Below are positions 1 to 64,000 of a DNA stretch of 64,000 bases, one piece after another (within the stretch, counting starts at the first letter, position 1; each line of letters starts with the position of its first letter). The DNA comes from Candidatus Thalassarchaeum betae. GTDB taxonomy: Archaea; Thermoplasmatota; Poseidoniia; Poseidoniales; Thalassarchaeaceae. The translations under genes were made by a program, and so were the position numbers. The stretch lies in the NCBI GenBank assembly GCA_003193925.1, contig PSPG01000012.1, positions 1 through 64,000 of the forward strand, given 5' to 3'. The notes under the pieces are model-generated. The model was not told where the DNA came from. It searched no databases and saw nothing but the letters and a program-made list of their open reading frames with translations.

Positions 1-124
1 ATCCATTGTGTCCTATTACGCCAATACTATCGCCTTCGTCGATGCGTAAATTTACCCCCTCTAGAACTGTCAGTGGACCGAAGGCCCTGTGTACTTCTTC
101 GAGGCGAATTAACTCTCTGACCAC
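1..124 (-). CDS. ABC transporter ATP-binding protein, N-terminus only (cut by window edge)
   Basis: The first 41 codons of an ATPase are visible, running off the left edge. The translation begins MVRELIRLEEVHRAFGPLTV and ends GVIGHNG. That is the usual ABC N-terminal strand followed by the start of the Walker A loop (GxNGxGKS). I chose the GTG at 122-124 because a purine-rich GGAGAGG element lies just upstream of it on the minus strand. The gene lies 131 bases downstream of the RluA-type synthase on the same strand. Substrate cannot be told from this fragment; polysaccharide or ABC-2 type export is one possibility. Confidence 0.7.
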   Translation of the reverse strand, partial: MVRELIRLEEVHRAFGPLTVLEGVNLRIDEGDSIGVIGHNG

Positions 125-169
125 GCCTCTCCGCGAGAGCCCCCCCTACAAGTAACCGATTGACTGGGG

Positions 170-210
170 GGCGACTCATTCGCTACCCATTGCAACGCGG
201 GCGACTCATT
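170..210. repeat. Direct repeat pair in intergenic spacer
   Basis: The 11-mer ggcgactcatt occurs at 170-180 and again at 200-210, exactly 30 bases apart. They lie in the spacer between the RluA-type gene and the ABC ATPase (both minus strand). A partial inverted copy (atgagtc) follows at about 230. The pair could be a tandem regulator binding site for the ABC gene, or chance. No terminator-like hairpin is visible in this spacer. Confidence 0.35.
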
Positions 211-255
211 GGGGTGGGCACTTACCCCTATGAGTCAGATACGTGTTGCGTGTTC

Positions 256-1152
256 TCATAACGATCTGCGATTCAATTCAGAGTTTAGCTTAGTTGGGAT
301 CTCACTTTCAACTCGTATCCTGTTCCCATTCGGATGTTCAAATTCAAGTGAAGACGCGTGTAAACACAATCTGTTCACACTAGCCTTACCTCGGCCATAC
401 CGAGTATCACCAGCAACCGGACAACCAATTTCACTCATGTGGAGTCTAATTTGAGATCTCCTCCCTGTGTCGATTTTTATTCTGATTAAACTATGAATCG
501 GTGCAGTCTGCTCTATTCTCCAGTTAGTAATCGCTTCCTTACCAGCTCTCCTCCCCTTCGTTACTAAACGCATCCGTTTATCTTTCGTCTCCTGAATACG
601 AGAGGTTACGACACCTGAATCGGAAGGAGGTTTTCCGAATACGACAGCATGATAGATTCGATTAATCGTACGATCTTTGAATTGTTTTTGCAGCATATTT
701 CTCACTTCTGGAGACTTAGCGAGAAGCAAACAACCAGATGTTTCCCTATCAAGACGATGAACAAGATGTACTCGAGTTGAATGATTTCTTGAAACCCAAT
801 TCAGTGTCCGGTCAAACATTGTATCCAATTCCCCCCTCTGGGTTGCCACAGAAAGAAGACCTGCAGGTTTGTTGACGACAATTAATGAGTGATCATCGAA
901 TAGAATAATCGGATCTGGAATTCCATCAATTTTTACCCCGGGAGGACTATCTCCTTCAGAACGAGAGAGTGTTTCTACAATTGATCCGATGGAAACAATT
1001 TCCTTAGCACGAGTCGCCTTGTTACCATCTATCCGCACGCGTCCATGATCAATCATTCGCCGCAGTGAGTTTTTCTTTGCTTCAGGATGGAGGATTGATA
1101 GAACATCAATCAAATGCCCTTGTACCACTGCCTCAATCCTTTGGTTGGCCAT
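256..1152 (-). CDS. RluA/RluD-family RNA pseudouridine synthase
   Basis: 298 aa. The N-terminal ~65 residues look like an S4 RNA-binding domain (SLRRMIDHGRVRIDG). The catalytic domain follows with VVNKPAGLL near residue 92 and the RluA motif HRLDRETSG near 132-140. The aspartate of HRLD (about D135) is the expected catalytic residue. It isomerises uridine to pseudouridine in rRNA or tRNA; the target cannot be told from sequence. The gene is clearly more AT-rich than its neighbours and uses A/T-ending codons, which suggests recent acquisition or a different origin. It starts at the ATG at 1150-1152 and stands alone, upstream of the truncated ABC gene. Confidence 0.88.
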   Translation of the reverse strand: MANQRIEAVVQGHLIDVLSILHPEAKKNSLRRMIDHGRVRIDGNKATRAKEIVSIGSIVETLSRSEGDSPPGVKIDGIPDPIILFDDHSLIVVNKPAGLLSVATQRGELDTMFDRTLNWVSRNHSTRVHLVHRLDRETSGCLLLAKSPEVRNMLQKQFKDRTINRIYHAVVFGKPPSDSGVVTSRIQETKDKRMRLVTKGRRAGKEAITNWRIEQTAPIHSLIRIKIDTGRRSQIRLHMSEIGCPVAGDTRYGRGKASVNRLCLHASSLEFEHPNGNRIRVESEIPTKLNSELNRRSL

Positions 1153-1251
1153 GAATCTGGCAGAGGGAGGTCCCCATCAAGTTTGACGGGTGTATTCTTC
1201 TTCGTACGTAGATTATTGTGTGGATAATGGGTACTCCTAGAATCGGTGAAT

Positions 1252-1275
1252 CCTCGTGGGTCCGAATCCACGAGG
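1252..1275 (+). promoter_or_regulatory. 8-bp stem-loop upstream of the cysteine synthase gene
   Basis: CCTCGTGG at 1252-1259 pairs perfectly with CCACGAGG at 1268-1275 around an 8-base loop. The most upstream in-frame GTG of the next gene (1256) lies inside the stem. This argues for the later GTG at 1316 as the real start, and for the hairpin being a leader element or a terminator. Confidence 0.4.
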
Positions 1276-1315
1276 GTTCGGAAATACTCAAGACTCAGAC
1301 ATACAAGTCAGCATC

Positions 1316-2269
1316 GTGAATTCCAGTGAGTCGGGTTTCCCAACGAAGCTCGCCAGTGCGTTGGATGCCATTGGCAACACGCCGATAGTCAAACTCCAGA
1401 AGATCGTTCCCGAGGGCTGCGCTGACGTATATGTGAAGTTGGAGTCATTCAATCCTACCGGGTCGAAGAAGGACAGGATGGCCCTCTCCATGATAGAGGG
1501 CGCAGAGAGGAGGGGGGAGCTCCGCCCTGGAATGACGGTAGTCGAATACAGCGGCGGCAGCACGGGCTCTTCACTCGCTTTCATCTGCGCTGTCAAGGGC
1601 TACCATTTCCATGTCATCTCGGCCGACCCATTTGGTAAGGAAAAACTCGACACGATGCGAGCCTTCGGGGCTAATCTCGAGGTCATGGATAGCCCCGAGG
1701 GGGAGATCACGGCCGAGGTGGTCCGCGGTATGATTGCCCGTGCAGCCGAATTGGCCGAGGATGAGAATTACTTCTTCACTGACCAGCTGAACAATGACGA
1801 CATCATCCTCGGATTTGAGAGGATGGGGGAGGAGATCATCGAGCAGATTGGTGGACCCATCGATGCCTTCTGCGATTCCGTCGGCACCGCCGGATCACTT
1901 CTCGGAGTCAGGGAGGCATTCCGTAAGGCGGGTCAGGACACGAGGATAGTCGCCCTCGAACCCGCTTCCTCTCCAATAATGACGGAGGGGCGAAAGGGGG
2001 GGCACAATGTCGAGGGCATTGGACTCGGATTCATCGTGCCTCATCTAGAGGGTGAGCCGTATGACGAGGCGCGAGCCGTCGAAGAGAGCGTGGCGCGTGA
2101 GACGGCAGTTCGCCTAGCTCGCGAGGAAGGCATCTTCGCCGGCACATCGAGTGGGATGAATGTCGCCGGCGCTCTGGAACTGGCTGCCGAACTAGGCCCG
2201 GGCAAGACTGTCGTGGCGATTGCTGTCGATACCGGTTTGAAGTATCTCTCAGAAGGGTTGTTCTCTTAG
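1316..2269 (+). CDS. cysK: PLP-dependent cysteine synthase family protein
   Basis: 317 aa from the GTG at 1316; an in-frame GTG at 1256 would add 20 residues but lies inside a hairpin. A fold-type II PLP enzyme: AIGNTPIVKL near the N-terminus, the PLP-lysine motif NPTGSKKDR (lysine at about residue 52), a phosphate/substrate loop SGGSTGSS in place of the usual TSGNTG, and the glycine-rich SVGTAGS. The C-terminal DTGLKYLSEGLF matches the GDRYLS region of CysK. It should make cysteine from O-acetylserine or O-phosphoserine and sulfide. Cystathionine beta-synthase-like activity is possible because the substrate loop is not canonical. Monocistronic, convergent with the next gene. Confidence 0.82.
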   Translation: MNSSESGFPTKLASALDAIGNTPIVKLQKIVPEGCADVYVKLESFNPTGSKKDRMALSMIEGAERRGELRPGMTVVEYSGGSTGSSLAFICAVKGYHFHVISADPFGKEKLDTMRAFGANLEVMDSPEGEITAEVVRGMIARAAELAEDENYFFTDQLNNDDIILGFERMGEEIIEQIGGPIDAFCDSVGTAGSLLGVREAFRKAGQDTRIVALEPASSPIMTEGRKGGHNVEGIGLGFIVPHLEGEPYDEARAVEESVARETAVRLAREEGIFAGTSSGMNVAGALELAAELGPGKTVVAIAVDTGLKYLSEGLFS

Positions 2270-2306
2270 TGAACTTTTGTGAGTTCAGACTCACGAGGAT
2301 TTGGAA

Positions 2307-2834
2307 TCATTCGTCTTCACCCGAGAGGTTCGCACTGATCTGCTGGAGTATGTCCCTGATCTCGACGAGAACGTCGTTGGACGGCGACTCCTGACCGCTG
2401 ATGCCCGGTGAGGTGGTCAACGAGTCGCGTTGCTTGAGGACCATGTCACGGAACTTGGGTCCGTCCTTGACGCCCGTGAGGCTGAATGGGGTCGAGCCCG
2501 CGGTCTCGAACGTCATCTTGACCACTCCGAGAGCGTTCAGGATTGGCCCCTCGTGTATGGATACGTCAGTGAGTTTGTCGAGCGGTATGTTCTGCTGCTT
2601 CTTGAACAGCCATCCCATGCGGATGTTGATTGAGCGGTCGGTCAGGGCGCATGCCAGGTGATCGTACTGCTTCCTGTGAACCAACCAACCGAAGGGCAAC
2701 CAGATAATCAGCAGGGGTATGCCGACGAAGCTCACCGTCAGAGCAAACATTGCCGAAAGCCACCAGTATACTATCACCTTCCTGTCGAACTCCACTGAAA
2801 CGATGTGGCCGCTGTCGGCGTAGCCCTCTGTCAT
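2307..2834 (-). CDS. Bacterial PH-domain (YdbS/DUF304-like) membrane protein
   Basis: 175 aa from the ATG at 2832-2834. Two hydrophobic segments at about residues 20-55 (YWWLSAMFAL..., GIPLLIIWLPFG) are followed by the bPH2/DUF304 pattern. In that pattern a short loop leads to YDHLACALTDRSINIR and then NIPLDKLTDVSI. The C-terminal ~40 residues are polar with a short coiled-coil-like stretch (VEIRDILQQI). These proteins are membrane anchored with a cytoplasmic PH-like domain of unknown ligand. A longer reading frame starts at 2963, but it would overlap the divergent gene and lacks homology-like content. Confidence 0.7.
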   Translation of the reverse strand: MTEGYADSGHIVSVEFDRKVIVYWWLSAMFALTVSFVGIPLLIIWLPFGWLVHRKQYDHLACALTDRSINIRMGWLFKKQQNIPLDKLTDVSIHEGPILNALGVVKMTFETAGSTPFSLTGVKDGPKFRDMVLKQRDSLTTSPGISGQESPSNDVLVEIRDILQQISANLSGEDE

Positions 2835-3029
2835 GGAACCACGATTTCCCTTGTCTTCAATAATGTTGGTAATACCCTGACTAGGGCCAATCCTCGAGAA
2901 TCCGCTCCTCTTCCAGAGGACGATGCTCGTGTCGGGAAACGAAGGAAAAATGGCTTCCGGCACGATGCGACTACGTCGAGGTCACCATTGGACCGAAAGG
3001 ACTTGTTGGTGCCTCTTGGTTCGTCCGCC

Positions 3030-4430
3030 ATGCGAGGAATGGACTGGCTCCCCCGACTCATGGCGGCGGGTTTCGCTGACCGGCCGAAAGCGGCGATGCT
3101 GCTGCTGCGGCTGGCGCTGGGGGTGACGCTGCTGCTGGCGCCGGGCAACCGCTCCGCCGAGCACCTGCTGCTGCACGAGGTGGCGGAGGATACCTGGGTT
3201 CCGCTGGGGCTGCTGGGGGGCGTCGAGACCGCCTTCCGGCTGGTGGACCTGCTGGAATACGGGCTCGGGCTGCTGCTGCTGACCGGCTGCTTCACCCGCT
3301 GGGCCGCACTGGCGGCCGCCGCGCTGTTCGCAGCCTTCATCGCCGGTATCGGGCTAGTCGAACTCAACCGCGATGTCGGGCTGCTGGCAGGATCCCTAGC
3401 GCTGGCGCTGCTGGACGATGGTGGCTGGAGCGTCGACCGGCTGCTGCAGCCCCGGTGGAGTTTCTCGGCCCGCGCCGGAGCGTGGCTGGAGGCGCGGCTG
3501 GCGCGCTTCCCGCCGAGCACGCCAGGGCTACTGCTGCGTGGAGGCCTCGCGTTCACTCTGATCGCCACCGGCGTGCTGCTCTTCCGGGGAGTCGCCAGCT
3601 TCGGCAGCCCCATCTTCCTCAATCCCGAACCTGCGCCGCTGATCGCTACGGCGGAGCTGGCGCTCGGACTGTGGCTGATCTCCGGCTGGCGCAGCCGCGC
3701 GGCGGGTGTGGTTGTGTGCGGATATTTCGTACTGGCGCATCTGCAGTTCGGTTTCGAGACCCAGATGCGATCGCTCATCCTGGCGGGCTGCGGCGGGGCT
3801 CTGGGCTGCCTCGGCAGCCCGGCGCTGTCGTGGGTCGATCTACGTGGGATCTGGAGCGACGGCTGGTCGCTTGCGCCCGCCGCGACGCGCACTGGGGCGG
3901 CCGGGCTGGCAGCGCTACTGCTACTGGCGCTGGCACCGGCGCTAGCCTGGGGGGCAGGGGCAGAGGACCATCACGAAATCTACTTCGAACTCTACACGGG
4001 CGAAATCGGCCCCTTCACCTATGATGCAGATGAGGGGCAGATGGCGAGCGGTGTGGAAACGCTCAGCGTCTTGAACCTAACCTACCTCTCATTCAGCCTG
4101 GCGGTGCAGGACTCCGACGGGAATCAGGATCAGGTCTCGATCGATGTCAGCAGTCCCGGTGGCGTCTCCCTCTCTGGGGCAACCTCCGAACAGCTGGAGC
4201 TGCTGTTCCAGCTGGGTGATCCCCCCCCGGAAGGCAACCTGCCGGAGGGGGCGGGCGCCCTGTACCAGCACACCAACGGGACCGGCCCCTGGAACATCGC
4301 CATGGAGTGCGAGGAGGCCCCGGGGACCGTGGTGCTGGGGCAGGACCTGGGCGATGACGGGGTGTGCGACTGGACGGTGGGCCTCATCTACCAGTTCTTC
4401 GAGAGCCACATCGTCGAACACGGCCACTGA
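3030..4430 (+). CDS. DoxX-like multi-spanning membrane protein with C-terminal extracytoplasmic domain
   Basis: 466 aa from the ATG at 3030 (ATG at 3039 is an alternative). The first ~310 residues are a leucine/alanine-rich array of about eight to ten predicted helices. The pattern RLALGVTLLLAPG ... LLEYGLGLLLLTGCFTRWAALAAA resembles DoxX/HTTM-like proteins. After a last helix ending about residue 307, a ~155-residue soluble acidic domain follows (EDHHEIYFELYTGEIGPF...). It contains paired cysteines near the end and is probably outside the cell. The GC content is very high, with strings of CTG codons, unlike its neighbours. Function is unknown; DoxX relatives are linked to redox or thiosulfate handling, but nothing here shows that activity. 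Confidence 0.6.
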   Translation: MRGMDWLPRLMAAGFADRPKAAMLLLRLALGVTLLLAPGNRSAEHLLLHEVAEDTWVPLGLLGGVETAFRLVDLLEYGLGLLLLTGCFTRWAALAAAALFAAFIAGIGLVELNRDVGLLAGSLALALLDDGGWSVDRLLQPRWSFSARAGAWLEARLARFPPSTPGLLLRGGLAFTLIATGVLLFRGVASFGSPIFLNPEPAPLIATAELALGLWLISGWRSRAAGVVVCGYFVLAHLQFGFETQMRSLILAGCGGALGCLGSPALSWVDLRGIWSDGWSLAPAATRTGAAGLAALLLLALAPALAWGAGAEDHHEIYFELYTGEIGPFTYDADEGQMASGVETLSVLNLTYLSFSLAVQDSDGNQDQVSIDVSSPGGVSLSGATSEQLELLFQLGDPPPEGNLPEGAGALYQHTNGTGPWNIAMECEEAPGTVVLGQDLGDDGVCDWTVGLIYQFFESHIVEHGH

Positions 4431-4467
4431 TTCTTCCCCGCCCCGGTACCAGCCGCTCTCGCAGCGC

Positions 4468-4536
4468 TCAGCGCAGTGAGATGTGGAAGGAGTCGTCCCA
4501 TGACTGGTAGGCGTAGCAATTGTGCTTCCCGCTCAT
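4468..4536 (-). CDS. Possible 22-residue peptide coupled to the upstream small gene
   Basis: An ATG at 4534-4536 overlaps the stop of the preceding small gene as ATGA and is preceded by AGGAAAGGAGAG, a good ribosome-binding sequence. The peptide starts MSGKHNCYAY and ends HISLR. Only the coupling and the Shine-Dalgarno-like element support it. It could equally be fortuitous. Confidence 0.3.
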   Translation of the reverse strand: MSGKHNCYAYQSWDDSFHISLR

Positions 4537-4744
4537 GAGGCATCTCTCCTTTCCTGAAGGAATGCGACCAAGGCATCGATATCCTGGAACTCGATGGTTA
4601 CAACGCTGATGTGTTCGCAGTCCTGGCAGATGAAACGCTTGCCGGTCTCATACCCCATGTAGGGGGCGATGCGGAGTTCGAACAGACCTCAATCGTCTGG
4701 TTCCCCTTATCGCCGTCGGTGTCGGGCTGTTCATCGGAGCTCAT
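4533..4744 (-). pseudogene. Small acidic/zinc-finger-like protein with an apparent -1 frame change
   Basis: The ATG at 4742-4744 follows a GGAGA element and opens MSSDEQPDTDGDKGNQTIEV in one frame. The protein-like continuation lies in the -1 frame: LFELRIAPYMGYETGKRF, then ICQDCEHISVVTIEF, ending ERRDAS at 4533. The first frame gives low-complexity residues after the break, while the second has sensible beta/alpha composition and a CxxC...H pair. A TGA sits just before the junction in the second frame, so the shift would have to occur within about 10 bases of 4690. The possibilities are a real -1 programmed shift, an assembly error, a broken gene, or independent start at the ATG at 4656-4658 (41 aa). 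Confidence 0.45.
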
Positions 4745-4787
4745 TTCTCTCGTTCTCCTGCGGAACCGTCGGACTGAGCGCCATCGC

Positions 4788-5147
4788 TCACGACCCCCTG
4801 CGACGTCGACCCGGCTTCCACAGACTCGAGCCGTCGGCGCGAGTCTCGGCGTAACACCCGCGCCGGTTATGCCCGGTCCGGCCGCATCGACCGCACCGAT
4901 ACTCCCTCTCGGCGGGCTTGACCTCCGGCTCCTTCTCAAACCGCGTCTGGACCCTCGAGGCGGTGGTTTGGTCGTGGCACTTGCGGCAAATGTGAACGAT
5001 GTTCCCCTGGCTCTTCATGAGCCACTCCTGGCTCGTCTTCTCGGCGCGGTCCTGGCTGGTGATGTGGTACGGGTCCAACTTGGCCACTCGCCCGCAAATC
5101 GGGCACTTTCCGCGGTTCTCGGTCCGGTCCCATTGCCGCCGCGCCAT
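4788..5147 (-). CDS. HNH-type zinc protein with C-terminal zinc knuckle
   Basis: 119 aa. The N-terminal half has CPICG near residue 15, DPYHITSQ, then IVHICRKCHDQ. This C-x2-C...H...C-x2-CH layout is that of HNH/McrA-like nuclease folds. The C-terminal part has CGRCGRTGHNRRGC, a CCHC zinc knuckle, followed by a basic tail ending RRRRGS. It may bind nucleic acid and perhaps cleave it; catalytic competence is not certain because the HNH asparagine is not obvious. It is divergent from the SpoU methyltransferase. Confidence 0.62.
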   Translation of the reverse strand: MARRQWDRTENRGKCPICGRVAKLDPYHITSQDRAEKTSQEWLMKSQGNIVHICRKCHDQTTASRVQTRFEKEPEVKPAEREYRCGRCGRTGHNRRGCYAETRADGSSLWKPGRRRRGS

Positions 5148-5249
5148 GCTCGACGAGGCGGGGCGGGGGACTTCAACATGGCCGCTTATCTCGATCTATA
5201 TGGGAAAGCAACGGGAAATCATGTCACCGGTGATTCCATACACGGACGG

Positions 5250-6041
5250 GTGCGACTTCGCTCGTTATCTCCTGTTCACAGCCTGCAAAACCCCAAAATC
5301 ACAGGGCCCCGTCCTGACTGCATGCAGAGGTGCGGCGTCGACGAGATCAGTGCCGCCTTCGACGCCGGCGAGGAGATTTCCCTTCTTCTGGTGCTCCGTG
5401 ACTCCGAGGCCCCCGATGTGGCACGTCTGAGAGCCATCGCCGAGGAGCGGGGTATCCCCGTCAGGGAAGTCTCCAGTAGCGACGTCTGGAGGATGGCGAG
5501 GGACAACCGCGACGAGACTCCCGAGGTGCTCGCGCTGGTCGGCCGCGACCCCGGCGCGAGTCTCGAGGAGGTGCTTGAGCGAGGCGGGCTGGTCTGGATG
5601 CTTGCGGGGGCGCTCTACCCGGTCAACATCGGCTTCACCATCAGGACCGCAGAGGTCAGCGGCGCGGATGCGGTGCTCGTGGACTGCCAACTAAGCCACA
5701 GCGAGCGCAAGGCGGCTCTGCGCGCCTCGATGAAGGCCCACCGTTTCATGCCCGTTCACTGGGTCGACGGCTTGCAGGCCATCGATTCCGCCAAGGCCTC
5801 AGGGTTCAGGGTGATAGCCATCGAGGACACCGGCGAGGCCGGCCCGTGGGATGCCGACCTGACAGGCGATGTGATGCTGATTGTGGGCGGCGAGCACGAC
5901 GGGATTCCTGACGAGATGCTCGCCGCCTCGGACCTCGTGGTCCGGATTCCGATGAGTGGCTTCGTCCCTTCCTACAACCTGCAGGCGCCGATGGCCGTGG
6001 TTGCAGTCGAGGCGCAGCGGCAGCGCTCCGGCGACGACTAG
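5250..6041 (+). CDS. SpoU/TrmH-family RNA 2'-O-ribose methyltransferase
   Basis: 263 aa from the GTG at 5250; the ATG at 5322 would give 239 aa. The N-terminal VHSLQNPKI resembles the start of the SpoU substrate-binding domain, which is why I favour the longer form. The SPOUT domain shows NIGFTIRTAEVSGADAVLV (motif 1), then MLIVGGEHDGIPDEML (motif 2) and IPMSGFVPSYNLQAPMAV (motif 3), which form the trefoil-knot SAM site. It methylates a ribose 2'-OH in rRNA or tRNA; the target is not determinable. Its last four bases overlap the end of the convergent ZIP gene. Confidence 0.85.
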   Translation: MRLRSLSPVHSLQNPKITGPRPDCMQRCGVDEISAAFDAGEEISLLLVLRDSEAPDVARLRAIAEERGIPVREVSSSDVWRMARDNRDETPEVLALVGRDPGASLEEVLERGGLVWMLAGALYPVNIGFTIRTAEVSGADAVLVDCQLSHSERKAALRASMKAHRFMPVHWVDGLQAIDSAKASGFRVIAIEDTGEAGPWDADLTGDVMLIVGGEHDGIPDEMLAASDLVVRIPMSGFVPSYNLQAPMAVVAVEAQRQRSGDD

Positions 6042-6856
6042 TAGCCGCGCTCGATCAGGCCCGCTGCGTCGGCTCCAATCAGGATCGCACCCAGAATCGC
6101 CGCACCCAGCAGGATGTGCTTGAGCGCTTGACGCCCGGTCTCTGGGTTGTGGATGTCCGGAAGTGTGTCCACGGTGGCCACGTAGAGGAAGGTGCCTGCG
6201 GCGAACAGCATGGCGAGCGCGACCGTTTGCTCTTCCACGTCTTGCAGGGCGTAGAACGAGACCACGATCATCACCGGGGTTGCGAGCGCGAACAGGAGGA
6301 CGTCGCGGATGGCGTCCCTCCTCTGGTCGCGCTCGTGCAGGGCGAACACACCGAGGCTGAACGCGGCGGGCACCTTGTGGGACACGACTGCAAAGGCGAC
6401 CAGCGCGGTCACCGCTTCGTTCGCTCCCGCCGCGGCTGAGCCGATTGCGAGCCCGTCAGCGGCCGAGTGCAGCGAGAGGCCCAGCACCAGCAGCCAGGGG
6501 GCGGACTGGTGGTGGATGTGGCCGTGACCGTGCTCCTCGGCGTGGTCGTGGTGCTCCTCATGGACGGCGTGGCCGATGCCCGAGCCCTCCAAGACGAGCA
6601 TCAGCAGGAATCCGGCTAGTATCGCGCCGCCGAGCACCAGTGGCCCAAGCTCCCCCTCGCCCATAGCCAGCTCGAAGCCCTCGGGTATGACCACCAGCAT
6701 CGCCGAGGCCAGCAGGATGCCGGCGGCGATTCCCGTCAGGCGCCTCAGCGCCTCTTCGTTGTCCTTGATGCTGCCTAGGATTGGGATCATGCCCCCGACG
6801 AAGGCCAGAACGAAGGTCAGGACGGCAATCTCGATGGGCACCTCGGCAATCGCCAC
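6038..6856 (-). CDS. ZIP-family metal transporter
   Basis: 272 aa from the GTG at 6854-6856; the ATG at 6932-6934 is an alternative but overlaps the start of the divergent gene. Eight hydrophobic segments are visible. A histidine-rich cytoplasmic loop between helices 3 and 4 (HEEHHDHAEEHGHGHIHH) is typical of ZIP proteins. It is followed by the helix 4 signature HSAADGLAIG and the helix 5 signature SHKVPAAFSLG, which carry the metal-binding His/Glu positions. It imports zinc or another divalent metal. Confidence 0.88.
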   Translation of the reverse strand: MAIAEVPIEIAVLTFVLAFVGGMIPILGSIKDNEEALRRLTGIAAGILLASAMLVVIPEGFELAMGEGELGPLVLGGAILAGFLLMLVLEGSGIGHAVHEEHHDHAEEHGHGHIHHQSAPWLLVLGLSLHSAADGLAIGSAAAGANEAVTALVAFAVVSHKVPAAFSLGVFALHERDQRRDAIRDVLLFALATPVMIVVSFYALQDVEEQTVALAMLFAAGTFLYVATVDTLPDIHNPETGRQALKHILLGAAILGAILIGADAAGLIERGY

Positions 6857-6923
6857 GCCACTGCCACCCAGCAACTCGATTTGAAACGAACGGATTCGAT
6901 AATACGATTGCGTTGTATTGAAG
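6857..6923 (+). promoter_or_regulatory. Divergent promoter region between ZIP and aconitase-X genes
   Basis: This is a short AT-enriched spacer in a GC-rich context. The element ttcgataatac at 6895-6905 is centred about 25 bases before the GTG at 6924. That is where an archaeal TATA box would sit for a leaderless transcript of the aconitase-X/arcTGT operon. Confidence 0.4.
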
Positions 6924-8690
6924 GTGGCCGCCATACGGGGGTCAGGTGTGGACATCCCAGATGGCCTACGCTCGATGCTCGAGGGCGAGCTCGGCCCGAC
7001 CAAGCAGAAGGCTGCTCGCCTAGTCGTCGATCTGGCGTCTACTGCGGGAGCCAGCGAGTTCGTGTGCGTGGAGCACGCGCACGTCTCGGGGGTGAGCGTG
7101 CTCACCGGCGGTCACGGCCTTCGCCGCTTCCTCTCCGACCTGGCCGGTGACCCCGAGGGCAGGGTCGCGATTCCGACTACTCTGAACTCCGCGGGCTGTG
7201 ACCACGAGCGGATGGAGGAAATGGGCATAGACCACCCGGACTTCCTCGAGCAGCAGTTCGAGATCGTGCACGCGTACTCCGAGCTTGGCATCGACGCGAT
7301 CCTCTCGTGCACGCCCTACGACCGCGGTATCGACGCAGGGGACGGCATAGGCTCGTGGGCCGAGTCCAACGCCGTCTGCTTCTCCAACTCCTACACCTCG
7401 CTGATCACCAATCGCGAGTCCGGGCTCTCCGCCCTCGCGACCGCCCTCACCGGCTGGGCGCCCTACTGGGGTCTGCACGTTGTTGAGAACCGCGTTCCTA
7501 ACATCCTCGTCAGCGTCGAGTGCGAGATGTCTGACGCTACCGACTGGAGCGTGCTGGGCGACTGGATAGGCAAGCAGGTACGACCCGACTGGAATCTGCC
7601 TTGGGGACCGATGCCTCGTATCATCGGTCTGCCGTGGGCCAGTTTCGAGATGCGCAAGGCGCTGAGCGCGGCGGCTGCCAACTACGGCTGCCCGATGCTG
7701 TGGGCTGACGGCCTCACTGCCGATGCACCCGCTGTCGACGGCTACCAGGGTGAGCTCACCTTCACCGAGGCGGACCTCGTCGAGCGCTACCGCGAACTCG
7801 CCCCGAGGGGGCAGGTCGACCTCGTGGTCATCGGCTGCCCACAAGCCAGCGTCGGCGAGGCGCGCGCTACCGCGGCGGCCGTCCGCGTGCGGATGGAGCT
7901 GGGAGAGGCGATCCCGAACCAGCGGCTCTGGGTCTTCATGAGCGGGCACAACCACGACCTCATCGCCGCCGACGGCACTCTGGACGTGCTGGAAGAAGCC
8001 GGGGCGCTGGTGCTGCGTGACACCTGCCCCGAGGTTACGCCCTACAACCGCTCGCGCTACAACCACCTGCTGACGAACTCGCTCAAGGCCGAGCACTACC
8101 TGACCAGTGGACTGAACCGCATGCCGACAAGCGTGGCCCCCCTCGAGCAGTGCGTCGCCCACGCCTTCGACCCGACGCTGGTCGAGGGCCCGAGCCCGGT
8201 ACTCAGAGCCGAGGGAGCCAAGTCGATGGCCTCTGCCAAGTCTCACCGCGGCGGCAAGCACGAATCAGCGGGCAGGGGTATCCCGAGCCAGAGTGAGTGG
8301 AGCATCACCGGCAAGGCGCTCGTCACCGACGTGCCGATCACCTACCTCGGCTACGTCAACCGGGACACCGGCACCATCGAGGAGCCCGGCCACCCTCTCA
8401 ACGGGACTGCAATCGAGGGCACCGTGCTGATCTATCCGAAGGGCTCGGGCTCGACGGTGGCGCCATTCGTGCTGATGGGGCTGATCTACACCGGCAAGGG
8501 ACCCGCGGCCATTGTCAACCGCGACGTCTGCCCGCTCACCCTTCCCGCGGCCTCCCTACTGGGCCTTCCATACGCCCACAGTTTCGATTCAGACCCGACG
8601 CTGGAGGTCAACACCGGAGATCAGGTCGAATTGACTCTGGCCGGCGGAAACGCGAATCTCAGGGTCGTCGCCCGTGTAAGCGAGGATTGA
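6924..8690 (+). CDS. Aconitase-X with fused small swivel domain (phosphomevalonate dehydratase-like)
   Basis: 588 aa from the GTG at 6924 (TTG at 6918 possible). Residues ~1-430 match the AcnX large subunit (DUF521): IPTTLNSAGCDHERMEEMG, then ILSCTPYD, VVIGCPQAS and LRDTCPEVTPY. The latter three supply cysteines that would ligate the iron-sulfur cluster. Residues ~455-588 match the small subunit (DUF126), with LGYVNRDTGTIEEPGHPL and the serine-containing PKGSGSTVAPFVL. In archaea AcnX large and small subunits, usually separate proteins, form mevalonate-5-phosphate dehydratase of the archaeal mevalonate route. Here both are in one chain joined by a short glycine/serine/histidine linker. Its stop overlaps the start of tgtA (TGATG). 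An amino-acid-related AcnX hydratase is an alternative. Confidence 0.8.
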   Translation: MAAIRGSGVDIPDGLRSMLEGELGPTKQKAARLVVDLASTAGASEFVCVEHAHVSGVSVLTGGHGLRRFLSDLAGDPEGRVAIPTTLNSAGCDHERMEEMGIDHPDFLEQQFEIVHAYSELGIDAILSCTPYDRGIDAGDGIGSWAESNAVCFSNSYTSLITNRESGLSALATALTGWAPYWGLHVVENRVPNILVSVECEMSDATDWSVLGDWIGKQVRPDWNLPWGPMPRIIGLPWASFEMRKALSAAAANYGCPMLWADGLTADAPAVDGYQGELTFTEADLVERYRELAPRGQVDLVVIGCPQASVGEARATAAAVRVRMELGEAIPNQRLWVFMSGHNHDLIAADGTLDVLEEAGALVLRDTCPEVTPYNRSRYNHLLTNSLKAEHYLTSGLNRMPTSVAPLEQCVAHAFDPTLVEGPSPVLRAEGAKSMASAKSHRGGKHESAGRGIPSQSEWSITGKALVTDVPITYLGYVNRDTGTIEEPGHPLNGTAIEGTVLIYPKGSGSTVAPFVLMGLIYTGKGPAAIVNRDVCPLTLPAASLLGLPYAHSFDSDPTLEVNTGDQVELTLAGGNANLRVVARVSED

Positions 8691-10846
8691 TGGCTTCCGG
8701 TGTTCGCGCCGGTTCCGTGTCTGTGCGCCCTGACCCCGAGCCCTGCCGAGCGCAGGACCTAGGCCTGTTCGAGGTAGTCACCCGTGACGGCGCTGCTAGA
8801 ATCGGGCGTCTGCACACCCTCCACGGTTCTATCAACACCCCGATGCTGCTCCCGGTAGTCAACCCCAACCTGCGCACCATCGAGCCCCGGGAGATGTGGG
8901 ACAGGTACGGCGTCGAGGCGCTCATCACCAACTCCTACGTGATCTGGAAGCACGACGAGCTGCGCGGGCAGGCGCTGGCCGACGGCATCCACGCCCTGCT
9001 CGACTTCCCCGGAGTCGTGGTGTCCGACTCCGGCACCTTCCAATCCTATGTCTACGGCGACGTCGAGGTCGGAGCCGAGGAGATCGTCGCCTTCCAGCGC
9101 GACATCGGCGTCGACATCGGTACCATGCTCGATGTCTTCGGCCGACCCGACATGAGCCGAGCCGAGCTCGAGCACTCGGTCGAGGAGACCGCTGCGAGAG
9201 CCGAGCAGTCGCTCGATACCGCCGGCGATGGGCTCCTGCTCAACGGTCCGGTACAAGGCGGCCTGTACGACGATCTGAGGGCGGCGGCGGGCAGTCTGAT
9301 GAGCTCTGCATCTGGCGAGCACCGCGGCTTTGCAGTCCACCCCATCGGAGGCATCGTCCCGCTGATGGAGAGGCAGCGCTACCGGGCGCTGTTCCGCATC
9401 CTGCTCGCCGCGAGATCGACCATCCCCCCCGACCGCCCCATCCACCTGTTCGGCTGCGGCCACCCGCTGCTGTTCCCGATGGCCATCGCATTGGGTGCCG
9501 ATCTGTTCGACAGCGCGGCCTACGCAATCTTCGCCCGCGACGACCGTCTGCTCACCCCGACGGGCACGGTCAAGTTGGCCGATGTCCGCGAGTGGCCGGC
9601 CCACAGCGCCGCGCTGTTCGGCCACACCCCCCACGAGGTCATGGCCATGGACTCCGATGAGCGCTCGACGCTGCTCGCGCACCACAACCTCGAGGTCACC
9701 CAGGCCGAGCTGGCTCGCTGCCGCGAGGCGATCCGCAACGGTACCATCTGGCAGCTTGCCGAGCAGCGCAGCCACTCCTCGCCGCAGTTGCGCGACGCCT
9801 TCCTTTGGGTGCTCGAGCAGCTGTACGAACTGGCCGATGACCCGGTAGGTGTGACGACACTCAACCTCATGGCCTCGACCAACCCGGTCAGGAGCGGCGG
9901 CGAGCACCTCAGCGACGATGTCGGCATGAGGCCGCACATACTGCATCTCCACGCCCTGCTGTCAATGCGCTGGAGGGTACCCGGTTCGTGGTGGGACGGC
10001 TCCGAGGAGGGCCCTGTGAGAGTCGTCCTAGTCGAAGGCGCAGCGCCGCCGTGGCGCGATTCCGCTCTAGGTGCTGTTGTCTCGGCACTCGTCGAGGAGC
10101 CGAGGAGCGTGGTGATGGTCTCGACCCCGCTCGGACCCATCCCGTTCAGTCTCGAGGATCTCTCTCCGTGGTGCCACCTCGAGGGGCCCGACGACATCTG
10201 GATGGAGGCCTACGACAATGACGAGATCACCGAGGGTCTCGAGGGGCTTGGCCTCGATGGACTCCCTCTCGTCCGCATCGCCCCCTCGTCCGACTCCGAG
10301 CACGAGCAGACCACAACGGTCCGTGCCTGGCTTGACCGCTGCGCGGTGGTCGACAAACTGGCCGTGCTCTGCGGCGTCAGCCCGATTGACGGCTGCATGC
10401 TGACCGACGGCATGAGCAGCCGCCGCTCACGCACCGACCGGATGGTCAACGTCCACTCGGGCGGCGAGCACATCCTCTCTCCGCGCCTCACAGACGGCGG
10501 CCTCACCCTTGCGCTCGACGGTGCGCGACGGCTCAACGCGCTGGATCCGAACCCCCCCACTGCTTTCGACGAGCCGATTGACGACGAAGGCTCGGACCAC
10601 CCGGGAATCCCCCGTGTGTGGCTGCTCGACGACGCCATCCCGTTCGTCGGACAGGGCCGCAACGTCATGCAGGGCTACGTGCTCGGCGCAGACCCCCACC
10701 TGACTTGCGGGCAGCCCTGCCTCGTGGTCGACGGAAACGGCGGACTAGTCGCCCACGGCATAGCGGTCACCACCGCACTGGAGATGGCGCACCTCAAGAA
10801 GGGAATAGCGGTGAGGGTCCGTGACGGGGCCCTGAAGGACCCCTGA
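8690..10846 (+). CDS. tgtA: tRNA-guanine(15) transglycosylase (archaeosine synthesis), zinc site degenerate
   Basis: 718 aa; the ATG at 8690 overlaps the upstream stop. The TGT barrel is clear. VVSDSGTFQS has the general acid/base Asp, LFGCGHPLLFPMAIALGADLF is the conserved barrel strand region, and FDSAAYAIFARDDR has the nucleophile Asp. In known archaeal enzymes the following segment is a PCxCPVC zinc motif. Here it reads WPAHSAALFGH (residues 302-312), so the three cysteines are gone. A C-terminal PUA domain is present (LVVDGNGGLVAHGIAVTT...KGIAVRVRDG). The enzyme exchanges G15 for preQ0 in tRNA. Whether this variant is active without zinc is unknown. Confidence 0.87.
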   Translation: MASGVRAGSVSVRPDPEPCRAQDLGLFEVVTRDGAARIGRLHTLHGSINTPMLLPVVNPNLRTIEPREMWDRYGVEALITNSYVIWKHDELRGQALADGIHALLDFPGVVVSDSGTFQSYVYGDVEVGAEEIVAFQRDIGVDIGTMLDVFGRPDMSRAELEHSVEETAARAEQSLDTAGDGLLLNGPVQGGLYDDLRAAAGSLMSSASGEHRGFAVHPIGGIVPLMERQRYRALFRILLAARSTIPPDRPIHLFGCGHPLLFPMAIALGADLFDSAAYAIFARDDRLLTPTGTVKLADVREWPAHSAALFGHTPHEVMAMDSDERSTLLAHHNLEVTQAELARCREAIRNGTIWQLAEQRSHSSPQLRDAFLWVLEQLYELADDPVGVTTLNLMASTNPVRSGGEHLSDDVGMRPHILHLHALLSMRWRVPGSWWDGSEEGPVRVVLVEGAAPPWRDSALGAVVSALVEEPRSVVMVSTPLGPIPFSLEDLSPWCHLEGPDDIWMEAYDNDEITEGLEGLGLDGLPLVRIAPSSDSEHEQTTTVRAWLDRCAVVDKLAVLCGVSPIDGCMLTDGMSSRRSRTDRMVNVHSGGEHILSPRLTDGGLTLALDGARRLNALDPNPPTAFDEPIDDEGSDHPGIPRVWLLDDAIPFVGQGRNVMQGYVLGADPHLTCGQPCLVVDGNGGLVAHGIAVTTALEMAHLKKGIAVRVRDGALKDP

Positions 10847-10905
10847 GGCTCACCTCCTCGCCCCGACCGGGGATTAGTTCAAGTGGCGCACTTACTAGTG
10901 GAGTT

Positions 10906-10925
10906 CGACTCCCCTCAGGGAGTCG
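10906..10925 (+). promoter_or_regulatory. Perfect 8-bp hairpin with 4-base loop before the ABC-2 operon
   Basis: CGACTCCC (10906-10913) pairs with GGGAGTCG (10918-10925) around CTCA, ending 10 bases before the operon's first ATG. It could be the terminator of tgtA or a leader structure affecting the ABC operon. No T-tract follows. Confidence 0.4.
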
Positions 10926-10935
10926 AGGTTGTAAA

Positions 10936-11934
10936 ATGGGCCGAGAATGGGACGGCGGACCGGTCATCACGGCGCGCAATCTGCGCAAGATGTACGGCCC
11001 CCACCTCGCCCTGGACGACATCAACCTCGAGATTCCTCCGGGAGCAGTCGGCATCCTCGGTCCGAATGGCGCCGGCAAGTCGACCCTGTTCAAGTGCCTT
11101 CTCGGTCTGATTAAGACGACCTCGGGCGATGGCACCGTCCTCGGTTACGACATCAGGACCGAGGGCGACATGATCCGCTCCCGGATCGGCTACATGCCGG
11201 AGTACGACGCCCTCGACCCCGGGCTGGCCGCTGTCGACCAGGTCCGCTACGCCGGCGAGCTGCTTGGGATGAACCCGGCCCACGCCACACGCAGGGCCCA
11301 TGAGGTCCTCGAGTATGTCGGGCTGAAGGACCAGCGCTACAGGAAGATAGAGACCTTCAGCACCGGTATGAAGCAGGCCACCAAGCTGGCCTGCGCCCTA
11401 ATCCACGACCCTGAGATCCTGATTTGCGACGAGCCGACCAACGGCCTCGACCAGAGGGCCCGCGAGTTCATGCTCCAGACTCTGAGGCGCACTGTCTCCG
11501 AGGGAGGGCGCTCGGTCCTGATGAGCAGCCACGTCATGGACGACATCCAGGACGTCTGTGACCGCATCGTGATGATCCACAAGGGCAAGATCGTGGTACA
11601 GCGACGTATCGAGGACCTCGCCAAGCAGGTCGAGCGCGAAATCGAGATATCGGTCTGGGGAGGCGCCAGCCGAATGCAGGCGGCGCTCGAGGGCCGCGGC
11701 TTCGAGGTCCGCAGGCTCGGCCGGGTGCTGCGCGTCGACCGCGTCGACGACAGCACCACCTTCTCCATCCTCGAGGCTGCCGTCGAGGCCGGTGTCCAAG
11801 TCAGGCAGATGCAGGAGTACGAGCCCGACCTCGAGGACATCTTCCTGCTGATCATGGACAGGCTCGGGGCCAAGGTCAGGGGGACCTCGGAGCTGATGAC
11901 CGAGGAACACACCGGAGGTGGGCCGCTTGAGTGA
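10936..11934 (+). CDS. ABC-2 type transporter ATP-binding protein (first)
   Basis: 332 aa. A full nucleotide-binding domain of the drug/antibiotic-export type: Walker A GPNGAGKST, signature FSTGMKQ, Walker B ILICDEPTNGLD and switch MSSHVMDD. A ~110-residue C-terminal extension with a beta-rich region (VSVWGGASRMQAALEG-like) ends in PDLEDIFLLIMDRLG, as is usual for NatA/CcmA-like ATPases. It energises the permease encoded next; the two genes overlap by 8 bases. Start choice: the ATG at 10936, with the strand VITARNLRKMYG following. First gene of a five-gene cluster. Confidence 0.87.
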   Translation: MGREWDGGPVITARNLRKMYGPHLALDDINLEIPPGAVGILGPNGAGKSTLFKCLLGLIKTTSGDGTVLGYDIRTEGDMIRSRIGYMPEYDALDPGLAAVDQVRYAGELLGMNPAHATRRAHEVLEYVGLKDQRYRKIETFSTGMKQATKLACALIHDPEILICDEPTNGLDQRAREFMLQTLRRTVSEGGRSVLMSSHVMDDIQDVCDRIVMIHKGKIVVQRRIEDLAKQVEREIEISVWGGASRMQAALEGRGFEVRRLGRVLRVDRVDDSTTFSILEAAVEAGVQVRQMQEYEPDLEDIFLLIMDRLGAKVRGTSELMTEEHTGGGPLE

Positions 11935-12943
11935 CGACGGAATCGACATCGGCGGCGGCAAGACCCGCATGGAGGTCGCGTACGGCTCCGGTGACGGCGA
12001 CGAGGAGGCTCAGGCCACCGTCGCGAAGAGGGAGGCCACGCTCGGGGCGATCTTCGAGCAGTCCTACCGGCCCTGGGAAGGCGAGTTGGGTCCGAGGTGG
12101 GTGCGGAACTACGCCATCTTCAGGCATCACGTCTACGGCCTCTTCCGAGGCACCGGACACCGGCACTACCACCCGATGGTGAAGCTGATCATCCTCGTCA
12201 TACTGCTGTTCTCGCTAATGCCCATACTGATGCTCTTCCTCGCCTCGCTCTCCGGCGGGGGGGAGATGGCCGACTTCTTCGGCAGGATGTGGGGGATAAA
12301 CCGCTACAACCTGTGGGGCCAAGTGCTCGGGTACTTCCCTAGGAACCTGTGTTGCTGGCCCCTTCTGACGGCCTTGGTGGTCGGCGGGATGATCTCCGAC
12401 GACCGCAGGAACGGCACCAGCGCCATCTACTTCTCGAGGCCGGTGACGAGACTCGACTACACCGCGATGAAGTACCTCAGCGTCGCTGTCGTGCTGGGCT
12501 TCGTCATCGTGCTCTCGTACTTCGCCTACTACACCTCGGCCATCATCTTCAACGCCGAGGGATGGGCCTACCTAATCGACACCCTGCCCATCTTCCTAGG
12601 AGGATTGTTTGCAGGCATCCTCGTGGTCATCACCTACACCTCGATCGGACTCGCCCTGTCGAGCATCAGCCAGAGCCGCTTCTTCGCAGCCATTGCCTTC
12701 CTCAGCCTGATCTACGGCACCAAGCTGCTCGCTCTGCTGGTCGACACCCAGTTTGATTCCTCTATCCTGTACATCCTCAGCCCCTACGACTGCCTCGCCC
12801 ACATCGGGCAGTGGCTGCTCGGCATAGAGTCGAACTACGAACATCCGCTATCCTTCTCGATAGTATCGATACTGGCGGTGAACGCCGCCTCCATCGGGCT
12901 GCTCGCAGCACGCGTAAGCTCTCTGGAGGTGACTAGGGAATGA
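11927..12943 (+). CDS. ABC-2 type permease (first)
   Basis: 338 aa from a TTG at 11927 preceded by GGAGGTG; GTG at 11918 would overlap that ribosome site. The ~70-residue cytoplasmic N-terminus contains SYRPWEGELGPRWVR, a motif often seen in ABC-2 permeases partnered with these ATPases. About six helices follow, including LIILVILLFSLMPILMLFLA and CCWPLLTALVVGGMISDDRRNGTSAIYF. The last pattern (switch from helix to RRNGT...YFSRPV) is typical of ABC-2 proteins. Overlaps the next ATPase gene by ATGA. Confidence 0.8.
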   Translation: MSDDGIDIGGGKTRMEVAYGSGDGDEEAQATVAKREATLGAIFEQSYRPWEGELGPRWVRNYAIFRHHVYGLFRGTGHRHYHPMVKLIILVILLFSLMPILMLFLASLSGGGEMADFFGRMWGINRYNLWGQVLGYFPRNLCCWPLLTALVVGGMISDDRRNGTSAIYFSRPVTRLDYTAMKYLSVAVVLGFVIVLSYFAYYTSAIIFNAEGWAYLIDTLPIFLGGLFAGILVVITYTSIGLALSSISQSRFFAAIAFLSLIYGTKLLALLVDTQFDSSILYILSPYDCLAHIGQWLLGIESNYEHPLSFSIVSILAVNAASIGLLAARVSSLEVTRE

Positions 12944-13881
12944 GCGAGGCGAAGACGCCCGCCGTCTTGGTCGACCAAGTCTCTAAGTGGTACGGACAGG
13001 TCATCGGTCTCAACGACGTCTCTCTCGCCATCGATGGCGGCGTGACTGGTGTGCTCGGCCCCAACGGAGCCGGCAAATCGACCCTGTTCAAGCTCCTGAT
13101 GGGCCGGCTGAGGCCGAGCCAGGGCAGCGTCCGGCTGTTCGGCATCGACCCGTGGTCCAACGCCGCCCCATATCGCAGGGTCGGCTACGTCAGCGAGTCC
13201 GAGAGGATGTACGACTGGATGACCGGGCTCGACTTCGTCACCACTCTGGCAAGGCTCCACGGCATGACTCGCGAGGAGGCCACGGCCAGAGCCGAGCACG
13301 TGCTCGACTTCGTCGGCCTCGCCGATGTCCAGAACAAGGAGCTAGGCAAGTACAGCAAGGGCATGAGGCAGCGCGTCAAGATAGCCCACGCACTAGTCCA
13401 CGACCCCGATCTCATCATCCTCGACGAGCCGCTGCAAGGCTGCGATCCGATAGCCCGGACCAGCATCATGAGCGTCATCCGCGAGCTTGGCTCGCAGGGC
13501 AAGACCGTGCTGATCTCGAGCCACATCCTCGAGGAGATAGAGCGCATCACCGAGCAGATCGTCATACTGCACAACGGTAGGCTGCTCGCCCTCGGGAACC
13601 TGCATGCCATCAGGGGACTGCTCGACAAGCACCCCCATAGGATACTGCTGACATGCGATGACCCTCGCAGACTCGCCTCCGAGTTCATCGCCGAGGACCC
13701 GGTCTACGGTGTGAGCTTCCCTGAAGAGGGCCAGTTGGAGATCCAGACCAACAACCTCTCTGAGGCTCATTCCATCCTGCCCCGTGTCATTGTCAATTCA
13801 GGGACCAACGTGACCTCGATTGAGAACCCTGACGACAACCTCGAGTCCCTGCTGGGCTACCTCGTGGGAGGTGATTCGTGA
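12940..13881 (+). CDS. ABC-2 type transporter ATP-binding protein (second)
   Basis: 313 aa. Walker A GPNGAGKST, signature YSKGMRQ, Walker B plus D-loop LIILDEPLQGCDP, switch ISSHILEE. The usual DEPTNGLDP is changed to DEPLQGCDP. These positions flank the ATP site and the D-loop, so the variation may tune hydrolysis, though the catalytic Glu is kept. Its start overlaps the upstream stop (ATGA) and its own stop overlaps the next start. The two ATPases of the operon probably pair with one permease each, or form a heterodimeric exporter. Confidence 0.85.
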   Translation: MSEAKTPAVLVDQVSKWYGQVIGLNDVSLAIDGGVTGVLGPNGAGKSTLFKLLMGRLRPSQGSVRLFGIDPWSNAAPYRRVGYVSESERMYDWMTGLDFVTTLARLHGMTREEATARAEHVLDFVGLADVQNKELGKYSKGMRQRVKIAHALVHDPDLIILDEPLQGCDPIARTSIMSVIRELGSQGKTVLISSHILEEIERITEQIVILHNGRLLALGNLHAIRGLLDKHPHRILLTCDDPRRLASEFIAEDPVYGVSFPEEGQLEIQTNNLSEAHSILPRVIVNSGTNVTSIENPDDNLESLLGYLVGGDS

Positions 13882-15491
13882 TGGATGAGAAGGGTCGGGC
13901 GCTGAGCGAGACGGTGTGGACCCGCCTCGACCGCAAGGCCGGAGCGATAACAGAATTCACCGTCAGGCAGCTCAGGCACCGCATCTCGACATGGGTGGTG
14001 CTCTCCGTCGGCGTCCTCGTGATGGCACTGCTGCTGGCTTTCTACATCGACGGCATCAGGGATGGCTTCGAGCCGTTCGACAACGACGGCGATTCAGAAG
14101 ACTGGGACAAAGACGGATACCCTAGAGGCCAGGAGGATAAGTTCGGAACCAGTGACTGGGACGGCACCGAGTACCCCGGCTCCGGCTACTACGAGGTAGA
14201 CGGCGATATAGACTGGAACGACGAGGCAAGATTCCACTCTGGCAACCACACTTGGCAGGGTGAGGGCTACTTCGAGGCCGATTGGCTAGACACCGACTAC
14301 TCCGGCAGCCGCTGGTCGGGCATCGTCGACTGGGGGGACGTGGAGCCTTGCCCCGAAGGGCAAATCTTCGACGAGTGGTGGCCGAATTGGGGCGAGGCCT
14401 GCACCTACGACGATGGCTCCTACTTCGTCAGTGGGAAATTCAAGGCCTCCGGGTCCGTAAACGTCCCCGAGAACTACTACATGGAGTGGGGGCACATCAC
14501 CGACGAGTACTACGTCGAACCGGACCCGGCTTCGATGTACATCGACGAGGATGGCATCCTGTGGGACGGCAGGGACGTCTCCGAGATCGGCACCGAGATC
14601 GACGACGACGGCGACTGCTTGCTGTTGATGAATGACGACAACAACAACGGCATCCCTTGCGACGTCATATGGGTGCTAGACGCGGATGGCGATGAGATTG
14701 TCGAGATCAGAGCCGACTACCTTGTGAATGAGGACCCCGCGGAGAGCGAGTACGTCGGCGAGTCGTCGCACAGGACCTTCATCATCGGGACCGGCAAGAT
14801 GGCTTTCGTGATGCTGCTCGGAATCTTTATCCCGCTGTTCCTCGCTCTTGGCCTCGTCAGGGACGAGACCGAGAACGGTACGCTGCACTACCTGCTCTCG
14901 AAGCCGATCCACCGTGCCGAGTTCATCCTCTACCGGTTACTCGGCTACTTACTGCTGGCAGGCACCTACATCCTCGTATTGGTGCTACTGATGGCGCTGA
15001 TAACCTCGCTCATAGGACCGGGCGAGAGCCTGATCCGGCTGTCCGACTTCCCCGTGTGGCTGGGCATTGGCCTGGCTACCGTGCTCGTCTTAGCCGCTTA
15101 CGGGGCGCTGTACAACACATTGGGCATGGTATTCCCCAAGTACGGCGTCTACATGTGCATAGTGATCGGCGTCTGGGAGTTCGTCATGGGGATGTTCACG
15201 ATGACTCTGCCTTCGGCAACGGTGCCGATGCTCTCGATATCCCACTGGGCCTTGCAGATGATCGATGCCATCGTTCTCATCGCGTGGCCCAACACCCTGC
15301 AGTACTCGCAGATGGCCGAGGCCTTCGGCTTCGACTCCCCTCTCCCGTTCTTCTGGCAGCCTCCGGTCCACACGCTCGAGACCCAGAGCCCGGTGGTGGC
15401 CCTCATCGTCAGCATGGTAGTCCTGATGGCAGTCACCCTAGGCATGATAGTCATCGGTCAGTCCAGTTTCAAGAATCGGGAGATAATGTGA
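13881..15491 (+). CDS. ABC-2 type permease with large acidic extracytoplasmic domain (second)
   Basis: 536 aa; ATG at 13881 with GGAGGTG 7 bases upstream. Helix 1 lies at about residues 36-56 (STWVVLSVGVLVMALLLAFY). It is followed by a ~245-residue hydrophilic segment (57-303) very rich in Asp, Gly, Trp and Tyr, before five to six C-terminal helices (FVMLLGIFIPLFLALGLV onward). The start of the loop, DNDGDSEDWDKDGY, looks like the calcium-binding DxDxDG repeats of thrombospondin type 3 or dockerin modules. Standard ABC-2 permeases have loops of a few to about 200 residues here. DETENGTLHYLLSKP after helix 2 is the conserved ABC-2 motif. Confidence 0.78.
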   Translation: MDEKGRALSETVWTRLDRKAGAITEFTVRQLRHRISTWVVLSVGVLVMALLLAFYIDGIRDGFEPFDNDGDSEDWDKDGYPRGQEDKFGTSDWDGTEYPGSGYYEVDGDIDWNDEARFHSGNHTWQGEGYFEADWLDTDYSGSRWSGIVDWGDVEPCPEGQIFDEWWPNWGEACTYDDGSYFVSGKFKASGSVNVPENYYMEWGHITDEYYVEPDPASMYIDEDGILWDGRDVSEIGTEIDDDGDCLLLMNDDNNNGIPCDVIWVLDADGDEIVEIRADYLVNEDPAESEYVGESSHRTFIIGTGKMAFVMLLGIFIPLFLALGLVRDETENGTLHYLLSKPIHRAEFILYRLLGYLLLAGTYILVLVLLMALITSLIGPGESLIRLSDFPVWLGIGLATVLVLAAYGALYNTLGMVFPKYGVYMCIVIGVWEFVMGMFTMTLPSATVPMLSISHWALQMIDAIVLIAWPNTLQYSQMAEAFGFDSPLPFFWQPPVHTLETQSPVVALIVSMVVLMAVTLGMIVIGQSSFKNREIM

Positions 15492-15501
15492 GGGCCGCTC
15501 C

Positions 15502-16686
15502 GTGAAGAACTTCCTAGGTGACCTGTCTTCGCTCTGGCGGCTCGACACATTGCCGGCCATCCCCCGCCTGTCTTGGTGGTGGTACTGGGCCATCATGTAC
15601 GTGCCTGACCCGGACAACCCGGCGCGCTCGCGCCAGCTGATGATCCTGTGGTCGACCAAGGAGACGTCAGCGATTCGCGTCAGCGGGCACTGGTGGAGGC
15701 CCGGCTCGCGCATGTCCACCGACGAGCACGGTGGGCTCGTCGTCCCCGGGATGGTCTGCGCGTGGTGGTACGACGGCAAGCGCATGTTCGAGCCCCTTGT
15801 GCTCAAGGAGTGCAGGATGGCCGTTGTGGACGACAACCACCCCCTCTGGCCCGGCGAGGGCACTGGCACGGGCGCGGGCGCGCTGGTTCCGTTACTCGAC
15901 GAGGACTTCTCGTTGGGGATGCGCCCGGGCAACGAGAGCATCTGGCTGTGCCTGACGAGCGATGCCGAGGCTCGCGCCGAGGGTGCTCCCATGTCCTTCG
16001 AGGCTGAGCTCACCCCTTGGTGGGGTCCACCCAGCACCCTGACCTACAAGAACAACGTCTACGGCTACGGGATGGGATACGACATCCTCAGGCTGCAGGG
16101 CACCAAACTCAAGCTCAAGGTTGACGACGAGGAGTTCGAGGGCACCGCATACTTCCAGAAGGTCCAGGTGCAGGCCCCCTCCTTCCCATGGTACTGGGGC
16201 ATGCTGCACTTCGACGACGGCTCCTACCTCGACTGGTTCATGCCACACAGCACCCCTGAAATGACCTCGATGGACGACACCCCTTGGCGTCGTCGCCACT
16301 TCTTCCGCACCCCTTCGATAGGGACCGGCATCTTCCACGACGCGATGCGCGGCAGGACGGAGAACTTCGCGCGTTGCGAGGTCGAGGTGGCCGAGCCTGA
16401 CGGCGAGGAGCCACTGAGGGACAATCAGGGCAACGCCCTGCCGAACTTCAGAATCAGGGTGTGGAACGGCCGCACGCAGATATCGATCGAGGCCCGGGCT
16501 TGCAGCCGGGCCCGCTGGACCTTCGACCAGCCCACGCGCGCGGGCATGGTCAGCCATCTGACGTACAACGAGTACCCACTGGAGATCGAGCGCATCGCGA
16601 TACTAGACGAGCAGGGCCTGCGCACCGCTGACGACTACGGGTGGATACACGGCAATGCCGAGCACACGTGGGGCATCCTTCATTGA
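15502..16686 (+). CDS. Tryptophan-rich protein of the ABC-2 cluster, possibly lipocalin-like (CrtC/AttH-type)
   Basis: 394 aa from a GTG at 15502, 11 bases after the permease stop, so probably the last gene of the operon. There is no signal peptide or membrane helix. It is rich in Trp, with paired segments such as LSWWWYWAIMYVPD, VPGMVCAWWYDG and SFPWYWGMLHFDDGSYLDWF. The last of these resembles the WYWFSLQLDDG pattern of CrtC/AttH lipocalin-type hydratases and secreted lipid-binding proteins, but I am not sure of the family. It may bind or modify the hydrophobic substrate of the exporter (inference from position). Confidence 0.5.
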   Translation: MKNFLGDLSSLWRLDTLPAIPRLSWWWYWAIMYVPDPDNPARSRQLMILWSTKETSAIRVSGHWWRPGSRMSTDEHGGLVVPGMVCAWWYDGKRMFEPLVLKECRMAVVDDNHPLWPGEGTGTGAGALVPLLDEDFSLGMRPGNESIWLCLTSDAEARAEGAPMSFEAELTPWWGPPSTLTYKNNVYGYGMGYDILRLQGTKLKLKVDDEEFEGTAYFQKVQVQAPSFPWYWGMLHFDDGSYLDWFMPHSTPEMTSMDDTPWRRRHFFRTPSIGTGIFHDAMRGRTENFARCEVEVAEPDGEEPLRDNQGNALPNFRIRVWNGRTQISIEARACSRARWTFDQPTRAGMVSHLTYNEYPLEIERIAILDEQGLRTADDYGWIHGNAEHTWGILH

Positions 16687-16718
16687 GTCCGAAGCGAGCC
16701 CTGAGAGCCCGATCTCCG

Positions 16719-16735
16719 CACCGTTCTTAACGGTG
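16719..16735 (+). terminator. 7-bp hairpin with 3-base loop after the ABC-2 cluster
   Basis: CACCGTT (16719-16725) and AACGGTG (16729-16735) flank CTT, 33 bases after the last cluster gene. A terminator or RNA-processing hairpin is likely. The ttcttaa part could also act as a weak TATA element for the TPR gene. Confidence 0.35.
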
Positions 16736-16766
16736 GGGCCACCGAACGCGTCATCGAGGGAATGGA

Positions 16767-17315
16767 ATGAGCGAGGAGGACTTAGTCACCAGAGCAGCCC
16801 AGAATATCACACAGGGGGATTTCATGGGGGCGATGGCGCTTTTCGAGACCCATGTCGAGGCCAATCCGGACGATCCCGCGGGATACCACGGTTGGGCTGA
16901 GTCGGCGCTTTTCGAGATTCAGCAGAACGGCAACATCGACGACAGCGGGAAGGATCGGATCAACGAGGGACAGGTGGCCGCCTACTTCCGCAAGGCCTCG
17001 GGCCTGGCGCCCGACAACGCCGAGTACTTGGCCGCGTACGCCAGCGCACTGCTCGAGTTCGACCGCATTCCGATGGCTGTGCGCGAGTTCCAGAAGCTGC
17101 GCGACCTCGGCGCCTCAACCGAGGAGGTCGACGTCTCCTTCCACCTGTACGAGGCGGCTCGCGTGCTGATAGACGCCGTCGACCTCAAGACCGACCTCGA
17201 CAGAAGTCACCCCTTCGCCAAGCAGTATGTCCCGGTGGCCATCGAATTCGCCTTGCTCGGCCTTGGATTCCCATCGGCTGACGAGGCCGTTGAATACCTC
17301 GCCAAAGAGGAGTGA
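16767..17315 (+). CDS. TPR-type protein
   Basis: 182 aa. Helical repeats fit tetratricopeptide spacing: ITQGDFMGAMALFETHVEANPDDPAGYHGWAE near residues 13-45, then VAAYFRKASGLAPDNAEYLAAYASALLEF near 70-98. The AxxLF...PxDP pattern supports TPR. It is probably a cytoplasmic scaffold. Its stop overlaps the GTG start of truA, suggesting coupled translation. The ATG at 16767 was chosen; another ATG at 16762 is out of frame. Confidence 0.68.
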   Translation: MSEEDLVTRAAQNITQGDFMGAMALFETHVEANPDDPAGYHGWAESALFEIQQNGNIDDSGKDRINEGQVAAYFRKASGLAPDNAEYLAAYASALLEFDRIPMAVREFQKLRDLGASTEEVDVSFHLYEAARVLIDAVDLKTDLDRSHPFAKQYVPVAIEFALLGLGFPSADEAVEYLAKEE

Positions 17316-18205
17316 ACGGGGGGCCGTCCTTGGACAGCGTCCGCGTAGTGGTCGCTTTCGGTTACCATGGCGATGCTTTCCACGGCTCACAGGTCCAGCC
17401 CGGAATCAGGACCGTCGAAGGCTCCCTGAGACGGGCCTTGGAGAGGCTCGGATGGTGGAGCGAGGGCTGCTTGGAGATGTCCAGTCGCACCGATGCCGGT
17501 GTAAGCGTCAGGATGAACCTCGCCCGCATCGACCTACCCAGCTCGGTCTCCGAGTCGATCGAGGGTGGAAATCTGCTCAGGGCGGTGAACAACAACCTGC
17601 CTATCGGGATAGTGGTTTGGAAGGCGAGGATGGTCTCGCGGGGTACACGCATCCGACACTCTTACTCTAGGCACTACCTGTACCGCACGGAGGTCATTTC
17701 GGATTGGCCGCAGGAAGTGGATGTGAATCTGTTAAGCGAAGCCTGCTCTCTACTAGAGGGCCATCACGACTTCACCAACCTGTGCAGATTGGAGGAGGGG
17801 AAGGACCCGGTTAGGACCGTCGACGTGTGCGAGCCCTGGCTGTCTTCTGACGGTAGGGTGATCGGCATCTCGGTCAAGTCGCAGGCATTCCTCTGGAACC
17901 AAGTCCGCAGGATAGCCAGTGCCGTCTCCGGGGTGGCCTCAGGGAGGAACACGCTGGATGACATCCGCTCGGCCCTCGAGAAGCCCGAGGTCCCGCTCGA
18001 CCTCGGGCGCGCGCCCTCGGACGGGCTTATGCTGTGGTCGATAGAGAACGAGGAGTCCGAGGGCATGACCGATGGCGCGATGCCGGATACCAGTTGGTTC
18101 TCATTACCACCGAGAGACTCGCGCGAGCACACGCGATGGCTCGCTCTCGCGCGACTCGAAATGGCGACGCTGCTAGAGCGCGAGTGGCTGAAGCGACTCA
18201 ACTGA
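17312..18205 (+). CDS. truA: tRNA pseudouridine(38-40) synthase TruA
   Basis: 297 aa from the GTG at 17312 overlapping the TPR stop; TTG at 17330 is an alternative. GYHGDAFHGSQVQPG at the N-terminus, MSSRTDAGVS with the catalytic Asp (about D61), HDFTNLCR and FLWNQVRRIASAVSGVASG are TruA hallmarks. The usual RTDAGVHA reads RTDAGVSV here, losing a conserved histidine next to the catalytic loop. It modifies uridines in the tRNA anticodon stem. The 3' end overlaps the convergent RibK gene by 8 bases. Confidence 0.88.
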   Translation: MNGGPSLDSVRVVVAFGYHGDAFHGSQVQPGIRTVEGSLRRALERLGWWSEGCLEMSSRTDAGVSVRMNLARIDLPSSVSESIEGGNLLRAVNNNLPIGIVVWKARMVSRGTRIRHSYSRHYLYRTEVISDWPQEVDVNLLSEACSLLEGHHDFTNLCRLEEGKDPVRTVDVCEPWLSSDGRVIGISVKSQAFLWNQVRRIASAVSGVASGRNTLDDIRSALEKPEVPLDLGRAPSDGLMLWSIENEESEGMTDGAMPDTSWFSLPPRDSREHTRWLALARLEMATLLEREWLKRLN

Positions 18206-18716
18206 GGCGAATCACGGCCTCGTCGCCGTCCTCGCAGGGCAGCGCCTCGCGCAGGAACGCTGGAGAAATCACCTCGGCGGTCTCGGTGTGGCGTGTCAGG
18301 TCCGGTATGAGGACGGCGCACTCAATCCACTCGTCTCCGCCTCTGGTTATCTCGGCCTTGAACGCGGTCGCGCCGCCGAACGAGCGCCCGTCCCGCTCGA
18401 AGCCGCGGATGCGGAGCGGCTCCGCGCCCTCTATCCTCTCCCCCTCGTCGAGACCAGACAAGACTCTCAGGCTTCTATAGTCAGCGAGGTTGTCTCCGTA
18501 CAACTCGATGTTGAGCGTGCCAGGCCAGGCACCTGCTCCTAGCACGGCCTTGAACTGGTTCTGGTAGTGAGGCTGGGCCATGAACACATGAGCACGTCCA
18601 AGACCGCTCGATACCACTCCGCGCAAGTGCACGGGACTGCCCTGCGACGAACCCTCATAATGTTCGGCATTGTGAATCAGAGCGCAAAGTGTTGCCCCTG
18701 TTTGCCCACCTGCCAC
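18198..18716 (-). CDS. ribK: Archaeal CTP-dependent riboflavin kinase
   Basis: 172 aa. The DUF120/RibK fold is recognised by HLRGVVSSGLGRAHVFM near residue 30. It is followed by QNQFKAVLGAGAWPGTLNIELYGDN, which matches the archaeal RibK pattern KKQF...PGTLN. It makes FMN from riboflavin with CTP as phosphate donor. The annotated ATG overlaps the upstream PqqB-like gene by 40 bases. A GTG at 18630-18632 (starting VHLRGVV) would give the bare kinase domain and remove the overlap. Confidence 0.83.
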   Translation of the reverse strand: MAGGQTGATLCALIHNAEHYEGSSQGSPVHLRGVVSSGLGRAHVFMAQPHYQNQFKAVLGAGAWPGTLNIELYGDNLADYRSLRVLSGLDEGERIEGAEPLRIRGFERDGRSFGGATAFKAEITRGGDEWIECAVLIPDLTRHTETAEVISPAFLREALPCEDGDEAVIRLS

Positions 18717-19555
18717 CCTAGGTCAGAGACCTCATCGACCTGGTTCGAGCCCGACTCGAGTAGCGGGTTGGAGTGGTTCAGGTGGATGAAGTGGATCTCA
18801 GGGTCCTCCTCGACCCTCTCACCCAGTCTAGCGATGCTCTCGGTGACCGTTGGATGGGGTATCTGCGACATGTCGCGCCCGGGCAGCTCGTCGGAGTCCC
18901 AGAACGAGCCGTCGACGAGCGCGACGTCGATGCCGAGATCGGACAGCCACTGGCGTATCGAGTTCGCGCCGTGTCTGGCCAGTGTCTGCCCCCAGTCGTC
19001 GTGATCCGGCAAGAACAGCAGGGAGCGCGCCGGCCCCCTGATGACGATGGCGTGGGTGTCGGCGAGCTCATCCCTGTGGGGGACGGGCACGAACTCCAGT
19101 TCGAAGCCGCAGCCGGTGCACGGCTGGAATCCCTCCATCGAGGCGACCTCAGATGGACTGAAGGGCGATAGCGAGCCCCTGCTACCCAGTTCCTCAATCA
19201 CAGAACGGCTCGCGAAAAGAGGCAAGCCGGAGCAGCCCATAACCTCGTCGCCGAATTGCCTGAGTCCGTCGACGTGACCGCAGTGGACGTGCGTCAGGCT
19301 GACCGTGTCGGGCCGAGCCACGCCGTCTACTCCGAGGGCCTCGGCCCACAGTCTCATCTGGTCAGACAGCGCTCGGCTCGCTTCGATCAGGTGCAGGCTG
19401 CCGTCGCTGCCCCGCACCCCACAGGCGACCGGGTGCCTGCGGAGCGAATGGTCCGCGTGCGCGGCCATGCATCTGGGGCACGAGCACCCAGCATGGGGCA
19501 CGCCCCCGTCCTGCGCTGTACCTAGCAGGACCAGCGACACTCCGGCGTCTGGCAT
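18677..19555 (-). CDS. PqqB-like metallo-beta-lactamase-fold hydrolase
   Basis: 292 aa. VLLGTAQDGGVPHAGCSCPRC at the N-terminus matches PqqB and its relatives, including the extra zinc-binding CxCxxC. The metal motif THVHCGHVDGL (H-x-H...H) and FIHLNHSNPLL near the end complete the MBL fold. True PqqB is a hydroxylase in PQQ biosynthesis. No other pqq genes are visible, so a related but unknown hydrolase or oxidase is more likely here. It probably lies in an operon with ribK. Confidence 0.75.
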   Translation of the reverse strand: MPDAGVSLVLLGTAQDGGVPHAGCSCPRCMAAHADHSLRRHPVACGVRGSDGSLHLIEASRALSDQMRLWAEALGVDGVARPDTVSLTHVHCGHVDGLRQFGDEVMGCSGLPLFASRSVIEELGSRGSLSPFSPSEVASMEGFQPCTGCGFELEFVPVPHRDELADTHAIVIRGPARSLLFLPDHDDWGQTLARHGANSIRQWLSDLGIDVALVDGSFWDSDELPGRDMSQIPHPTVTESIARLGERVEEDPEIHFIHLNHSNPLLESGSNQVDEVSDLGWQVGKQGQHFAL

Positions 19556-19653
19556 CGCTTGGCGGTGAACAACATCGGAAATGAAGCAGTCGGGTGCCGA
19601 AATCGAGCGTGTTGTTCCGATGGAGCCATGAACCGGACCGGTATTTGCGGGTC

Positions 19654-20832
19654 ATGGCGGCCGACCTGTCGTGGATGCGGGAGCGCTACGAGCAACTGCG
19701 CTCGCAGGGACTCGACTGGAACCCTCCGACGCTGCAATCGGCCAGCGAGCCGCGTTGCATCATAGACGGTCAGGAGATGATCATGCTCTCGGCTAACAAT
19801 TACCTTAATCTCGCGACTCACCCCAAGGTGGTCGAGGCCTCGATCGAGGCCACTAGGAAGTACGGGGTGGGCTCGGGCTCGGTCAGGGCCATCGCGGGAA
19901 CCCTCGAGCTCCACTTGGAGGCGGAGCGCGTCTGCGCCCTGTTCAAGGAGGTCGAGGCGGCGTTGATCTACTCGTCTGGATACACGGCGAACGTCGGACT
20001 CATTCCCACGCTGGTGCGTGGCGCCGAGGACGTCATCATCTCCGACGAACTCAACCACGGCTCCATCATCGACGGCGTCCGCCTGACCAAGGCCTCGCGA
20101 GCCGTCTACCAGCACAACGACATGGCTGCGCTCGAGCATGTACTCAAGGAGCACAATGGCAGCGAGAGGAAACTGATCATCAGCGACGGCGTGTTCAGCA
20201 TGGACGGCGACATCGCACCGCTCGTCGAGATCACCGAGCTCGCCGAGGAACACGACGCGATGATATTCGTCGACGACTGCCACGGCGAGGGTGTCCTCGG
20301 CGACGGCCGCGGCATCGTCGCGCATTTCGGCCTGCAGGGCCGCGTGACCTTCGAGATCGGTTCCTACTCCAAGGCCCTAGGCGTGCAGGGCGGCATCGTC
20401 GCAGGCAGCGAGGATGTCCGCACGCACGCGCTTAACCACAGCCGCTCCTGGCTGCTCTCGGGAAGCCAGCCGCCTGGCGTCGCCGCCGCCCAGAAGGCGG
20501 CTGTCGAAGTGCTGATGTCAGAGCCCGAGCACGTTCAGAGGCTGTGGGAGAACACTGATTACTTCCGCGGCGAACTCGACTCTCTGGGCTTCGACACCGG
20601 AGTGAGCGAGACGCCCATCATCCCCGTGATGTGCGGCGAGAGCCGGCTGGCGCAGGACCTCTCGGCAGAACTGCGAAAGGTAGGTGTCATGGTCGGCGCC
20701 ATCGTGTTCCCGATGGTGGCGCGCGACAAGGCTCGAGTCAGGACGCAGATGTCCGCGGGACTGACCCGCGAGGACATCGACGACGTCTTGGGCAAATTCG
20801 AGTCTTGCGGGCGCGTGTTGGGACTAATCTGA
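19654..20832 (+). CDS. kbl: Alpha-oxoamine synthase, probably glycine C-acetyltransferase (Kbl)
   Basis: 392 aa from the ATG at 19654. LSANNYLNLATHPKV, YGVGSGSVRAIAGTLELHLEAE, ISDELNHGSIIDGVRL and FVDDCHGEGVLG are typical of the family. The PLP lysine lies in SYSKALGVQGG. It condenses acetyl-CoA with glycine (or the reverse, cleaving 2-amino-3-ketobutyrate). Kbl is favoured over biotin (BioF) or serine palmitoyl enzymes by the RAIAGTLELH motif, which is strongly Kbl-like. No threonine dehydrogenase gene is next to it. The longer in-frame start at 19594 adds a non-conserved stretch and was rejected. Confidence 0.82.
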   Translation: MAADLSWMRERYEQLRSQGLDWNPPTLQSASEPRCIIDGQEMIMLSANNYLNLATHPKVVEASIEATRKYGVGSGSVRAIAGTLELHLEAERVCALFKEVEAALIYSSGYTANVGLIPTLVRGAEDVIISDELNHGSIIDGVRLTKASRAVYQHNDMAALEHVLKEHNGSERKLIISDGVFSMDGDIAPLVEITELAEEHDAMIFVDDCHGEGVLGDGRGIVAHFGLQGRVTFEIGSYSKALGVQGGIVAGSEDVRTHALNHSRSWLLSGSQPPGVAAAQKAAVEVLMSEPEHVQRLWENTDYFRGELDSLGFDTGVSETPIIPVMCGESRLAQDLSAELRKVGVMVGAIVFPMVARDKARVRTQMSAGLTREDIDDVLGKFESCGRVLGLI

Positions 20833-20841
20833 GGTACGGGC

Positions 20842-21291
20842 ATGGCAGATGGGCAAGACGGACTCGGTCGCTGGCCGATCAGCTGCGAACTGCCGGTCCA
20901 GTGGGGCGAGATGGACGCCCTGAAACACGTCAATCACACCGTCTTCGCCCGATGGATGGAGACGACCAGGATGTACTACTTCATCGCCTGCGGCTTCGTC
21001 GACCTGTTTGAGAAGGAAGGCGTCGGCCCCATCCTCGCCGGACTCAAGGTGGACTACCTCGCCCCGGTCAGATTCCCCGACAAAGTCACCGTGCACACAA
21101 CGATCACCAAAATCGGCTCTTCCTCGTTTGAGATGGACTACAGGATAACGAGCGCCGCTATGGGCGGCGAGACGGTAGCCACGGCCACCGTCTCGGGCGT
21201 CGTCTTCGACTACAATGCCAACCGCAGCACGCCTATGCCCGACAGCCTGCGAGCCAAGATATTGAAACTCGAGGCGAGCGGCAGCGGCTAA
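20842..21291 (+). CDS. Acyl-CoA thioesterase of the YbgC/4HBT hot-dog family
   Basis: 149 aa, starting 9 bases after the kbl stop. VQWGEMDALKHVNHTVFARWMETTRM carries the hot-dog catalytic Asp and the HVNH motif. GLKVDYLAPVRFPDKVTVHTTI is the second strand pair of the fold. It hydrolyses acyl-CoA thioesters. The close spacing suggests co-transcription with kbl. Confidence 0.82.
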   Translation: MADGQDGLGRWPISCELPVQWGEMDALKHVNHTVFARWMETTRMYYFIACGFVDLFEKEGVGPILAGLKVDYLAPVRFPDKVTVHTTITKIGSSSFEMDYRITSAAMGGETVATATVSGVVFDYNANRSTPMPDSLRAKILKLEASGSG

Positions 21292-21938
21292 CTCGAGGCT
21301 TCGACCACTTCGTCGAGCTCCTCGTCGTCAGCCTCGGCGGCATCGTCAGCGGGAGCCTCGTCTATCGTCTTGCGCATGCCTTCGAAGGGCATCAGGCCGC
21401 GGTCCAGCCTGTCCAGTATCCTCCATCTGGGAGCGTACGACAGATGGATGTAGAGAGGCCCGGGGAAGACGAAGAAGAACCACCCGAGCCAAGTGGCGTA
21501 CTCGGGTATCTCGTTCATCATCGAGACCGAGAGTATGACCAGTCCGACGAAGGGGAACGGGAACAGGTACCTGCGGCGGTTCTCAAGGCGAATCGGAGGG
21601 CGCTTGACGGCCGAGACAACGAGGGACGAGAAACCTCCGAGAAAAGCGGTCATCGTCACCAGGATGAGCGTCTGCAGCCCCCATTCTCGGATTATCTCTC
21701 CCAGCTCATTCCCTTCCGCATTCCCTTGGTATCCGTATGGAAGCAGAAGGGTCAGCCCGATCAGCAGACCGTAGAAACCACCTACGAACACCGGGTGGGA
21801 GGTGGTCAGGGGGTAACGCAGGAACATCCGGCTCAGCGAGCCGCCCTCCAGCATGTGCCTATGGGCAGGGTCGAGTTCGTCGAGCTTGTCACGCCAGCCA
21901 GACACGACCATGCGCGCAGACGCTTCAACTATCATCAT
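21288..21938 (-). CDS. Four-helix membrane protein of unknown function
   Basis: 216 aa from the ATG at 21936-21938; a longer frame to 22022 overlaps the upstream gene and was not used. Predicted helices: GGFYGLLIGLTLLLPYG, QTLILVTMTAFLGGFSSLVV, YLFPFPFVGLVILSVSM and ATWLGWFFFVFPGPLYIHL. The C-terminal ~40 residues are Glu/Asp/Ala-rich. No family recognised. It starts 29 bases after the DUF309 gene, so it is probably in the same operon. Confidence 0.6.
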   Translation of the reverse strand: MMIVEASARMVVSGWRDKLDELDPAHRHMLEGGSLSRMFLRYPLTTSHPVFVGGFYGLLIGLTLLLPYGYQGNAEGNELGEIIREWGLQTLILVTMTAFLGGFSSLVVSAVKRPPIRLENRRRYLFPFPFVGLVILSVSMMNEIPEYATWLGWFFFVFPGPLYIHLSYAPRWRILDRLDRGLMPFEGMRKTIDEAPADDAAEADDEELDEVVEASS

Positions 21939-21967
21939 TGCGGGCGCAAACCGTCGTTTTTCGACCC

Positions 21968-22402
21968 TCAGACTGAATTCCAACCACCACTTAGTTTGAC
22001 GGAGTCGGTCGGCAGACCCCACTTTGGTTCGTCGGCGGCAGCGTCTCTGATGAAAGGCGCCAATTCGACTCGCAGTCTAGCGATGTCGACCCCCCAGATT
22101 CCGTGCTCGACTCCACCGAGCCTCCTAATCAGCTTCGAAGCCATGTTCACGACGCCTCGGACCTTGCTGCGCTCGTAGTTGTACAATAACGCCGCGCACT
22201 GTATCATGCCTTGGACGGCGTCGATCTCCGCTCTGCACTCGCGAGGCTTGAGTCCCTTCCAGAGATCCTCCCAAGATTCGTGCGCGTGCCAGAACTCAGC
22301 CTGGTCGAAGAGCTCGCAGCCTTCGATGAACAGCCCTTGCTCCTCCTCGGACAACTCACTCCAGTCAAGCAGTGTCGAGTCGTGTGGCACGGGTGCACTC
22401 AT
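21968..22402 (-). CDS. DUF309 family protein
   Basis: 144 aa. The DUF309 signature is present: FIEGCELFDQAEFWHAHESWEDLW, then AEIDAVQGMIQCAALLYNYER. These are small helical proteins with conserved H-x3-E and G-(L/M)-IQ-A positions and no established activity. A TATA-like aatagaa on the minus strand near 22426, about 24 bases upstream of the ATG, suggests a leaderless promoter. Divergent from citrate synthase. Confidence 0.8.
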   Translation of the reverse strand: MSAPVPHDSTLLDWSELSEEEQGLFIEGCELFDQAEFWHAHESWEDLWKGLKPRECRAEIDAVQGMIQCAALLYNYERSKVRGVVNMASKLIRRLGGVEHGIWGVDIARLRVELAPFIRDAAADEPKWGLPTDSVKLSGGWNSV

Positions 22403-22482
22403 TCCGCCTCGCCTCTCACTGATTCTATTGTCGGAGAAGTTATCACGTGTTCCCCTCTAGGTGCAATGGTTGGAGCATTAAC

Positions 22483-23664
22483 ATGGGTGAGGAGGACACG
22501 CTCTACACAATAACAGAGGCCGATCTGGACTCCGGCCTGAGAGGAGTTCCGGTAGGAACCTGCAGGACTTCCTACGTCGACCCGATTGAGGGCGTCCACT
22601 ACGTCGGCTATCCTGTGGGAGACCTAGCCAACCTCGAGGAGGAGGACGTGATTTACCTCCTGATGCACAAGCATCTGCCCACACCAGAGGAGTCCAAGGC
22701 GTTCCACGCTGAACTCGCACAAAGGGCCGAGGGGATTCCTACCGGTGCGCTGCGCGTGCTAGAGTCGCTGACCCCGGGCAGCGGCCACCCGATGGACTGG
22801 CTCGCAATCGGGATCATGGCACTAGGCGCCGCTGACACTCATGCCCGAAGGCCCGGAAACGCACGGGCCGACTCGATGAACCTCATCTCTAGGATGCCCG
22901 AGCTGATGGCCCGGATCTTCCTGCTCCGAGGAGGCAGGCCAGGGGAACTCAGGCCACGCAAGCCCGAGCTCGGCCTGGTCGAGAACTTCGTCCATATGCT
23001 GGGCGTCGAGGGCGCCGAGGCCGAGCGGATGGAGCGTATGCTTCGATTCTTCTTCATTCTGCACATGGACCACGGTGGCGGCAACCTCTCGACCTTCTCC
23101 GGGAAGGCCGTGGCCAGCGGCCGTGCCTCGATCTACGTTTCTATCGCCAGCGCGATGAACGCACTGTCGGGGCCTCTGCACGGCCGCGCCAACCAGGCTT
23201 GCCTCGAGTTCGTACAGAGGATAGGGACCTCGGATCCCGATGAGATCGAGGCCTTCGTGCGCTCGGAACTGGCAGCCCGACGACCGATCTATGGCTTCGG
23301 GCACGGCGTGCTACGCGCCGAGGATCCCCGCGCCAGGCTCCTGTTCGAGCTCGGAGAGGAGATATGCCCTGATGATGAGAACTTCCGGATCGTCACCGCG
23401 CTCCGAGAGGTCGTCCCCCCTATCCTCAAGGAGATACCCAAGATCAGCAACCCGTACCCGAATGTCGACCTAGCCAGCGGCAGCCTGCTGCACTCCGTGG
23501 GATTCCACAAGCCCGACTACTATACGACCTTCTTCGGCTGGGCCCGAGTCGCTGGGATCTGCGCGCAGATACTCGACGAGCGCAGCGCGCGCGACGGCCG
23601 CGGCACCCCGATCTACAGGCCGAAGTACATCCCGAGGGAGCAGCCGCACCGACGCCTAGAGTGA
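22483..23664 (+). CDS. gltA: Citrate synthase
   Basis: 393 aa from the ATG at 22483. Catalytic regions: FFILHMDHGGGNLSTF (first His), ALSGPLHGRANQACLEF (second His) and YGFGHGVLRAEDPRA with the catalytic Asp and substrate-binding Arg. N-terminal ITEADLDSGLRGVPVGTCRTSYVD matches archaeal and Gram-positive type citrate synthases. It condenses oxaloacetate with acetyl-CoA for the TCA cycle. A 2-methylcitrate synthase is less likely but not excluded. Its stop abuts the stop of the convergent GDPD gene. Confidence 0.88.
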   Translation: MGEEDTLYTITEADLDSGLRGVPVGTCRTSYVDPIEGVHYVGYPVGDLANLEEEDVIYLLMHKHLPTPEESKAFHAELAQRAEGIPTGALRVLESLTPGSGHPMDWLAIGIMALGAADTHARRPGNARADSMNLISRMPELMARIFLLRGGRPGELRPRKPELGLVENFVHMLGVEGAEAERMERMLRFFFILHMDHGGGNLSTFSGKAVASGRASIYVSIASAMNALSGPLHGRANQACLEFVQRIGTSDPDEIEAFVRSELAARRPIYGFGHGVLRAEDPRARLLFELGEEICPDDENFRIVTALREVVPPILKEIPKISNPYPNVDLASGSLLHSVGFHKPDYYTTFFGWARVAGICAQILDERSARDGRGTPIYRPKYIPREQPHRRLE

Positions 23665-24771
23665 TCAGTCGGTGACACCCGCCCCGCGGTGCCCGATCAG
23701 CCTCGGACTGCCCCATGGAAGGCCCCCCTCGGCCTCTGCAGCCCATTTGTCCTCCGAGCCTGTCCAGAACATGCGCCGCCCCTGCTCGACGACTATGCCC
23801 CTCCTCCGCGAGACTCCCGATTCGGACCAAGTGGGCAGGGATTCGCCGGCCTCCTTGATGAGGTCGGCACGTTCCGAGTCCGCAGCAGCATCGAGGCGCT
23901 CTCGCCACTCCTCGTCGAGCGGCTGGCTGGCAGGCCTCGACCAGCGCGCCCCGCCGTCCGGCAACGAGACGACGCGCGGGTCCATGTTGTCGGATATGAG
24001 CGAGAATCCCGCTTCCAGCATCGAAGCCTCGAGTTCCAGCGGTGCGGGCCAGACATGCAGCCCCATCCCGGCTCGAGCCCTGTTGAGGCGCTCGAGGCCG
24101 CCACCACGGATTGCCATCGGCGTTCCGAGGTGTAGGAAGCGCTCCCACCCTTGCAGGTACTGGAGGGCCATCGCTAGAGCCGGCATCCCCTCCTTGCGGT
24201 GCTGTTTAATCAGGCCAGTGACCGTGCTGCGCATGAAGTTCGGAGTCCCGACGAGTCGCTTGATCCGATTGCTGCCCCAAGGTCTGAGGTAGGGGGATAG
24301 TCGAGTCACCGGAAACTCGAATCCGACTGACTTGGCGACAGGTCCGATCCTCGGGCTGAAGCTGTAAACCAGCGCGGACCTGTCGGGGAGATCGAATGGC
24401 CCCAACTTCTCCTCAAGGAGCCTCATCATGGCTCTCAGATAACCATCGACATCGTCTATCTGAGCGGCTGGGTGCGGCACTTTGAACTCGATGTTCGCAG
24501 TCTTGCCACCGGCCTGCCAGGCATCTGTGAACGGCCTCTGTGAGAGCAACCCGTCGAATGTCACGATGCCATGCGAGCGTAGTTCGTCCGTCCCCATCCT
24601 CTCTATGCTCCTCTCAGATTTGGGCCCCTCCCCGGGAACCAGCTCGTTGTGGTAGACCACGAAATCGCCGTCGCTGCTGAGACGAAGGTCGAACTCGACT
24701 CCGTCTGCGAACTGCATGCCATGCAGCAGGGCATCGATGGAATTCTCCTTGGGTTGGTTCCAGGCAGTCAT
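23665..24771 (-). CDS. Glycerophosphodiester phosphodiesterase family protein, apparently circularly permuted
   Basis: 368 aa. The GDPD barrel motifs are all present but in rotated order. The protein opens MTAWNQPKENSIDALLHG (the EN motif at residues 9-10). GVEFDLRLSSDGDFVVYHNE follows (Glu26, Asp28, His41), and then NIEFKVPH. In ordinary GDPD the first strand IxHRGAxxxxxEN comes before all of these. Here that strand, LIGHRGAGVTD, is the last eleven residues, with the catalytic His/Arg at about 361-362. A stop codon lies seven codons before the ATG, so no HRG strand can exist upstream. A ~90-residue segment of unknown fold lies between the last barrel strand (LISDNMDP) and HRGAG. It should cleave glycerophosphodiesters; activity is inferred. 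Confidence 0.75.
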   Translation of the reverse strand: MTAWNQPKENSIDALLHGMQFADGVEFDLRLSSDGDFVVYHNELVPGEGPKSERSIERMGTDELRSHGIVTFDGLLSQRPFTDAWQAGGKTANIEFKVPHPAAQIDDVDGYLRAMMRLLEEKLGPFDLPDRSALVYSFSPRIGPVAKSVGFEFPVTRLSPYLRPWGSNRIKRLVGTPNFMRSTVTGLIKQHRKEGMPALAMALQYLQGWERFLHLGTPMAIRGGGLERLNRARAGMGLHVWPAPLELEASMLEAGFSLISDNMDPRVVSLPDGGARWSRPASQPLDEEWRERLDAAADSERADLIKEAGESLPTWSESGVSRRRGIVVEQGRRMFWTGSEDKWAAEAEGGLPWGSPRLIGHRGAGVTD

Positions 24772-24881
24772 GCCAACACCCCACGCGTGCAGTGACTAGT
24801 CCAAGAATGCAATGACGGGTCATGTTCGGGCTTTCCCCAATGCTCAAACCCTCGAACCTCCAGCGCCGCCTAGGTAATACC

Positions 24882-26819
24882 ATGTCGGACACAGTTGAAC
24901 TAGACCGCACCTCAGACCCCCGAGCAGTACGCGGATACGCATTCTACGATTGGGCTAAGTCGTCCTTCGAGACCAGCGTCACCACCGCTGTGCTGCCTGG
25001 ATGGTTCGCTTACATCTTCCTGAAGGCGAATGGGCTGGAGGCCACTGTCCTCGGGGTAGGAATTACCAGCGACGCAATCTGGTCCTACGGGGTGGCGTTT
25101 GCCGCTATCTTCGTCGCCATACTCGCTCCCTCCTTCGGCGTCATCGCCGACCGGCGCGCCATCAAGATGTGGTGGCTGAGGGTCCTGACCTATCTGGGGG
25201 CCGGGTCAACCTTCCTGCTCGCCTTCGCCCCGATGTTCGGAGTATCCCAACAGTGGGTCTGGCTGATGGTGATGTTCCTCATGGCGAACGTCGGCCTGAA
25301 CGGCGCGGGGGTGTTCTATAACGCAATCCTGCCCCATTTGGGCACCGACGACGAGATGGACGCCATCTCGAATAGGGCGTACGCCTATGGCTACCTCGGG
25401 GGCGGACTCCTGCTCGCGGTCCACCTTGTCTTGTTTAGCACAATCACCGGCGACTGGGTCATCCCGTTCATCATGGCCTCGTCCGGGGTGTGGTGGCTGG
25501 GATTCGCCTGCCTGACCTTCGCTTGGGTGCCTGAGCCGCCGATTGAGAACGAGATGGAGAGCCTCGGGGTCGCTGACTCCGCGAAACTGGCTATCAGCGA
25601 GTTGAAGAAGACCTTCGGCCAAGTCACGCGCTTCCGCACGCTATTCATCTACATGCTCGCCTACTTCTTCTTCATCGATGGCATCAACAGCGTCTCCGCC
25701 CTAGCTGGAATCTACGGAATCACCGTACTCGGCCTGACCATCGGGAATTTAATCGTCATCATCCTGATCATCCAGTTCGTGGCCGCGCCCTGTGCAATCG
25801 GCTTCACTATGCTCTCAAAGAGGACCTCCACGCACTACGCGCTCTCATTCTCACTGGTCATGTGGGTTGTCGTCATTGTCGGCGCGTTGGCCTTCGCTCC
25901 ACTGGCTCTCGATTCGCATGACGAGTACGACATCCAGTTCGACTGGGATATGGACGGTGATGGGATTACAGATGCGGACGACGACGATACCGACGGCGAC
26001 TGGTACAGCAACGCGGCAGAGACAGAGGCAGGCACTGACCCGCTGGATCCTGCCAGCACTCCCAACCCCAATCCATCACGATGGCTGCAGGAACGTCTGG
26101 CCGTAGCGGGGGGGTATGTGGTATCCGTCGGTGACAGCACCTACGATCGCGGCCTGTCTCAGAGCAATGAGGAACAGGCTTGGGCGTCCGAGTGGTCGAA
26201 TCTCCTCCCCTTGCACCTCGTCGAGAACGAAGCCGGGGATACGATCTACGAATTCGACGACCCCAGTGGTCCAGCGACAGCGGTCTTGGATGCCAGCGGA
26301 ATCTCCGGTTTCACCGCTACCTTCGACGAGGACAGCCGCTTCAGCATGAGCGTGCGAGGAGGGGATTTGGACGGCACCATTGCTCTGGGCGATGATCACC
26401 CCACGAGCCTGGGCGATGGCCCTCTGGATTTCGTATCAGATGCCGTTCGTGACGCTGCCTGGGAGCCCCTTGGCATAGGCGTTTTCGGGCAGTTCCTGAT
26501 GCTGGGCTGCATGGCAGGGGCTCTGCTGGGTGGCTCGCAGGGACTCGCACGCAGCATCTTCGGGCAGATGGTGCCCGAGACCCGCAGCGCCGAGTTCTTC
26601 GGCTTCTTCGGCTTCTTCGGCAGAGTGGCGGCGATCCTCGGGCCACTTCTGTACGGCACTCTCACAGTGATATACGACAGCAGAGTCGGGATAGCCAGCA
26701 TCTGCGTCCTGATCATCATCGGCTCGGTGATGATGAGGTGGGTCGATGTCGACGACGGTCGCCGTGCGGCTAGGGAAGAGGATGCCCGCAACCGCGGCAT
26801 CAGCCTTGAGTCCGAGTGA
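24882..26819 (+). CDS. UMF1/Atg22-type MFS transporter with ~190-residue acidic insert
   Basis: 645 aa from the ATG at 24882. RGYAFYDWAKSSFETSVTTAVLP is the signature of UMF1 (Atg22-like) MFS proteins, and the ten to twelve helices are in the expected order. Between residues ~343 and 530 there is a large hydrophilic insert. It begins WDMDGDGITDADDDDTDGDW, a calcium-binding thrombospondin type 3-like stretch, then EAGTDPLDP and a beta-rich region. The family normally has no such domain. The last helices (FLMLGCMAGALLGGSQGLARS, GRVAAILGPLLYG) follow. The substrate is unknown; relatives export amino acids from vacuoles. The 3' end overlaps tatC by 20 bases. Confidence 0.8.
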   Translation: MSDTVELDRTSDPRAVRGYAFYDWAKSSFETSVTTAVLPGWFAYIFLKANGLEATVLGVGITSDAIWSYGVAFAAIFVAILAPSFGVIADRRAIKMWWLRVLTYLGAGSTFLLAFAPMFGVSQQWVWLMVMFLMANVGLNGAGVFYNAILPHLGTDDEMDAISNRAYAYGYLGGGLLLAVHLVLFSTITGDWVIPFIMASSGVWWLGFACLTFAWVPEPPIENEMESLGVADSAKLAISELKKTFGQVTRFRTLFIYMLAYFFFIDGINSVSALAGIYGITVLGLTIGNLIVIILIIQFVAAPCAIGFTMLSKRTSTHYALSFSLVMWVVVIVGALAFAPLALDSHDEYDIQFDWDMDGDGITDADDDDTDGDWYSNAAETEAGTDPLDPASTPNPNPSRWLQERLAVAGGYVVSVGDSTYDRGLSQSNEEQAWASEWSNLLPLHLVENEAGDTIYEFDDPSGPATAVLDASGISGFTATFDEDSRFSMSVRGGDLDGTIALGDDHPTSLGDGPLDFVSDAVRDAAWEPLGIGVFGQFLMLGCMAGALLGGSQGLARSIFGQMVPETRSAEFFGFFGFFGRVAAILGPLLYGTLTVIYDSRVGIASICVLIIIGSVMMRWVDVDDGRRAAREEDARNRGISLESE

Positions 26820-27567
26820 GCCGGTCGATGACCAGTGCGAATTCGAGCAGGACCAGCATAGGCCCGCCGACCAGAAAGAGCGAGAGCGGGTCGGGCGGTG
26901 AGAGCAGCGCGCCCAGGAGCAGGGCGGAGAACCAGAGGACACGGCGGTTTTCAGTGATAGCAGAGCGCTCGATGACATCGTAACGCAGCAGCAGTAAGGT
27001 CGCAAGCGGGACTTGGAATCCCAGAACGGAGGCGAAGTACAACCCGATGATGAAGCCGATCCATGATTGCAATTGCCAAGTCGACTCGAGCCCGGCGGCA
27101 GCCGCGTCTTCGGCGAGGTACTGCAGCAGCATCGGGATCAGTATCTCGTGTGCGTACATCGCCCCCAGAGTTGCGAGAGCAAAGGAGCCGAGAATGACGA
27201 ACAGCAGCCCACCGAGGCCACCCCCGGTCGGCACGAACTTCCTCCGGTGCGCCTCGGAGATGATCGCGCGCCCGTTCCATCCGAGGTCGCACATCAGGGT
27301 GAGCACGACCAGAGCCATCCCCAGATTGGCTGCGATCCTCAGTCTGAGGAGGACGACCTCCATCGGCTGGAGTATGATGATTTGGACGCCGTCGGGCAGG
27401 TAGCCATCGGCTTGCAGCAGCCACCCGATGGCGTCTCCGGCGGCTGGATACCCACCGATGAAAGCCGCGAAGAACACCGCGACGAGCAGGTAGAGCCTGC
27501 GATACAGGTGCCCTACTAGACCGCGCAGCGCAGCTCGAGGGAGGATATCGACAGAGCCTTCGGCCAT
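26800..27567 (-). CDS. tatC: Sec-independent protein translocase TatC
   Basis: 255 aa from the ATG at 27565-27567. Six predicted helices with the pattern HLYRRLYLLVAVFFAAF, the extracytoplasmic loop, LQPMEVVLLRLRIAANLGMAL (the P-x-E and following helix of TatC), then FVILGSFALATLGAMYAHEIL. The last two helices, WFSALLLGALLSPPDPLSLFLV and PMLVLLEFALVIDR, match TatC. It is the receptor of the twin-arginine export system. No tatA lies nearby. The frame extends 67 codons further upstream, but that part overlaps the DRG gene. Confidence 0.8.
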   Translation of the reverse strand: MAEGSVDILPRAALRGLVGHLYRRLYLLVAVFFAAFIGGYPAAGDAIGWLLQADGYLPDGVQIIILQPMEVVLLRLRIAANLGMALVVLTLMCDLGWNGRAIISEAHRRKFVPTGGGLGGLLFVILGSFALATLGAMYAHEILIPMLLQYLAEDAAAAGLESTWQLQSWIGFIIGLYFASVLGFQVPLATLLLLRYDVIERSAITENRRVLWFSALLLGALLSPPDPLSLFLVGGPMLVLLEFALVIDRLTRTQG

Positions 27568-27625
27568 GTTGTGGCGTGGATGTCCTGTTCGTGAATACAT
27601 CGCAACGGCAACTCGCCTGGGCGCA

Positions 27626-28777
27626 TCATTTCCTGATGATGACGGTGAGCAGATCCTCGTCCTTGAGCAGGTGGTCCAGCCCGACGCGCTGCCAGTCGAA
27701 CTTGGCACTAGGTCCCTTGACCCTGGCGTAGCGAAACTTGCGAACGAAATCGCGATGCAGCTTGGCACAGACGTCGCGCACGGTGGAGGTGTCCTTGACT
27801 ATCAGAGGCTCGACGAGGTCGGCTTCCTGACCTTGCGGCTTGAGGTAGATCGACATGAAGTGCAGATTGTCGAAGATGAAGTCCTTCATGTGCTCGATGC
27901 CCTCTCCCGTCTTAGCTGAGACCTCGAGGACCGGCCAGCCCTCAGGCAGCACCGCCCTCGCCCTCTCGAGGTCCTTCTCGGTGGCGAGGTCGATCTTGTT
28001 CAGGATGATGACTGCGCGGCTGTAGACCCTGCTGCCCGCCAACGTGTCGACGATGTGGTCGTCTGTGACGTCTGTACGCAGGGTCACGGTAGCCGATACT
28101 ATGCCGAAACTGCGCACGATGCCCCGTATCTCCTCCTCTGTCAGGTTGCTCTGCTCGAGGGTCGAGCGGACTACGATGCCTCCCCTCTTGGTCCTCGTGA
28201 TGAACACCTGTGGGGGATTCTGATTGAGTCTCATTCCGGACTTCCAGAGCTCACGGTCGAGGATATCGAAGTGGGACTTCTGGAACGGTTCGATGACATA
28301 CAGCACCATGTCCGTGCTGCGAATGACGTTGAGGATCTCGTGGCCCCGGCCCTTGCCGTCCGCAGCCCCCTTGATGAGGCCGGGCAGGTCGAGAATCTGG
28401 ATCTTGCCCCCGCGGTGCTCCATCACCCCGGGTATGCAGGTCAGTGTGGTGAAAGCGTAGTCACCGATGTTGGAGTCGGCCTCTGTCAGCTGGGCGATGA
28501 GGCTGGATTTCCCCACGCTCGGGAAGCCGACCAGTGAGACTGAGGCATCACCCGACTTCTTAACCTCGAAACCGGGGCCACCGCCGCTGGCCTTGGCATG
28601 GGCCCGAGCCTTCTCCCTGCGGGCCTTGAGTGCAGCGATCTTGCCCTTGAGCTTGCCAATGTGGCCCTGAGTGGCCTTGTTGTACTTGGTCTTGGAAATC
28701 TCCTCCTCGAGGGACTTGATCTGCTCCTCTATAGTTGCCAGGACGCTCCCTCCAGTGCCTTCTCGGGCGTCATCCAC
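27626..28777 (-). CDS. DRG/Rbg-family GTPase with TGS domain
   Basis: 383 aa. An N-terminal helical region (IEEQIKSLEEEISKTKYNKATQGHIGKLKGKIAALK) is the hallmark of developmentally regulated GTP-binding proteins. GTPase motifs follow: G1 GFPSVGKSS, the conserved YAFTTLTCIPG switch region, G3 DLPGLI, G4 NKID and a G5-like SAKTGEG. A C-terminal TGS domain covers the last ~75 residues. DRG proteins act with ribosomes in archaea and eukaryotes. It lies upstream of tatC on the same strand with a 58-base gap. Confidence 0.92.
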   Translation of the reverse strand: MDDAREGTGGSVLATIEEQIKSLEEEISKTKYNKATQGHIGKLKGKIAALKARREKARAHAKASGGGPGFEVKKSGDASVSLVGFPSVGKSSLIAQLTEADSNIGDYAFTTLTCIPGVMEHRGGKIQILDLPGLIKGAADGKGRGHEILNVIRSTDMVLYVIEPFQKSHFDILDRELWKSGMRLNQNPPQVFITRTKRGGIVVRSTLEQSNLTEEEIRGIVRSFGIVSATVTLRTDVTDDHIVDTLAGSRVYSRAVIILNKIDLATEKDLERARAVLPEGWPVLEVSAKTGEGIEHMKDFIFDNLHFMSIYLKPQGQEADLVEPLIVKDTSTVRDVCAKLHRDFVRKFRYARVKGPSAKFDWQRVGLDHLLKDEDLLTVIIRK

Positions 28778-28814
28778 GCCCCGCCCCGGGTTCTTGAATC
28801 CGGTGGCGTTCTAA

Positions 28815-28860
28815 CGCTCGCCATAGGCGAGCGAGGGTTCTTTGCGTACCACCGAGTGGT
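28815..28860. promoter_or_regulatory. Two hairpins in the divergent spacer
   Basis: CGCTCGCC / GGCGAGCG (28815-28833, loop ATA) is a perfect 8-bp stem. ACCAC / GTGGT (28848-28860, loop CGA) is a second 5-bp stem. They sit between the divergent DRG gene and the next plus-strand gene, 18 bases before its ATG. They may be leader structures or bidirectional regulatory palindromes. Confidence 0.4.
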
Positions 28861-28878
28861 CTGTTCGGGACGAGTGCC

Positions 28879-29559
28879 ATGGTTGATGTGATGCTTCTTC
28901 TGGTCGAGCGGGAGGCCTTCGATGGGTTGTGCTCTATGCCCCTCGGAGAGCTGCTCGATGGCATGCAGCGACGGGCTCTCAGAGACCGGCGTCCCGAATC
29001 AGACCAGCGCTTCCACCGAGCCTTCGACGTCGACCTCGAGGGTGATGTCCTGGAGTGGTCTGATGGGGCCGAGGGAACCGACCCGTCAAGGTCGCTGCGC
29101 GAACAGCGGATTTCTCCTGCGTCGGCCTGCGGACTGGCCCTCGCCCTCACCCGCTGGTGCTCGGTCGGTGAATGGCGGTGCTGGGACGCCCGACTGTACC
29201 TCTACATCGAGCCACTACTGGGCAGGGGCGTCTCCGCTGAGGAGTTCCTCCGGCCGGAGATGTGGGCGGAGTTCTCCGACGCCCTCGCCAAGACCGACCG
29301 GTTGTCTTACTCTGAGTCGGTCGTGCTTGACTGGATGTCGCGCAGGCAGGACCTCGGAGAGACGATGGAGCCGTCGGAGGACCCGCGCATCCTGCCTACG
29401 ATGGAGGCTCACCGCACTGCCAGTGACTCACTGCACATCTTCCTAGAGAGAGCTCGACGCGAGGGACTGTCTCTGTTGATTGGCCGAGAGTACCTCGACC
29501 CAGGCCTGTGGAAACTCGACTCGGAATCACTCGACTCGGCGTTGGGGGTGGGGGCCTGA
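28879..29559 (+). CDS. Uncharacterised soluble protein upstream of nadM
   Basis: 226 aa from the ATG at 28879. Predominantly helical and acidic, with no signal peptide, no membrane helix and no motif I recognise. Visible features are LGELLDGMQRRALRDRRPESDQRFH near the start, a Trp/Cys-rich patch TRWCSVGEWRCWDARLYLYIEPLLG mid-protein and DWMSRRQDLGETMEP. It ends 11 bases before nadM, so the two are probably co-transcribed and it may relate to NAD metabolism. That is inference from position only. Confidence 0.6.
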   Translation: MVDVMLLLVEREAFDGLCSMPLGELLDGMQRRALRDRRPESDQRFHRAFDVDLEGDVLEWSDGAEGTDPSRSLREQRISPASACGLALALTRWCSVGEWRCWDARLYLYIEPLLGRGVSAEEFLRPEMWAEFSDALAKTDRLSYSESVVLDWMSRRQDLGETMEPSEDPRILPTMEAHRTASDSLHIFLERARREGLSLLIGREYLDPGLWKLDSESLDSALGVGA

Positions 29560-29570
29560 CTGAGCTTCCA

Positions 29571-30173
29571 ATGCATCCAGAGCCGCCCGCCTCGCCCCCT
29601 GCCCCGGGAGTCGTCGTCCTAGGCCGCTTCCAGCCCGTCCACCACGGACACACTCTGATGATAGCCGCCGCCGAGAGGTGGCGCCTGTCGATCGCGCCCG
29701 AGCTTCCTATGATCATCGCCATCGGTTCTTCCAACCGCCCCGAGTCGATGGAGAACCCGTGGAGCACAGAGGAGCGTGAGGAGATGCTGCGGGCCTGGTT
29801 GGAGGACAAGGGCGGCTTCGAGCATGCTCTCATCGTGGCGATCCCTGACATCGAGGACCCACCCAACTGGGTTGCTCACGCAGAGCAGTATCACGGTCCT
29901 GCTGGAGTCTTCTTCACTAGCGACCTGCCTTCGGCAGGACTCTACGAGAGCGCTGGATGGCAGGTCGTGATAACCCCCTTCGAGCAGCGCGAGCGGTTCG
30001 AGGGCTGGCGGGTGAGAGCCACGGCTCAGATGATGTCCACGATAGATGACGACGAGGCGGTCCGAACAGTCCTCTCGCCCGCCATGCCTATATCGGTCGT
30101 GAACTACCTCATCGAGGCGCAGGGGCTACGCCGTCTCGCCTTCCTAGGCGAGGGCGGCGAGCCAGTCGGCTGA
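29571..30173 (+). CDS. nadM: Archaeal nicotinamide-nucleotide adenylyltransferase
   Basis: 200 aa from the ATG at 29571. VVVLGRFQPVHHGHTLMI carries the nucleotidyltransferase HxGH motif (HHGH). IAIGSSNRPESMENPWSTEEREEML matches archaeal NadM closely, and VAIPDIEDPPNWV is the conserved PDI(x)D region. The C-terminal part is more diverged than usual: the ISSTxIR-type motif is replaced by SPAMPISVVNYL. It makes NAD from NMN and ATP in the cytoplasm. Confidence 0.85.
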   Translation: MHPEPPASPPAPGVVVLGRFQPVHHGHTLMIAAAERWRLSIAPELPMIIAIGSSNRPESMENPWSTEEREEMLRAWLEDKGGFEHALIVAIPDIEDPPNWVAHAEQYHGPAGVFFTSDLPSAGLYESAGWQVVITPFEQRERFEGWRVRATAQMMSTIDDDEAVRTVLSPAMPISVVNYLIEAQGLRRLAFLGEGGEPVG

Positions 30174-32258
30174 TCACCAGATGCCTTCGAAGGTGCACGA
30201 CCCGTCGCATGTGTCACTAATCACTCCGGTGTCGAGGAAGTCGAATGCCATGGTATAGGCCGCTGGTTGGGGTATGACTTGCCCATGTGCGTTGGAGTGA
30301 TAGTCTAGGGATCCAGCGAGATTGCCAGTGGGAACCTCGGGGAAATTTCCGTCGAAGTATGCGACTCCCGAGCCCGTGATAGGCCCATTTACTACCTCCA
30401 CGCCCCATGGATGCCAGGCGGAAGCTTCCAGATTTGCAAGGCCGGCTGTCCTGACGGCCCTGTCACAACTCAAAGTCGCTACTTGGAAGTCGTTCATCGA
30501 GGTGATGTAGACCATCTGGAAGGGTTGAATCAGCCCATCCAGACCATTCTCGTGGTATGGCAGGAAGGTTTCCGCATCAGTTGAGTCCCAGAGGGATTGC
30601 ATCGCAGCTATCATGATCCCCCTGTCGTTCCTGGAGGGGTATGCTATGCTCTCGGCGAAAAGCAAATCGAAGGTAGTGTAGTGGGTAGACCTCTCGATTT
30701 GGTGAGTGAAAGAGGATCCTCCTACCCACAGCACTCCGCGGTCCACCTCGGGAACCATGCTCATCAATGCAGGTCCACGGAGACCTCCGAAGGATACTCC
30801 CCAGTAGTTCACATCCGAGACATCAACCAGATTGGTGCCTTCGTGTTGGAACTCCGGGAGATCCGCGCACACGCCGGTGAATGTCCGCATCATAGCGAGG
30901 TTGTTGACAATTGACTGCATGTGTCGCTCTTGCTGGTGCTGGAAGTACTCGACGTTGATCAGGGAATAGGTCAGAGCATCAAAATCGCCATCAGAGCTCC
31001 ATCCCTTCCAATCGGTCCCAATCATCACTCTGCCAGTCATGTTTGCGAACACCCGGTTGCCCCGTACCATGCCATCCCCGTCGCCCATGAAGCCATGGCC
31101 GAGAATTGTCATCGATCCAGAGCGACCTTCCTCGGCCAGAATCTGTGGGATGAGGATGGCGAAGACCACTTCTCGGAATTCGATGAATTCAGGAGATCCG
31201 CTCGCATCCCTGCGCATCGCTGCAGGCGGGAAGTCAGATTCCATGTACTGAGGGGTGCTGAACGTGCCCCGAATCAGGCGAAAAGTCGTATTGTCCTCCC
31301 CGTAGTCTTCCACGACCTCGGTGACGTCGCAGCCTACCCCGTCGTCTCCCAGCCTTTGCGATGCATCGTCGCGCATGGCCACCATGTCCTGCAGGATGGA
31401 AGCTGTCGAGGCGGTGTGGAAGAACCAGGCTGCCTGCAGCGTGGACCTGTCGACCCCAGCCTCCCCGAGGGAAGTGAACAGTCCCTCGTAATCGGCGCGC
31501 TGCGCCTCGATCTGAGGCGAGTCGGTGGATTGGCCGTCGCGCAGCGCGGCAAAGGCGGCCGAAGGCTCGACTGCGTTGCCCCCGGTGTCGACCAGATTGC
31601 GGTAAGCGACTCCGTAGGATGCATCGTGCTCGAGGCCGCGAACTGTGCGGATGTAGACGAAGGTCGGCTCGTCCTCCTGGCTGCGCACGTCGATCTCCAC
31701 CCAGTGCGGAAGTCGCTCGTCGGTATCGAGGTTGATCAGTACGGTTGCGTGCCCGGGGTCGAGTGAGTCGCCGATGCTGTACTGGTCGGCCAGGCCTGAT
31801 ACGTCGGGGGTCGACTCGAAGGTGGTGAATATCTGGGTGGAGGGGCTGTACCCGTCCAGTCTGTTGATCATGTGGAACGCTTCGGACGGGCCTGAACCGG
31901 AATCCGGTATCGCCTCAGCCGTGATGTGCAACCTGTAACCCGTGGCCGTGGTTTCATCATCTACGAGGAAAGCAGGAGCCGGGAAGGGCAGCATGCAGTG
32001 GTGCGGGTTCACGTCGTCGCAGAACTCGGACTGCGAGGTTAGCCTTACATCTGGCTCCGGCTCCGGTTCGGGCTCCGGTTCGGGATAGGTGCAGGACCTG
32101 TCGGATACGGTGGCATCGGGATTGTAGTTGCTTGCGGTCTCATCCATGCAACCAGGCACCTCGTCCAACGGATCTTCCACGACCTCGCCGGTGCAACCCG
32201 ACAGCAGCATGGAAATAACAAGCAGAATGCCTATCCTAGTCTTGGCATCGTGACTCAT
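30174..32258 (-). CDS. Secreted lipoprotein with GC...DGSC-type repeat and alpha/beta-hydrolase (lipase-like) domain
   Basis: 694 aa from the ATG at 32256-32258. Signal peptide plus lipobox ILLVISMLLSGC (Cys22). Then one copy of a GC...SNYNPDATVSDRSC repeat (residues ~36-56), a (PE)n linker at 59-69, and a large domain. That domain carries NYWGVSFGGLRGPALM, a nucleophile elbow (G-x-S-x-G), and MTILGHGFMGDGDG as a possible oxyanion region. The layout resembles bacterial extracellular lipases of the VolA/Pla-1 type. The same repeat family is found three times in the peptide-binding protein at 44 kb. It is probably a surface-anchored esterase or lipase. Confidence 0.65.
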   Translation of the reverse strand: MSHDAKTRIGILLVISMLLSGCTGEVVEDPLDEVPGCMDETASNYNPDATVSDRSCTYPEPEPEPEPEPDVRLTSQSEFCDDVNPHHCMLPFPAPAFLVDDETTATGYRLHITAEAIPDSGSGPSEAFHMINRLDGYSPSTQIFTTFESTPDVSGLADQYSIGDSLDPGHATVLINLDTDERLPHWVEIDVRSQEDEPTFVYIRTVRGLEHDASYGVAYRNLVDTGGNAVEPSAAFAALRDGQSTDSPQIEAQRADYEGLFTSLGEAGVDRSTLQAAWFFHTASTASILQDMVAMRDDASQRLGDDGVGCDVTEVVEDYGEDNTTFRLIRGTFSTPQYMESDFPPAAMRRDASGSPEFIEFREVVFAILIPQILAEEGRSGSMTILGHGFMGDGDGMVRGNRVFANMTGRVMIGTDWKGWSSDGDFDALTYSLINVEYFQHQQERHMQSIVNNLAMMRTFTGVCADLPEFQHEGTNLVDVSDVNYWGVSFGGLRGPALMSMVPEVDRGVLWVGGSSFTHQIERSTHYTTFDLLFAESIAYPSRNDRGIMIAAMQSLWDSTDAETFLPYHENGLDGLIQPFQMVYITSMNDFQVATLSCDRAVRTAGLANLEASAWHPWGVEVVNGPITGSGVAYFDGNFPEVPTGNLAGSLDYHSNAHGQVIPQPAAYTMAFDFLDTGVISDTCDGSCTFEGIW

Positions 32259-32295
32259 GGAGTCCCTGATGGCCCGAGCGGTTATCAAATGCCCG

Positions 32296-33357
32296 TCAGG
32301 ATGCAAGCATCCTGTGGAAGTGGTGAACTCCTGCTTCCTTGGTTGGAGAGTAGCGACCTCTGTCGTAAGCACCGGCAGCAACACCCCTCTGCACGGCTTC
32401 GACGATCCCTTGGTCCTCAGCCTCGACCTTATCGAGGTCCCTACCTGCTCCTTTGCCTAACATCGAGGAGTCCCAGACATAGCCGTGGTACACGATTCTA
32501 GTACGGTCCACCGACAGGGGCACGACGAGGTTAACTGACAGGCCCCAGGGGTAGAAGTTGAACATCATTCCGGGGTACAGCCAGTAGTAGTACGCGGCCA
32601 CCCTTTGACCGTAATCGGGAGAAGTCTCTGGCAAGTTGAAGCAGATCTCATTCCCACGGGCTATCCCGATCTGCAGGACCCCTCCCTCGAACAACTCGGT
32701 CCTGTACGAGTCGTAGTCCAACTCCTCATGCAGACCACCGTGTACGTAGGGTATGTGGAAGCCCTCTAGGTAGTTGTCGACGTAGAGAGCCCAGTTCGCT
32801 TCGATGTCATAGGAGCGGTGGCGCGATGGGTCGTGCTCGAAGGACTCGATCGGCATCCAACCCAAGCGCGACTCCAACTCGTCGAGGCAACCCCCGAACC
32901 CGTTCGGCTCAGTGCCTGCGAACAGCAGCCCCTTCCAGCGCTTGAGCGCGAAGGGAGCTAGATCGTCGGCAGGGCTGGGAAAACCCTCCACCCCCTCGAA
33001 CTCGGGCATGTTCCGGAAGCACCCGTCGAGCCCGAAGGTCCGCCCGTGGTAGCCACAGCGCAGCGTGGAGGCGCTGCACGGCTCGGTCGCGACCAGCATC
33101 CCGCGGTGGGTGCAGACGTTGGAAACGCAGCGGACGACATCATCGCGAGTCAGCAGCATCGGCTCGCCGACGAGGCTCTCCATGTGCTCCAGCGGCAGCA
33201 CGTTGTGCTCGGCCAACTGGCTCTCGTGTGCTGCGAAGTGCCAGCATCCGCAGAATTCCGAGACGATCCCGGCGAAGACGCCCTCGTCGGTGTAGTAGCG
33301 GGAAGGCAGTGTGTGCGCCTTCCTGATATCCGGGTCGATGAGCTGCTGTTCCGACAT
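32296..33357 (-). CDS. Rieske-type ring-hydroxylating oxygenase, alpha subunit
   Basis: 353 aa from the ATG at 33355-33357, which overlaps the grpE stop as TGATG. The Rieske cluster motifs are CTHRG and CGYHGRTF, about 20 residues apart. The catalytic domain has YVDNYLEGFHIPYVHGGLHEEL, with the mononuclear-iron Asp/His/His pattern. It resembles choline/carnitine monooxygenase and other aromatic or quaternary-amine oxygenases. No reductase or beta subunit is adjacent, so the partner must be encoded elsewhere. The coupling to grpE is unusual and may be accidental compaction. Confidence 0.83.
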   Translation of the reverse strand: MSEQQLIDPDIRKAHTLPSRYYTDEGVFAGIVSEFCGCWHFAAHESQLAEHNVLPLEHMESLVGEPMLLTRDDVVRCVSNVCTHRGMLVATEPCSASTLRCGYHGRTFGLDGCFRNMPEFEGVEGFPSPADDLAPFALKRWKGLLFAGTEPNGFGGCLDELESRLGWMPIESFEHDPSRHRSYDIEANWALYVDNYLEGFHIPYVHGGLHEELDYDSYRTELFEGGVLQIGIARGNEICFNLPETSPDYGQRVAAYYYWLYPGMMFNFYPWGLSVNLVVPLSVDRTRIVYHGYVWDSSMLGKGAGRDLDKVEAEDQGIVEAVQRGVAAGAYDRGRYSPTKEAGVHHFHRMLAS

Positions 33358-33863
33358 CACTCACCCTCGGCCACTATTACTCTAGCGGCGCGAAGGACGC
33401 GGTCATGGTACATGTAACCGACCTCGACGACCTCGATGACGCTCCCTGGCTCGCAGCCCTCGGGGGCTGGGACCGTGGCGATAGCCTCCATGTTCGTCGG
33501 GTCGAATGTGGAATCCACCTCTATCTGGGTGACTCCCTCAGCCTTCAAGGCGGCCTTGGCGCCCTCCAGAGTCAGTCTGACTCCCTCTCGCAGAGCGTCG
33601 GACTCGTCACCGTTGGAAGACTCCAGCGCCTTCTCGAGGCTGTCTACCAGAGGGAGCATCCTGAGGGCCATCGACATACCGCCGTAGCGCATCCCCTCCG
33701 AGCGCTCCCGCCTCGCCCGCTGGCGCACGTTGACCATCTCGGCGGCGGAGTACTGGAGTTTCTTCTCAAGGTCTGCGACCCTTGCCTCGAGCGCCTCTAC
33801 AGGATTGGCCTCGGCCTCCTCCTCGACGGCTTCTGCGACCTCGTCCTCGACCTCATCGGGCAC
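33357..33863 (-). CDS. grpE: Nucleotide exchange factor GrpE
   Basis: 168 aa. The Glu/Ala-rich N-terminus leads into a coiled coil (VEALEARVADLEKKLQYSAAEMVNVRQRARRE). The GrpE core follows with LPLVDSLEKAL, and the C-terminal beta domain with FDPTNMEAIATVP and GSVIEVVEVGYMYHDRVLRAARV. It releases ADP from DnaK. DnaK and DnaJ are not in the window, which is notable because they usually flank grpE. It starts 43 bases downstream of rli1. Confidence 0.9.
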   Translation of the reverse strand: MPDEVEDEVAEAVEEEAEANPVEALEARVADLEKKLQYSAAEMVNVRQRARRERSEGMRYGGMSMALRMLPLVDSLEKALESSNGDESDALREGVRLTLEGAKAALKAEGVTQIEVDSTFDPTNMEAIATVPAPEGCEPGSVIEVVEVGYMYHDRVLRAARVIVAEGE

Positions 33864-33906
33864 GTTGCGCCGTCCGAGACCTCATTCAAGAATCCAATGG
33901 TTCGCG

Positions 33907-35685
33907 TCACTCCGCGTAGAAGTATTCGCCACTCGCCTTCTGCTCGCGGTCCTTGACGCTCCCGGGCTTGTTTATCCGAGGCCTGTGCGAGTCGTGGTCG
34001 CGCCTGAACGTCACGCCTACATCCGAGAGGAAGCGGTTCATGCCCTTGCGCAGGCTCAGCGGCCCTACGGCGTTGCCATTGCTGCCTCCCTCGCCGTCGA
34101 AGACCAGCAGGGAGTCGCTTACGATATCGATGAAATAGATGTCGTGGTCGATCACCATCGCCGCCTTCTCGTTGCTCTCCATCGTCCTGCGGATGGCCTT
34201 GGCCGCTTCCATCCTCGCGTTGGCGTCCAGATAGGCGCTCGGCTCGTCGAGCAGGTAGAGGTCGGCCTCCTTGCCCAGGCAGATGGTGATGCTGACAGCC
34301 TGCAGCTCGCCACCGGACAGATTCTTGGCCTGTAACTCGAGCATCTTGTCCACCTGTAGCGTGCGCACCACCTGAGTGTGGAACTCCCCCGCTCGCCACT
34401 TATTGCCCAATTCGGTGTCCAGCCAGTCCTGGACAGTGCCCTCGAAGTCGGCGCTGACGTGCTGCGGCTTGTAGGAGACCTTGGCGTCCATCGTGCACCA
34501 GCCTTCGTCGGGGTCCATCTGGCCGGCGATGATCCTAGCCATCGTCGTCTTACCAGTGGCGTTGGGCCCGACCACTCCCACGACCTCGGCCGACTTGACC
34601 TCGCCCTGTCCGGTCTTGAGGTGGAAGTCTCCAAGCGTCTTCTCGATGTCACCCCACTTCAGGATGGGCATTCCGACCCCCTCTCCGCGGGTGCGCCCGC
34701 GCAGGAACTGGATTGGCTTCTCGCGAATCCTGATGTTCTCCTCCGCTAGGAAGCCGTCGAGGTAGGCGTTGATCGCCTTGCGAGTCGAGCGCGGCGGGGT
34801 GAAGACGCCGTACGCCCCCCTCTCGCCGTAGACGACGTGCAACAGGTCGCACAGCACGTCGAGTATCGCGAGGTCGTGCTCGACCACCAAGACGCGCTTG
34901 CCGCGTTTGGTCAGGTCCTGTATGATGCGCACCATGCGCAACCTCTCATAGATGTCGAGGTATGATGAGGGCTCGTCGAAGAAGTAGACCTCGGCTTCCT
35001 TGAGCAGCGTCGCGCAGATGGCGACGCGCTGCAACTCTCCGCCCGAGAGCGCACCCAACTTCCGCTCGAGGACGTGCTCGATGGAGAGTAGTTCGGCGTA
35101 CTTGGGGAGCTCTGCACGGTCGTCGACCCTCTCGAGCAGCTCACGGACCTCGCCATCGAAGATCTTCGGCAGTTTGTCGATGTACTGCGGCTTCACAGCG
35201 ACTGCAACGTCCTCGTTTGCGACCATTCCCAGATAGTCGCGCAGTTCCCCTCGTGGGAACGACTCGAGAATCTCGCCCCAATCGCGCGAGTTGACAGTCC
35301 AGTCGCCGAGGTTAGGCTGAATGGTCCCGGCCAGGAGATTCACCGCGGTGGACTTGCCCATCCCGTTTGGACCCAAGATGCCGACGACCTGCTGCTCGCG
35401 AGGAGTTGGCAGCCGGAACAGGCGGAAGCCGTTCTCGCCGTAGCGATGCGTCATCTCGCCTTTCAGCTCCTCGGGCAGGTTGGTGATGATGAGGGCGTCG
35501 AACGGGCACACGTTGACGCAGATCCCGCAGCCGATGCACAGCGCCTCGGAGACCAGGGGCTTACCGCTCGAGTCATCGAGCACTATGCACTCGATGCCGT
35601 TTCGCACGGGAGGGCAGAAGGCCCAGCACTCTGCGTTGCACTTCTTGGGTTGGCAGCGGTCCTCCAGCAGTACTGCCACCCGCAT
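33907..35685 (-). CDS. Ribosome recycling ATPase ABCE1/Rli1
   Basis: 592 aa, full length. N-terminal iron-sulfur domain: CQPKKCNAECWAFCPPV then CIGCGICVNVCPF. Twin ABC domains follow: Walker A GPNGMGKST and GPNATGKTT, signatures LSGGELQRVAIC and LSGGELQAVSIT, and Walker B VYFFDEPSSYLD and LYLLDEPSAYLD. The hinge region lies between them. It splits the ribosome into subunits after termination in archaea and eukaryotes. No bacterial counterpart exists, so it supports the archaeal assignment. Confidence 0.97.
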   Translation of the reverse strand: MRVAVLLEDRCQPKKCNAECWAFCPPVRNGIECIVLDDSSGKPLVSEALCIGCGICVNVCPFDALIITNLPEELKGEMTHRYGENGFRLFRLPTPREQQVVGILGPNGMGKSTAVNLLAGTIQPNLGDWTVNSRDWGEILESFPRGELRDYLGMVANEDVAVAVKPQYIDKLPKIFDGEVRELLERVDDRAELPKYAELLSIEHVLERKLGALSGGELQRVAICATLLKEAEVYFFDEPSSYLDIYERLRMVRIIQDLTKRGKRVLVVEHDLAILDVLCDLLHVVYGERGAYGVFTPPRSTRKAINAYLDGFLAEENIRIREKPIQFLRGRTRGEGVGMPILKWGDIEKTLGDFHLKTGQGEVKSAEVVGVVGPNATGKTTMARIIAGQMDPDEGWCTMDAKVSYKPQHVSADFEGTVQDWLDTELGNKWRAGEFHTQVVRTLQVDKMLELQAKNLSGGELQAVSITICLGKEADLYLLDEPSAYLDANARMEAAKAIRRTMESNEKAAMVIDHDIYFIDIVSDSLLVFDGEGGSNGNAVGPLSLRKGMNRFLSDVGVTFRRDHDSHRPRINKPGSVKDREQKASGEYFYAE

Positions 35686-35753
35686 GCTCCTTCCCCCGTT
35701 GCGATTCGTTCTATACTTCTTCTGTGTGGCTTGCCAGAGGCAGCCGCTTCTGC

Positions 35754-37004
35754 TCAGAGCGCAAGGAAGCGGTAGCGCACGTACACGTACGCGGCGAGAA
35801 ACATCTTCTCGGTCTTGCTGAGTTGTATCCTCTCGGTGAAGACGTCACCGTCCTTCCTCTGTATCTTATTGAGTATCGACTGGTAGAAGGTCGCCATCGC
35901 GGCGGGTGAGTACCGAGACGACCTGTCGAGAAGACCGAACAGCTTGAACGCCTTTTCGCGGTACCCGTCGCACCTCTCGATGTACTCATCCACGAAGGGC
36001 TTCCATCCGGGGTGATTGAGCAGCTCCTTGCCGCTCTTGACGTCGTCCTCGGTGATGCCGAAGCGAGCGAGGTCGTCCAGAGGCAGGTAGATCCTGTCAC
36101 GCTCGGCGTCCTCGGCGACGTCGCGCAGGATGTTCGTGAGTTGCATGAAGACGCCCCATGACTCGGCGTACTCGCGCGCCCTCGGGTCGTCGTAGCCGTA
36201 GATCTCGATGCAGACGAGCCCGACGGTGGAAGCCACCCTGTAGCAGTAGGAGTATAGGTCCTCGAAGGTCTGGTATCGGTTGCGGTGGAAGTCGTCCTCC
36301 ATCCCGCTGACCATGTCGTCGAGCATCTGGCGCGGGATTCCGAAAGTCTCGACCGTGTCCTTCATCGCCATGAAGATCGGGTCGGTCGAGGTGACGTCGC
36401 TGTAGGCGGTGGAGAGCTTCTTCCTGTAATAGAACAACTGCGACATCTTGTCATTGTAGGCAGAGCGGTCGACGACTGGCCTGCCGGCGCTGAGAAGCTC
36501 GATCTTAGACCTGTAGTCGACCGCTTCGGGTTCGTCCGACGAGCCACCGGGGAAGATGTCGACATAGTCACCGTCGGCGATGTCGTCGGCGCGCCGGCAG
36601 AACGCGTAGTAGGCCATGATGGCGCGGCGCTCGAGGTCAGGCAGATACTTGAACGAGTGGTAGAAGTTGCCAGCCTCCCTTCTGGTGAGCTCCTCGCAGT
36701 AGTCGTATGCGGTCTCAGTCATGCGCTCAGGGACATCCGGCTCGGACCAGATTGCAGCATCGATGTGGCTGAACGGGTTGACCAACTCGCCCCTGCTTCC
36801 AATCACACCCATGAAGACCGCACCTTCGCGAACCGCCTCAAGTGCGGTGATGCTGATTACGCGAGCCGCTTCCTTGGTCAGATTGACCGCAGAGCGGACC
36901 CTCTCGATGCCTCGGGGCTCCTCATCGGCATCGTACAGGGATATGGTCCGCTCGAGGCCTAATTTGGCACCGGTGGCCAAATCTGAATCCTGACGCTGAG
37001 CCAT
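35754..37004 (-). CDS. crtB: Squalene/phytoene synthase family protein, likely phytoene synthase
   Basis: 416 aa from the ATG at 37002-37004. A ~90-residue N-terminal extension precedes the synthase domain. The two aspartate-rich motifs are RRADDIADGD and NILRDVAEDAERDRIYLP. Between them are FEDLYSYCYRVASTVG and VCIEIYGY, and the pattern YSPAAMATFYQSILNKI near the C-terminus fits phytoene synthase. It joins two geranylgeranyl-PP to phytoene for carotenoids (retinal or pigments). It sits 104 bases upstream of, and on the opposite side of, a 12-bp palindrome shared with the neighbouring squalene synthase gene. Family assignment is secure; C40 versus C30 is inferred. Confidence 0.82.
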   Translation of the reverse strand: MAQRQDSDLATGAKLGLERTISLYDADEEPRGIERVRSAVNLTKEAARVISITALEAVREGAVFMGVIGSRGELVNPFSHIDAAIWSEPDVPERMTETAYDYCEELTRREAGNFYHSFKYLPDLERRAIMAYYAFCRRADDIADGDYVDIFPGGSSDEPEAVDYRSKIELLSAGRPVVDRSAYNDKMSQLFYYRKKLSTAYSDVTSTDPIFMAMKDTVETFGIPRQMLDDMVSGMEDDFHRNRYQTFEDLYSYCYRVASTVGLVCIEIYGYDDPRAREYAESWGVFMQLTNILRDVAEDAERDRIYLPLDDLARFGITEDDVKSGKELLNHPGWKPFVDEYIERCDGYREKAFKLFGLLDRSSRYSPAAMATFYQSILNKIQRKDGDVFTERIQLSKTEKMFLAAYVYVRYRFLAL

Positions 37005-37072
37005 GCTACTCCCGAATCGGGCACCGCAACCTGCCTTTGAACCTCTCCCTCGTGCGCGCGGGTCCCGCGTCA

Positions 37073-37084
37073 CGCGGTACCGCG
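37073..37084. promoter_or_regulatory. 12-bp perfect palindrome between the two prenyl synthase genes
   Basis: CGCGGTACCGCG is self-complementary. It lies 69 bases upstream of the phytoene synthase ATG and 24 bases downstream of the squalene synthase stop. It is a candidate operator for the carotenoid gene; no function can be shown from sequence. Confidence 0.3.
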
Positions 37085-37108
37085 GAGCACTATCCCTAGA
37101 GCGTTGCG

Positions 37109-38122
37109 TCAGGCACTGCGATTGACGTCGAGTAGCTTCTGACTTCGACGGCCTGAGAGCAGGGCAAGCATGGTTTTGGACTTCAGTTGCTTAATCTCAG
37201 GCCGCAGGACTTTGATGCGGTTCTCGGCGTCCAGAACGTTCTGAGTGCGCAGCAGCGTCAGCGTCCGTTGGCCGATGAGGACCGGCAACATGCACGCGCC
37301 GCGCAGCCGAAACTGGCTGTGAGGCAACAGGCCGATGTACTCGACCGCGGCGTCCAGGTGCGCGGCGGCCTTGTCGATGTAGCCGTCGAACAGCGGACGG
37401 AAACGGCCGATGTTTTCCGGTTCAAGCAGGTCGCGTGGCTCCAAGTCGTGTTCGGTCAACACTGCGCTCGGAATGTAGCATCGGCCCATGCGCAGGTCCT
37501 CTGGCAGATCGCGCAGGATGTTGATCAGTTGCAGCGCCTTGCCGAACCGCACGCCAGTCTCGAACAGCCGTGCCTCGACCGCAGCATCGGCCTCGAACAA
37601 GTGTTCGAGCGACATGTACGTCCAGAACTCGCCGACGCTACCGGCCACGCGGTAGGTGTAATCGTCGAGTTCCTCCTCCTTGGCGAGAGGAATGATCGTG
37701 TCGTCCGTGGCGTCTGCAAACCGTTGCAAGTCCAGGCTCTGTCCGCTGATGATGATGTCAAGGCACTGCCGGATTCGCTGCTGATCGATGGTGGAAAATT
37801 GCTCGAGGCAGGCAACAGACGAAGCGGCGTTTTCCAGCAATTTCGCCTCGGCGGGGTTGCTTTGGAGGCTGGTCAGGCTGGCGAGGTCTGGCAGCGTGCT
37901 GGCGCGACCCTGGACCCGTTCGTTGTAATGCTCGAGTGCCTGTAGTCGCTGGTCAGTCGAGCCGCCTTTCGAATCGGCGATGGTGTCGGACGAGCGTGCT
38001 AGGAGATAAAGCAAGCTGACCTGAGGCCGGATGCCGGACGGCAACGCCCGGAGGGTGAGATAGAATGAGCGTGAGGTTTCCTTGAGCAGCGAGTCGATTT
38101 CTTGGTTGATCAGTTTGGACAT
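37109..38122 (-). CDS. Squalene synthase-like (bacterial type) prenyltransferase
   Basis: 337 aa. NQEIDSLLKETSRSFYLTLRALP, first aspartate motif LARSSDTIADSKG, then YRVAGSVGEFWTYM and the second motif INILRDLPEDLRMGRCYIP. The DTIAD and DLPED motifs and length resemble bacterial farnesyl-PP farnesyltransferases or HpnC/D-like enzymes. It should condense two farnesyl-PP to squalene or presqualene-PP. Codon choice (more TTG, CGT, CAA) differs from the flanking GC-rich archaeal genes, consistent with transfer from bacteria. Adjacent to the phytoene synthase on the same strand. Confidence 0.82.
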   Translation of the reverse strand: MSKLINQEIDSLLKETSRSFYLTLRALPSGIRPQVSLLYLLARSSDTIADSKGGSTDQRLQALEHYNERVQGRASTLPDLASLTSLQSNPAEAKLLENAASSVACLEQFSTIDQQRIRQCLDIIISGQSLDLQRFADATDDTIIPLAKEEELDDYTYRVAGSVGEFWTYMSLEHLFEADAAVEARLFETGVRFGKALQLINILRDLPEDLRMGRCYIPSAVLTEHDLEPRDLLEPENIGRFRPLFDGYIDKAAAHLDAAVEYIGLLPHSQFRLRGACMLPVLIGQRTLTLLRTQNVLDAENRIKVLRPEIKQLKSKTMLALLSGRRSQKLLDVNRSA

Positions 38123-38166
38123 GAACCGCTTTCCTCCACCATGCTCGATACCTCACTCTCCTAAGA

Positions 38167-38187
38167 CCCTCGCTCAGTTCGTGAGGG
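38167..38187 (-). terminator. 7-bp hairpin after sucD
   Basis: Read on the plus strand, CCCTCGC and GTGAGGG pair (one G-T) around a 7-base loop, 8 bases past the sucD stop on its own strand. A terminator for the sucCD operon is the simplest reading. There is no strong T-run. Confidence 0.35.
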
Positions 38188-38194
38188 AGCAAAC

Positions 38195-39118
38195 TCACCT
38201 CAGTCCGGCTTCCCTCAGGGCCTCTAGTAGCGCCTCGCCTATCTTGGATGGGTCCCTGGCTATGTGGATGCCAGCCGCCTCGAAAGCGGCGAACTTCTCC
38301 TCAGCCGTGCCCTTGCCGCCCGAGATGATGGCACCGGCGTGACCCATCCTCTTGCCTGGCGGTGCGGTGGCCCCAGCCACGAAGCCGACGAGGGGCTTGG
38401 TGAAGTTCTCAGTGACCCATTCGGCCGCATCCTCCTCGGCTGTCCCGCCGATCTCACCGATCAACACCACGGCCTCGGTCTCAGGGTCCTCCTCGAAAGC
38501 GGCGAGGCAGTCGATGAAACCGGTCCCGCTGACTGGATCACCGCCGATGCCGATGCAGGTGCTCTGACCCTCGCCCACGCCCATCGTCTGGGCTACCGCC
38601 TCGTAGGTGAGAGTGCCCGACCTCGAGATGACCCCGATGCGCCCCTTGGCGTGGATGTACCCGGGCATGATGCCAACCTTGCAGCCACCGCTCTCTCCGG
38701 GGGTGATTATTCCCGGGCAGTTCGGCCCGATGAGCCTCACTCTCGGCCTCTGGCCGATGTGAGCGACCACGCGCACCATGTCCAGAATGGGGATACCCTC
38801 ACTGATGCAGACGATTAGCCCGCCGCCGTTGAGCTCGTGGAAGGCGTCGGCAGCCTCCATTATCGCCGAGGCTGCGAACCTCGCGGGTACGTAGATGACA
38901 CTGGCTTCCGCACCGGTCTCCAAGACCGCCTCGGCCATGGTGTCGTAGACAGGGACCGAGCGACCCGGTAGGCCGACTGTCTGGCCACCCTTCCCGGGTG
39001 TGACGCCGCCGACGATGTCAGTGCCGTATGCCACCATCCTGGTCGCGTGAAACATCCCCTGGCTGCCTGTGATTCCCTGTACCAGTATCTTGCTGCCTTC
39101 GTGGATCCAGATGCTCAT
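38195..39118 (-). CDS. sucD: Succinyl-CoA synthetase alpha subunit
   Basis: 307 aa. [18 protein letters not shown] is the CoA-binding Rossmann strand. The [12 protein letters not shown] motif and the phosphohistidine region [15 protein letters not shown] are present. It interconverts succinyl-CoA and succinate with ATP/GTP formation. Its start overlaps the sucC stop by 4 bases (ATGA). Confidence 0.95.
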
Positions 39119-40326
39119 GAGAAGTCACCTCCGATGAGCTTGACGATAGCCTCTCCGGCCTCCGCGAGAGTACTGGTTGTGAGCACATCCAAGTCGCTAG
39201 CGTCGAGTACCTCCTTGCCCTCCTCGTGGTTGGTGCCCGAGAAACGGACGACCAGCGGGACCTCGAGCCCGACCTCCTCGGAAGCCTCGATGATGCTGCG
39301 AGCGACCATGTCGCATCGGATGATGCCGCCGAAGACATTGACGAGGACCCCCCTCAGATGGGGGTCCTCGAGGATGATTCCGAAAGCGGCGGTGATCGAC
39401 TCGCGGTCCGCCGCCCCGCCAATGTCGAGGAAGTTCGCCGGCTCGCCGCCGCAGAGCTTGATGACGTCCATCGTGGCCATTGCGAGGCCGGCGCCGTTGA
39501 CCAGACAGCCTATGTCGCCGTCCAGATCGACGTACGAGAGTCCGTGCCCGCGCGCTCGGACCTCGATGTCAGACTCCTCGGAGAGATCGCGCAACTCAGC
39601 CCGCCACTGGTGCCGGAACGCGGCGTTGTCGTCGAAGCTGATCTTCGCGTCGAGCGCCACCATCGTGGCGCCTTCGGTCCTGACCAGCGGGTTGACCTCG
39701 ATCATCGAGCAGTCCCTGTCGACGAACATCGATGCCAGCGCGCCGATCATGTCGAGGAAGGAGTCGTGCGCCGAGCCCGAGAGGCCCAGCGAGTCGGCCA
39801 GCGAGCTCTTCTGCGAGTCCTGCAGACCCTCTATAGGGTCAACCCAGACCTTGTGGATGGCCTCGGGAGTGTTCTCCGCGACCTCCTCGATGTCCACGCC
39901 TCCTTCGGTGGAGGCCATGATAAGCACGGAGTTCGCCTCGCGGTCGATGAGCAGTGCGAGGTAGTACTCGTGCGCGATGGCGCAGCCTGCCTCGACGTAG
40001 AGGTTGTTGACGAGCTTGCCCGAGGGGCCGGTCTGCTTGGTGATCAGTGTGTGTCCGAGGATATTCGAGGCGTACTCCCCCACATCCTCGCGGGAGAATG
40101 CGATCTTCACCCCGCCCTGCATGACGAGGTCGCCCGAGTCGGGGCGGTACAGCTTGCCCTTGCCGCGCCCGCCGGCGTGGATCTGGCTCTTGACAGCGAC
40201 CACTTCCGAGCCCAGCGTCTCGTAGGCTGCCAGCGCCTGCTCGACGCTCGTGCAGTGAACTCCGTCCTGGACTGCGACCCCGGCTTCCCTGAGCAGGGCC
40301 TTGGCCTGGTACTCGTGAATGTTCAT
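39115..40326 (-). CDS. sucC: Succinyl-CoA synthetase beta subunit
   Basis: 403 aa from the ATG at 40324-40326. [19 protein letters not shown] is the standard N-terminus. [14 protein letters not shown] is the ATP-grasp nucleotide region, MIEVNPLV the metal site and [21 protein letters not shown] the interface with Suc[13 protein letters not shown] is also conserved. It pairs with SucD in the TCA cycle. The frame extends 17 codons upstream, but the ATG chosen matches the family. Confidence 0.95.
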
Positions 40327-40430
40327 AGTGCCCGGGCCGCGATTCGCGCACCGTCTTTCAACGATGCGCATACGCACCCCGCGTGGCGCGGACGCGAAGC
40401 GCTCAAACGGGGTCGCACGCCCGACCCGCC

Positions 40431-41393
40431 ATGGATGTCATAGTTTTGGCCGGTGGCTTCGGCACCCGCTTGCGTCCGTGGACCGACGGCCGCGCCAAGC
40501 CGCTGCTGCCGCTGCTCGACAAGACCCTGCTCGAGAGGGTCGTGGAGGCGGTGCCCACCGACATGATCGACAGGGTCGTGGTCGCAGCCGGCTACGGCAT
40601 CGAGGAGATGGAGGCCTACTTCATGGGCGCGAGTCTGCCTTACGAGGCAGTCCTCTCAGTCGAGGAGGAAGCGCTCGGTACCGGTGGCGCGGTGGCACTC
40701 GCGCGGCCTTACCTGAACGGCGACGGACCGGTTCTGGTGCTCAATGGCGACCTCGTCTCCAGCGTCGACGTCGCCGCTCTGGCCGCGCACCACGATGCTA
40801 CCGGTGCCACCGCGACACTGTCGCTCTGGGAGGTCGAGGACCCGAGTCGCTTCGGCGTCTGCGAGCTCGACGATGCTGGCTTCATTCGCCGCTTTCAGGA
40901 GAAGCCCGAGCCCGGGACCGAGTTCTCCAACCTGATCAATGCAGGCTGCTACCTGATCGAGCGCGACGTGCTGGCCGGCCTTGCCAGCGAGCCTCACAGC
41001 ATGGAGCGCGAGGTCTTCCCGGGAATAGCCGAGGCCGGCGAGATGGCCGGACTCGTGTTCACTGGGTACTTCGTCGACGCGGGAACCCCCGACTCGTTCA
41101 TCGAGGCAGCACAGGTTTGCATTGCCAACGGCCGCTATGGCAGCGGGCAGGTAACCGACGACTCCTGGCTCGGCGACGGCTCGCACTGCGAGGGAGATGT
41201 CTCGGGGAGCGCCATCGGAGCGGCCTCAAACGTGGGAGCCGACGCCTCGCTGACCGACTGCGTGGTTCTGGACGGCGCAAACATCGGAGCCGGAGCGACC
41301 CTCCACCGCTGTCTGGTGGGCGAGGGCGCTGACGTGGCTGCGGGAGCAGAGCTCTCGGATACCATCGTAGGACACCACGCTCACGTCGAGTGA
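40431..41393 (+). CDS. Sugar-1-phosphate nucleotidyltransferase with C-terminal left-handed beta-helix
   Basis: 320 aa from the ATG at 40431. VIVLAGGFGTRLRPWTDGRAKPLLPL is the nucleotidyltransferase signature. ALGTGGAVALARPYL, LNGDLVSSVD (metal Asp) and NAGCYLIERD follow. The last ~80 residues are hexapeptide-like (SGSAIGAASNVGADASLTDCVVLDGANIGAGATL), a left-handed beta-helix. It probably makes GDP-mannose or a UDP/dTDP-sugar for glycans; the base and sugar cannot be fixed. Divergent from sucC. Confidence 0.85.
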   Translation: MDVIVLAGGFGTRLRPWTDGRAKPLLPLLDKTLLERVVEAVPTDMIDRVVVAAGYGIEEMEAYFMGASLPYEAVLSVEEEALGTGGAVALARPYLNGDGPVLVLNGDLVSSVDVAALAAHHDATGATATLSLWEVEDPSRFGVCELDDAGFIRRFQEKPEPGTEFSNLINAGCYLIERDVLAGLASEPHSMEREVFPGIAEAGEMAGLVFTGYFVDAGTPDSFIEAAQVCIANGRYGSGQVTDDSWLGDGSHCEGDVSGSAIGAASNVGADASLTDCVVLDGANIGAGATLHRCLVGEGADVAAGAELSDTIVGHHAHVE

Positions 41394-41433
41394 GTCCGTC
41401 AGCGTCAAAGCAGGCCGGCTTCTCGCCCGGAGC

Positions 41434-42096
41434 GTGAGCGACTGCCTGATCGTTGTCAATTTCAAGACCTACCAGACCGCCCATGGCGCGTCTGCAGAGG
41501 AGTTGGCTCGCGCCATGGCGAGCATCGAGACCGAGGCACGACTCGTCGCCGCGGTCTCGGCCCTCGACCTCTCTGCGGTCGTCTCAGCAGCCCCGGACCT
41601 CGAGGTCTGGTGCCAACACCTCGACCCGATCAACTCCGGCTCCAACACCGGTTGGCTCCATCCCGACACCGCGGTCGAGCGCGGTGCGACTGGCTCACTC
41701 ATCAACCACGCCGAGCACAAGGTCAGCATCGAGCACGTCGCCATGCTGCTTGACCAGGTTCCTGAGGACTTCCGCGTGTGCGCGTGCGCGTCCGACGTCG
41801 ACGAGGCGCAGGCGCTCGCCGCACTCAGACCGACCTACGTGGCAGTCGAGCCGCCCGAGCTCATCGGTGGCAACGTCTCGGTGACTTCGGCCGACCCGGG
41901 CATCGTCAGTGGCACAGTCGCTGCGGTACGAGAGGTGACCGACGAGGTAGGAATCCTCTGTGGTGCTGGCGTGAAGACCGGGGCGGACGTGGCCACGGCG
42001 ATTGAGCTAGGCACGATCGGAGTCCTCCTAGCCAGTGGCGTGACCAAGGCTGACAATCCGCGAGCCGCGCTCGAGGACTTAGTCTCAAAACTCTGA
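41434..42096 (+). CDS. tpiA: Triosephosphate isomerase (archaeal type)
   Basis: 220 aa from a GTG at 41434, the usual short archaeal length. LIVVNFKTYQ carries the Asn-Lys pair, WCQHLDPINSGSNTG has the catalytic His and AVEPPELIGG the catalytic Glu. GILCGAGVKTGADVATAIELGTIGVLLASG is the phosphate-binding end. It interconverts DHAP and GAP. It starts 40 bases after the nucleotidyltransferase gene and may share its transcript. Confidence 0.93.
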   Translation: MSDCLIVVNFKTYQTAHGASAEELARAMASIETEARLVAAVSALDLSAVVSAAPDLEVWCQHLDPINSGSNTGWLHPDTAVERGATGSLINHAEHKVSIEHVAMLLDQVPEDFRVCACASDVDEAQALAALRPTYVAVEPPELIGGNVSVTSADPGIVSGTVAAVREVTDEVGILCGAGVKTGADVATAIELGTIGVLLASGVTKADNPRAALEDLVSKL

Positions 42097-42100
42097 ACCG

Positions 42101-42208
42101 TCATTGCTTGGCGCGCTTGCGCGAGGCCTTTCTGCGTCGTAGTTTCTTCTTGCGCCACTTCCAGCGCTGCTTCCCGTGCTTCTTCCACGCACGGGAGCCT
42201 CTCTTCAT
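42101..42208 (-). CDS. eL41-like mini ribosomal protein
   Basis: 35 aa: the ATG at 42206-42208 opens MKRGSRAWKKHGKQRWKWRK and the protein ends KASRKRAKQ, more than half Lys/Arg. The KWRKKKLRRRKASRK core matches the pattern of the tiny ribosomal protein eL41 (KWRKKRMRRLKRKRRK). The N-terminal ~12 residues are longer than usual. It is convergent with tpiA and next to tRNA-Arg, a translation-related neighbourhood. The short length means the match rests on composition and the core motif. Confidence 0.6.
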   Translation of the reverse strand: MKRGSRAWKKHGKQRWKWRKKKLRRRKASRKRAKQ

Positions 42209-42263
42209 GCGCGTTGCCGACCTGCTCTCCCTATTTGAGCGATTCGCGGGGGCTCGCGAGGGA

Positions 42264-42340
42264 TGGTGGGCGATACAGGATTCGAACCCGTGTCACCGGC
42301 TTAGAAGGCCGGCATGATATCCAGACTACACCAATCGCCC
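42264..42340 (-). tRNA. tRNA-Arg (anticodon TCT)
   Basis: Acceptor GGGCGAT pairs with ATCGCCC across 42268-42340. The anticodon stem CCGGC/GCCGG holds the loop CTTCTAA, giving anticodon TCT. The T-arm contains GGTTCGAATCC. On the tRNA strand the bases after the acceptor are ACCA (42267-42264), so the CCA end appears to be encoded. No intron. Confidence 0.95.
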
Positions 42341-42363
42341 TGATGTCCCCGCAGGACTCTCGC

Positions 42364-43158
42364 TCAAGAACCCTGCACATCGTCTGAGATGTCATCGAGC
42401 AGCTCTCCGATCGCTTCCTCGACCGCTTCCTGAATCTCCTCGGCGTCAGCGTCGGCGCTGTAGTTCAGCGAGCCGTCGTCCTTGGTGTCCGCACGCACGT
42501 CATCGACGCTCCTGCCCACCGCCTGCGCTATCTCGCCCTGCATCTTCCTGCGCCGCTTGCGCTTGCGGCGGACCCTCCTGATGGTGCTGGTGATTCTCAG
42601 CAGGATCTCAAGTATGGCCAGCAGCACGAGGCTGCTGAAGAAGGACCTGGCCAGCTCGGGCAGGTTGTCCATCAGGGCCTCGAACTCGTTCCACTGGACC
42701 GAGGTCGAGCCGACTAGGAAGACACCGAGGACGGCGAACGGAAGCATCTTGGCGACATCCCTCGAGAGGTCCTCGGTCCAGTAAGCCAGTATGCGCACGG
42801 CGCCGACCACCGAGGTCGCGATGAGCGCGTTCCTCGCATGGTCCGAACTGTCCGAGAGCAAAGTGAGGATGACCGCGAGGACGAGTGTCCAGAAGGCGAT
42901 GAGGATGGGTATGACCAGGATGTACTGAACGACGAAGAGGATGCTCCTGAGGTACTTCTTCACCTTGCCACCGAAGTCGTCGGCGTACTTGCTCAGGTCG
43001 AGCGTGAGCAGGTCCTTCTTGGCCAGCACCCGGTAGAACATGAACACGAATCCCGAGTACACGGCGATGGCGATTATCGCCATCAGCGTCGGGTAGGTCT
43101 CCCTGCCGAAGTCCTGTATCAGGGCGAGGAGCTCATCGCTCGTCCGAGGTATCTCCAC
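42364..43158 (-). CDS. Membrane protein with mechanosensitive-channel-like features
   Basis: 264 aa from a GTG at 43156-43158 (GTG three codons earlier also possible; the longer frame to 43293 overlaps the SprT-like gene). Five predicted helices: TLMAIIAIAVYSGFVFMFY, YLRSILFVVQYILVIPILIAFWTLVLAVILTLL, a central helix, LPFAVLGVFLVG and FFSSLVLLAILEILLRI. A basic cytoplasmic patch RRVRRKRKRRRK follows, then an acidic helical tail. The organisation loosely recalls small mechanosensitive channels but lacks a recognisable MscS motif. Function unknown. Confidence 0.55.
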   Translation of the reverse strand: MEIPRTSDELLALIQDFGRETYPTLMAIIAIAVYSGFVFMFYRVLAKKDLLTLDLSKYADDFGGKVKKYLRSILFVVQYILVIPILIAFWTLVLAVILTLLSDSSDHARNALIATSVVGAVRILAYWTEDLSRDVAKMLPFAVLGVFLVGSTSVQWNEFEALMDNLPELARSFFSSLVLLAILEILLRITSTIRRVRRKRKRRRKMQGEIAQAVGRSVDDVRADTKDDGSLNYSADADAEEIQEAVEEAIGELLDDISDDVQGS

Positions 43159-43196
43159 AGAGCCCACACGCCGGTGCGACTCAAGGTAGTTGCGCC

Positions 43197-43742
43197 CTAC
43201 TGTGGGCTGAATGGCCGGGCGCATTTGGGGCACCTGGTAGGCGCGCTGACCCTGACTCTCTGCCAGGTGTGCCCGCAGTTGCCGCAGATCCACTGCCTCT
43301 CCGGCAGGCTGTCGAGGACCTCACGCCGCATCCTCCTCAGCACCGGCGACCGAGCCAGGCTGGGTGCCGGCGCGATCTGCTTGACCAGCTCGGCGTGGTT
43401 ACCGCCGTGCGCGATCAACCCGGCAGCGTGCAGCAGTTCGTGCACGAGGGTGTGCCGGAACAGCACCTCGTCCTCAGCCAGGATCCGGTTGAGGCCGATT
43501 GTGACCGAGCCTGGTGCGACCCTCAGCCGGCGCCGCCGGAACAGTTCGTGGTGGTCGTACTCGAAGCGGGTCATCCCCAGGCGGCTTTCGTCTGCGGGCA
43601 GCCACTCGAGCCTCAGGTGCTTGCCGAGGTGACGCAGGAACGGAGCCTCGTCCTTGCTCAGCACGGCCTTGAGATCATCGAGCAGGCCGTCGGGCATCTC
43701 GGGGCCTCCCAGCACCCCGCCTCCATCGCTCCCCGCGGTCAT
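43197..43742 (-). CDS. SprT-like zinc metallopeptidase
   Basis: 181 aa from the ATG at 43740-43742. HTLVHELLHAAGLIAHGGNHAEL carries the HExxH zinc motif. A C-terminal zinc ribbon has ICGNCGHTWQRV and CPKCARPF. This is the SprT/Spartan-like layout, with roles in DNA-protein crosslink repair in eukaryotes. In archaea the substrate is not established. An upstream extension would cover the divergent tRNA-Ala and was rejected. Confidence 0.82.
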   Translation of the reverse strand: MTAGSDGGGVLGGPEMPDGLLDDLKAVLSKDEAPFLRHLGKHLRLEWLPADESRLGMTRFEYDHHELFRRRRLRVAPGSVTIGLNRILAEDEVLFRHTLVHELLHAAGLIAHGGNHAELVKQIAPAPSLARSPVLRRMRREVLDSLPERQWICGNCGHTWQRVRVSAPTRCPKCARPFSPQ

Positions 43743-43761
43743 GGCCCAGCGTGCCCCCATT

Positions 43762-43772
43762 CTCCTTAAATG
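43762..43772 (+). promoter_or_regulatory. TATA-like box of tRNA-Ala
   Basis: The element tccttaaatgg is centred about 30 bases before the mature tRNA 5' end (43797), the usual distance for an archaeal promoter. It is the only AT-rich patch in the local sequence. Confidence 0.45.
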
Positions 43773-43796
43773 GCCGTCGTCGGTGGCCCGCTCACT

Positions 43797-43870
43797 GGGC
43801 GTGTGGCGCAGCATGGAAGCGCGCTTCCTTGGCATGGAAGAGGCCCCGAGTTCAAATCTCGGCACGTCCA
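43797..43870 (+). tRNA. tRNA-Ala (anticodon GGC)
   Basis: Acceptor GGGCGTG pairs with CACGTCC, including the G3-U70 wobble that identifies alanine tRNAs. D stem GCGC/GCGC. The anticodon stem CTTCC/GGAAG holds the loop TTGGCAT, anticodon GGC. The T-arm contains GAGTTCAAATCTC. Discriminator A at 43870; CCA is not encoded. Confidence 0.95.
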
Positions 43871-43990
43871 CTTTCTCTTCCTAGGATGCCGTCATGCGTA
43901 GGCTCGCAACCCCGCGATTCTGGTTAATGGGAAAGTCAATGGGGTCACCACCCCCCCAAACTGCACTACGGTGCGCATTCTACATTGATA

Positions 43991-43998
43991 CTAAATAG
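43991..43998 (+). promoter_or_regulatory. TATA box of the peptide transporter operon
   Basis: ctaaatag is centred about 26 bases upstream of the ATG at 44021, with more AT-rich sequence (tatact) following. This predicts a leaderless transcript for the first gene, as is common in archaea. Confidence 0.5.
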
Positions 43999-44020
43999 TC
44001 TATACTTGCGCGCACGACGT

Positions 44021-46276
44021 ATGAAGTCTAAGCTAACAGCAACACTTCTTTGCACGCTAATGATTGTATCAACTCTTGCCGGTTGTCTCGGCGGGGATGA
44101 TGGAGACGACGACCCAGACCCAACGATGGTCATGGGATGTACCTACGCGGACGCGACCAACTACAACGCCGACGCTACGATGGACGACGGATCATGTGAG
44201 TATGCGCCCGGTGAGGAGCCAGTTCTTGGCTGCACCAACGCGGGCGCTACGAACTACGATTCCGCCGCCACTCGTGACGACGGCTCGTGTACCTACGCTG
44301 AAACCGTGATGGGCTGCATGGACCCGGCTGCTAACAACCATAACGCAGATGCCGAAGACGATGACGGTTCTTGCGACTATGGTATGGCTCAGGGAGACAT
44401 TATGGCAGCCTACTCGGCTGGCGACATGTCCTTCGAGGAGGCTCTGTACGAGCTCGAGAAGTCGAGAAAGTGCCGTGAGCAGGGTTCCAACAACCCCTGT
44501 GAGATAGTCGAGATGTCGATTGGCGACGCCTCGACAATCGACCCCCACGATGCGTACGACTCGGCATCCGGAGACGTCATTGAGCAGGTCTACGACACGC
44601 TCTACCGCTATGCGGGTGACGGAAGCGGAAACGCCATCATCGAGCCCCGCCTCGCCACCGGCTATTCAGTCAGCGCCGACGGTCTGACCTACACGTTTGA
44701 TCTACGAGATGACGTGTACTTCAGCAACGGTGACCTGATGGAGGCCTCTGACGTTGTGTACTCATGGTGCCGCGTACTTGGCTACGGCTCGCCCGACAGC
44801 CACGTGGGCTGGATCCTAGAGCAGAGCTTCGACTGCAACGACGCTGATGGTAACCACAGCGACACTGGCGGCGAAAGTCTCACTGTCAACAGCGCGACCT
44901 CTTTCTCGGTCACACTGTTCGCTGAATCCTCGGCGTTCATCTCGACGATCGCCTACACGGTCGGCGCTGTGATCAACGCCGAGCTGTGCGAGGCCAACCG
45001 CGTCGATGCGGGCGGTGATGGCGACGACTACTGCCACGAGTGGATGGACGAGGCTCCGTTCGGAGCTGGGACCAACGCTTATCTGGTACAGTCTTGGGTC
45101 CGTGAGGACCGACTCGTCCTCGTGCCGAACTGGATGTACTGGGAGAGCGGTGATTACAACATCAACCGCCACACCGTGTCCATAGTTACCGAGGCCACGA
45201 CAAGGCTGCTCGCCTTCACCGACGGTGAGGTCGACTTCGGCAGCATCAACATCGAGGATCTGGTGAACTTCTGCGACAACCTGGAAGACAAGCCTAACGT
45301 ACAGTCCAAGGCAGGATACATCTGCAGTTACAGGGAGACCTTCACTACGACCCTGTCGGCCTTCAACCTACACCCGAAGGCCCTTGATGCAGGAGAGGAC
45401 AACACCAACACTGGTGCTAACTCGTCCCTCATCCTCAACCACGACTGCAGCGGCGACGGCACCAACGACTGCAGCGTCATGGAGGTAGGAGCGGTCCGAG
45501 CGGCCATCTCCTACGCGTTCGACTACGAGACCCACCGAAGGGACACGTACGACAACTCGCTGGCACCGCAGTACGGCCCGATCCCGACTGGCTTCCTGTA
45601 TGCGGATACCCAGTACGAGGTCTTCACCTACGACCTGGCCTACGCTGAGCAGCTCCTAGAGGACGCTGGCTTCATCCGCCAGTACGACTGCTCCTCGCTG
45701 AGCCGCAGCGGTGCGGCAGACGTGGTCGCTGAGGCAGACAGAGACGGCACCGAGTGCCGCCTGCCGAACATCCTGGGCGTAATGGCCAACGAGGGCAACG
45801 ACTACCGAATCGCCATGGCCGGCCAGCTCGCTGAGGCCCTGGGGACCATCGGAGTCGCCACCGCCGGAGATGCCAAGCCATGGGCAGAGTACCTGACCAT
45901 GTACTACACCAGGACATGGGACATCAGGTTCAGCGGATGGGCCCCTGACTACCTCGACCCCGACAACTACTGGTCGCCGTTCGCCGGCGGTTACTCCATC
46001 GGCGGCGACGCCTATGGTACGGGTTACGAGAACGCGGACGTCAACGCCGCCCTGCTCATTGGCAGGACCTCGCAGGACGACGCTACGCGCGAGCAGGCGT
46101 ACGTCGATGCCTTCGAGGCCTGGATCCTAGATCCCAACATGATCATCATTGGACAGTACAACGGCGTAGGTGTCAAGCACGACGACATCTGCAGCCCGGA
46201 CTGGGTCGCCATTGGGTCCGCCCACTGGTTCGACTACGACAAGCTGCCAATGGTCAAGTCGGCTCCTGCTGATTAA
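44021..46276 (+). CDS. Peptide ABC transporter substrate-binding lipoprotein with three DDGSC repeats
   Basis: 751 aa. Lipobox IVSTLAGC (Cys22) followed by an acidic linker. Then three tandem GC...(N)YN...DDGSC repeats cover residues 39-62, 70-93 and 98-120. From residue ~165 it is an SBP_bac_5/OppA-type periplasmic binding protein: EPRLATGYSVSADGLTYTFDLRDDVYFSNGD, DVVYSWCRVLG, GPIPTGFLY, ending FSGWAPDYLDPDNYWSPF. The repeats, thought to be adhesion or spacer modules, place the binding domain away from the membrane. First gene of a five-gene peptide import operon. Confidence 0.85.
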   Translation: MKSKLTATLLCTLMIVSTLAGCLGGDDGDDDPDPTMVMGCTYADATNYNADATMDDGSCEYAPGEEPVLGCTNAGATNYDSAATRDDGSCTYAETVMGCMDPAANNHNADAEDDDGSCDYGMAQGDIMAAYSAGDMSFEEALYELEKSRKCREQGSNNPCEIVEMSIGDASTIDPHDAYDSASGDVIEQVYDTLYRYAGDGSGNAIIEPRLATGYSVSADGLTYTFDLRDDVYFSNGDLMEASDVVYSWCRVLGYGSPDSHVGWILEQSFDCNDADGNHSDTGGESLTVNSATSFSVTLFAESSAFISTIAYTVGAVINAELCEANRVDAGGDGDDYCHEWMDEAPFGAGTNAYLVQSWVREDRLVLVPNWMYWESGDYNINRHTVSIVTEATTRLLAFTDGEVDFGSINIEDLVNFCDNLEDKPNVQSKAGYICSYRETFTTTLSAFNLHPKALDAGEDNTNTGANSSLILNHDCSGDGTNDCSVMEVGAVRAAISYAFDYETHRRDTYDNSLAPQYGPIPTGFLYADTQYEVFTYDLAYAEQLLEDAGFIRQYDCSSLSRSGAADVVAEADRDGTECRLPNILGVMANEGNDYRIAMAGQLAEALGTIGVATAGDAKPWAEYLTMYYTRTWDIRFSGWAPDYLDPDNYWSPFAGGYSIGGDAYGTGYENADVNAALLIGRTSQDDATREQAYVDAFEAWILDPNMIIIGQYNGVGVKHDDICSPDWVAIGSAHWFDYDKLPMVKSAPAD

Positions 46277-46295
46277 CGCCGTGAAGACGTAAGGC

Positions 46296-46371
46296 CGACG
46301 GCAGCCGCCCTCGGGCGGCTGCCGTCGTACCGTCAATCGACTTTCTCCTGCCTGCCTATGGCAGGCAGGAG
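46296..46371 (+). promoter_or_regulatory. Two strong perfect hairpins between substrate-binding protein and permease
   Basis: Hairpin 1 has a 14-bp perfect stem (46296-46309 with 46314-46327) and a 4-base loop CTCG. Hairpin 2 has a 12-bp perfect stem (46345-46356 with 46360-46371) and a 3-base loop TAT. Both lie in the 142-base gap after the binding-protein gene. They fit partial termination or mRNA stabilisation that lets the binding protein outnumber the membrane components. Confidence 0.7.
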
Positions 46372-46418
46372 GCAACTGTGATAGAGCAGTCTCAGCATGG
46401 TCTTCGCGGGGGGTCACG

Positions 46419-47603
46419 ATGAAGCTGCACGAGTTCGTAGCTCGCCGCCTGCTCCTGCTGATCCCTGTGATGGTGGGAGTCACGGTCCTGACATTCACCA
46501 TCTCTCATCTCATCCCCGCAGATGCCGCCGCCGCACAGTGTGGCGACAAGTGTGGCGTCGTCGTTGATTACACCGAAGATGGTGATCCCATAACCGCTTA
46601 TGCGGCCAACAGGGAAAGGCTGGGGATGAACGAACCGCTCACCACGCAGTTCAGGCTCTACGTGACCCATCTCTTACAAGGCGACTGGGGGGAATCGAGC
46701 ACCTATCACCGTCCCGTCGCAGATGTGGTGAAAGACGCGGCCCCGATCACCTTGGAGATGTCCTTCTTCGCTCTACTCATAGCCTATCCCCTGGGGATCT
46801 CCCTCGGCATCCTCAGCGCTGTTCGGCAGGACCGGATGTTCGATCACATCTCGCGATTCTTCGCCATAGCGTTCGTCAGCCTGCCGATATTCTGGTTCGC
46901 GATGGTCCTGCAACTATTGTTCGCTACCCAAGCCCCCGAATCAGGAGTTGGAGGTATCTGCGACCCGCTCACGAAGTGGCTCCCGCTCGTCCCCGACACG
47001 GATGGAGGCTGCTTCCCTATCTACGGGAGGCACGACCCCAGCCTCACGTACCCCGAAGACGGATTCGCCTCTTTCTACCCTGCAGGAGGGACCGGGTTCC
47101 ACCTGATCGACAGCTGGTTCGTGACCGACGGGAAGCTGGCCACACTGCCGGCCAAGTTTGGCTCCAACCGGCTGCTCTTCAAGGACACCCTGTTGCACCT
47201 AGCACTGCCCTGCGCATGCCTGGGCATCGCCTCCTCCGGTTCCCTGCTGAGGTACATGCGCGCCAGCCTCCTCGAGGTCCTACACGAGGACTACGTGAGG
47301 ACTGCCCGCGCTAAGGGACTCTCTGAGTTCAGGGTGGTCATAGTACATGCATGCAGGAACGCTCTGGTCCCGATAGTCACCATCCTCGGATTCTCAATCG
47401 GCGGAGCGATAGGCGGCGCTGTACTGACTGAGACAATTTTCGCCTTCAACGGCATGGGCCGGGTGGCTGTCAAGTCAATCCAGTACCTCGATTTCCCCGT
47501 CATAATGGGTGTGACGCTGATTACTGCGGCCATCTTCCTGCTGTCCAACCTCGTTGTGGACATATTGTATGCAATCATAGATCCAAGGGTGAGGCTTGAA
47601 TGA
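46419..47603 (+). CDS. Peptide ABC transporter permease, DppB type
   Basis: 394 aa. MKLHEFVARRLLLLIPVMVGVTVLTFTISHLIP is the typical DppB N-terminal helix. NEPLTTQFRLYVTHLLQGDWGES matches the first extracytoplasmic segment. The EAA loop region LLRYMRASLLEVLHEDYVRTARAKGLSE is clear. There is an extra extracytoplasmic stretch (~85 residues) with two Cys pairs before the EAA region. The gene overlaps dppC by ATGA. It forms the membrane channel with DppC. Confidence 0.9.
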   Translation: MKLHEFVARRLLLLIPVMVGVTVLTFTISHLIPADAAAAQCGDKCGVVVDYTEDGDPITAYAANRERLGMNEPLTTQFRLYVTHLLQGDWGESSTYHRPVADVVKDAAPITLEMSFFALLIAYPLGISLGILSAVRQDRMFDHISRFFAIAFVSLPIFWFAMVLQLLFATQAPESGVGGICDPLTKWLPLVPDTDGGCFPIYGRHDPSLTYPEDGFASFYPAGGTGFHLIDSWFVTDGKLATLPAKFGSNRLLFKDTLLHLALPCACLGIASSGSLLRYMRASLLEVLHEDYVRTARAKGLSEFRVVIVHACRNALVPIVTILGFSIGGAIGGAVLTETIFAFNGMGRVAVKSIQYLDFPVIMGVTLITAAIFLLSNLVVDILYAIIDPRVRLE

Positions 47604-49357
47604 GGGGCTGGGACGAAGGCAAAGAGGATCGCAAGGAAAGCCTGAGGAGGCTTGTCGAGGCTCTATCTCAATCCAGGAGCGACATTTCGCGGAGCTGGAG
47701 GATATACCGCCGGTCCCTGCTTGCAGTAGTAGGGCTCATGCTGGTAATGTCCGTCGTCACGGTCTCGATTTTCGCCGACGATATAGCAGTCGAGCACCCC
47801 TACCGGAACCTGCAGGACACGGAGGACCTCTGGACCATCGACTACGAGCCCCGGAGGGCCCACCCGTTCTCCGAGGAGTGCGACTGGCACGAACAGTCTA
47901 TCACCGTGGACACCAGATCCCCCCTCTTCTCGGAGACCGTAGTCGCCGTGTCAGACAACAAGGTAGGAGACGACAACAAGTACTACCGCGACACCCTCTC
48001 TGTAATCGAGCTCCTCAGCCTGAAGGATGACCTGGGCTACGGCCTCAACATCTCATTGATTAGCATAGACCCGAACAACTCCTCTATCCTCATCGTGTCC
48101 GAGGAGCTCTACAACAACTCGTCAATGACAGGCAAGGTCTGGCTCACCTACGAGTTCGAAAACGAGGCCATGCACATCTGGTGGATGCCGGAGGGCTACG
48201 AACATTGCATCTTCGGAACCAACGATCAGGGGCAGGACATGTTCAGCAAGGTCCTGTACGGATCCCGTGTCTCTCTGAAGATCGGAATCACCGTTGCCAT
48301 GCTCACAGTGACCATAGGGACCATCGTCGGCAGTGTGAGCGGCTACTTCGGCGGCAGGGTGGACGAGGTAATCATGAGGATCTGTGACGTCTTCTTCGCA
48401 ATACCCGGGCTGATCCTCGCCATGGCCTTCGTCACGGCGATGTCTGCGATGACGAGCCTCACTATGCCAATGTGGTTGGGGATCCTGATTCCGATATTAT
48501 TCCTGGCCGTGGTTTTCAGGTCATACCTGGCATCAACCATCGCAGGAGACCGAATCAGCGACCAAGTGATGGGGTCATTAATGCGAAACCGGAACATATT
48601 CCTAGGTTTATTCTTACTCTTCTTCTTCGTTGGCTTGTTCCCCGGTGCTTCGTGGTCAGACCTCTTTGGAATCTCAGACAGCCAGGGATGGAGAATCGGT
48701 GCTGCCACGGGTATAATCCTCATCCTCGGAATGTTAGCGCTAGCAGACAAGCGCTTCATCGAGAAGACAAGCTTCGATGGCGCCGGGGAGCGTCTGAGCA
48801 AATCCCTCGATTGGACAAACCCGTGGAGGTACCTCACACTGAGGACCGTGGCGATCTTCGTTGCTGCAGTAGTCATCTATCGCTTCTCAGGTAGCCCCGG
48901 GGATGAGATAGTCGTGATCAAGGACTTCGACCGACTCTGGAAGATACAGGCCGCCCTGATTTTCACCGGATGGCCAGGCTATGCCAGGCTGATCAGGGGA
49001 CAGGTTCTGTATGTCAAGGAGATGACATTCGTCGAGGCAGCTAGGAGCGTGGGCGCTCCTTCGGGGAGGATAATGTTCAGGCACATCCTTCCCAATGCTT
49101 GGGCCCCGCTCCTCGTCGCCTTCACTCTCGACATCGGAGGGACCATTCTGACAGCGTCCGGGCTGTCGTTCATCGGACTGGGGGCTGCCCCGGGCACAGC
49201 GGAGTGGGGCATCCTTGTATCGGAGAGCAGGCGGTACTTCGTCCCCGACCCACACCTGATGCTCTTCCCCGGACTCGCTATCGCAGTCACCACTCTCGGT
49301 TTCAATCTGCTCGGTGACGGGATCAGGGACGTAGTGGACCCCAAGAACAGGAGGTGA
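47600..49357 (+). CDS. Peptide ABC transporter permease, DppC type, with extra membrane helices
   Basis: 585 aa, nearly twice the usual ~300. After helix 1 there is a ~140-residue extracytoplasmic domain (57-200). The permease core starts at FGTNDQGQDMFSKVLYGSRVSLKIGI, the standard DppC motif. The core then breaks at about residue 285. A ~160-residue block with four predicted helices (about 292-310, 333-347, 366-382, 413-428) separates LILAMAFVTAMSAM from QAALIFTGWPGYARLIRGQVL. The EAA loop EAARSVGAPSGRIMFRHILPN and the last helix follow normally. The even helix number keeps topology consistent. Confidence 0.88.
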   Translation: MRGWDEGKEDRKESLRRLVEALSQSRSDISRSWRIYRRSLLAVVGLMLVMSVVTVSIFADDIAVEHPYRNLQDTEDLWTIDYEPRRAHPFSEECDWHEQSITVDTRSPLFSETVVAVSDNKVGDDNKYYRDTLSVIELLSLKDDLGYGLNISLISIDPNNSSILIVSEELYNNSSMTGKVWLTYEFENEAMHIWWMPEGYEHCIFGTNDQGQDMFSKVLYGSRVSLKIGITVAMLTVTIGTIVGSVSGYFGGRVDEVIMRICDVFFAIPGLILAMAFVTAMSAMTSLTMPMWLGILIPILFLAVVFRSYLASTIAGDRISDQVMGSLMRNRNIFLGLFLLFFFVGLFPGASWSDLFGISDSQGWRIGAATGIILILGMLALADKRFIEKTSFDGAGERLSKSLDWTNPWRYLTLRTVAIFVAAVVIYRFSGSPGDEIVVIKDFDRLWKIQAALIFTGWPGYARLIRGQVLYVKEMTFVEAARSVGAPSGRIMFRHILPNAWAPLLVAFTLDIGGTILTASGLSFIGLGAAPGTAEWGILVSESRRYFVPDPHLMLFPGLAIAVTTLGFNLLGDGIRDVVDPKNRR

Positions 49358-49361
49358 GAAG

Positions 49362-51047
49362 GTGTCGGATAACTTGCTCGAGATCGAGGGTCTCAGAGTC
49401 CACTTCGACACTCTGGACGGGCCAATTGAGGCTCTCCACTCCGTAGACCTGAAGGTCAAGCAGGGCCAGATAATGGGGCTGGTCGGTGAGTCGGGGTGCG
49501 GGAAGTCAGTCACTTCACTGGTGACGATTGGTCTGGCTACCTGTGATGTCGACGAGGGCAGCGTGAAGTACGAAGGCGAGGAAATGCTGTTCAGTGTTTC
49601 AGAGCACGACAAGAAAATCCAAGACGTCTCAGGACGGATAACCGTGCTCGGGGTATTGGCATCGATAGTAGCGGTTTTCTGGACGATTCTGATAAACCCC
49701 ATTCAGGGCATTACCCTCCTTGTCATATTCTTGTTCGTGGCAATAGTCTCGTGGATTTTTGGGTTTATCGCTAAGAGCGAATACCGACGCCATCAGAAGT
49801 TCATGCAATCGGTGCGCGGCAACAAGATCAGCATGATCTTCCAGGAGCCCATGACGGCCCTCAACCCGCTTTACACGGTGGAGAAGCAGATCTCCGAGGT
49901 GATGCGCGTGCACGACAGGCTTGTCGAGGCCGAGACTCCGCGTTACGTCAGAGTCGGTCAGGCACTTGTCAGCCCTGCCACCCTCATCCGCGACGCCTTT
50001 TCCTCACGGCCACAAGCGTCGATTGCCACCTCCTCCGTTCTCGCCTTTGTCCTCGTCGCCCATCTGTCTGGCTTCGCCGACTCCGCTGCAGAGGCAGTCA
50101 CCGCTCCCTTCGTCTTCGTCTTCAAGGATCTCTTCTGGGTCCTCATCGTCCTCCTTAGCGGATATCTTGTGAATTCACGGGCACAAATCGAGGCGTTGAA
50201 CGCCTTGTACCGGCCTCTAAAGTACGCCGCCCCTCAGGTTCCTCTTGTCTCCGCCGTGGCTTTGGTCATCTTCCTGATGCTCTGGATGCCGCTCTCCGCT
50301 TTCCTCGGGATGGCTGTAATCAGCACTCTCCTGGCCCTGCCGGCGATCATAGTCCTGGACTATCTGAGACTTGACCCCGCGCACACCCGACAGGTCATCG
50401 GACTCCTCGAGGAGGTCAGGATTCCGGATCCGAGCGCAGTTGTGAAGATGTACCCGCACGAACTCTCCGGAGGGATGCGTCAGAGGGTGATGATCGCCAT
50501 GATGATGGCTTGCGAGCCCAAACTGCTCATCGCCGACGAGCCGACAACCGCCCTCGACGTTACAATTCAGGCCCAGATTCTACAGTTGATGCGAGACCTG
50601 CGCGACGAGAAGGACACGGCTATCCTGCTTATCACACACGACTTGGGGGTTATCGCCGAGATGTGCGACGCAGTCACCGTGATGTACGCCGGGGCGGTGG
50701 TCGAGACAGGCAGTATCGAGGATGTTCTTTCTAAACCTCGGATGCCCTACTCAATCGGCTTGCTTCACAGCATTCCAACGATCGATGAAGAGGCTGGTCG
50801 CAGGGAGGTACTGCCTATCATCCCGGGCCAAGTCCCGGATCCCAACCTACACTTCGATGGTTGTAGGTTCCACCCTCGCTGCCCGTTCGCGGACGCAACA
50901 TGCATCTCAACTCCGCCACCGATGAAGGAGGTCGAACCCGGTCACTTCGCAGCCTGCCACCACACCAATAGGACGGAGAACGTTGCAGACGTGCAGGCCT
51001 CATTCGACGTTTTCGCAGCCGAGTACGATTTGGAAGGAGTTGCCTGA
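49362..51047 (+). CDS. Peptide ABC transporter ATPase, DppD/OppD type, with membrane-helix insertions inside the ATPase domain
   Basis: 561 aa from a GTG at 49362 with AGGAGGTG upstream. Walker A GESGCGKS (42-49), Q-loop [10 protein letters not shown] (160-169), signature LSGGMRQR (368-375), Walker [13 protein letters not shown] (388-399), H-loop ITHD (424-427) and the C-terminal oligopeptide-transporter cysteine motif ([14 protein letters not shown]) are all in order. Two blocks are inserted. Residues ~78-152 hold two predicted helices (94-112, 116-137) between Walker A and the Q-loop. Residues ~190-345 hold four (about 222-240, 249-270, 294-314, 315-336) between the Q-loop and the signature. 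Normal OppD is ~330 aa and soluble. The insert codons are somewhat AT-richer than the flanks. Confidence 0.88.
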
Positions 51048-51048
51048 G

Positions 51049-52113
51049 ATGCCAGATGACAGCAAGACCGACGAGGTCCTCATAGAGGTCGAGGGAATGA
51101 GGAAGTGGTTCCCGATCAAGAGCGGTATGCTGACTACGGTGAAGAGCCACGTCCGCGCAGTTGACGGGGTCGATCTGCAGGTAATGCGAGGTGAGACCCT
51201 CGGGATCGTCGGCGAGTCGGGTTGCGGTAAGACCACGCTGGGACGAGTCATACTGGGACTCACCCATATGACCGAGGGGTCGGTCCACTACGCCGGAGAG
51301 GACATCCGGATGATGACAAACAGAGACCTCAGGAGGAGGCTCCAGATTGTGTTCCAGGACCCCGGAGGCTCGATGAACCCGAGGATGTCGGTGCGATCCA
51401 TAGTGGGGGAGCCACTCCAGGTGAATGGAATGGCCCAGGGTGCCGAGTTGACGCAGAGGGTAGCTGATTTGCTTGATTCCGTGGGCCTCAAGCGCGAGCA
51501 CATGAACAGATTCCCCCACGAGTTCTCCGGTGGACAGAAGCAGAGGATCGCCCTAGCGAGGGCACTATCTCTGGACCCTGAGTTCATTCTCCTCGACGAG
51601 CCAACCAGCGCATTGGACGTGTCCGTTCAGGCCCAGGTTCTGAATCTGCTCGAGGAGATAAAGGCGAAGCACGGCCTCACTTTAGTCTTCATCACTCACG
51701 CACTCAACGTCGTCAACCACATTTGCGACAGAGTCGCAGTGATGTACCTCGGAAAGATCGTCGAGATTGCCAATACGAACGACCTGTTCAGTAAGCCAGC
51801 CCACCCATACACGCATGCTCTGATGTCGGCTATCCCAGAGCCCTCACTAGAAAAGGCCGCTAGGAGGAGGGTAGTTCTGAGTGGTGACGTACCCAGTCCC
51901 ACAGACCCTCCTCCGGGATGCAGGTTCCACACCCGTTGCCCCATCGCTGAGGAGGGGCTCTGCGATGTCGAGGAGCCGAAACTTGAGTCCATCGGTGAAG
52001 GCCATGAGGTCGCGTGCCACTTCCCACTGGGTCCCGGGATGAAACTCCCAATGCTAGACGATGCCGAGAACCCCTCTGAGGAAGACCACGGGCCGAAGAC
52101 GATCGTATTCTGA
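51049..52113 (+). CDS. Peptide ABC transporter ATPase, DppF/OppF type
   Basis: 354 aa from the ATG at 51049, 2 bases after the dppD stop, preceded by GGAAGGAGT. Walker [11 protein letters not shown]-loop [14 protein letters not shown], signature [15 protein letters not shown], Walker [18 protein letters not shown]-loop ITHAL. The C-terminal [15 protein letters not shown] is the oligopeptide-transporter cysteine motif. Unlike DppD it is of standard length without inserts. It completes the heterodimeric ATPase of the importer. Confidence 0.93.
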
Positions 52114-52122
52114 GGGACACCA

Positions 52123-52497
52123 ATGGCTGAGAAGGAATCCGACACAGACGGAACCGAGGCCACTCCCCCTCCGATGCACGACAAGAAAGAGGAGGCAGAG
52201 GCCGCCTTCTGGAGACTGAAGAAGGCCTCTGACAAGAGCAGAGAGGAGCGAGTCAAGCGAGTTCTGGCTCAGGAGGGGGAAGGGCTTCTGACTACACTCG
52301 GCAGAGTGGTGTACATTTCGGCGTGCATAGTGTTCGATGGCGTGGTGCTGCTGCAAGTTCCAGCCGGCATGGGCAGGACCTTAGCCGCCTGGTCCCTGTA
52401 TGTGGTCTTGCTAGTAGTCGCCATCAAGCTACAGCACGACCTCTACGAGAAGTGGTTCGATGTCGACATCAGTCCGATCGACTTTGATCGGCAGTGA
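52123..52497 (+). CDS. Small two-helix membrane protein after dppF
   Basis: 124 aa. A charged N-terminal half with coiled-coil character (KKEEAEAAFWRLKKASDKSREERVKR) precedes helices VVYISACIVFDGVVLLQV and AAWSLYVVLLVVAIKLQ. No family recognised. It starts 9 bases after the peptide transporter operon and may belong to it. Confidence 0.6.
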   Translation: MAEKESDTDGTEATPPPMHDKKEEAEAAFWRLKKASDKSREERVKRVLAQEGEGLLTTLGRVVYISACIVFDGVVLLQVPAGMGRTLAAWSLYVVLLVVAIKLQHDLYEKWFDVDISPIDFDRQ

Positions 52498-53731
52498 TCG
52501 GGAAGCGCTCAGTGGCGATTCGCTCGAAGCGCCTGAACGAAGGCACGACGATACCGATTATCGTGGCGGCGACCATGATCGACACCGCCACAACAAAGGC
52601 CGCCTCGAGCCCCAATCTCTCGATCATCATCCCGCCGAGGACCATAGCGGGTGGAATCAGGATGAAGGAGCCGATTGCATCGATAGAGTTGACCCGGCCA
52701 CGCAGATGCTGCTCTACGCTGTCCCCTATCGTCGTGTTCCAGATGACTCCCAACACCCCCACGAGGAGGCCTTGGAACAGCGAGATCAGCAGAATGAGCG
52801 CGAACCAGGGCACGAACACGAACAGCAGGTCCAACCAAGCGGCGAAGCCGACGGTGACGTAGAATACCGTCCCACGTGAGCTCTTCGGAATCGGATTACT
52901 GCCTGCATAAAGGGCACCCACGGCGGCTCCGATCGGGAAGACGGCGCCCCAGATTCCGTAATAGAAACCATTCCAGCCGTTATTCAAGGCGATGGAGGGG
53001 ATGCCGACATCTACTATCGCAGCACCAACGTGGAATGCCATGAACACGAGGATTCCGACGAACAGCCAAGGCTGGCTGCGAGTGAAAGACAGAGCATGAC
53101 TCATCTCCGACTTGAAGTCGGAATCCTCTTCCTCATCCCTGACGATTGGGACCTCCTCCATGTTGTACAGCACATACGCACTGACGAGGAAGGTGACCAT
53201 GTCGATGAAGAGCGCGACTTCGATGCTTGAATAGGTGATTATTGCACCACCGATCAGACCACCGAGCGACCACGAGATAGTACGAATGGAATTGAGCAAA
53301 CCGGTCGCAGAGGCCAGGATCTCCTCGTCTACTAGGTCTGGCACAAGGGCCTGAGTCGCGGGTATCGAGAAAGCTGTAGACGCTCCCATCATCACGGCGG
53401 CGAAGAGCAACACCTTCAGCACGGGGAGGCCGATGAGGAGGAGGCTGATGAAAAGGAGAGCGAAGCTTGCCTGTACATAGTCGGTGTACAGCGCGACGGT
53501 CCGCCTGGGTATTCGGTCGACCACCATCCCGCCAACTGTCAGAAGGGGCAGGTGAGCGACGAAATATGCGACTCCGAACCACGCGAACCACACCGGTCCG
53601 GCTAGCTCATTCACACGCCATCCTGCCGCGACCATGAAGCCGGCTCGGCCGACCTTGCTAACGCCGTCCCCAATCAGGAAACGCCGCAGGTCGCGGACTT
53701 CCCAAGCCTCTCGGAGACCCATTGCCAACAT
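52469..53731 (-). CDS. MFS transporter (EntS/MFS_3-like exporter)
   Basis: 420 aa (ATG at 53720-53722 also possible). Twelve predicted helices. FLIGDGVSKVGRAGFMVAAGWRVNELAGPVWFAW is the first-helix signature of this group. Motif A-like VGGMVVDRIPRRTVALYTDYVQA follows helix 2. RGRVNSIDAIGSFILIPPAMVLGG near the end matches macrolide/enterobactin-type exporters. The substrate is unknown. The 3' end overlaps the small membrane protein gene by 29 bases. Confidence 0.8.
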   Translation of the reverse strand: MLAMGLREAWEVRDLRRFLIGDGVSKVGRAGFMVAAGWRVNELAGPVWFAWFGVAYFVAHLPLLTVGGMVVDRIPRRTVALYTDYVQASFALLFISLLLIGLPVLKVLLFAAVMMGASTAFSIPATQALVPDLVDEEILASATGLLNSIRTISWSLGGLIGGAIITYSSIEVALFIDMVTFLVSAYVLYNMEEVPIVRDEEEDSDFKSEMSHALSFTRSQPWLFVGILVFMAFHVGAAIVDVGIPSIALNNGWNGFYYGIWGAVFPIGAAVGALYAGSNPIPKSSRGTVFYVTVGFAAWLDLLFVFVPWFALILLISLFQGLLVGVLGVIWNTTIGDSVEQHLRGRVNSIDAIGSFILIPPAMVLGGMMIERLGLEAAFVVAVSIMVAATIIGIVVPSFRRFERIATERFPITADQSRSD

Positions 53732-53819
53732 CGCGGGAACAGGCGCATTTCAAGATGTCTTGAGGGCAATCTGAGCAATCCTCGGAGTACAGTGAATGGA
53801 CAGATGAACGAAGGCAGTA

Positions 53820-53993
53820 ATATTGATATTTCAATTGTTCTCATTTGAACATATTATTCTACGAGAATTGTACAAACGTACAATAATCATCTAATTGAGT
53901 GAATATTCTGCTAGTATCAACGTCATGTGATGTTCATTCGACCGAATGATTATAGCACTCTCTCGCACGCATGCGCGCGTTCGGGGGAGTAAG
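53820..53993 (+). promoter_or_regulatory. AT-rich palindromic control region of the glutamate synthase operon
   Basis: A ~130-base AT-rich island in a GC-rich region. It contains ATTGTAC aaac GTACAAT (53867-53884), CATTCG ac CGAATG (53935-53948) and TTCAA...TTGAA near 53831. A TATA-like gattatag (53948-53955) is followed by GGGGGAG (53983-53989) 4 bases before the ATG at 53994. This looks like a promoter with one or two operators. No nitrogen regulator motif is recognised with certainty. Confidence 0.55.
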
Positions 53994-55496
53994 ATGTTTG
54001 AGTCAGCGGCGCAGGTAGGCCTGGAATCCCAAGACGGCCCGTTGACACTCGACAGATTCGGGGCCGAATCGGCGCGAATCGGTAGGGAGGTCGCAGACCG
54101 CTACCACCGCTATCGCATCGAGACCGAGGAGGTCGACGACGCCCAGCCGCTGCCTCACAGGTTCCTTGTCAAGGTCGGTAAGGTCGGTCTCGCGAAGTTC
54201 ATCGCCAAGGAGATGCTGATGTACTTCGGACAGTTCGATGTCATCCTCTCCAGGCCGTGCACCTATGGTGTATTCTCAGGGCCGGTGGGCGGCTTCGCTC
54301 CTAGGCCCAAACTGTGTGTTGGATGCCTGCGCTGCTGCGTCCAGCACCCGGATTTCGTCAAGGTCCTGCCAAACCCAGATCTTCTGGCCCTGGGAGACTC
54401 GTACACCACGCACGGGCACATCACCGCCATCGACGAGGAGGCGAGGAAGGGCATGGTCCCGGTTCGCGGCCAGGGCTATAGGGGGCGCTTCGGCGGACCT
54501 GGCTTCGATGGGATGCTGACCGACATGTCCGAGATCGTCCGCCCGAGCAGGGATGGCATCCACGGACGCGAACTCATCGGCACCTCCGTGGACGTCGGCA
54601 GCAAGCCGATGCACCTCTCGTTCGACTCCAGCGGCAACCTCTCCGGAAGCACCCCCGAGATGTTCACCATTCAGGTTCCGTTCGTCTTCGACCTGCCCCC
54701 TGGCAACCTCGGCTCGACCGGCCTAGTCAAGGTGGTCGACACAACGAGCAGGCGCATCGACACCCTCGCGTGCCTCGATGCGCACACCGTCGTACGGCTC
54801 AGAATGGACGCGCCTCACATCGTCCCGGTGCTCGATACCGCTGAGGCCGCGCACGCATCCGAGTTCCCAGCCGCGAGGCTGGTCGAGCTCGATGGTTGGG
54901 ACGCTGACGCTTTCGAGGCGGCAAACGAGGCTACCGATGCCATGGTCGGAGTGCGCCTGCACTTCGAGGAGGGCTGGCAGGAGCGCTTGAACGCCGCAGT
55001 GGACGCCGGCGCCAAGGTCATCCACCTGCTCGCCGACCTGCACGCACGAGGCACTGACGGGACCTTTGTCTCTGAGTTGTTCAAGGAGGCACACATGATG
55101 CTCATTGAGCAGGGCAGACGCGACACGGTCACCCTGTTCGGAGGGGGTGGCATAGTCGGCGCTGACCACGTCCCCAAGGCGATTATCAGCGGACTTGACG
55201 CAGTTGCGCTGGACCTGGCTGTGCTGTTCGCACTGCAAGGGCGTTCGCACGGCTCTCTGGAGAAGCGGGATAGGGTCTCAGGTACCCTGCCTAGGATGCT
55301 CGACCACGGGTGGGCCGAGCAGAGGCTCGCCAACCTGTGCGGCTCGTGGAGAGACCAACTGCTGGAGATTCTCGGCGCGATGGGCATCCGCGAGGTGCGC
55401 CGCCTGAGGGGCGAGTTCGGTCGTTCGATGATAGTCAAGCACCTCGAGGACGAGGCCTTCGAGGGAATAGCGGGCTACACCGGAGGTGGTGCTTGA
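53994..55496 (+). CDS. Glutamate synthase-related protein with ferredoxin-like Cys cluster (first subunit of split GltS)
   Basis: 500 aa from the ATG at 53994 with a GGGGGAG ribosome site. YGVFSGPVGGFAPRPKLCVGCLRCC with HPDFVK supplies CxxCxxCC, an iron-sulfur-like site. IVRPSRDGIHGRELIGTSVDVG and DAVALDLAVLFALQGR match the FMN-domain proteins of archaeal glutamate synthase, but the canonical 3Fe-4S loop is absent. LFGGGGIVGADHVPKAIISGLDAVALD is the phosphate/FMN-binding end of the barrel. It is likely a diverged GltB domain acting with the next two proteins. Its stop overlaps the next start (TGATG). Confidence 0.72.
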   Translation: MFESAAQVGLESQDGPLTLDRFGAESARIGREVADRYHRYRIETEEVDDAQPLPHRFLVKVGKVGLAKFIAKEMLMYFGQFDVILSRPCTYGVFSGPVGGFAPRPKLCVGCLRCCVQHPDFVKVLPNPDLLALGDSYTTHGHITAIDEEARKGMVPVRGQGYRGRFGGPGFDGMLTDMSEIVRPSRDGIHGRELIGTSVDVGSKPMHLSFDSSGNLSGSTPEMFTIQVPFVFDLPPGNLGSTGLVKVVDTTSRRIDTLACLDAHTVVRLRMDAPHIVPVLDTAEAAHASEFPAARLVELDGWDADAFEAANEATDAMVGVRLHFEEGWQERLNAAVDAGAKVIHLLADLHARGTDGTFVSELFKEAHMMLIEQGRRDTVTLFGGGGIVGADHVPKAIISGLDAVALDLAVLFALQGRSHGSLEKRDRVSGTLPRMLDHGWAEQRLANLCGSWRDQLLEILGAMGIREVRRLRGEFGRSMIVKHLEDEAFEGIAGYTGGGA

Positions 55497-56815
55497 TGAC
55501 GATAGTCAAGCCCAGCGACGCGCTGATCCACAAGACGACCCACCTGATGCAGGAGGGGATGAACGCGAGGGCGTTCGGGGAGTACGAGATGCCGGAGGCC
55601 CTCGGCGATGCGCGCTGGACCGACGAACTGATCCTCTCGACATGGTACATGGCCGAGACCGGCGAGGTCCCGGACGATATGAACTTCAAGACCGGCAAGA
55701 GCGACGGCGGCTTCGACAGGCTGCGCTTCCGGTTCTTGGCGGAGGGCGAGTGGCTGGATCACTCGGAGGACATCGACACCAGCCTGCCTCTGAACCGCCG
55801 TGACGATGGGAAGAACGAGATCGAGATCGACATCCCCTGGTACGGCGGCGGGATGTCCTATGGCTCGGTATCGATCAACGTGATGATGTCCAGGGCCAAG
55901 ACCGCGAAACTCTGGAACACCTTCATGTCAACTGGCGAGGGCGGCTATCCGACGGAGCTTTACGAGGTCAAGGAGAACATCATCACCCAGGTCGCCACCG
56001 GGTACTTCGGCGTCGAGGAGGAGACCATCCAAGCCGCGCCCATTGTCGAGCTCAAGTACGCTCAGGGCGCGAAGCCCGGCCTCGGCGGGCACCTGCTCGC
56101 AGCCAAAGCCGGCGAGGAGGTCGCCAAAATACGCGGCTCTGTGCCCTTCGTCAGCCTGTTCAGCCCGTTCCCATTCCACTCCACCTATTCGGTCGAGGAC
56201 CACTCGAAGCACCTCGACTGGATTGAGATCATCAACCCCACAGCACTGCTCGCGGTCAAGGTAAGCACACCCCACGACGTCGACATGGTCGCCGTCGGCT
56301 CGTACTACGCCGGCGCTCACATCATACACATGGACGGTGGCTACGGCGGTACCGGAGCGGCTCCTGAGATAGCCAAGAAGAACATCGCGATGCCAATCGA
56401 GCTCGCCATCCCGAAGGTGCACAAGTTCCTGCAGAAGGAGGGCGTCCGCGACGAGGTCACACTGATTGCAAGCGGCGGCGTTCGCACCGCCGACGATATC
56501 GCCAAGGCCATCGCCTTGGGTGCGGACGGCTGCGTGCTGGGAACCACCGACCTCGTTGGGATGGGGTGCACCAGGTGCGCCAATTGCGAGGGAGGCCCGT
56601 CCGGCCGCGGTTGCCCATGGGGCCTGACGACAACCGACATCGAACTGCAGGAATGGCTCCAGCAGGACTGGGGCGTCAAGAGACTCGACAACCTGTACAC
56701 CGCCATGCAGTGGAGGCTGCGCGATATTCTGCGCAAACTCGGCCTGAACAGCGTTCAGGAGCTCACGGGCCGTACGGACCTGCTGAGGTACATCGGCAAG
56801 GAGGACGGCGAATGA
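55496..56815 (+). CDS. gltB: Glutamate synthase FMN/iron-sulfur catalytic domain protein
   Basis: 439 aa from the ATG at 55496 preceded by GGAGGTG. PWYGGGMSYGSVSINVMMSRAK is the FMN-domain N-terminal motif. AQGAKPGLGGHLLAAK and HMDGGYGGTGAAPEIAKKN are conserved in the glutamate synthase barrel. IASGGVRTADDIAKAIALGADGCVLGT binds FMN, and GMGCTRCANCEGGPSGRGCPWG carries the 3Fe-4S cysteines. It reduces the 2-iminoglutarate intermediate to glutamate. Translationally coupled on both sides. Confidence 0.9.
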   Translation: MTIVKPSDALIHKTTHLMQEGMNARAFGEYEMPEALGDARWTDELILSTWYMAETGEVPDDMNFKTGKSDGGFDRLRFRFLAEGEWLDHSEDIDTSLPLNRRDDGKNEIEIDIPWYGGGMSYGSVSINVMMSRAKTAKLWNTFMSTGEGGYPTELYEVKENIITQVATGYFGVEEETIQAAPIVELKYAQGAKPGLGGHLLAAKAGEEVAKIRGSVPFVSLFSPFPFHSTYSVEDHSKHLDWIEIINPTALLAVKVSTPHDVDMVAVGSYYAGAHIIHMDGGYGGTGAAPEIAKKNIAMPIELAIPKVHKFLQKEGVRDEVTLIASGGVRTADDIAKAIALGADGCVLGTTDLVGMGCTRCANCEGGPSGRGCPWGLTTTDIELQEWLQQDWGVKRLDNLYTAMQWRLRDILRKLGLNSVQELTGRTDLLRYIGKEDGE

Positions 56816-59391
56816 TTGACCCCGAGGTGATTATACGGGCTCGCCGTGAGATGACGGCCAGCCATCCGAGGTTCGAGCGCCGCGAGGATGACGCTGCCGA
56901 GGGCGGATGCGGGGTGATCGGACTCGCCTCAGAGGTGCCTGTGGCAGGTCGCCACCTATTCGACTCCCTCGGCCAGATGAGGAACAGAGGCAATGGCAAG
57001 GGCGGCGGCGTCGCGATGGTCGGACTCGATCCGGAGCAGTTCGGAGTCGACGCCGCGACCCTCTCAGGCTCATACATCTATACCGTGGCATATCTCGACT
57101 CGAGCAATCGCGATGCGGTCGAGGAGGTCTGCATACATCCGAATTTCCACGTCGACCACGTGCACGAGATGCCGGCTCTGTCGACTTGGCAGACCGATCT
57201 ACCGGCACTCGACACACAGCCCCCCGACGTGGTCTGCTACTTCGTCAGACCACGCGAGGAGGAGCTGGACCGGTTCATCGCCGAGAAGCTCGACGACGTC
57301 ATTGACCCGAATGACAGGGCGGCAGCCTCGGAGGAGTTCGTCTTCCACATCACCCACGCGCTCAACGTCGAGTTCTACGCCAAGGACGGGCGAACCGACG
57401 CCTTCGTGCTGAGCCACGGACGCGACATCCTGATCCTCAAGATAGTCGGCTACGCCGAGGACGTCATCCGCTACTACAGCCTCGAAGAGATGACCGCCCA
57501 CGTCTGGATCGGCCACCACCGATACCCTACCCGGGGCAGGGTGACGCACCCGGGAGGGGCTCATCCGTTCGGTCAGGGGATAGACTCTGCTCTGGTCCAC
57601 AACGGAGACTTCTCGAACTATGTCTCAGTCACCGATTACCTCGCCCAGAGGGGGATGGAGCCGTTGTTCTTCACCGACACCGAGGTCGGCGCCTTGGCCT
57701 TCGATCTGCACCGCCGGGTCTACGGCTACAAGATGGAGTACGTCATCGAGAGCCTGGCCCCGACCAGCGAGCTCGACTACGTCATGCTCCCCGAGGACAA
57801 GCAGGAGGTGTACTCCGCCATCCAGAGGACACACATCCACGGCAGCCCCGACGGACCCTGGTTCTTCATCATCGCACAGTCCGAGGGTCCGACCCACCGA
57901 CTGATTGGAATCACCGACACCAGCATGCTGCGCCCGCAGGTGTTCGCCTACCAGCGCGGCGAGGTCGCGATTGCGTTCTGCGGCTCCGAGAAGCAGGTCA
58001 TCGACGCGGTGCTGGAGAGCCTCGCATCCGAGGACAAGCGGTTCTGGCGCCGCGCCGACGAGTACTGGAACGCCAGAGGTGGCTCGTACACCGACGGCGG
58101 CGCCTTCCTGTTCGACGTCAAGCCCACCGAGGACGGCGGCAAGGAACTGGTCATGACCAACAAGTTCGGTGATGTGGTCGACACCCACCCCCGCGGCGAC
58201 TGCAAGCTGGTCCCAGCCGCAGACCATTCTCCAGTCGAAGTTACCAAGATGGGCTCCAACCTGGCCTACTTCGCCGTCCTCGAGGCACTGCCTCACATGG
58301 GTTGGGCCGAGGCCTTGGCCACGCTCGAAGCCATAGAGGCCCACTCTGCCATGGCCGGGCGCGAGTGGGCTTGGGACCTGCTCACCCGATTGCTCGACAG
58401 GAGGTACGACACCGGGGGGCTGCGTCGCAGTTTGTGGCTCGACTTTGTCGGGGCAGCACTCAATCGAACCCTCGCCTCAGCGACCCACGAGCCCTGCGAC
58501 GGCTTCGTCGGACAGCGCACCGTCGGTCACCGGCCTCAGCCTGCCTCGCATTCGCAGAGGATCGTGGTTGATGCTAGGCCATACTCATCCGAGGGCACGG
58601 AATCGCTCGCCCTCGAGCTCGTCGCTCTGTATCGGGAGGGCTGGAAGCGGTTCGTCCTCCTGCACTGCCGTGGTCACCGATTCATCGGCAACGGCTTCGG
58701 GCCGGGTACGTCTGGCGTCAGCATAGATGTCTTCGGCGCCATCGGCGACTACCTCGGAAGCGGCAGCGACGGCATGGAGATCCACATGCACGGGAACGCG
58801 CAGGACCAAGTCGCCCAGATACACAAGGCGGGCGAGCTGGTCGTCCACGGCGATGTCGGCCAGTGCTACGGTTACGGCGCCAAGGGGGGACGCCTGTTCG
58901 TGCTCGGCAACGCTGCCGGTAGGCCGATGATCAACGCCGTCGGTAGCCCCAAGGTGGTCATCAACGGGACAGCTCTCGACTACCTCGCGGAGTCGTTCAT
59001 GGCCGGCGACCCGCTGGACGGCGGTGGTTTCATCATCATCAACGGGATGCGGTTCGACGAGCGCGGAGAACTCGAACCGCTGGAGACACCCTATCCCGGG
59101 GGGAACCTGTTCTCTCTAGCCAGCGGTGGTGCGATTTACGTCCGCGACCCGTACCAGCGACTCTCCGACTCGCAGCTCAACGGCGGGGCTTTTACCGATA
59201 TGACCGAGGCAGACTGGGCAGTCGTCGAGCCGATGCTTCAGCGCAACGAGAAGCACTTCGGAATCTCCCTTCAGAGGCTGCTGACAGTCGACGGTGAGCT
59301 AACGAGCCCAGCCGAGGTATACCGCAAGGTCATCCCGGTGAAGTCGAAGATCCTGCACGCCGAAATCGCTTGGGGCGGGCATCACGACTGA
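56812..59391 (+). CDS. Glutamate synthase glutaminase (class II) plus GXGXG domain
   Basis: 859 aa, overlapping the upstream gene by ATGA. A class II amidotransferase is at the N-terminus, with EGGCGVIGLA placing the nucleophile Cys at residue 33. It must therefore become N-terminal by loss of a 32-residue leader, or the domain works differently. HHRYPTRGRVTHPGGAHPF and VHNGDFSNY are glutaminase motifs. From about residue 600, the GXGXG beta-helix domain follows, with GMEIHMHGNAQDQVAQIHKAGELVVHGDVGQCYGYGAKGG. The three genes together form an archaeal-type split glutamate synthase (glutaminase, FMN, GXGXG) in an unusual order. Confidence 0.87.
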   Translation: MIDPEVIIRARREMTASHPRFERREDDAAEGGCGVIGLASEVPVAGRHLFDSLGQMRNRGNGKGGGVAMVGLDPEQFGVDAATLSGSYIYTVAYLDSSNRDAVEEVCIHPNFHVDHVHEMPALSTWQTDLPALDTQPPDVVCYFVRPREEELDRFIAEKLDDVIDPNDRAAASEEFVFHITHALNVEFYAKDGRTDAFVLSHGRDILILKIVGYAEDVIRYYSLEEMTAHVWIGHHRYPTRGRVTHPGGAHPFGQGIDSALVHNGDFSNYVSVTDYLAQRGMEPLFFTDTEVGALAFDLHRRVYGYKMEYVIESLAPTSELDYVMLPEDKQEVYSAIQRTHIHGSPDGPWFFIIAQSEGPTHRLIGITDTSMLRPQVFAYQRGEVAIAFCGSEKQVIDAVLESLASEDKRFWRRADEYWNARGGSYTDGGAFLFDVKPTEDGGKELVMTNKFGDVVDTHPRGDCKLVPAADHSPVEVTKMGSNLAYFAVLEALPHMGWAEALATLEAIEAHSAMAGREWAWDLLTRLLDRRYDTGGLRRSLWLDFVGAALNRTLASATHEPCDGFVGQRTVGHRPQPASHSQRIVVDARPYSSEGTESLALELVALYREGWKRFVLLHCRGHRFIGNGFGPGTSGVSIDVFGAIGDYLGSGSDGMEIHMHGNAQDQVAQIHKAGELVVHGDVGQCYGYGAKGGRLFVLGNAAGRPMINAVGSPKVVINGTALDYLAESFMAGDPLDGGGFIIINGMRFDERGELEPLETPYPGGNLFSLASGGAIYVRDPYQRLSDSQLNGGAFTDMTEADWAVVEPMLQRNEKHFGISLQRLLTVDGELTSPAEVYRKVIPVKSKILHAEIAWGGHHD

Positions 59392-60314
59392 GCGACGAGG
59401 CGAGCTACCTCGTCTGCGCACCCCCAAGACAGCGTGACACCGGCTCCGCCGTGGCCGTAGTTGTGTATCACAGGCCTTCCTGAGATCGTCTCGGCCACGA
59501 GCCGGACCTCGGTACGGGAAGGTCGCAAACCGACGGCGCTGCCGACAATCTTCGAGCGGTCGAGGTCGGGCCACAGAGCCTCGACCTTCTGTAGTATGGC
59601 CTCGGTGTCCTCAGCCCTGATGTCCAGCCCCCAGTCGCCAATCTGAGAAGTTCCTCCTAGAACGGTGACGTCACTGCGGGGAATTGTGTAGGTCAGGCTC
59701 TCCGGCTGCTGGTCGAAGTGCCCGATACCCGGGTCCTGGTCGAGCAAGATGACCTGGCCGCGAGAGGGGCGGATCTCCTCGTCTCCGCACAATTCCCGCG
59801 CCCCCAGTCCGACGCAGTTGATCACGATGTCACCCGGGACCTCGGAAAGGTCGCTGACGAAGGCCTGCCTGAATGAACCGCCCATCGACTCGACCTTGGA
59901 GCGAAGCCAAGGCATGTATCGATGCATTTCAATCACTGGCGCCCTGAACTCCCAGCCGAACACGTAACCCTGTGGAATCTCAACGGCTTCGAGGACTCGG
60001 AACAAAGCGATATCGTCCTTCCACGAGGGTAGTTCGACTACTTCCCTGAGGTACTCTCTGCCATCTCTCATCACGACGCCCGAATCCGGTGCCTCGCGAG
60101 CCAGCCTCTCCAACTCGGAGTACGTGACCGTGGCCCAGGCTTCGACCCTCTTCGCCGGTGCGGTGAGGAATGGATACCAGATTGCTGCAGCAACATCGGA
60201 CACGGTGTCCGGGCTGAATCTGTCCGAGACGACTTCGACCTCGTGCCCCTCCTCTAACAGCCTCGCTGCGCAGCTCAATCCCGAGACGCCGGCGCCGACT
60301 ACCGTGCAACGCAT
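59382..60314 (-). CDS. D-amino-acid oxidase family FAD protein
   Basis: 310 aa. MRCTVVGAGVSGLSCAARLLEEGHEVEVVSD is the Rossmann FAD-binding start. FSPDTVSDVAAAIWYPF is the DAAO motif. VINCVGLGARELCGD and HNYGHGGAGVTLSWG near the C-terminus are the second FAD and active-site regions, and the Arg of VGLRPSRTEVRL would bind the carboxylate. It oxidises D-amino acids to keto acids and ammonia, which fits the neighbouring glutamate synthase. Its end overlaps the convergent glutaminase gene by 10 bases. Confidence 0.88.
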   Translation of the reverse strand: MRCTVVGAGVSGLSCAARLLEEGHEVEVVSDRFSPDTVSDVAAAIWYPFLTAPAKRVEAWATVTYSELERLAREAPDSGVVMRDGREYLREVVELPSWKDDIALFRVLEAVEIPQGYVFGWEFRAPVIEMHRYMPWLRSKVESMGGSFRQAFVSDLSEVPGDIVINCVGLGARELCGDEEIRPSRGQVILLDQDPGIGHFDQQPESLTYTIPRSDVTVLGGTSQIGDWGLDIRAEDTEAILQKVEALWPDLDRSKIVGSAVGLRPSRTEVRLVAETISGRPVIHNYGHGGAGVTLSWGCADEVARLVAQS

Positions 60315-60371
60315 GCTCCGCGATGGCCGTACTCTTCATGATAACGTCGGCTGACGTGTTCGCCTCTCGGG

Positions 60372-60602
60372 GTGAACCTCTTGAGTGACGGCCTCCCCCG
60401 GGTACACGGTGGAGTCTTGCCGAAGGTGAAGCGACCGAAGAAGGGCTGGTTCAGGCCCGACAAGAAGAAGCCCCGCATGGGCACTCGTGTCAAGCCGAGC
60501 GAGAAGGGCCTGCCTCCGTGCCCGGCCTGCGGCCAGTGGAGCATGCAGAGGGACAACGCGAAGAGCGAGTTGTACTGCGGCTCGTGCGGCGCGATACTGT
60601 GA
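60372..60602 (+). CDS. Small basic zinc-ribbon protein
   Basis: 76 aa from a GTG at 60372. A basic N-terminal half (KVKRPKKGWFRPDKKKPRMG) precedes a four-cysteine ribbon, CPACGQW and YCGSCGAIL. The layout resembles RNA- or ribosome-associated zinc ribbons but I do not recognise the family. It is separate from the convergent DAAO gene by 57 bases. Confidence 0.6.
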   Translation: MNLLSDGLPRVHGGVLPKVKRPKKGWFRPDKKKPRMGTRVKPSEKGLPPCPACGQWSMQRDNAKSELYCGSCGAIL

Positions 60603-60667
60603 GCGAGTAAACCCAATACGCGACCGCCCTCCCGTCCATCTCGCCGCAGTGATGAGGAACCGCACCG

Positions 60668-60682
60668 GGCGCTTCGGGCGCC
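60668..60682 (+). terminator. 5-bp GC hairpin after the zinc-ribbon gene
   Basis: GGCGC / GCGCC around TTCGG, 65 bases past the stop. The UUCG-like loop is stable. A terminator is possible; no T-run follows. Confidence 0.3.
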
Positions 60683-60708
60683 GCGAGTGATGGGCGATCT
60701 GAGCGGCA

Positions 60709-61839
60709 CTACAGATAGGTCCAGACTAGAGCAAGCATATTCCACATCATGTGACAAGCAATAGATGGCAATAGACTGCCAGTCCTCATTCTAATCCATC
60801 CCCACAGGATTCCGCCAATGAAGATCGCACCCACAGAAAAAGGATCGACATGAACCAAACCAAACAGTATAGCGCTCCAAATAATGGCGGTCCAATCACT
60901 GTGTTTCCTATTGATTGCGTCAAGAACATATCCGCGGAAAAATAGCTCCTCTGCGATCGGAGTTACGATTGCGATTGAAAGAAACAAGAAAGCGATATCG
61001 ATCGAACTTGACTCCCAATCGGTTCCCAAGTCAATATTGGTAGAAGGCTCACCAAATATTCCAAACCACGCAATACCGTAAATCGTAGTAAGAACGAAAT
61101 TGATTATGGTGACGACGATTGGGATTGCTAAGACTAGAATTAGAGCTCTCTTCACTGAACCGAATTTCAGCATCTCCTTAATCCTGTCCAAACTGCCATC
61201 GACATAGATGTACAGGAGTACGAGAGGAATCAGAATGATTTCTATCAATAGTGCGGATATTGAAAATGCCAAACCATCAGACAGACCTGCCCAATAAAGG
61301 GCAAACCAAAGTGCCAAGATACCAATAATCGTCAGTAGCCACCATCCTATGAGGAATGTGATGATGATTAGCCACGAGACCCATGTTTTGTCACTAGCAC
61401 CGACGGACTTTTGTTCGACAGATAAGTCAGCTGGAACTCCTTCAAATGCCTCTCTAAGTGAGCCCTTTCCAGATAGGTCCCAGACCTGCCCAACTGCTGA
61501 TTTACCATATCCATGCAGCAACCTGCCGATATCCCCCATAGCCAAGTGATCCGGGTCCTTTGTAATCCGGGAGAGTTTTTTTTCCCGTTCCACTCCGATT
61601 CTTGAATTGAAATGCGGTTCGATGTAATTGTAGCAGAAATATATCGCCAAATATATCGATAAGATAGACATTAGCAGGAAGGATAGCCAGCCCCCTGCTA
61701 TCCAAGCATCCACCAAGATTGCAAGGGCGATGATCGACAGAGTCCCTTTAGTGGGGAAATCTCCAATGAATGCCCTTCCAAACGGCCCCAAAACCTCTTG
61801 ATTCTCGCCTTGAGGAACGAGTTGAAAATCCTGGTTCAC
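60709..61839 (-). CDS. CPBP-family intramembrane metalloprotease
   Basis: 376 aa. About eight helices. The C-terminal half carries the CPBP/Abi motifs EELFFRGYVLDAI, ILFGLVHVDPF and SIACHMMWNML, which together supply the Glu/Arg/His active site. The family includes CAAX prenyl proteases (Rce1) and bacteriocin-immunity proteins. The N-terminal ~180 residues are a longer than usual cytoplasmic plus two-helix region. The gene is AT-richer than its neighbours. It starts 6 bases after the end of the next gene upstream on the same strand, so they form an operon. Confidence 0.85.
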   Translation of the reverse strand: MNQDFQLVPQGENQEVLGPFGRAFIGDFPTKGTLSIIALAILVDAWIAGGWLSFLLMSILSIYLAIYFCYNYIEPHFNSRIGVEREKKLSRITKDPDHLAMGDIGRLLHGYGKSAVGQVWDLSGKGSLREAFEGVPADLSVEQKSVGASDKTWVSWLIIITFLIGWWLLTIIGILALWFALYWAGLSDGLAFSISALLIEIILIPLVLLYIYVDGSLDRIKEMLKFGSVKRALILVLAIPIVVTIINFVLTTIYGIAWFGIFGEPSTNIDLGTDWESSSIDIAFLFLSIAIVTPIAEELFFRGYVLDAINRKHSDWTAIIWSAILFGLVHVDPFSVGAIFIGGILWGWIRMRTGSLLPSIACHMMWNMLALVWTYL

Positions 61840-61845
61840 GGAGAT

Positions 61846-63156
61846 CTATTCCTCTGAAGAATCACCAATTATCTGCTGCTTCCTCAACTCAGCTTGAAGG
61901 GTAACCAGCTCAAGATAAGAAGTTCTAGCCTCGAGGTACTTCTTCATCTCATCCAAGTAGGACTGCTTCTCGGCGGCGTAAAGACTCCCGTCCCTAGCGT
62001 TTGCGTCCATCTTGTACAGTATGGTGAAGAAGAAAAGAGTGAGGACTAGGGGCCCCAGGAGCATGAGGTAATTATCATCCAGATTGTAGGTGCTACCCTT
62101 CACTTCGGTACCGGACCCTAGGATGATGGAAATAATCACTACACTAGGCCATAGGATCAGATTCGCGAGCAGCAGGACCCACTCGTAGAGCTCATACTCA
62201 GATCTCCTACTGGGTCTGCGTGGTTTGGTAACCGGGGCCTGTTCCATGCGACTATCTAACTCGCCCACATGGGGGGTGAGATATGAGGATTCTGCACCAT
62301 CGTCGGCCGAATCAATGAGTAGAGAGGTATCGATTTCAGAGTCCCTCTTGGGACCCTTCACTCTATCCCTGTAAAGTGGTATGGAAACAGCAGAGAAGAA
62401 ACCGAACAGACCTACCGCCGAGGAAACAATAACTGTCCAATCGTAGGAATATTCTCCTACGTCCACCATCCTGAGGACGAAAGATCCAATGAATACCAAT
62501 GATAGGTAGTACAACGACTGAAATTTCTTCAGTAGGTAAAGCACAGAGGATAGGAGCAGAAGAACGACCATCACATCGACGACGCCAGAATGCAATGAGA
62601 GCGCGTCAAAGGCCTGGTGAGAATCGAAATCTAACGAAATCAGTTTGGCCCCGATTAAGCCGAAGATGGAAATCAGAATCGCAACGTCCTGGCCGGTTTC
62701 ACCTAATCCCTCAACCATTGAGGAAACAAGACCATGCGAGACTGAGCCCTCGGAGAGATACGCCAGCCAGAGCGCAGTTTGGAATATCACGGTGGCAGGG
62801 ATGATGTAAGGAAGGTGAGTACCTACTGCCTTCAAGCCGGATACGATCTTTTTCCCAGCACCCCTCATCCAGTCCCCCAATCCCGAGGCTTTCTCCGGGA
62901 TATTGGCATTCTCTACCGAAGACGTGATCCTGCTGCCGAACTTCTCAATCCCCTCCTGGGTCCTCACCAGAAGAGACTCGGTGTCGGATGAGTCGGAAGC
63001 CCCCTCCTCTTCTCCGAAACCTCCCCCTTCTGGTTTCGGGTCCTTGCTGAACTTCTCCCTTATCGAATCCTCCAGTTTTCTGGAAGCCGCATCCACGGTG
63101 TCCAATGCCTTCTTCACCCTAGACTCAAATGAGTCGTCATTGGACTCATCCGCCAT
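61846..63156 (-). CDS. Multi-spanning membrane protein partner of the CPBP protease
   Basis: 436 aa from the ATG at 63154-63156. An acidic/serine-rich cytoplasmic N-terminus (~110 residues) precedes helices such as YIIPATVIFQTALWLAYL, VAILISIFGLIGAKLIS, VVDVMVVLLLLSSVLYLL, LSLVFIGSFVLRMV and WTVIVSSAVGLFGFFSAV. A linker (~310-340) and two last helices (WVLLLANLILWPSVVIISIIL, LLGPLVLTLFFFTILY) follow, then a Tyr/Glu-rich coiled-coil tail. No family recognised. Likely co-transcribed with the protease, possibly its substrate or partner. Confidence 0.62.
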   Translation of the reverse strand: MADESNDDSFESRVKKALDTVDAASRKLEDSIREKFSKDPKPEGGGFGEEEGASDSSDTESLLVRTQEGIEKFGSRITSSVENANIPEKASGLGDWMRGAGKKIVSGLKAVGTHLPYIIPATVIFQTALWLAYLSEGSVSHGLVSSMVEGLGETGQDVAILISIFGLIGAKLISLDFDSHQAFDALSLHSGVVDVMVVLLLLSSVLYLLKKFQSLYYLSLVFIGSFVLRMVDVGEYSYDWTVIVSSAVGLFGFFSAVSIPLYRDRVKGPKRDSEIDTSLLIDSADDGAESSYLTPHVGELDSRMEQAPVTKPRRPSRRSEYELYEWVLLLANLILWPSVVIISIILGSGTEVKGSTYNLDDNYLMLLGPLVLTLFFFTILYKMDANARDGSLYAAEKQSYLDEMKKYLEARTSYLELVTLQAELRKQQIIGDSSEE

Positions 63157-63208
63157 GTCCGGTGCAACGCATCGCAACCCTTGAATCTCTCGTCGCCTTG
63201 GAATCATC

Positions 63209-63610
63209 ATGCAGGACATCGCGAGTGAAGTACCAGCATCGAGTGGCGATTCAACGAAAGTGAAGCAAAGGGACCTAGGGGCAGTGGTGCATATCGTTTC
63301 TGCCTTACTGATGCCTTTTAGACTTGGAATCGCGATACTAATTCCAGCATTCCTCTACTTCTATCATAATCGCGAATACGGGGGTGACCAGAGGGACGAA
63401 TTCATGATCGGACACTTCAGAGAGGCCCTAAACGCAAACGTCACCTTCCTATTGGCAGCAGTCATCCATGCGATCCTGACCTTGGTGTTGGTCGGTTTCC
63501 TGACTGCGATTGTTCACTGGATAGCTCTACTTTCTTGGTCCTTCAGCGCCCAGTCAGCTCTGAAGTCAGAACGGCCCTATCGGTACCCCCTGACTCTAAG
63601 GATATTCTGA
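63209..63610 (+). CDS. DUF4870/Tic20-like small membrane protein
   Basis: 133 aa from the ATG at 63209. Three to four helices: VVHIVSALLMPFRLGIAILIPAFLYF, VTFLLAAVIHAILTLVLVGFL and AIVHWIALLSWSFSAQSA. The C-terminal RPYRYPLTLRIF is typical of DUF4870 proteins (YPL...F). Function unknown; divergent from the 436-aa membrane protein with a 52-base spacer. Confidence 0.6.
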   Translation: MQDIASEVPASSGDSTKVKQRDLGAVVHIVSALLMPFRLGIAILIPAFLYFYHNREYGGDQRDEFMIGHFREALNANVTFLLAAVIHAILTLVLVGFLTAIVHWIALLSWSFSAQSALKSERPYRYPLTLRIF

Positions 63611-63632
63611 ATCTCTCTCGCCATTGGATCAT

Positions 63633-63652
63633 TCCGTTCCGTCAGGAACGGA
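63633..63652 (+). terminator. Perfect 8-bp hairpin after the DUF4870-like gene
   Basis: TCCGTTCC / GGAACGGA around GTCA, 22 bases past the stop and 21 bases before the next ATG, followed by cttcctc. A terminator or leader hairpin of the DUF92 gene. Confidence 0.45.
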
Positions 63653-63673
63653 CTTCCTCAAGGGGAATCCTTC

Positions 63674-64000
63674 ATGACCGCCCCATCAGGCAGCGTAGAG
63701 CGAGACAGAATGGTGGATGCATCGGCCTACCTAACCGACGACCAGATGATTTCACTGGGCCTGGTGGCAGCCCTGCTGCTGATATCCAAGTTGCGCGACA
63801 TGCTGGACTCGAGCGGCCTTCTGGCAGCTATGGCGGTGGGCCTCACTGTCTCTCTCCTGGGTCACTGGACCTGGCTGATTATTCTCATCGTTTTCTTCGT
63901 AGTGGGCTCATTTGCCACGAAGTGGCGCTTCGAGGAGAAGCAGGCTCTTGCGATCCAGGAGGCCAACGAGGGAGTCAGAGGCTGGCGCAACGTGATGGCG
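63674..64000 (+). CDS. DUF92/TMEM19-family membrane protein, truncated by window edge
   Basis: 109 codons without a stop. After a polar leader, helices MISLGLVAALLLISKL, SGLLAAMAVGLTVSLLGHWTWLIILIVFFVVGSF and the conserved cytoplasmic FATKWRFEEK...EGVRGWRNVMA are those of the DUF92 (TIGR00297) family. Members are related to dolichol/phytol kinases and, in plants, act as phytyl-phosphate kinase (VTE6). The C-terminal half lies outside the window. Confidence 0.78.
   Translation, partial: MTAPSGSVERDRMVDASAYLTDDQMISLGLVAALLLISKLRDMLDSSGLLAAMAVGLTVSLLGHWTWLIILIVFFVVGSFATKWRFEEKQALAIQEANEGVRGWRNVMA

Follow-up and report, generated by a model that had tools for sequence, protein, structure and literature searches.

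Within a window of 64,000 nucleotides, the whole stretch of Candidatus Thalassarchaeum betae DNA analyzed here, we identified an operon that probably encodes a type I ABC peptide importer (SBP-DppB-DppC-DppD-DppF) with a membrane-integral motor subunit, DppD, whose transmembrane topology is predicted from two hydrophobic inserts in its nucleotide-binding domain (NBD). ABC importer motors are taught as soluble proteins that contact the permease through the coupling helix only. The system is a new variant within the Dpp/Opp importers, not a new type of system.

The dppD gene and its operon

The genes for a solute-binding lipoprotein, DppB, DppC, DppD, and DppF follow one another in this order on the forward strand (Table 1), and Pfam and NCBIfam place them in the peptide/nickel importer family. 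The importer set is complete, with a family 5 solute-binding protein, two BPD_transp_1 permeases, and a second NBD, and an EAA-type coupling helix (TM4-TM5) lies within the BPD_transp_1 matches of both permeases (DppB ..EDYVRTARAKG.., DppC ..EAARSVGA..). By homology the system would drive the uptake of peptides with ATP, and we take the transporter to be active, judging from its intact and conserved motor. The likelier start of the lipoprotein is an ATG at 44021, its translation holds a lipobox-like LAGC, and three Cys-rich repeats of the GCTYADATNYNADATMDDGSC type stand between the lipobox and the SBP_5 domain.

The dppD gene is a clean 561-codon frame that starts with GTG, with a Shine-Dalgarno-like GGAGGTGA upstream. 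An earlier note, made from the sequence alone, had described it as a DppD/OppD ATPase with all catalytic motifs in one frame, and this was confirmed: Walker A, Q-loop, LSGG, Walker B, and H-loop (H426) are all present and occupy invariant or near-invariant columns in an alignment with 40 bacterial OppD/DppD, where Cys 501, 507, 514, and 532 are invariant; the equivalent cysteines of Escherichia coli DppD bind a cluster (PMC12136057). Pfam finds ABC_tran and oligo_HPY, the latter above its cut-off (E 4.1e-17). Against the NCBIfam models for OppD (NF007010) and DppD (NF008246), the protein scores 309 of 575 and 284 of 541 bits, respectively, below the curated cut-offs, and the match is broken into three stretches because of the inserts. 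A soluble, cytoplasmic state free of membrane helices is the usual, though not formally defining, trait of DppD/OppD ATPases, from which the six predicted membrane-like segments of this protein depart.

Table 1. Coordinates of the importer genes and of the features of DppC and DppD in the window
Feature	Position	Strand	Basis
Family-5 solute-binding lipoprotein, 763 aa, first gene of the operon	43985..46276	+	SBP_bac_5 E 5.5e-51
dppB, permease subunit, 394 aa	46419..47603	+	Pfam, NCBIfam
dppC, permease subunit, 585 aa	47600..49357	+	BPD_transp_1 in two stretches; NCBIfam Opp4C/Opp2C best
DppC insert, ~155 aa, residues ~286-442, between TM3 and TM4/coupling helix	48455..48925	+	
dppD, 561-aa DppD/OppD-type nucleotide-binding subunit with two hydrophobic inserts	49362..51047	+	ORF, motifs, Pfam, Foldseek
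Walker A GESGCGKS, residues 42-49	49485..49508	+	Motif read in DppD; invariant or near-invariant alignment columns
Insert 1, residues 77-147, site 1 (Walker A to Q-loop)	49590..49802	+	Ends set by alignment to Rv1281c
Q-loop FQEP, residues 160-163, followed by coupling-helix contact segment T165...E179	49839..49850	+	
Insert 2, residues 189-339, site 2 (inside helical subdomain)	49926..50378	+	Alignment to Rv1281c
ABC signature LSGGMRQR, residues 368-375	50463..50486	+	
Walker B LLIADEP, residues 388-394	50523..50543	+	
C-terminal [4Fe-4S]-type motif, Cys 501, 507, 514, 532, oligo_HPY region	50862..50957	+	
dppF, second nucleotide-binding subunit, no insert	51049..52113	+	ATG start at 51049 from sequence

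Two hydrophobic inserts in the nucleotide-binding domain

The inserts, ~65 and ~148 residues in length, stand in place of 6 and 3 residues, respectively, of the Mycobacterium tuberculosis OppD (Rv1281c), and site 2 falls between the E179-bearing helix and the helix preceding the signature. Hydrophobic segments were called with hydropathy scales and hand-made thresholds, which gave two segments in insert 1 (93-111 at 49638-49694 and 116-134 at 49707-49763) and four in insert 2 (221-239, 252-270, 295-313, and 314-332). These agree with the two hydrophobic blocks (~94-137 and ~222-336) and the even helix counts that had been claimed from the sequence. On a published biological hydrophobicity scale, with a Gaussian weight of our own and calibration within the window only, the six segments score in order -1.1, -2.8, 1.0, 1.3, -1.3, and 0.1, the third and fourth thus being the weakest. 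Under the same scoring, the top six segments in the DppB permease range from -0.6 to +2.8, the best DppD stretch outside the six segments scores 4.1, and no segment under 4 turns up in DppF or in two further window proteins taken as soluble. The DppD segments therefore match permease helices in hydrophobicity and lie well apart from the soluble background. Searched alone, the inserts matched no Pfam family, inteins included, at the curated cut-off.

Conservation and selection

Matches at 1e-40 or better were found in 43 of the 148 genomes of the family to which the window belongs, and both inserts occur at identical sites in at least 32 of its genomes. We read 32 orthologue rows with both inserts, one of which (L036) is frame-broken downstream of them; this row, from L036:7755 onward on contig 37 of genome G007, is a second dppD copy, and an intact, divergent copy (L037) lies on another contig. 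All 32 orthologues show two hydrophobic segments in insert 1, never more or fewer; in insert 2, 31 show four to six and the last one three. Hydrophobic inserts were absent from all 58 OppD-type bacterial open reading frames and from 34 of 35 OppD from other families of the phylum, the single exception being a site-2 hairpin in sister family f3. Since the segments are kept in orthologues and absent from these two sets, they are not a product of chance. Beyond the family, 23 genomes of another family of the same order (f2) held distant ABC ATPases only, viral contigs searched with the insert yielded no relative, and the best 80 matches in a contig scan were all insert-free bacterial OppD, which served as controls and in the AlphaFold2 alignments.

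Sequence and composition are conserved very differently in the inserts. For the three parts of the core, mean identity to the window DppD is 80%, 81%, and 74%, compared with 33% for both inserts; minima fall to 13% and 19% in the inserts while the core stays at 60% or more. Mean hydropathy nevertheless stays well above that of the core, at 1.4 to 2.3 in the hydrophobic part of insert 1 and at 1.7 to 2.5 in the last two helices of insert 2. For well-diverged pairs, dN/dS is ~0.1 to 0.5 in the inserts and ~0.01 to 0.09 in the core. The inserts are thus translated and constrained by residue type, not by letter, and this combination of drifting sequence, retained hydropathy, and dN/dS matches membrane helices in a translated protein and is at odds with a pseudogene, a spliced element, or a chimera. 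In most orthologues the insert ends carry net positive charge and the short hairpin loops are neutral or negative, in agreement with the positive-inside rule. Insert lengths differ even between close species, and the interval from Q-loop to signature varies freely from 192 to 291 residues.

Predicted structure and coupling geometry

AlphaFold2 modeled DppD as a retained NBD fold with helical inserts. Most of the core exceeds a pLDDT of 90 and superimposes on E. coli DppD with a TM-score of 0.85 to 0.88, and the best Foldseek matches are M. tuberculosis OppD and E. coli OppD/DppD (0.85 to 0.88 for the E. coli chains). Because the alignment consisted of 40 insert-free bacterial rows, the insert helices in the model rest on one sequence: insert 1 appears as two long helices (81-111 and 113-151, mostly pLDDT 75 to 88), and insert 2 as helices 205-214, 221-245, 250-269, 273-289, and 295-335, modeled with low to moderate confidence and with pLDDT mostly below 60 across the first two thirds of the insert.

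In the E. coli transporter, T100, S101, N103, and E114 of DppD bind the DppB coupling helix, with a salt bridge between K243 of DppB and E114 of DppD, and the helical subdomain turns about 20 degrees upon ATP and DppA binding (PMC12136057); the note's placement of the NBD-permease contact at the Q-loop and helical subdomain was right in outline. The equivalent DppD residues in the window are T165, A166, N168, and E179, with identical spacing and one substitution (S101 to A166), and D291, T295, K299, H310, and N314 of DppB correspond, again with identical spacing, to E. coli D235, T239, K243, H254, and N258. With E179 as the coupling contact, insert 2 starts 10 residues beyond it, and the second helix of insert 1 stops just before the strand leading into the Q-loop. 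Helical stretches of ~12 to 17 residues between membrane segment and core could span the gap between NBD and bilayer.

A predicted membrane insert in DppC

DppC carries an insert of its own, with hydrophobic segments at 288-306, 332-350, 364-382, and 412-430 that AlphaFold2 draws, at low confidence, as helices 291-314, 331-346, 363-380, and 408-429. Its MR..D to W..Y.R interval is 192 residues in the window and 185 to 256 across type A loci, those whose DppD has both inserts, and about four extra hydrophobic segments were found in DppC at every readable type A locus. Outside the family, the same interval is 31 residues in most other Thermoplasmatota loci and up to 44 in the rest. DppF lacks an insert, as the note had said, with 39 residues from Walker A to Q-loop and 57 from Q-loop to signature. 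The note's picture of an asymmetric importer therefore holds for the motor pair and fails in one respect: asymmetry is not limited to DppD, because DppC has its four-segment insert at every readable type A locus.

Co-occurrence of the DppC and DppD inserts is mainly a single lineage event. A strict co-evolution of DppD hairpin and extra permease helices was rejected, because two f3 genomes (G173 and G491) keep the permease helices without the hairpin.

Inserts across the phylum

Enlarged intervals at site 1 or site 2 occur in 26 of the 35 OppD from other families, which makes the two sites a general insertion hot spot. Other Thermoplasmatota OppD (e.g., L187, L188, L199, and L206) likewise have, in most members read, large inserts at these sites; in contrast to those of the window's family, these inserts, outside the class, are hydrophilic (long charged helices or CxxC...CxxC pairs) and without hydrophobic segments, and the DppC interval is normal in nearly all loci read. 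The earlier note knew of no NBD with such an architecture. Its singularity stands for the membrane character and not for the sites, which are shared with the hydrophilic inserts of most other Thermoplasmatota OppD; the membrane version is a class-level specialization. ABC ATPase domains are known to tolerate large insertions between Walker A and signature in UvrA, Rad50, and SMC, which are non-transporters with DNA-binding, zinc, or coiled-coil inserts rather than membrane helices. As a separate observation, some other Thermoplasmatota (L187, L188, L189, and L190) have zinc-ribbon-like CxxC...CxxC modules at site 2 of OppD and extra helical inserts at site 1 of DppF, so that inserting modules into importer NBDs is a phylum-wide habit.

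Intermediates exist in the form of a lone two-helix hairpin at site 2, found in type B, a divergent paralogue (G002 contig 100, G123, and G163), and in f3, which belongs to the same class. Type B lacks insert 1, has a short site-2 insert with the hairpin and has no internal insert in DppC, which in G123 bears four N-terminal hydrophobic segments instead. The DppC of the divergent paralogue (L172 and L033, reverse strand) includes an extensive extracytoplasmic region; that of L172 holds DxDxDG-type calcium-binding-like repeats in it and also has four N-terminal hydrophobic segments. In f3, most genomes (not G173 and G491) have the DppD hairpin at site 2, and DppB and DppC are read as a single open frame, separated by several hydrophobic segments; this frame of ~755 to 815 codons (L219:1923-4199, in reverse-strand coordinates, and L242-L250) is a possible single-chain permease. 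We take f3 to be, probably, Marine Group III and the window's family to lie within the Marine Group II archaea.

A quick tree of DppD cores without inserts, with SH-aLRT support only, places the insert-bearing DppD of the window's family in one clade (100*) and f3 in another (100*). The two f3 members that lack the hairpin fall with separate subclades that have it, which implies repeated gain or loss of the hairpin. The position of L172 and L173 within type A may reflect a shared variant C-terminus: in L038, L172, and L173, CRFCQRM...CPxC replaces another 14-letter stretch, and its occurrence in types A and B alike points to recombination at the Fe-S end.

Comparison with known systems

The E. 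coli DppBCDF transporter (PDB 8z1v, 8z1w, 8z1x, and 8z1y; PMC12136057) shares the operon content, NBD fold, heterodimeric motors, DppB-DppD coupling contacts, and C-terminal Fe-S cysteines of the window's importer, but its DppD is purely cytoplasmic and without inserts and its DppC has 6 helices as opposed to about 10. OppD of the M. tuberculosis OppABCD system (Rv1281c; PDB 8j5q-8j5t), the best sequence and Foldseek match, has the same NBD type and oligo_HPY, but is built of two fused NBDs without membrane inserts. The profile of Mycoplasma OppD (NCBIfam NF043079, MMSYN1_0167, 561 positions) is longer by ~220 positions in the stretch from Walker A to Q-loop (72 to 294), yet has nothing extra at site 2, a comparison made by profile positions. 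A literature search, weak as evidence in that it covered open-access papers only, found neither a description of an NBD with transmembrane inserts nor a study of this transporter from these archaea.

Proposed mechanism and alternative explanations

We are fairly confident that the DppD insert helices are transmembrane, as predicted. A two-helix hairpin would then leave the catalytic core between Walker A and Q-loop, and a four-helix bundle (up to six helices in relatives) would leave the helical subdomain 10 residues past E179, the contact for the DppB coupling helix. Hairpin and bundle would each enter the membrane and come back, so that ATP would still be bound and hydrolyzed by a normal cytoplasmic DppD-DppF pair. 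The DppD helices would most likely pack around DppB and, together with the four extra helices of DppC, form an outer ring holding the motor permanently on the channel. Hairpin 1 would be attached to the RecA-like side, with its second helix running toward the Q-loop strand, and the helical subdomain would carry bundle 2; through these two mounts, the ATP-driven rotation of ~20 degrees between the subdomains would reach the membrane as well. The reading we favor is that the membrane part tethers the motor and makes some mechanical contribution. More tentatively, and with doubt on our part, the hairpins could serve as a second, intramembrane coupling route, in which the rotation moves helices packed on DppB and the DppC extras.

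Two other readings keep the inserts in the working protein. The helices might not span the bilayer and instead be interfacial, re-entrant, or surface-bound, or form a hydrophobic helical domain against the flanks of DppB and DppC; the hydrophilic helical modules at the same sites in other Thermoplasmatota imply that a helical module there need not span, and AlphaFold2 draws 295-335 as a single long helix. We nonetheless judge this improbable, given that the segments score like true permease helices, that even counts and the charge pattern suit hairpins, and that hydrophobicity kept under sequence drift is typical of lipid-facing helices. Alternatively, the helices may span the membrane and contribute nothing to transport, as a tolerated, near-neutral accretion at permissive loop sites, which we hold to be possible but on the unlikely side. 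In its favor, the insert dN/dS is several-fold to about 20-fold above that of the core, a relaxation of selection that accretion would also fit, the length of the inserts varies freely, and modules of very different kinds occur at these sites across the phylum; against this stand the constant number of site-1 hydrophobic segments in 32 rows, hairpins in more than one lineage of the class, and the matching membrane insert in DppC. Because accretion shares the architecture of the tethered motor and differs on function only, our confidences in the two overlap.

That the inserts are removed before the protein works, as an intein, an intron, or by translational bypass, would account for their breaking a domain that is contiguous in relatives, but is very unlikely in view of their variable length between close species, their hydrophobic composition, the protein-level purifying selection, and the lack of an intein match in Pfam at the curated cut-off. 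Assembly chimerism or a pseudogene has a probability close to nil. In its favor, the genomes are of metagenome type, the related copy on G007 contig 37 is frame-broken, and genome G028 showed an apparent DppC-DppD fusion (L039), which proved to be an N-filled scaffold gap. The earlier note had named chimerism, frameshifts, and loss of ATPase motifs as grounds on which its reading could fall. Both attempts at refutation failed, as more than 30 genomes, each assembled independently, repeat the exact architecture with the inserts in unchanged positions, and the core, with its ATPase motifs intact, is under strong purifying selection.

Conclusions

If the intramembrane route exists, this would be an ABC motor acting on its channel from within the membrane as well as through the coupling helices. 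A conserved lineage with a motor domain crossed by transmembrane helices at two sites, and with a permease that has grown alongside it, would demonstrate that a functional NBD can accommodate membrane segments within its fold. It would also provide a natural experiment on the share of the coupling that has to pass through the coupling helix. The graded series from no insert over one hairpin to two plus four helices, with hydrophilic modules elsewhere, makes the evolution of this architecture traceable.
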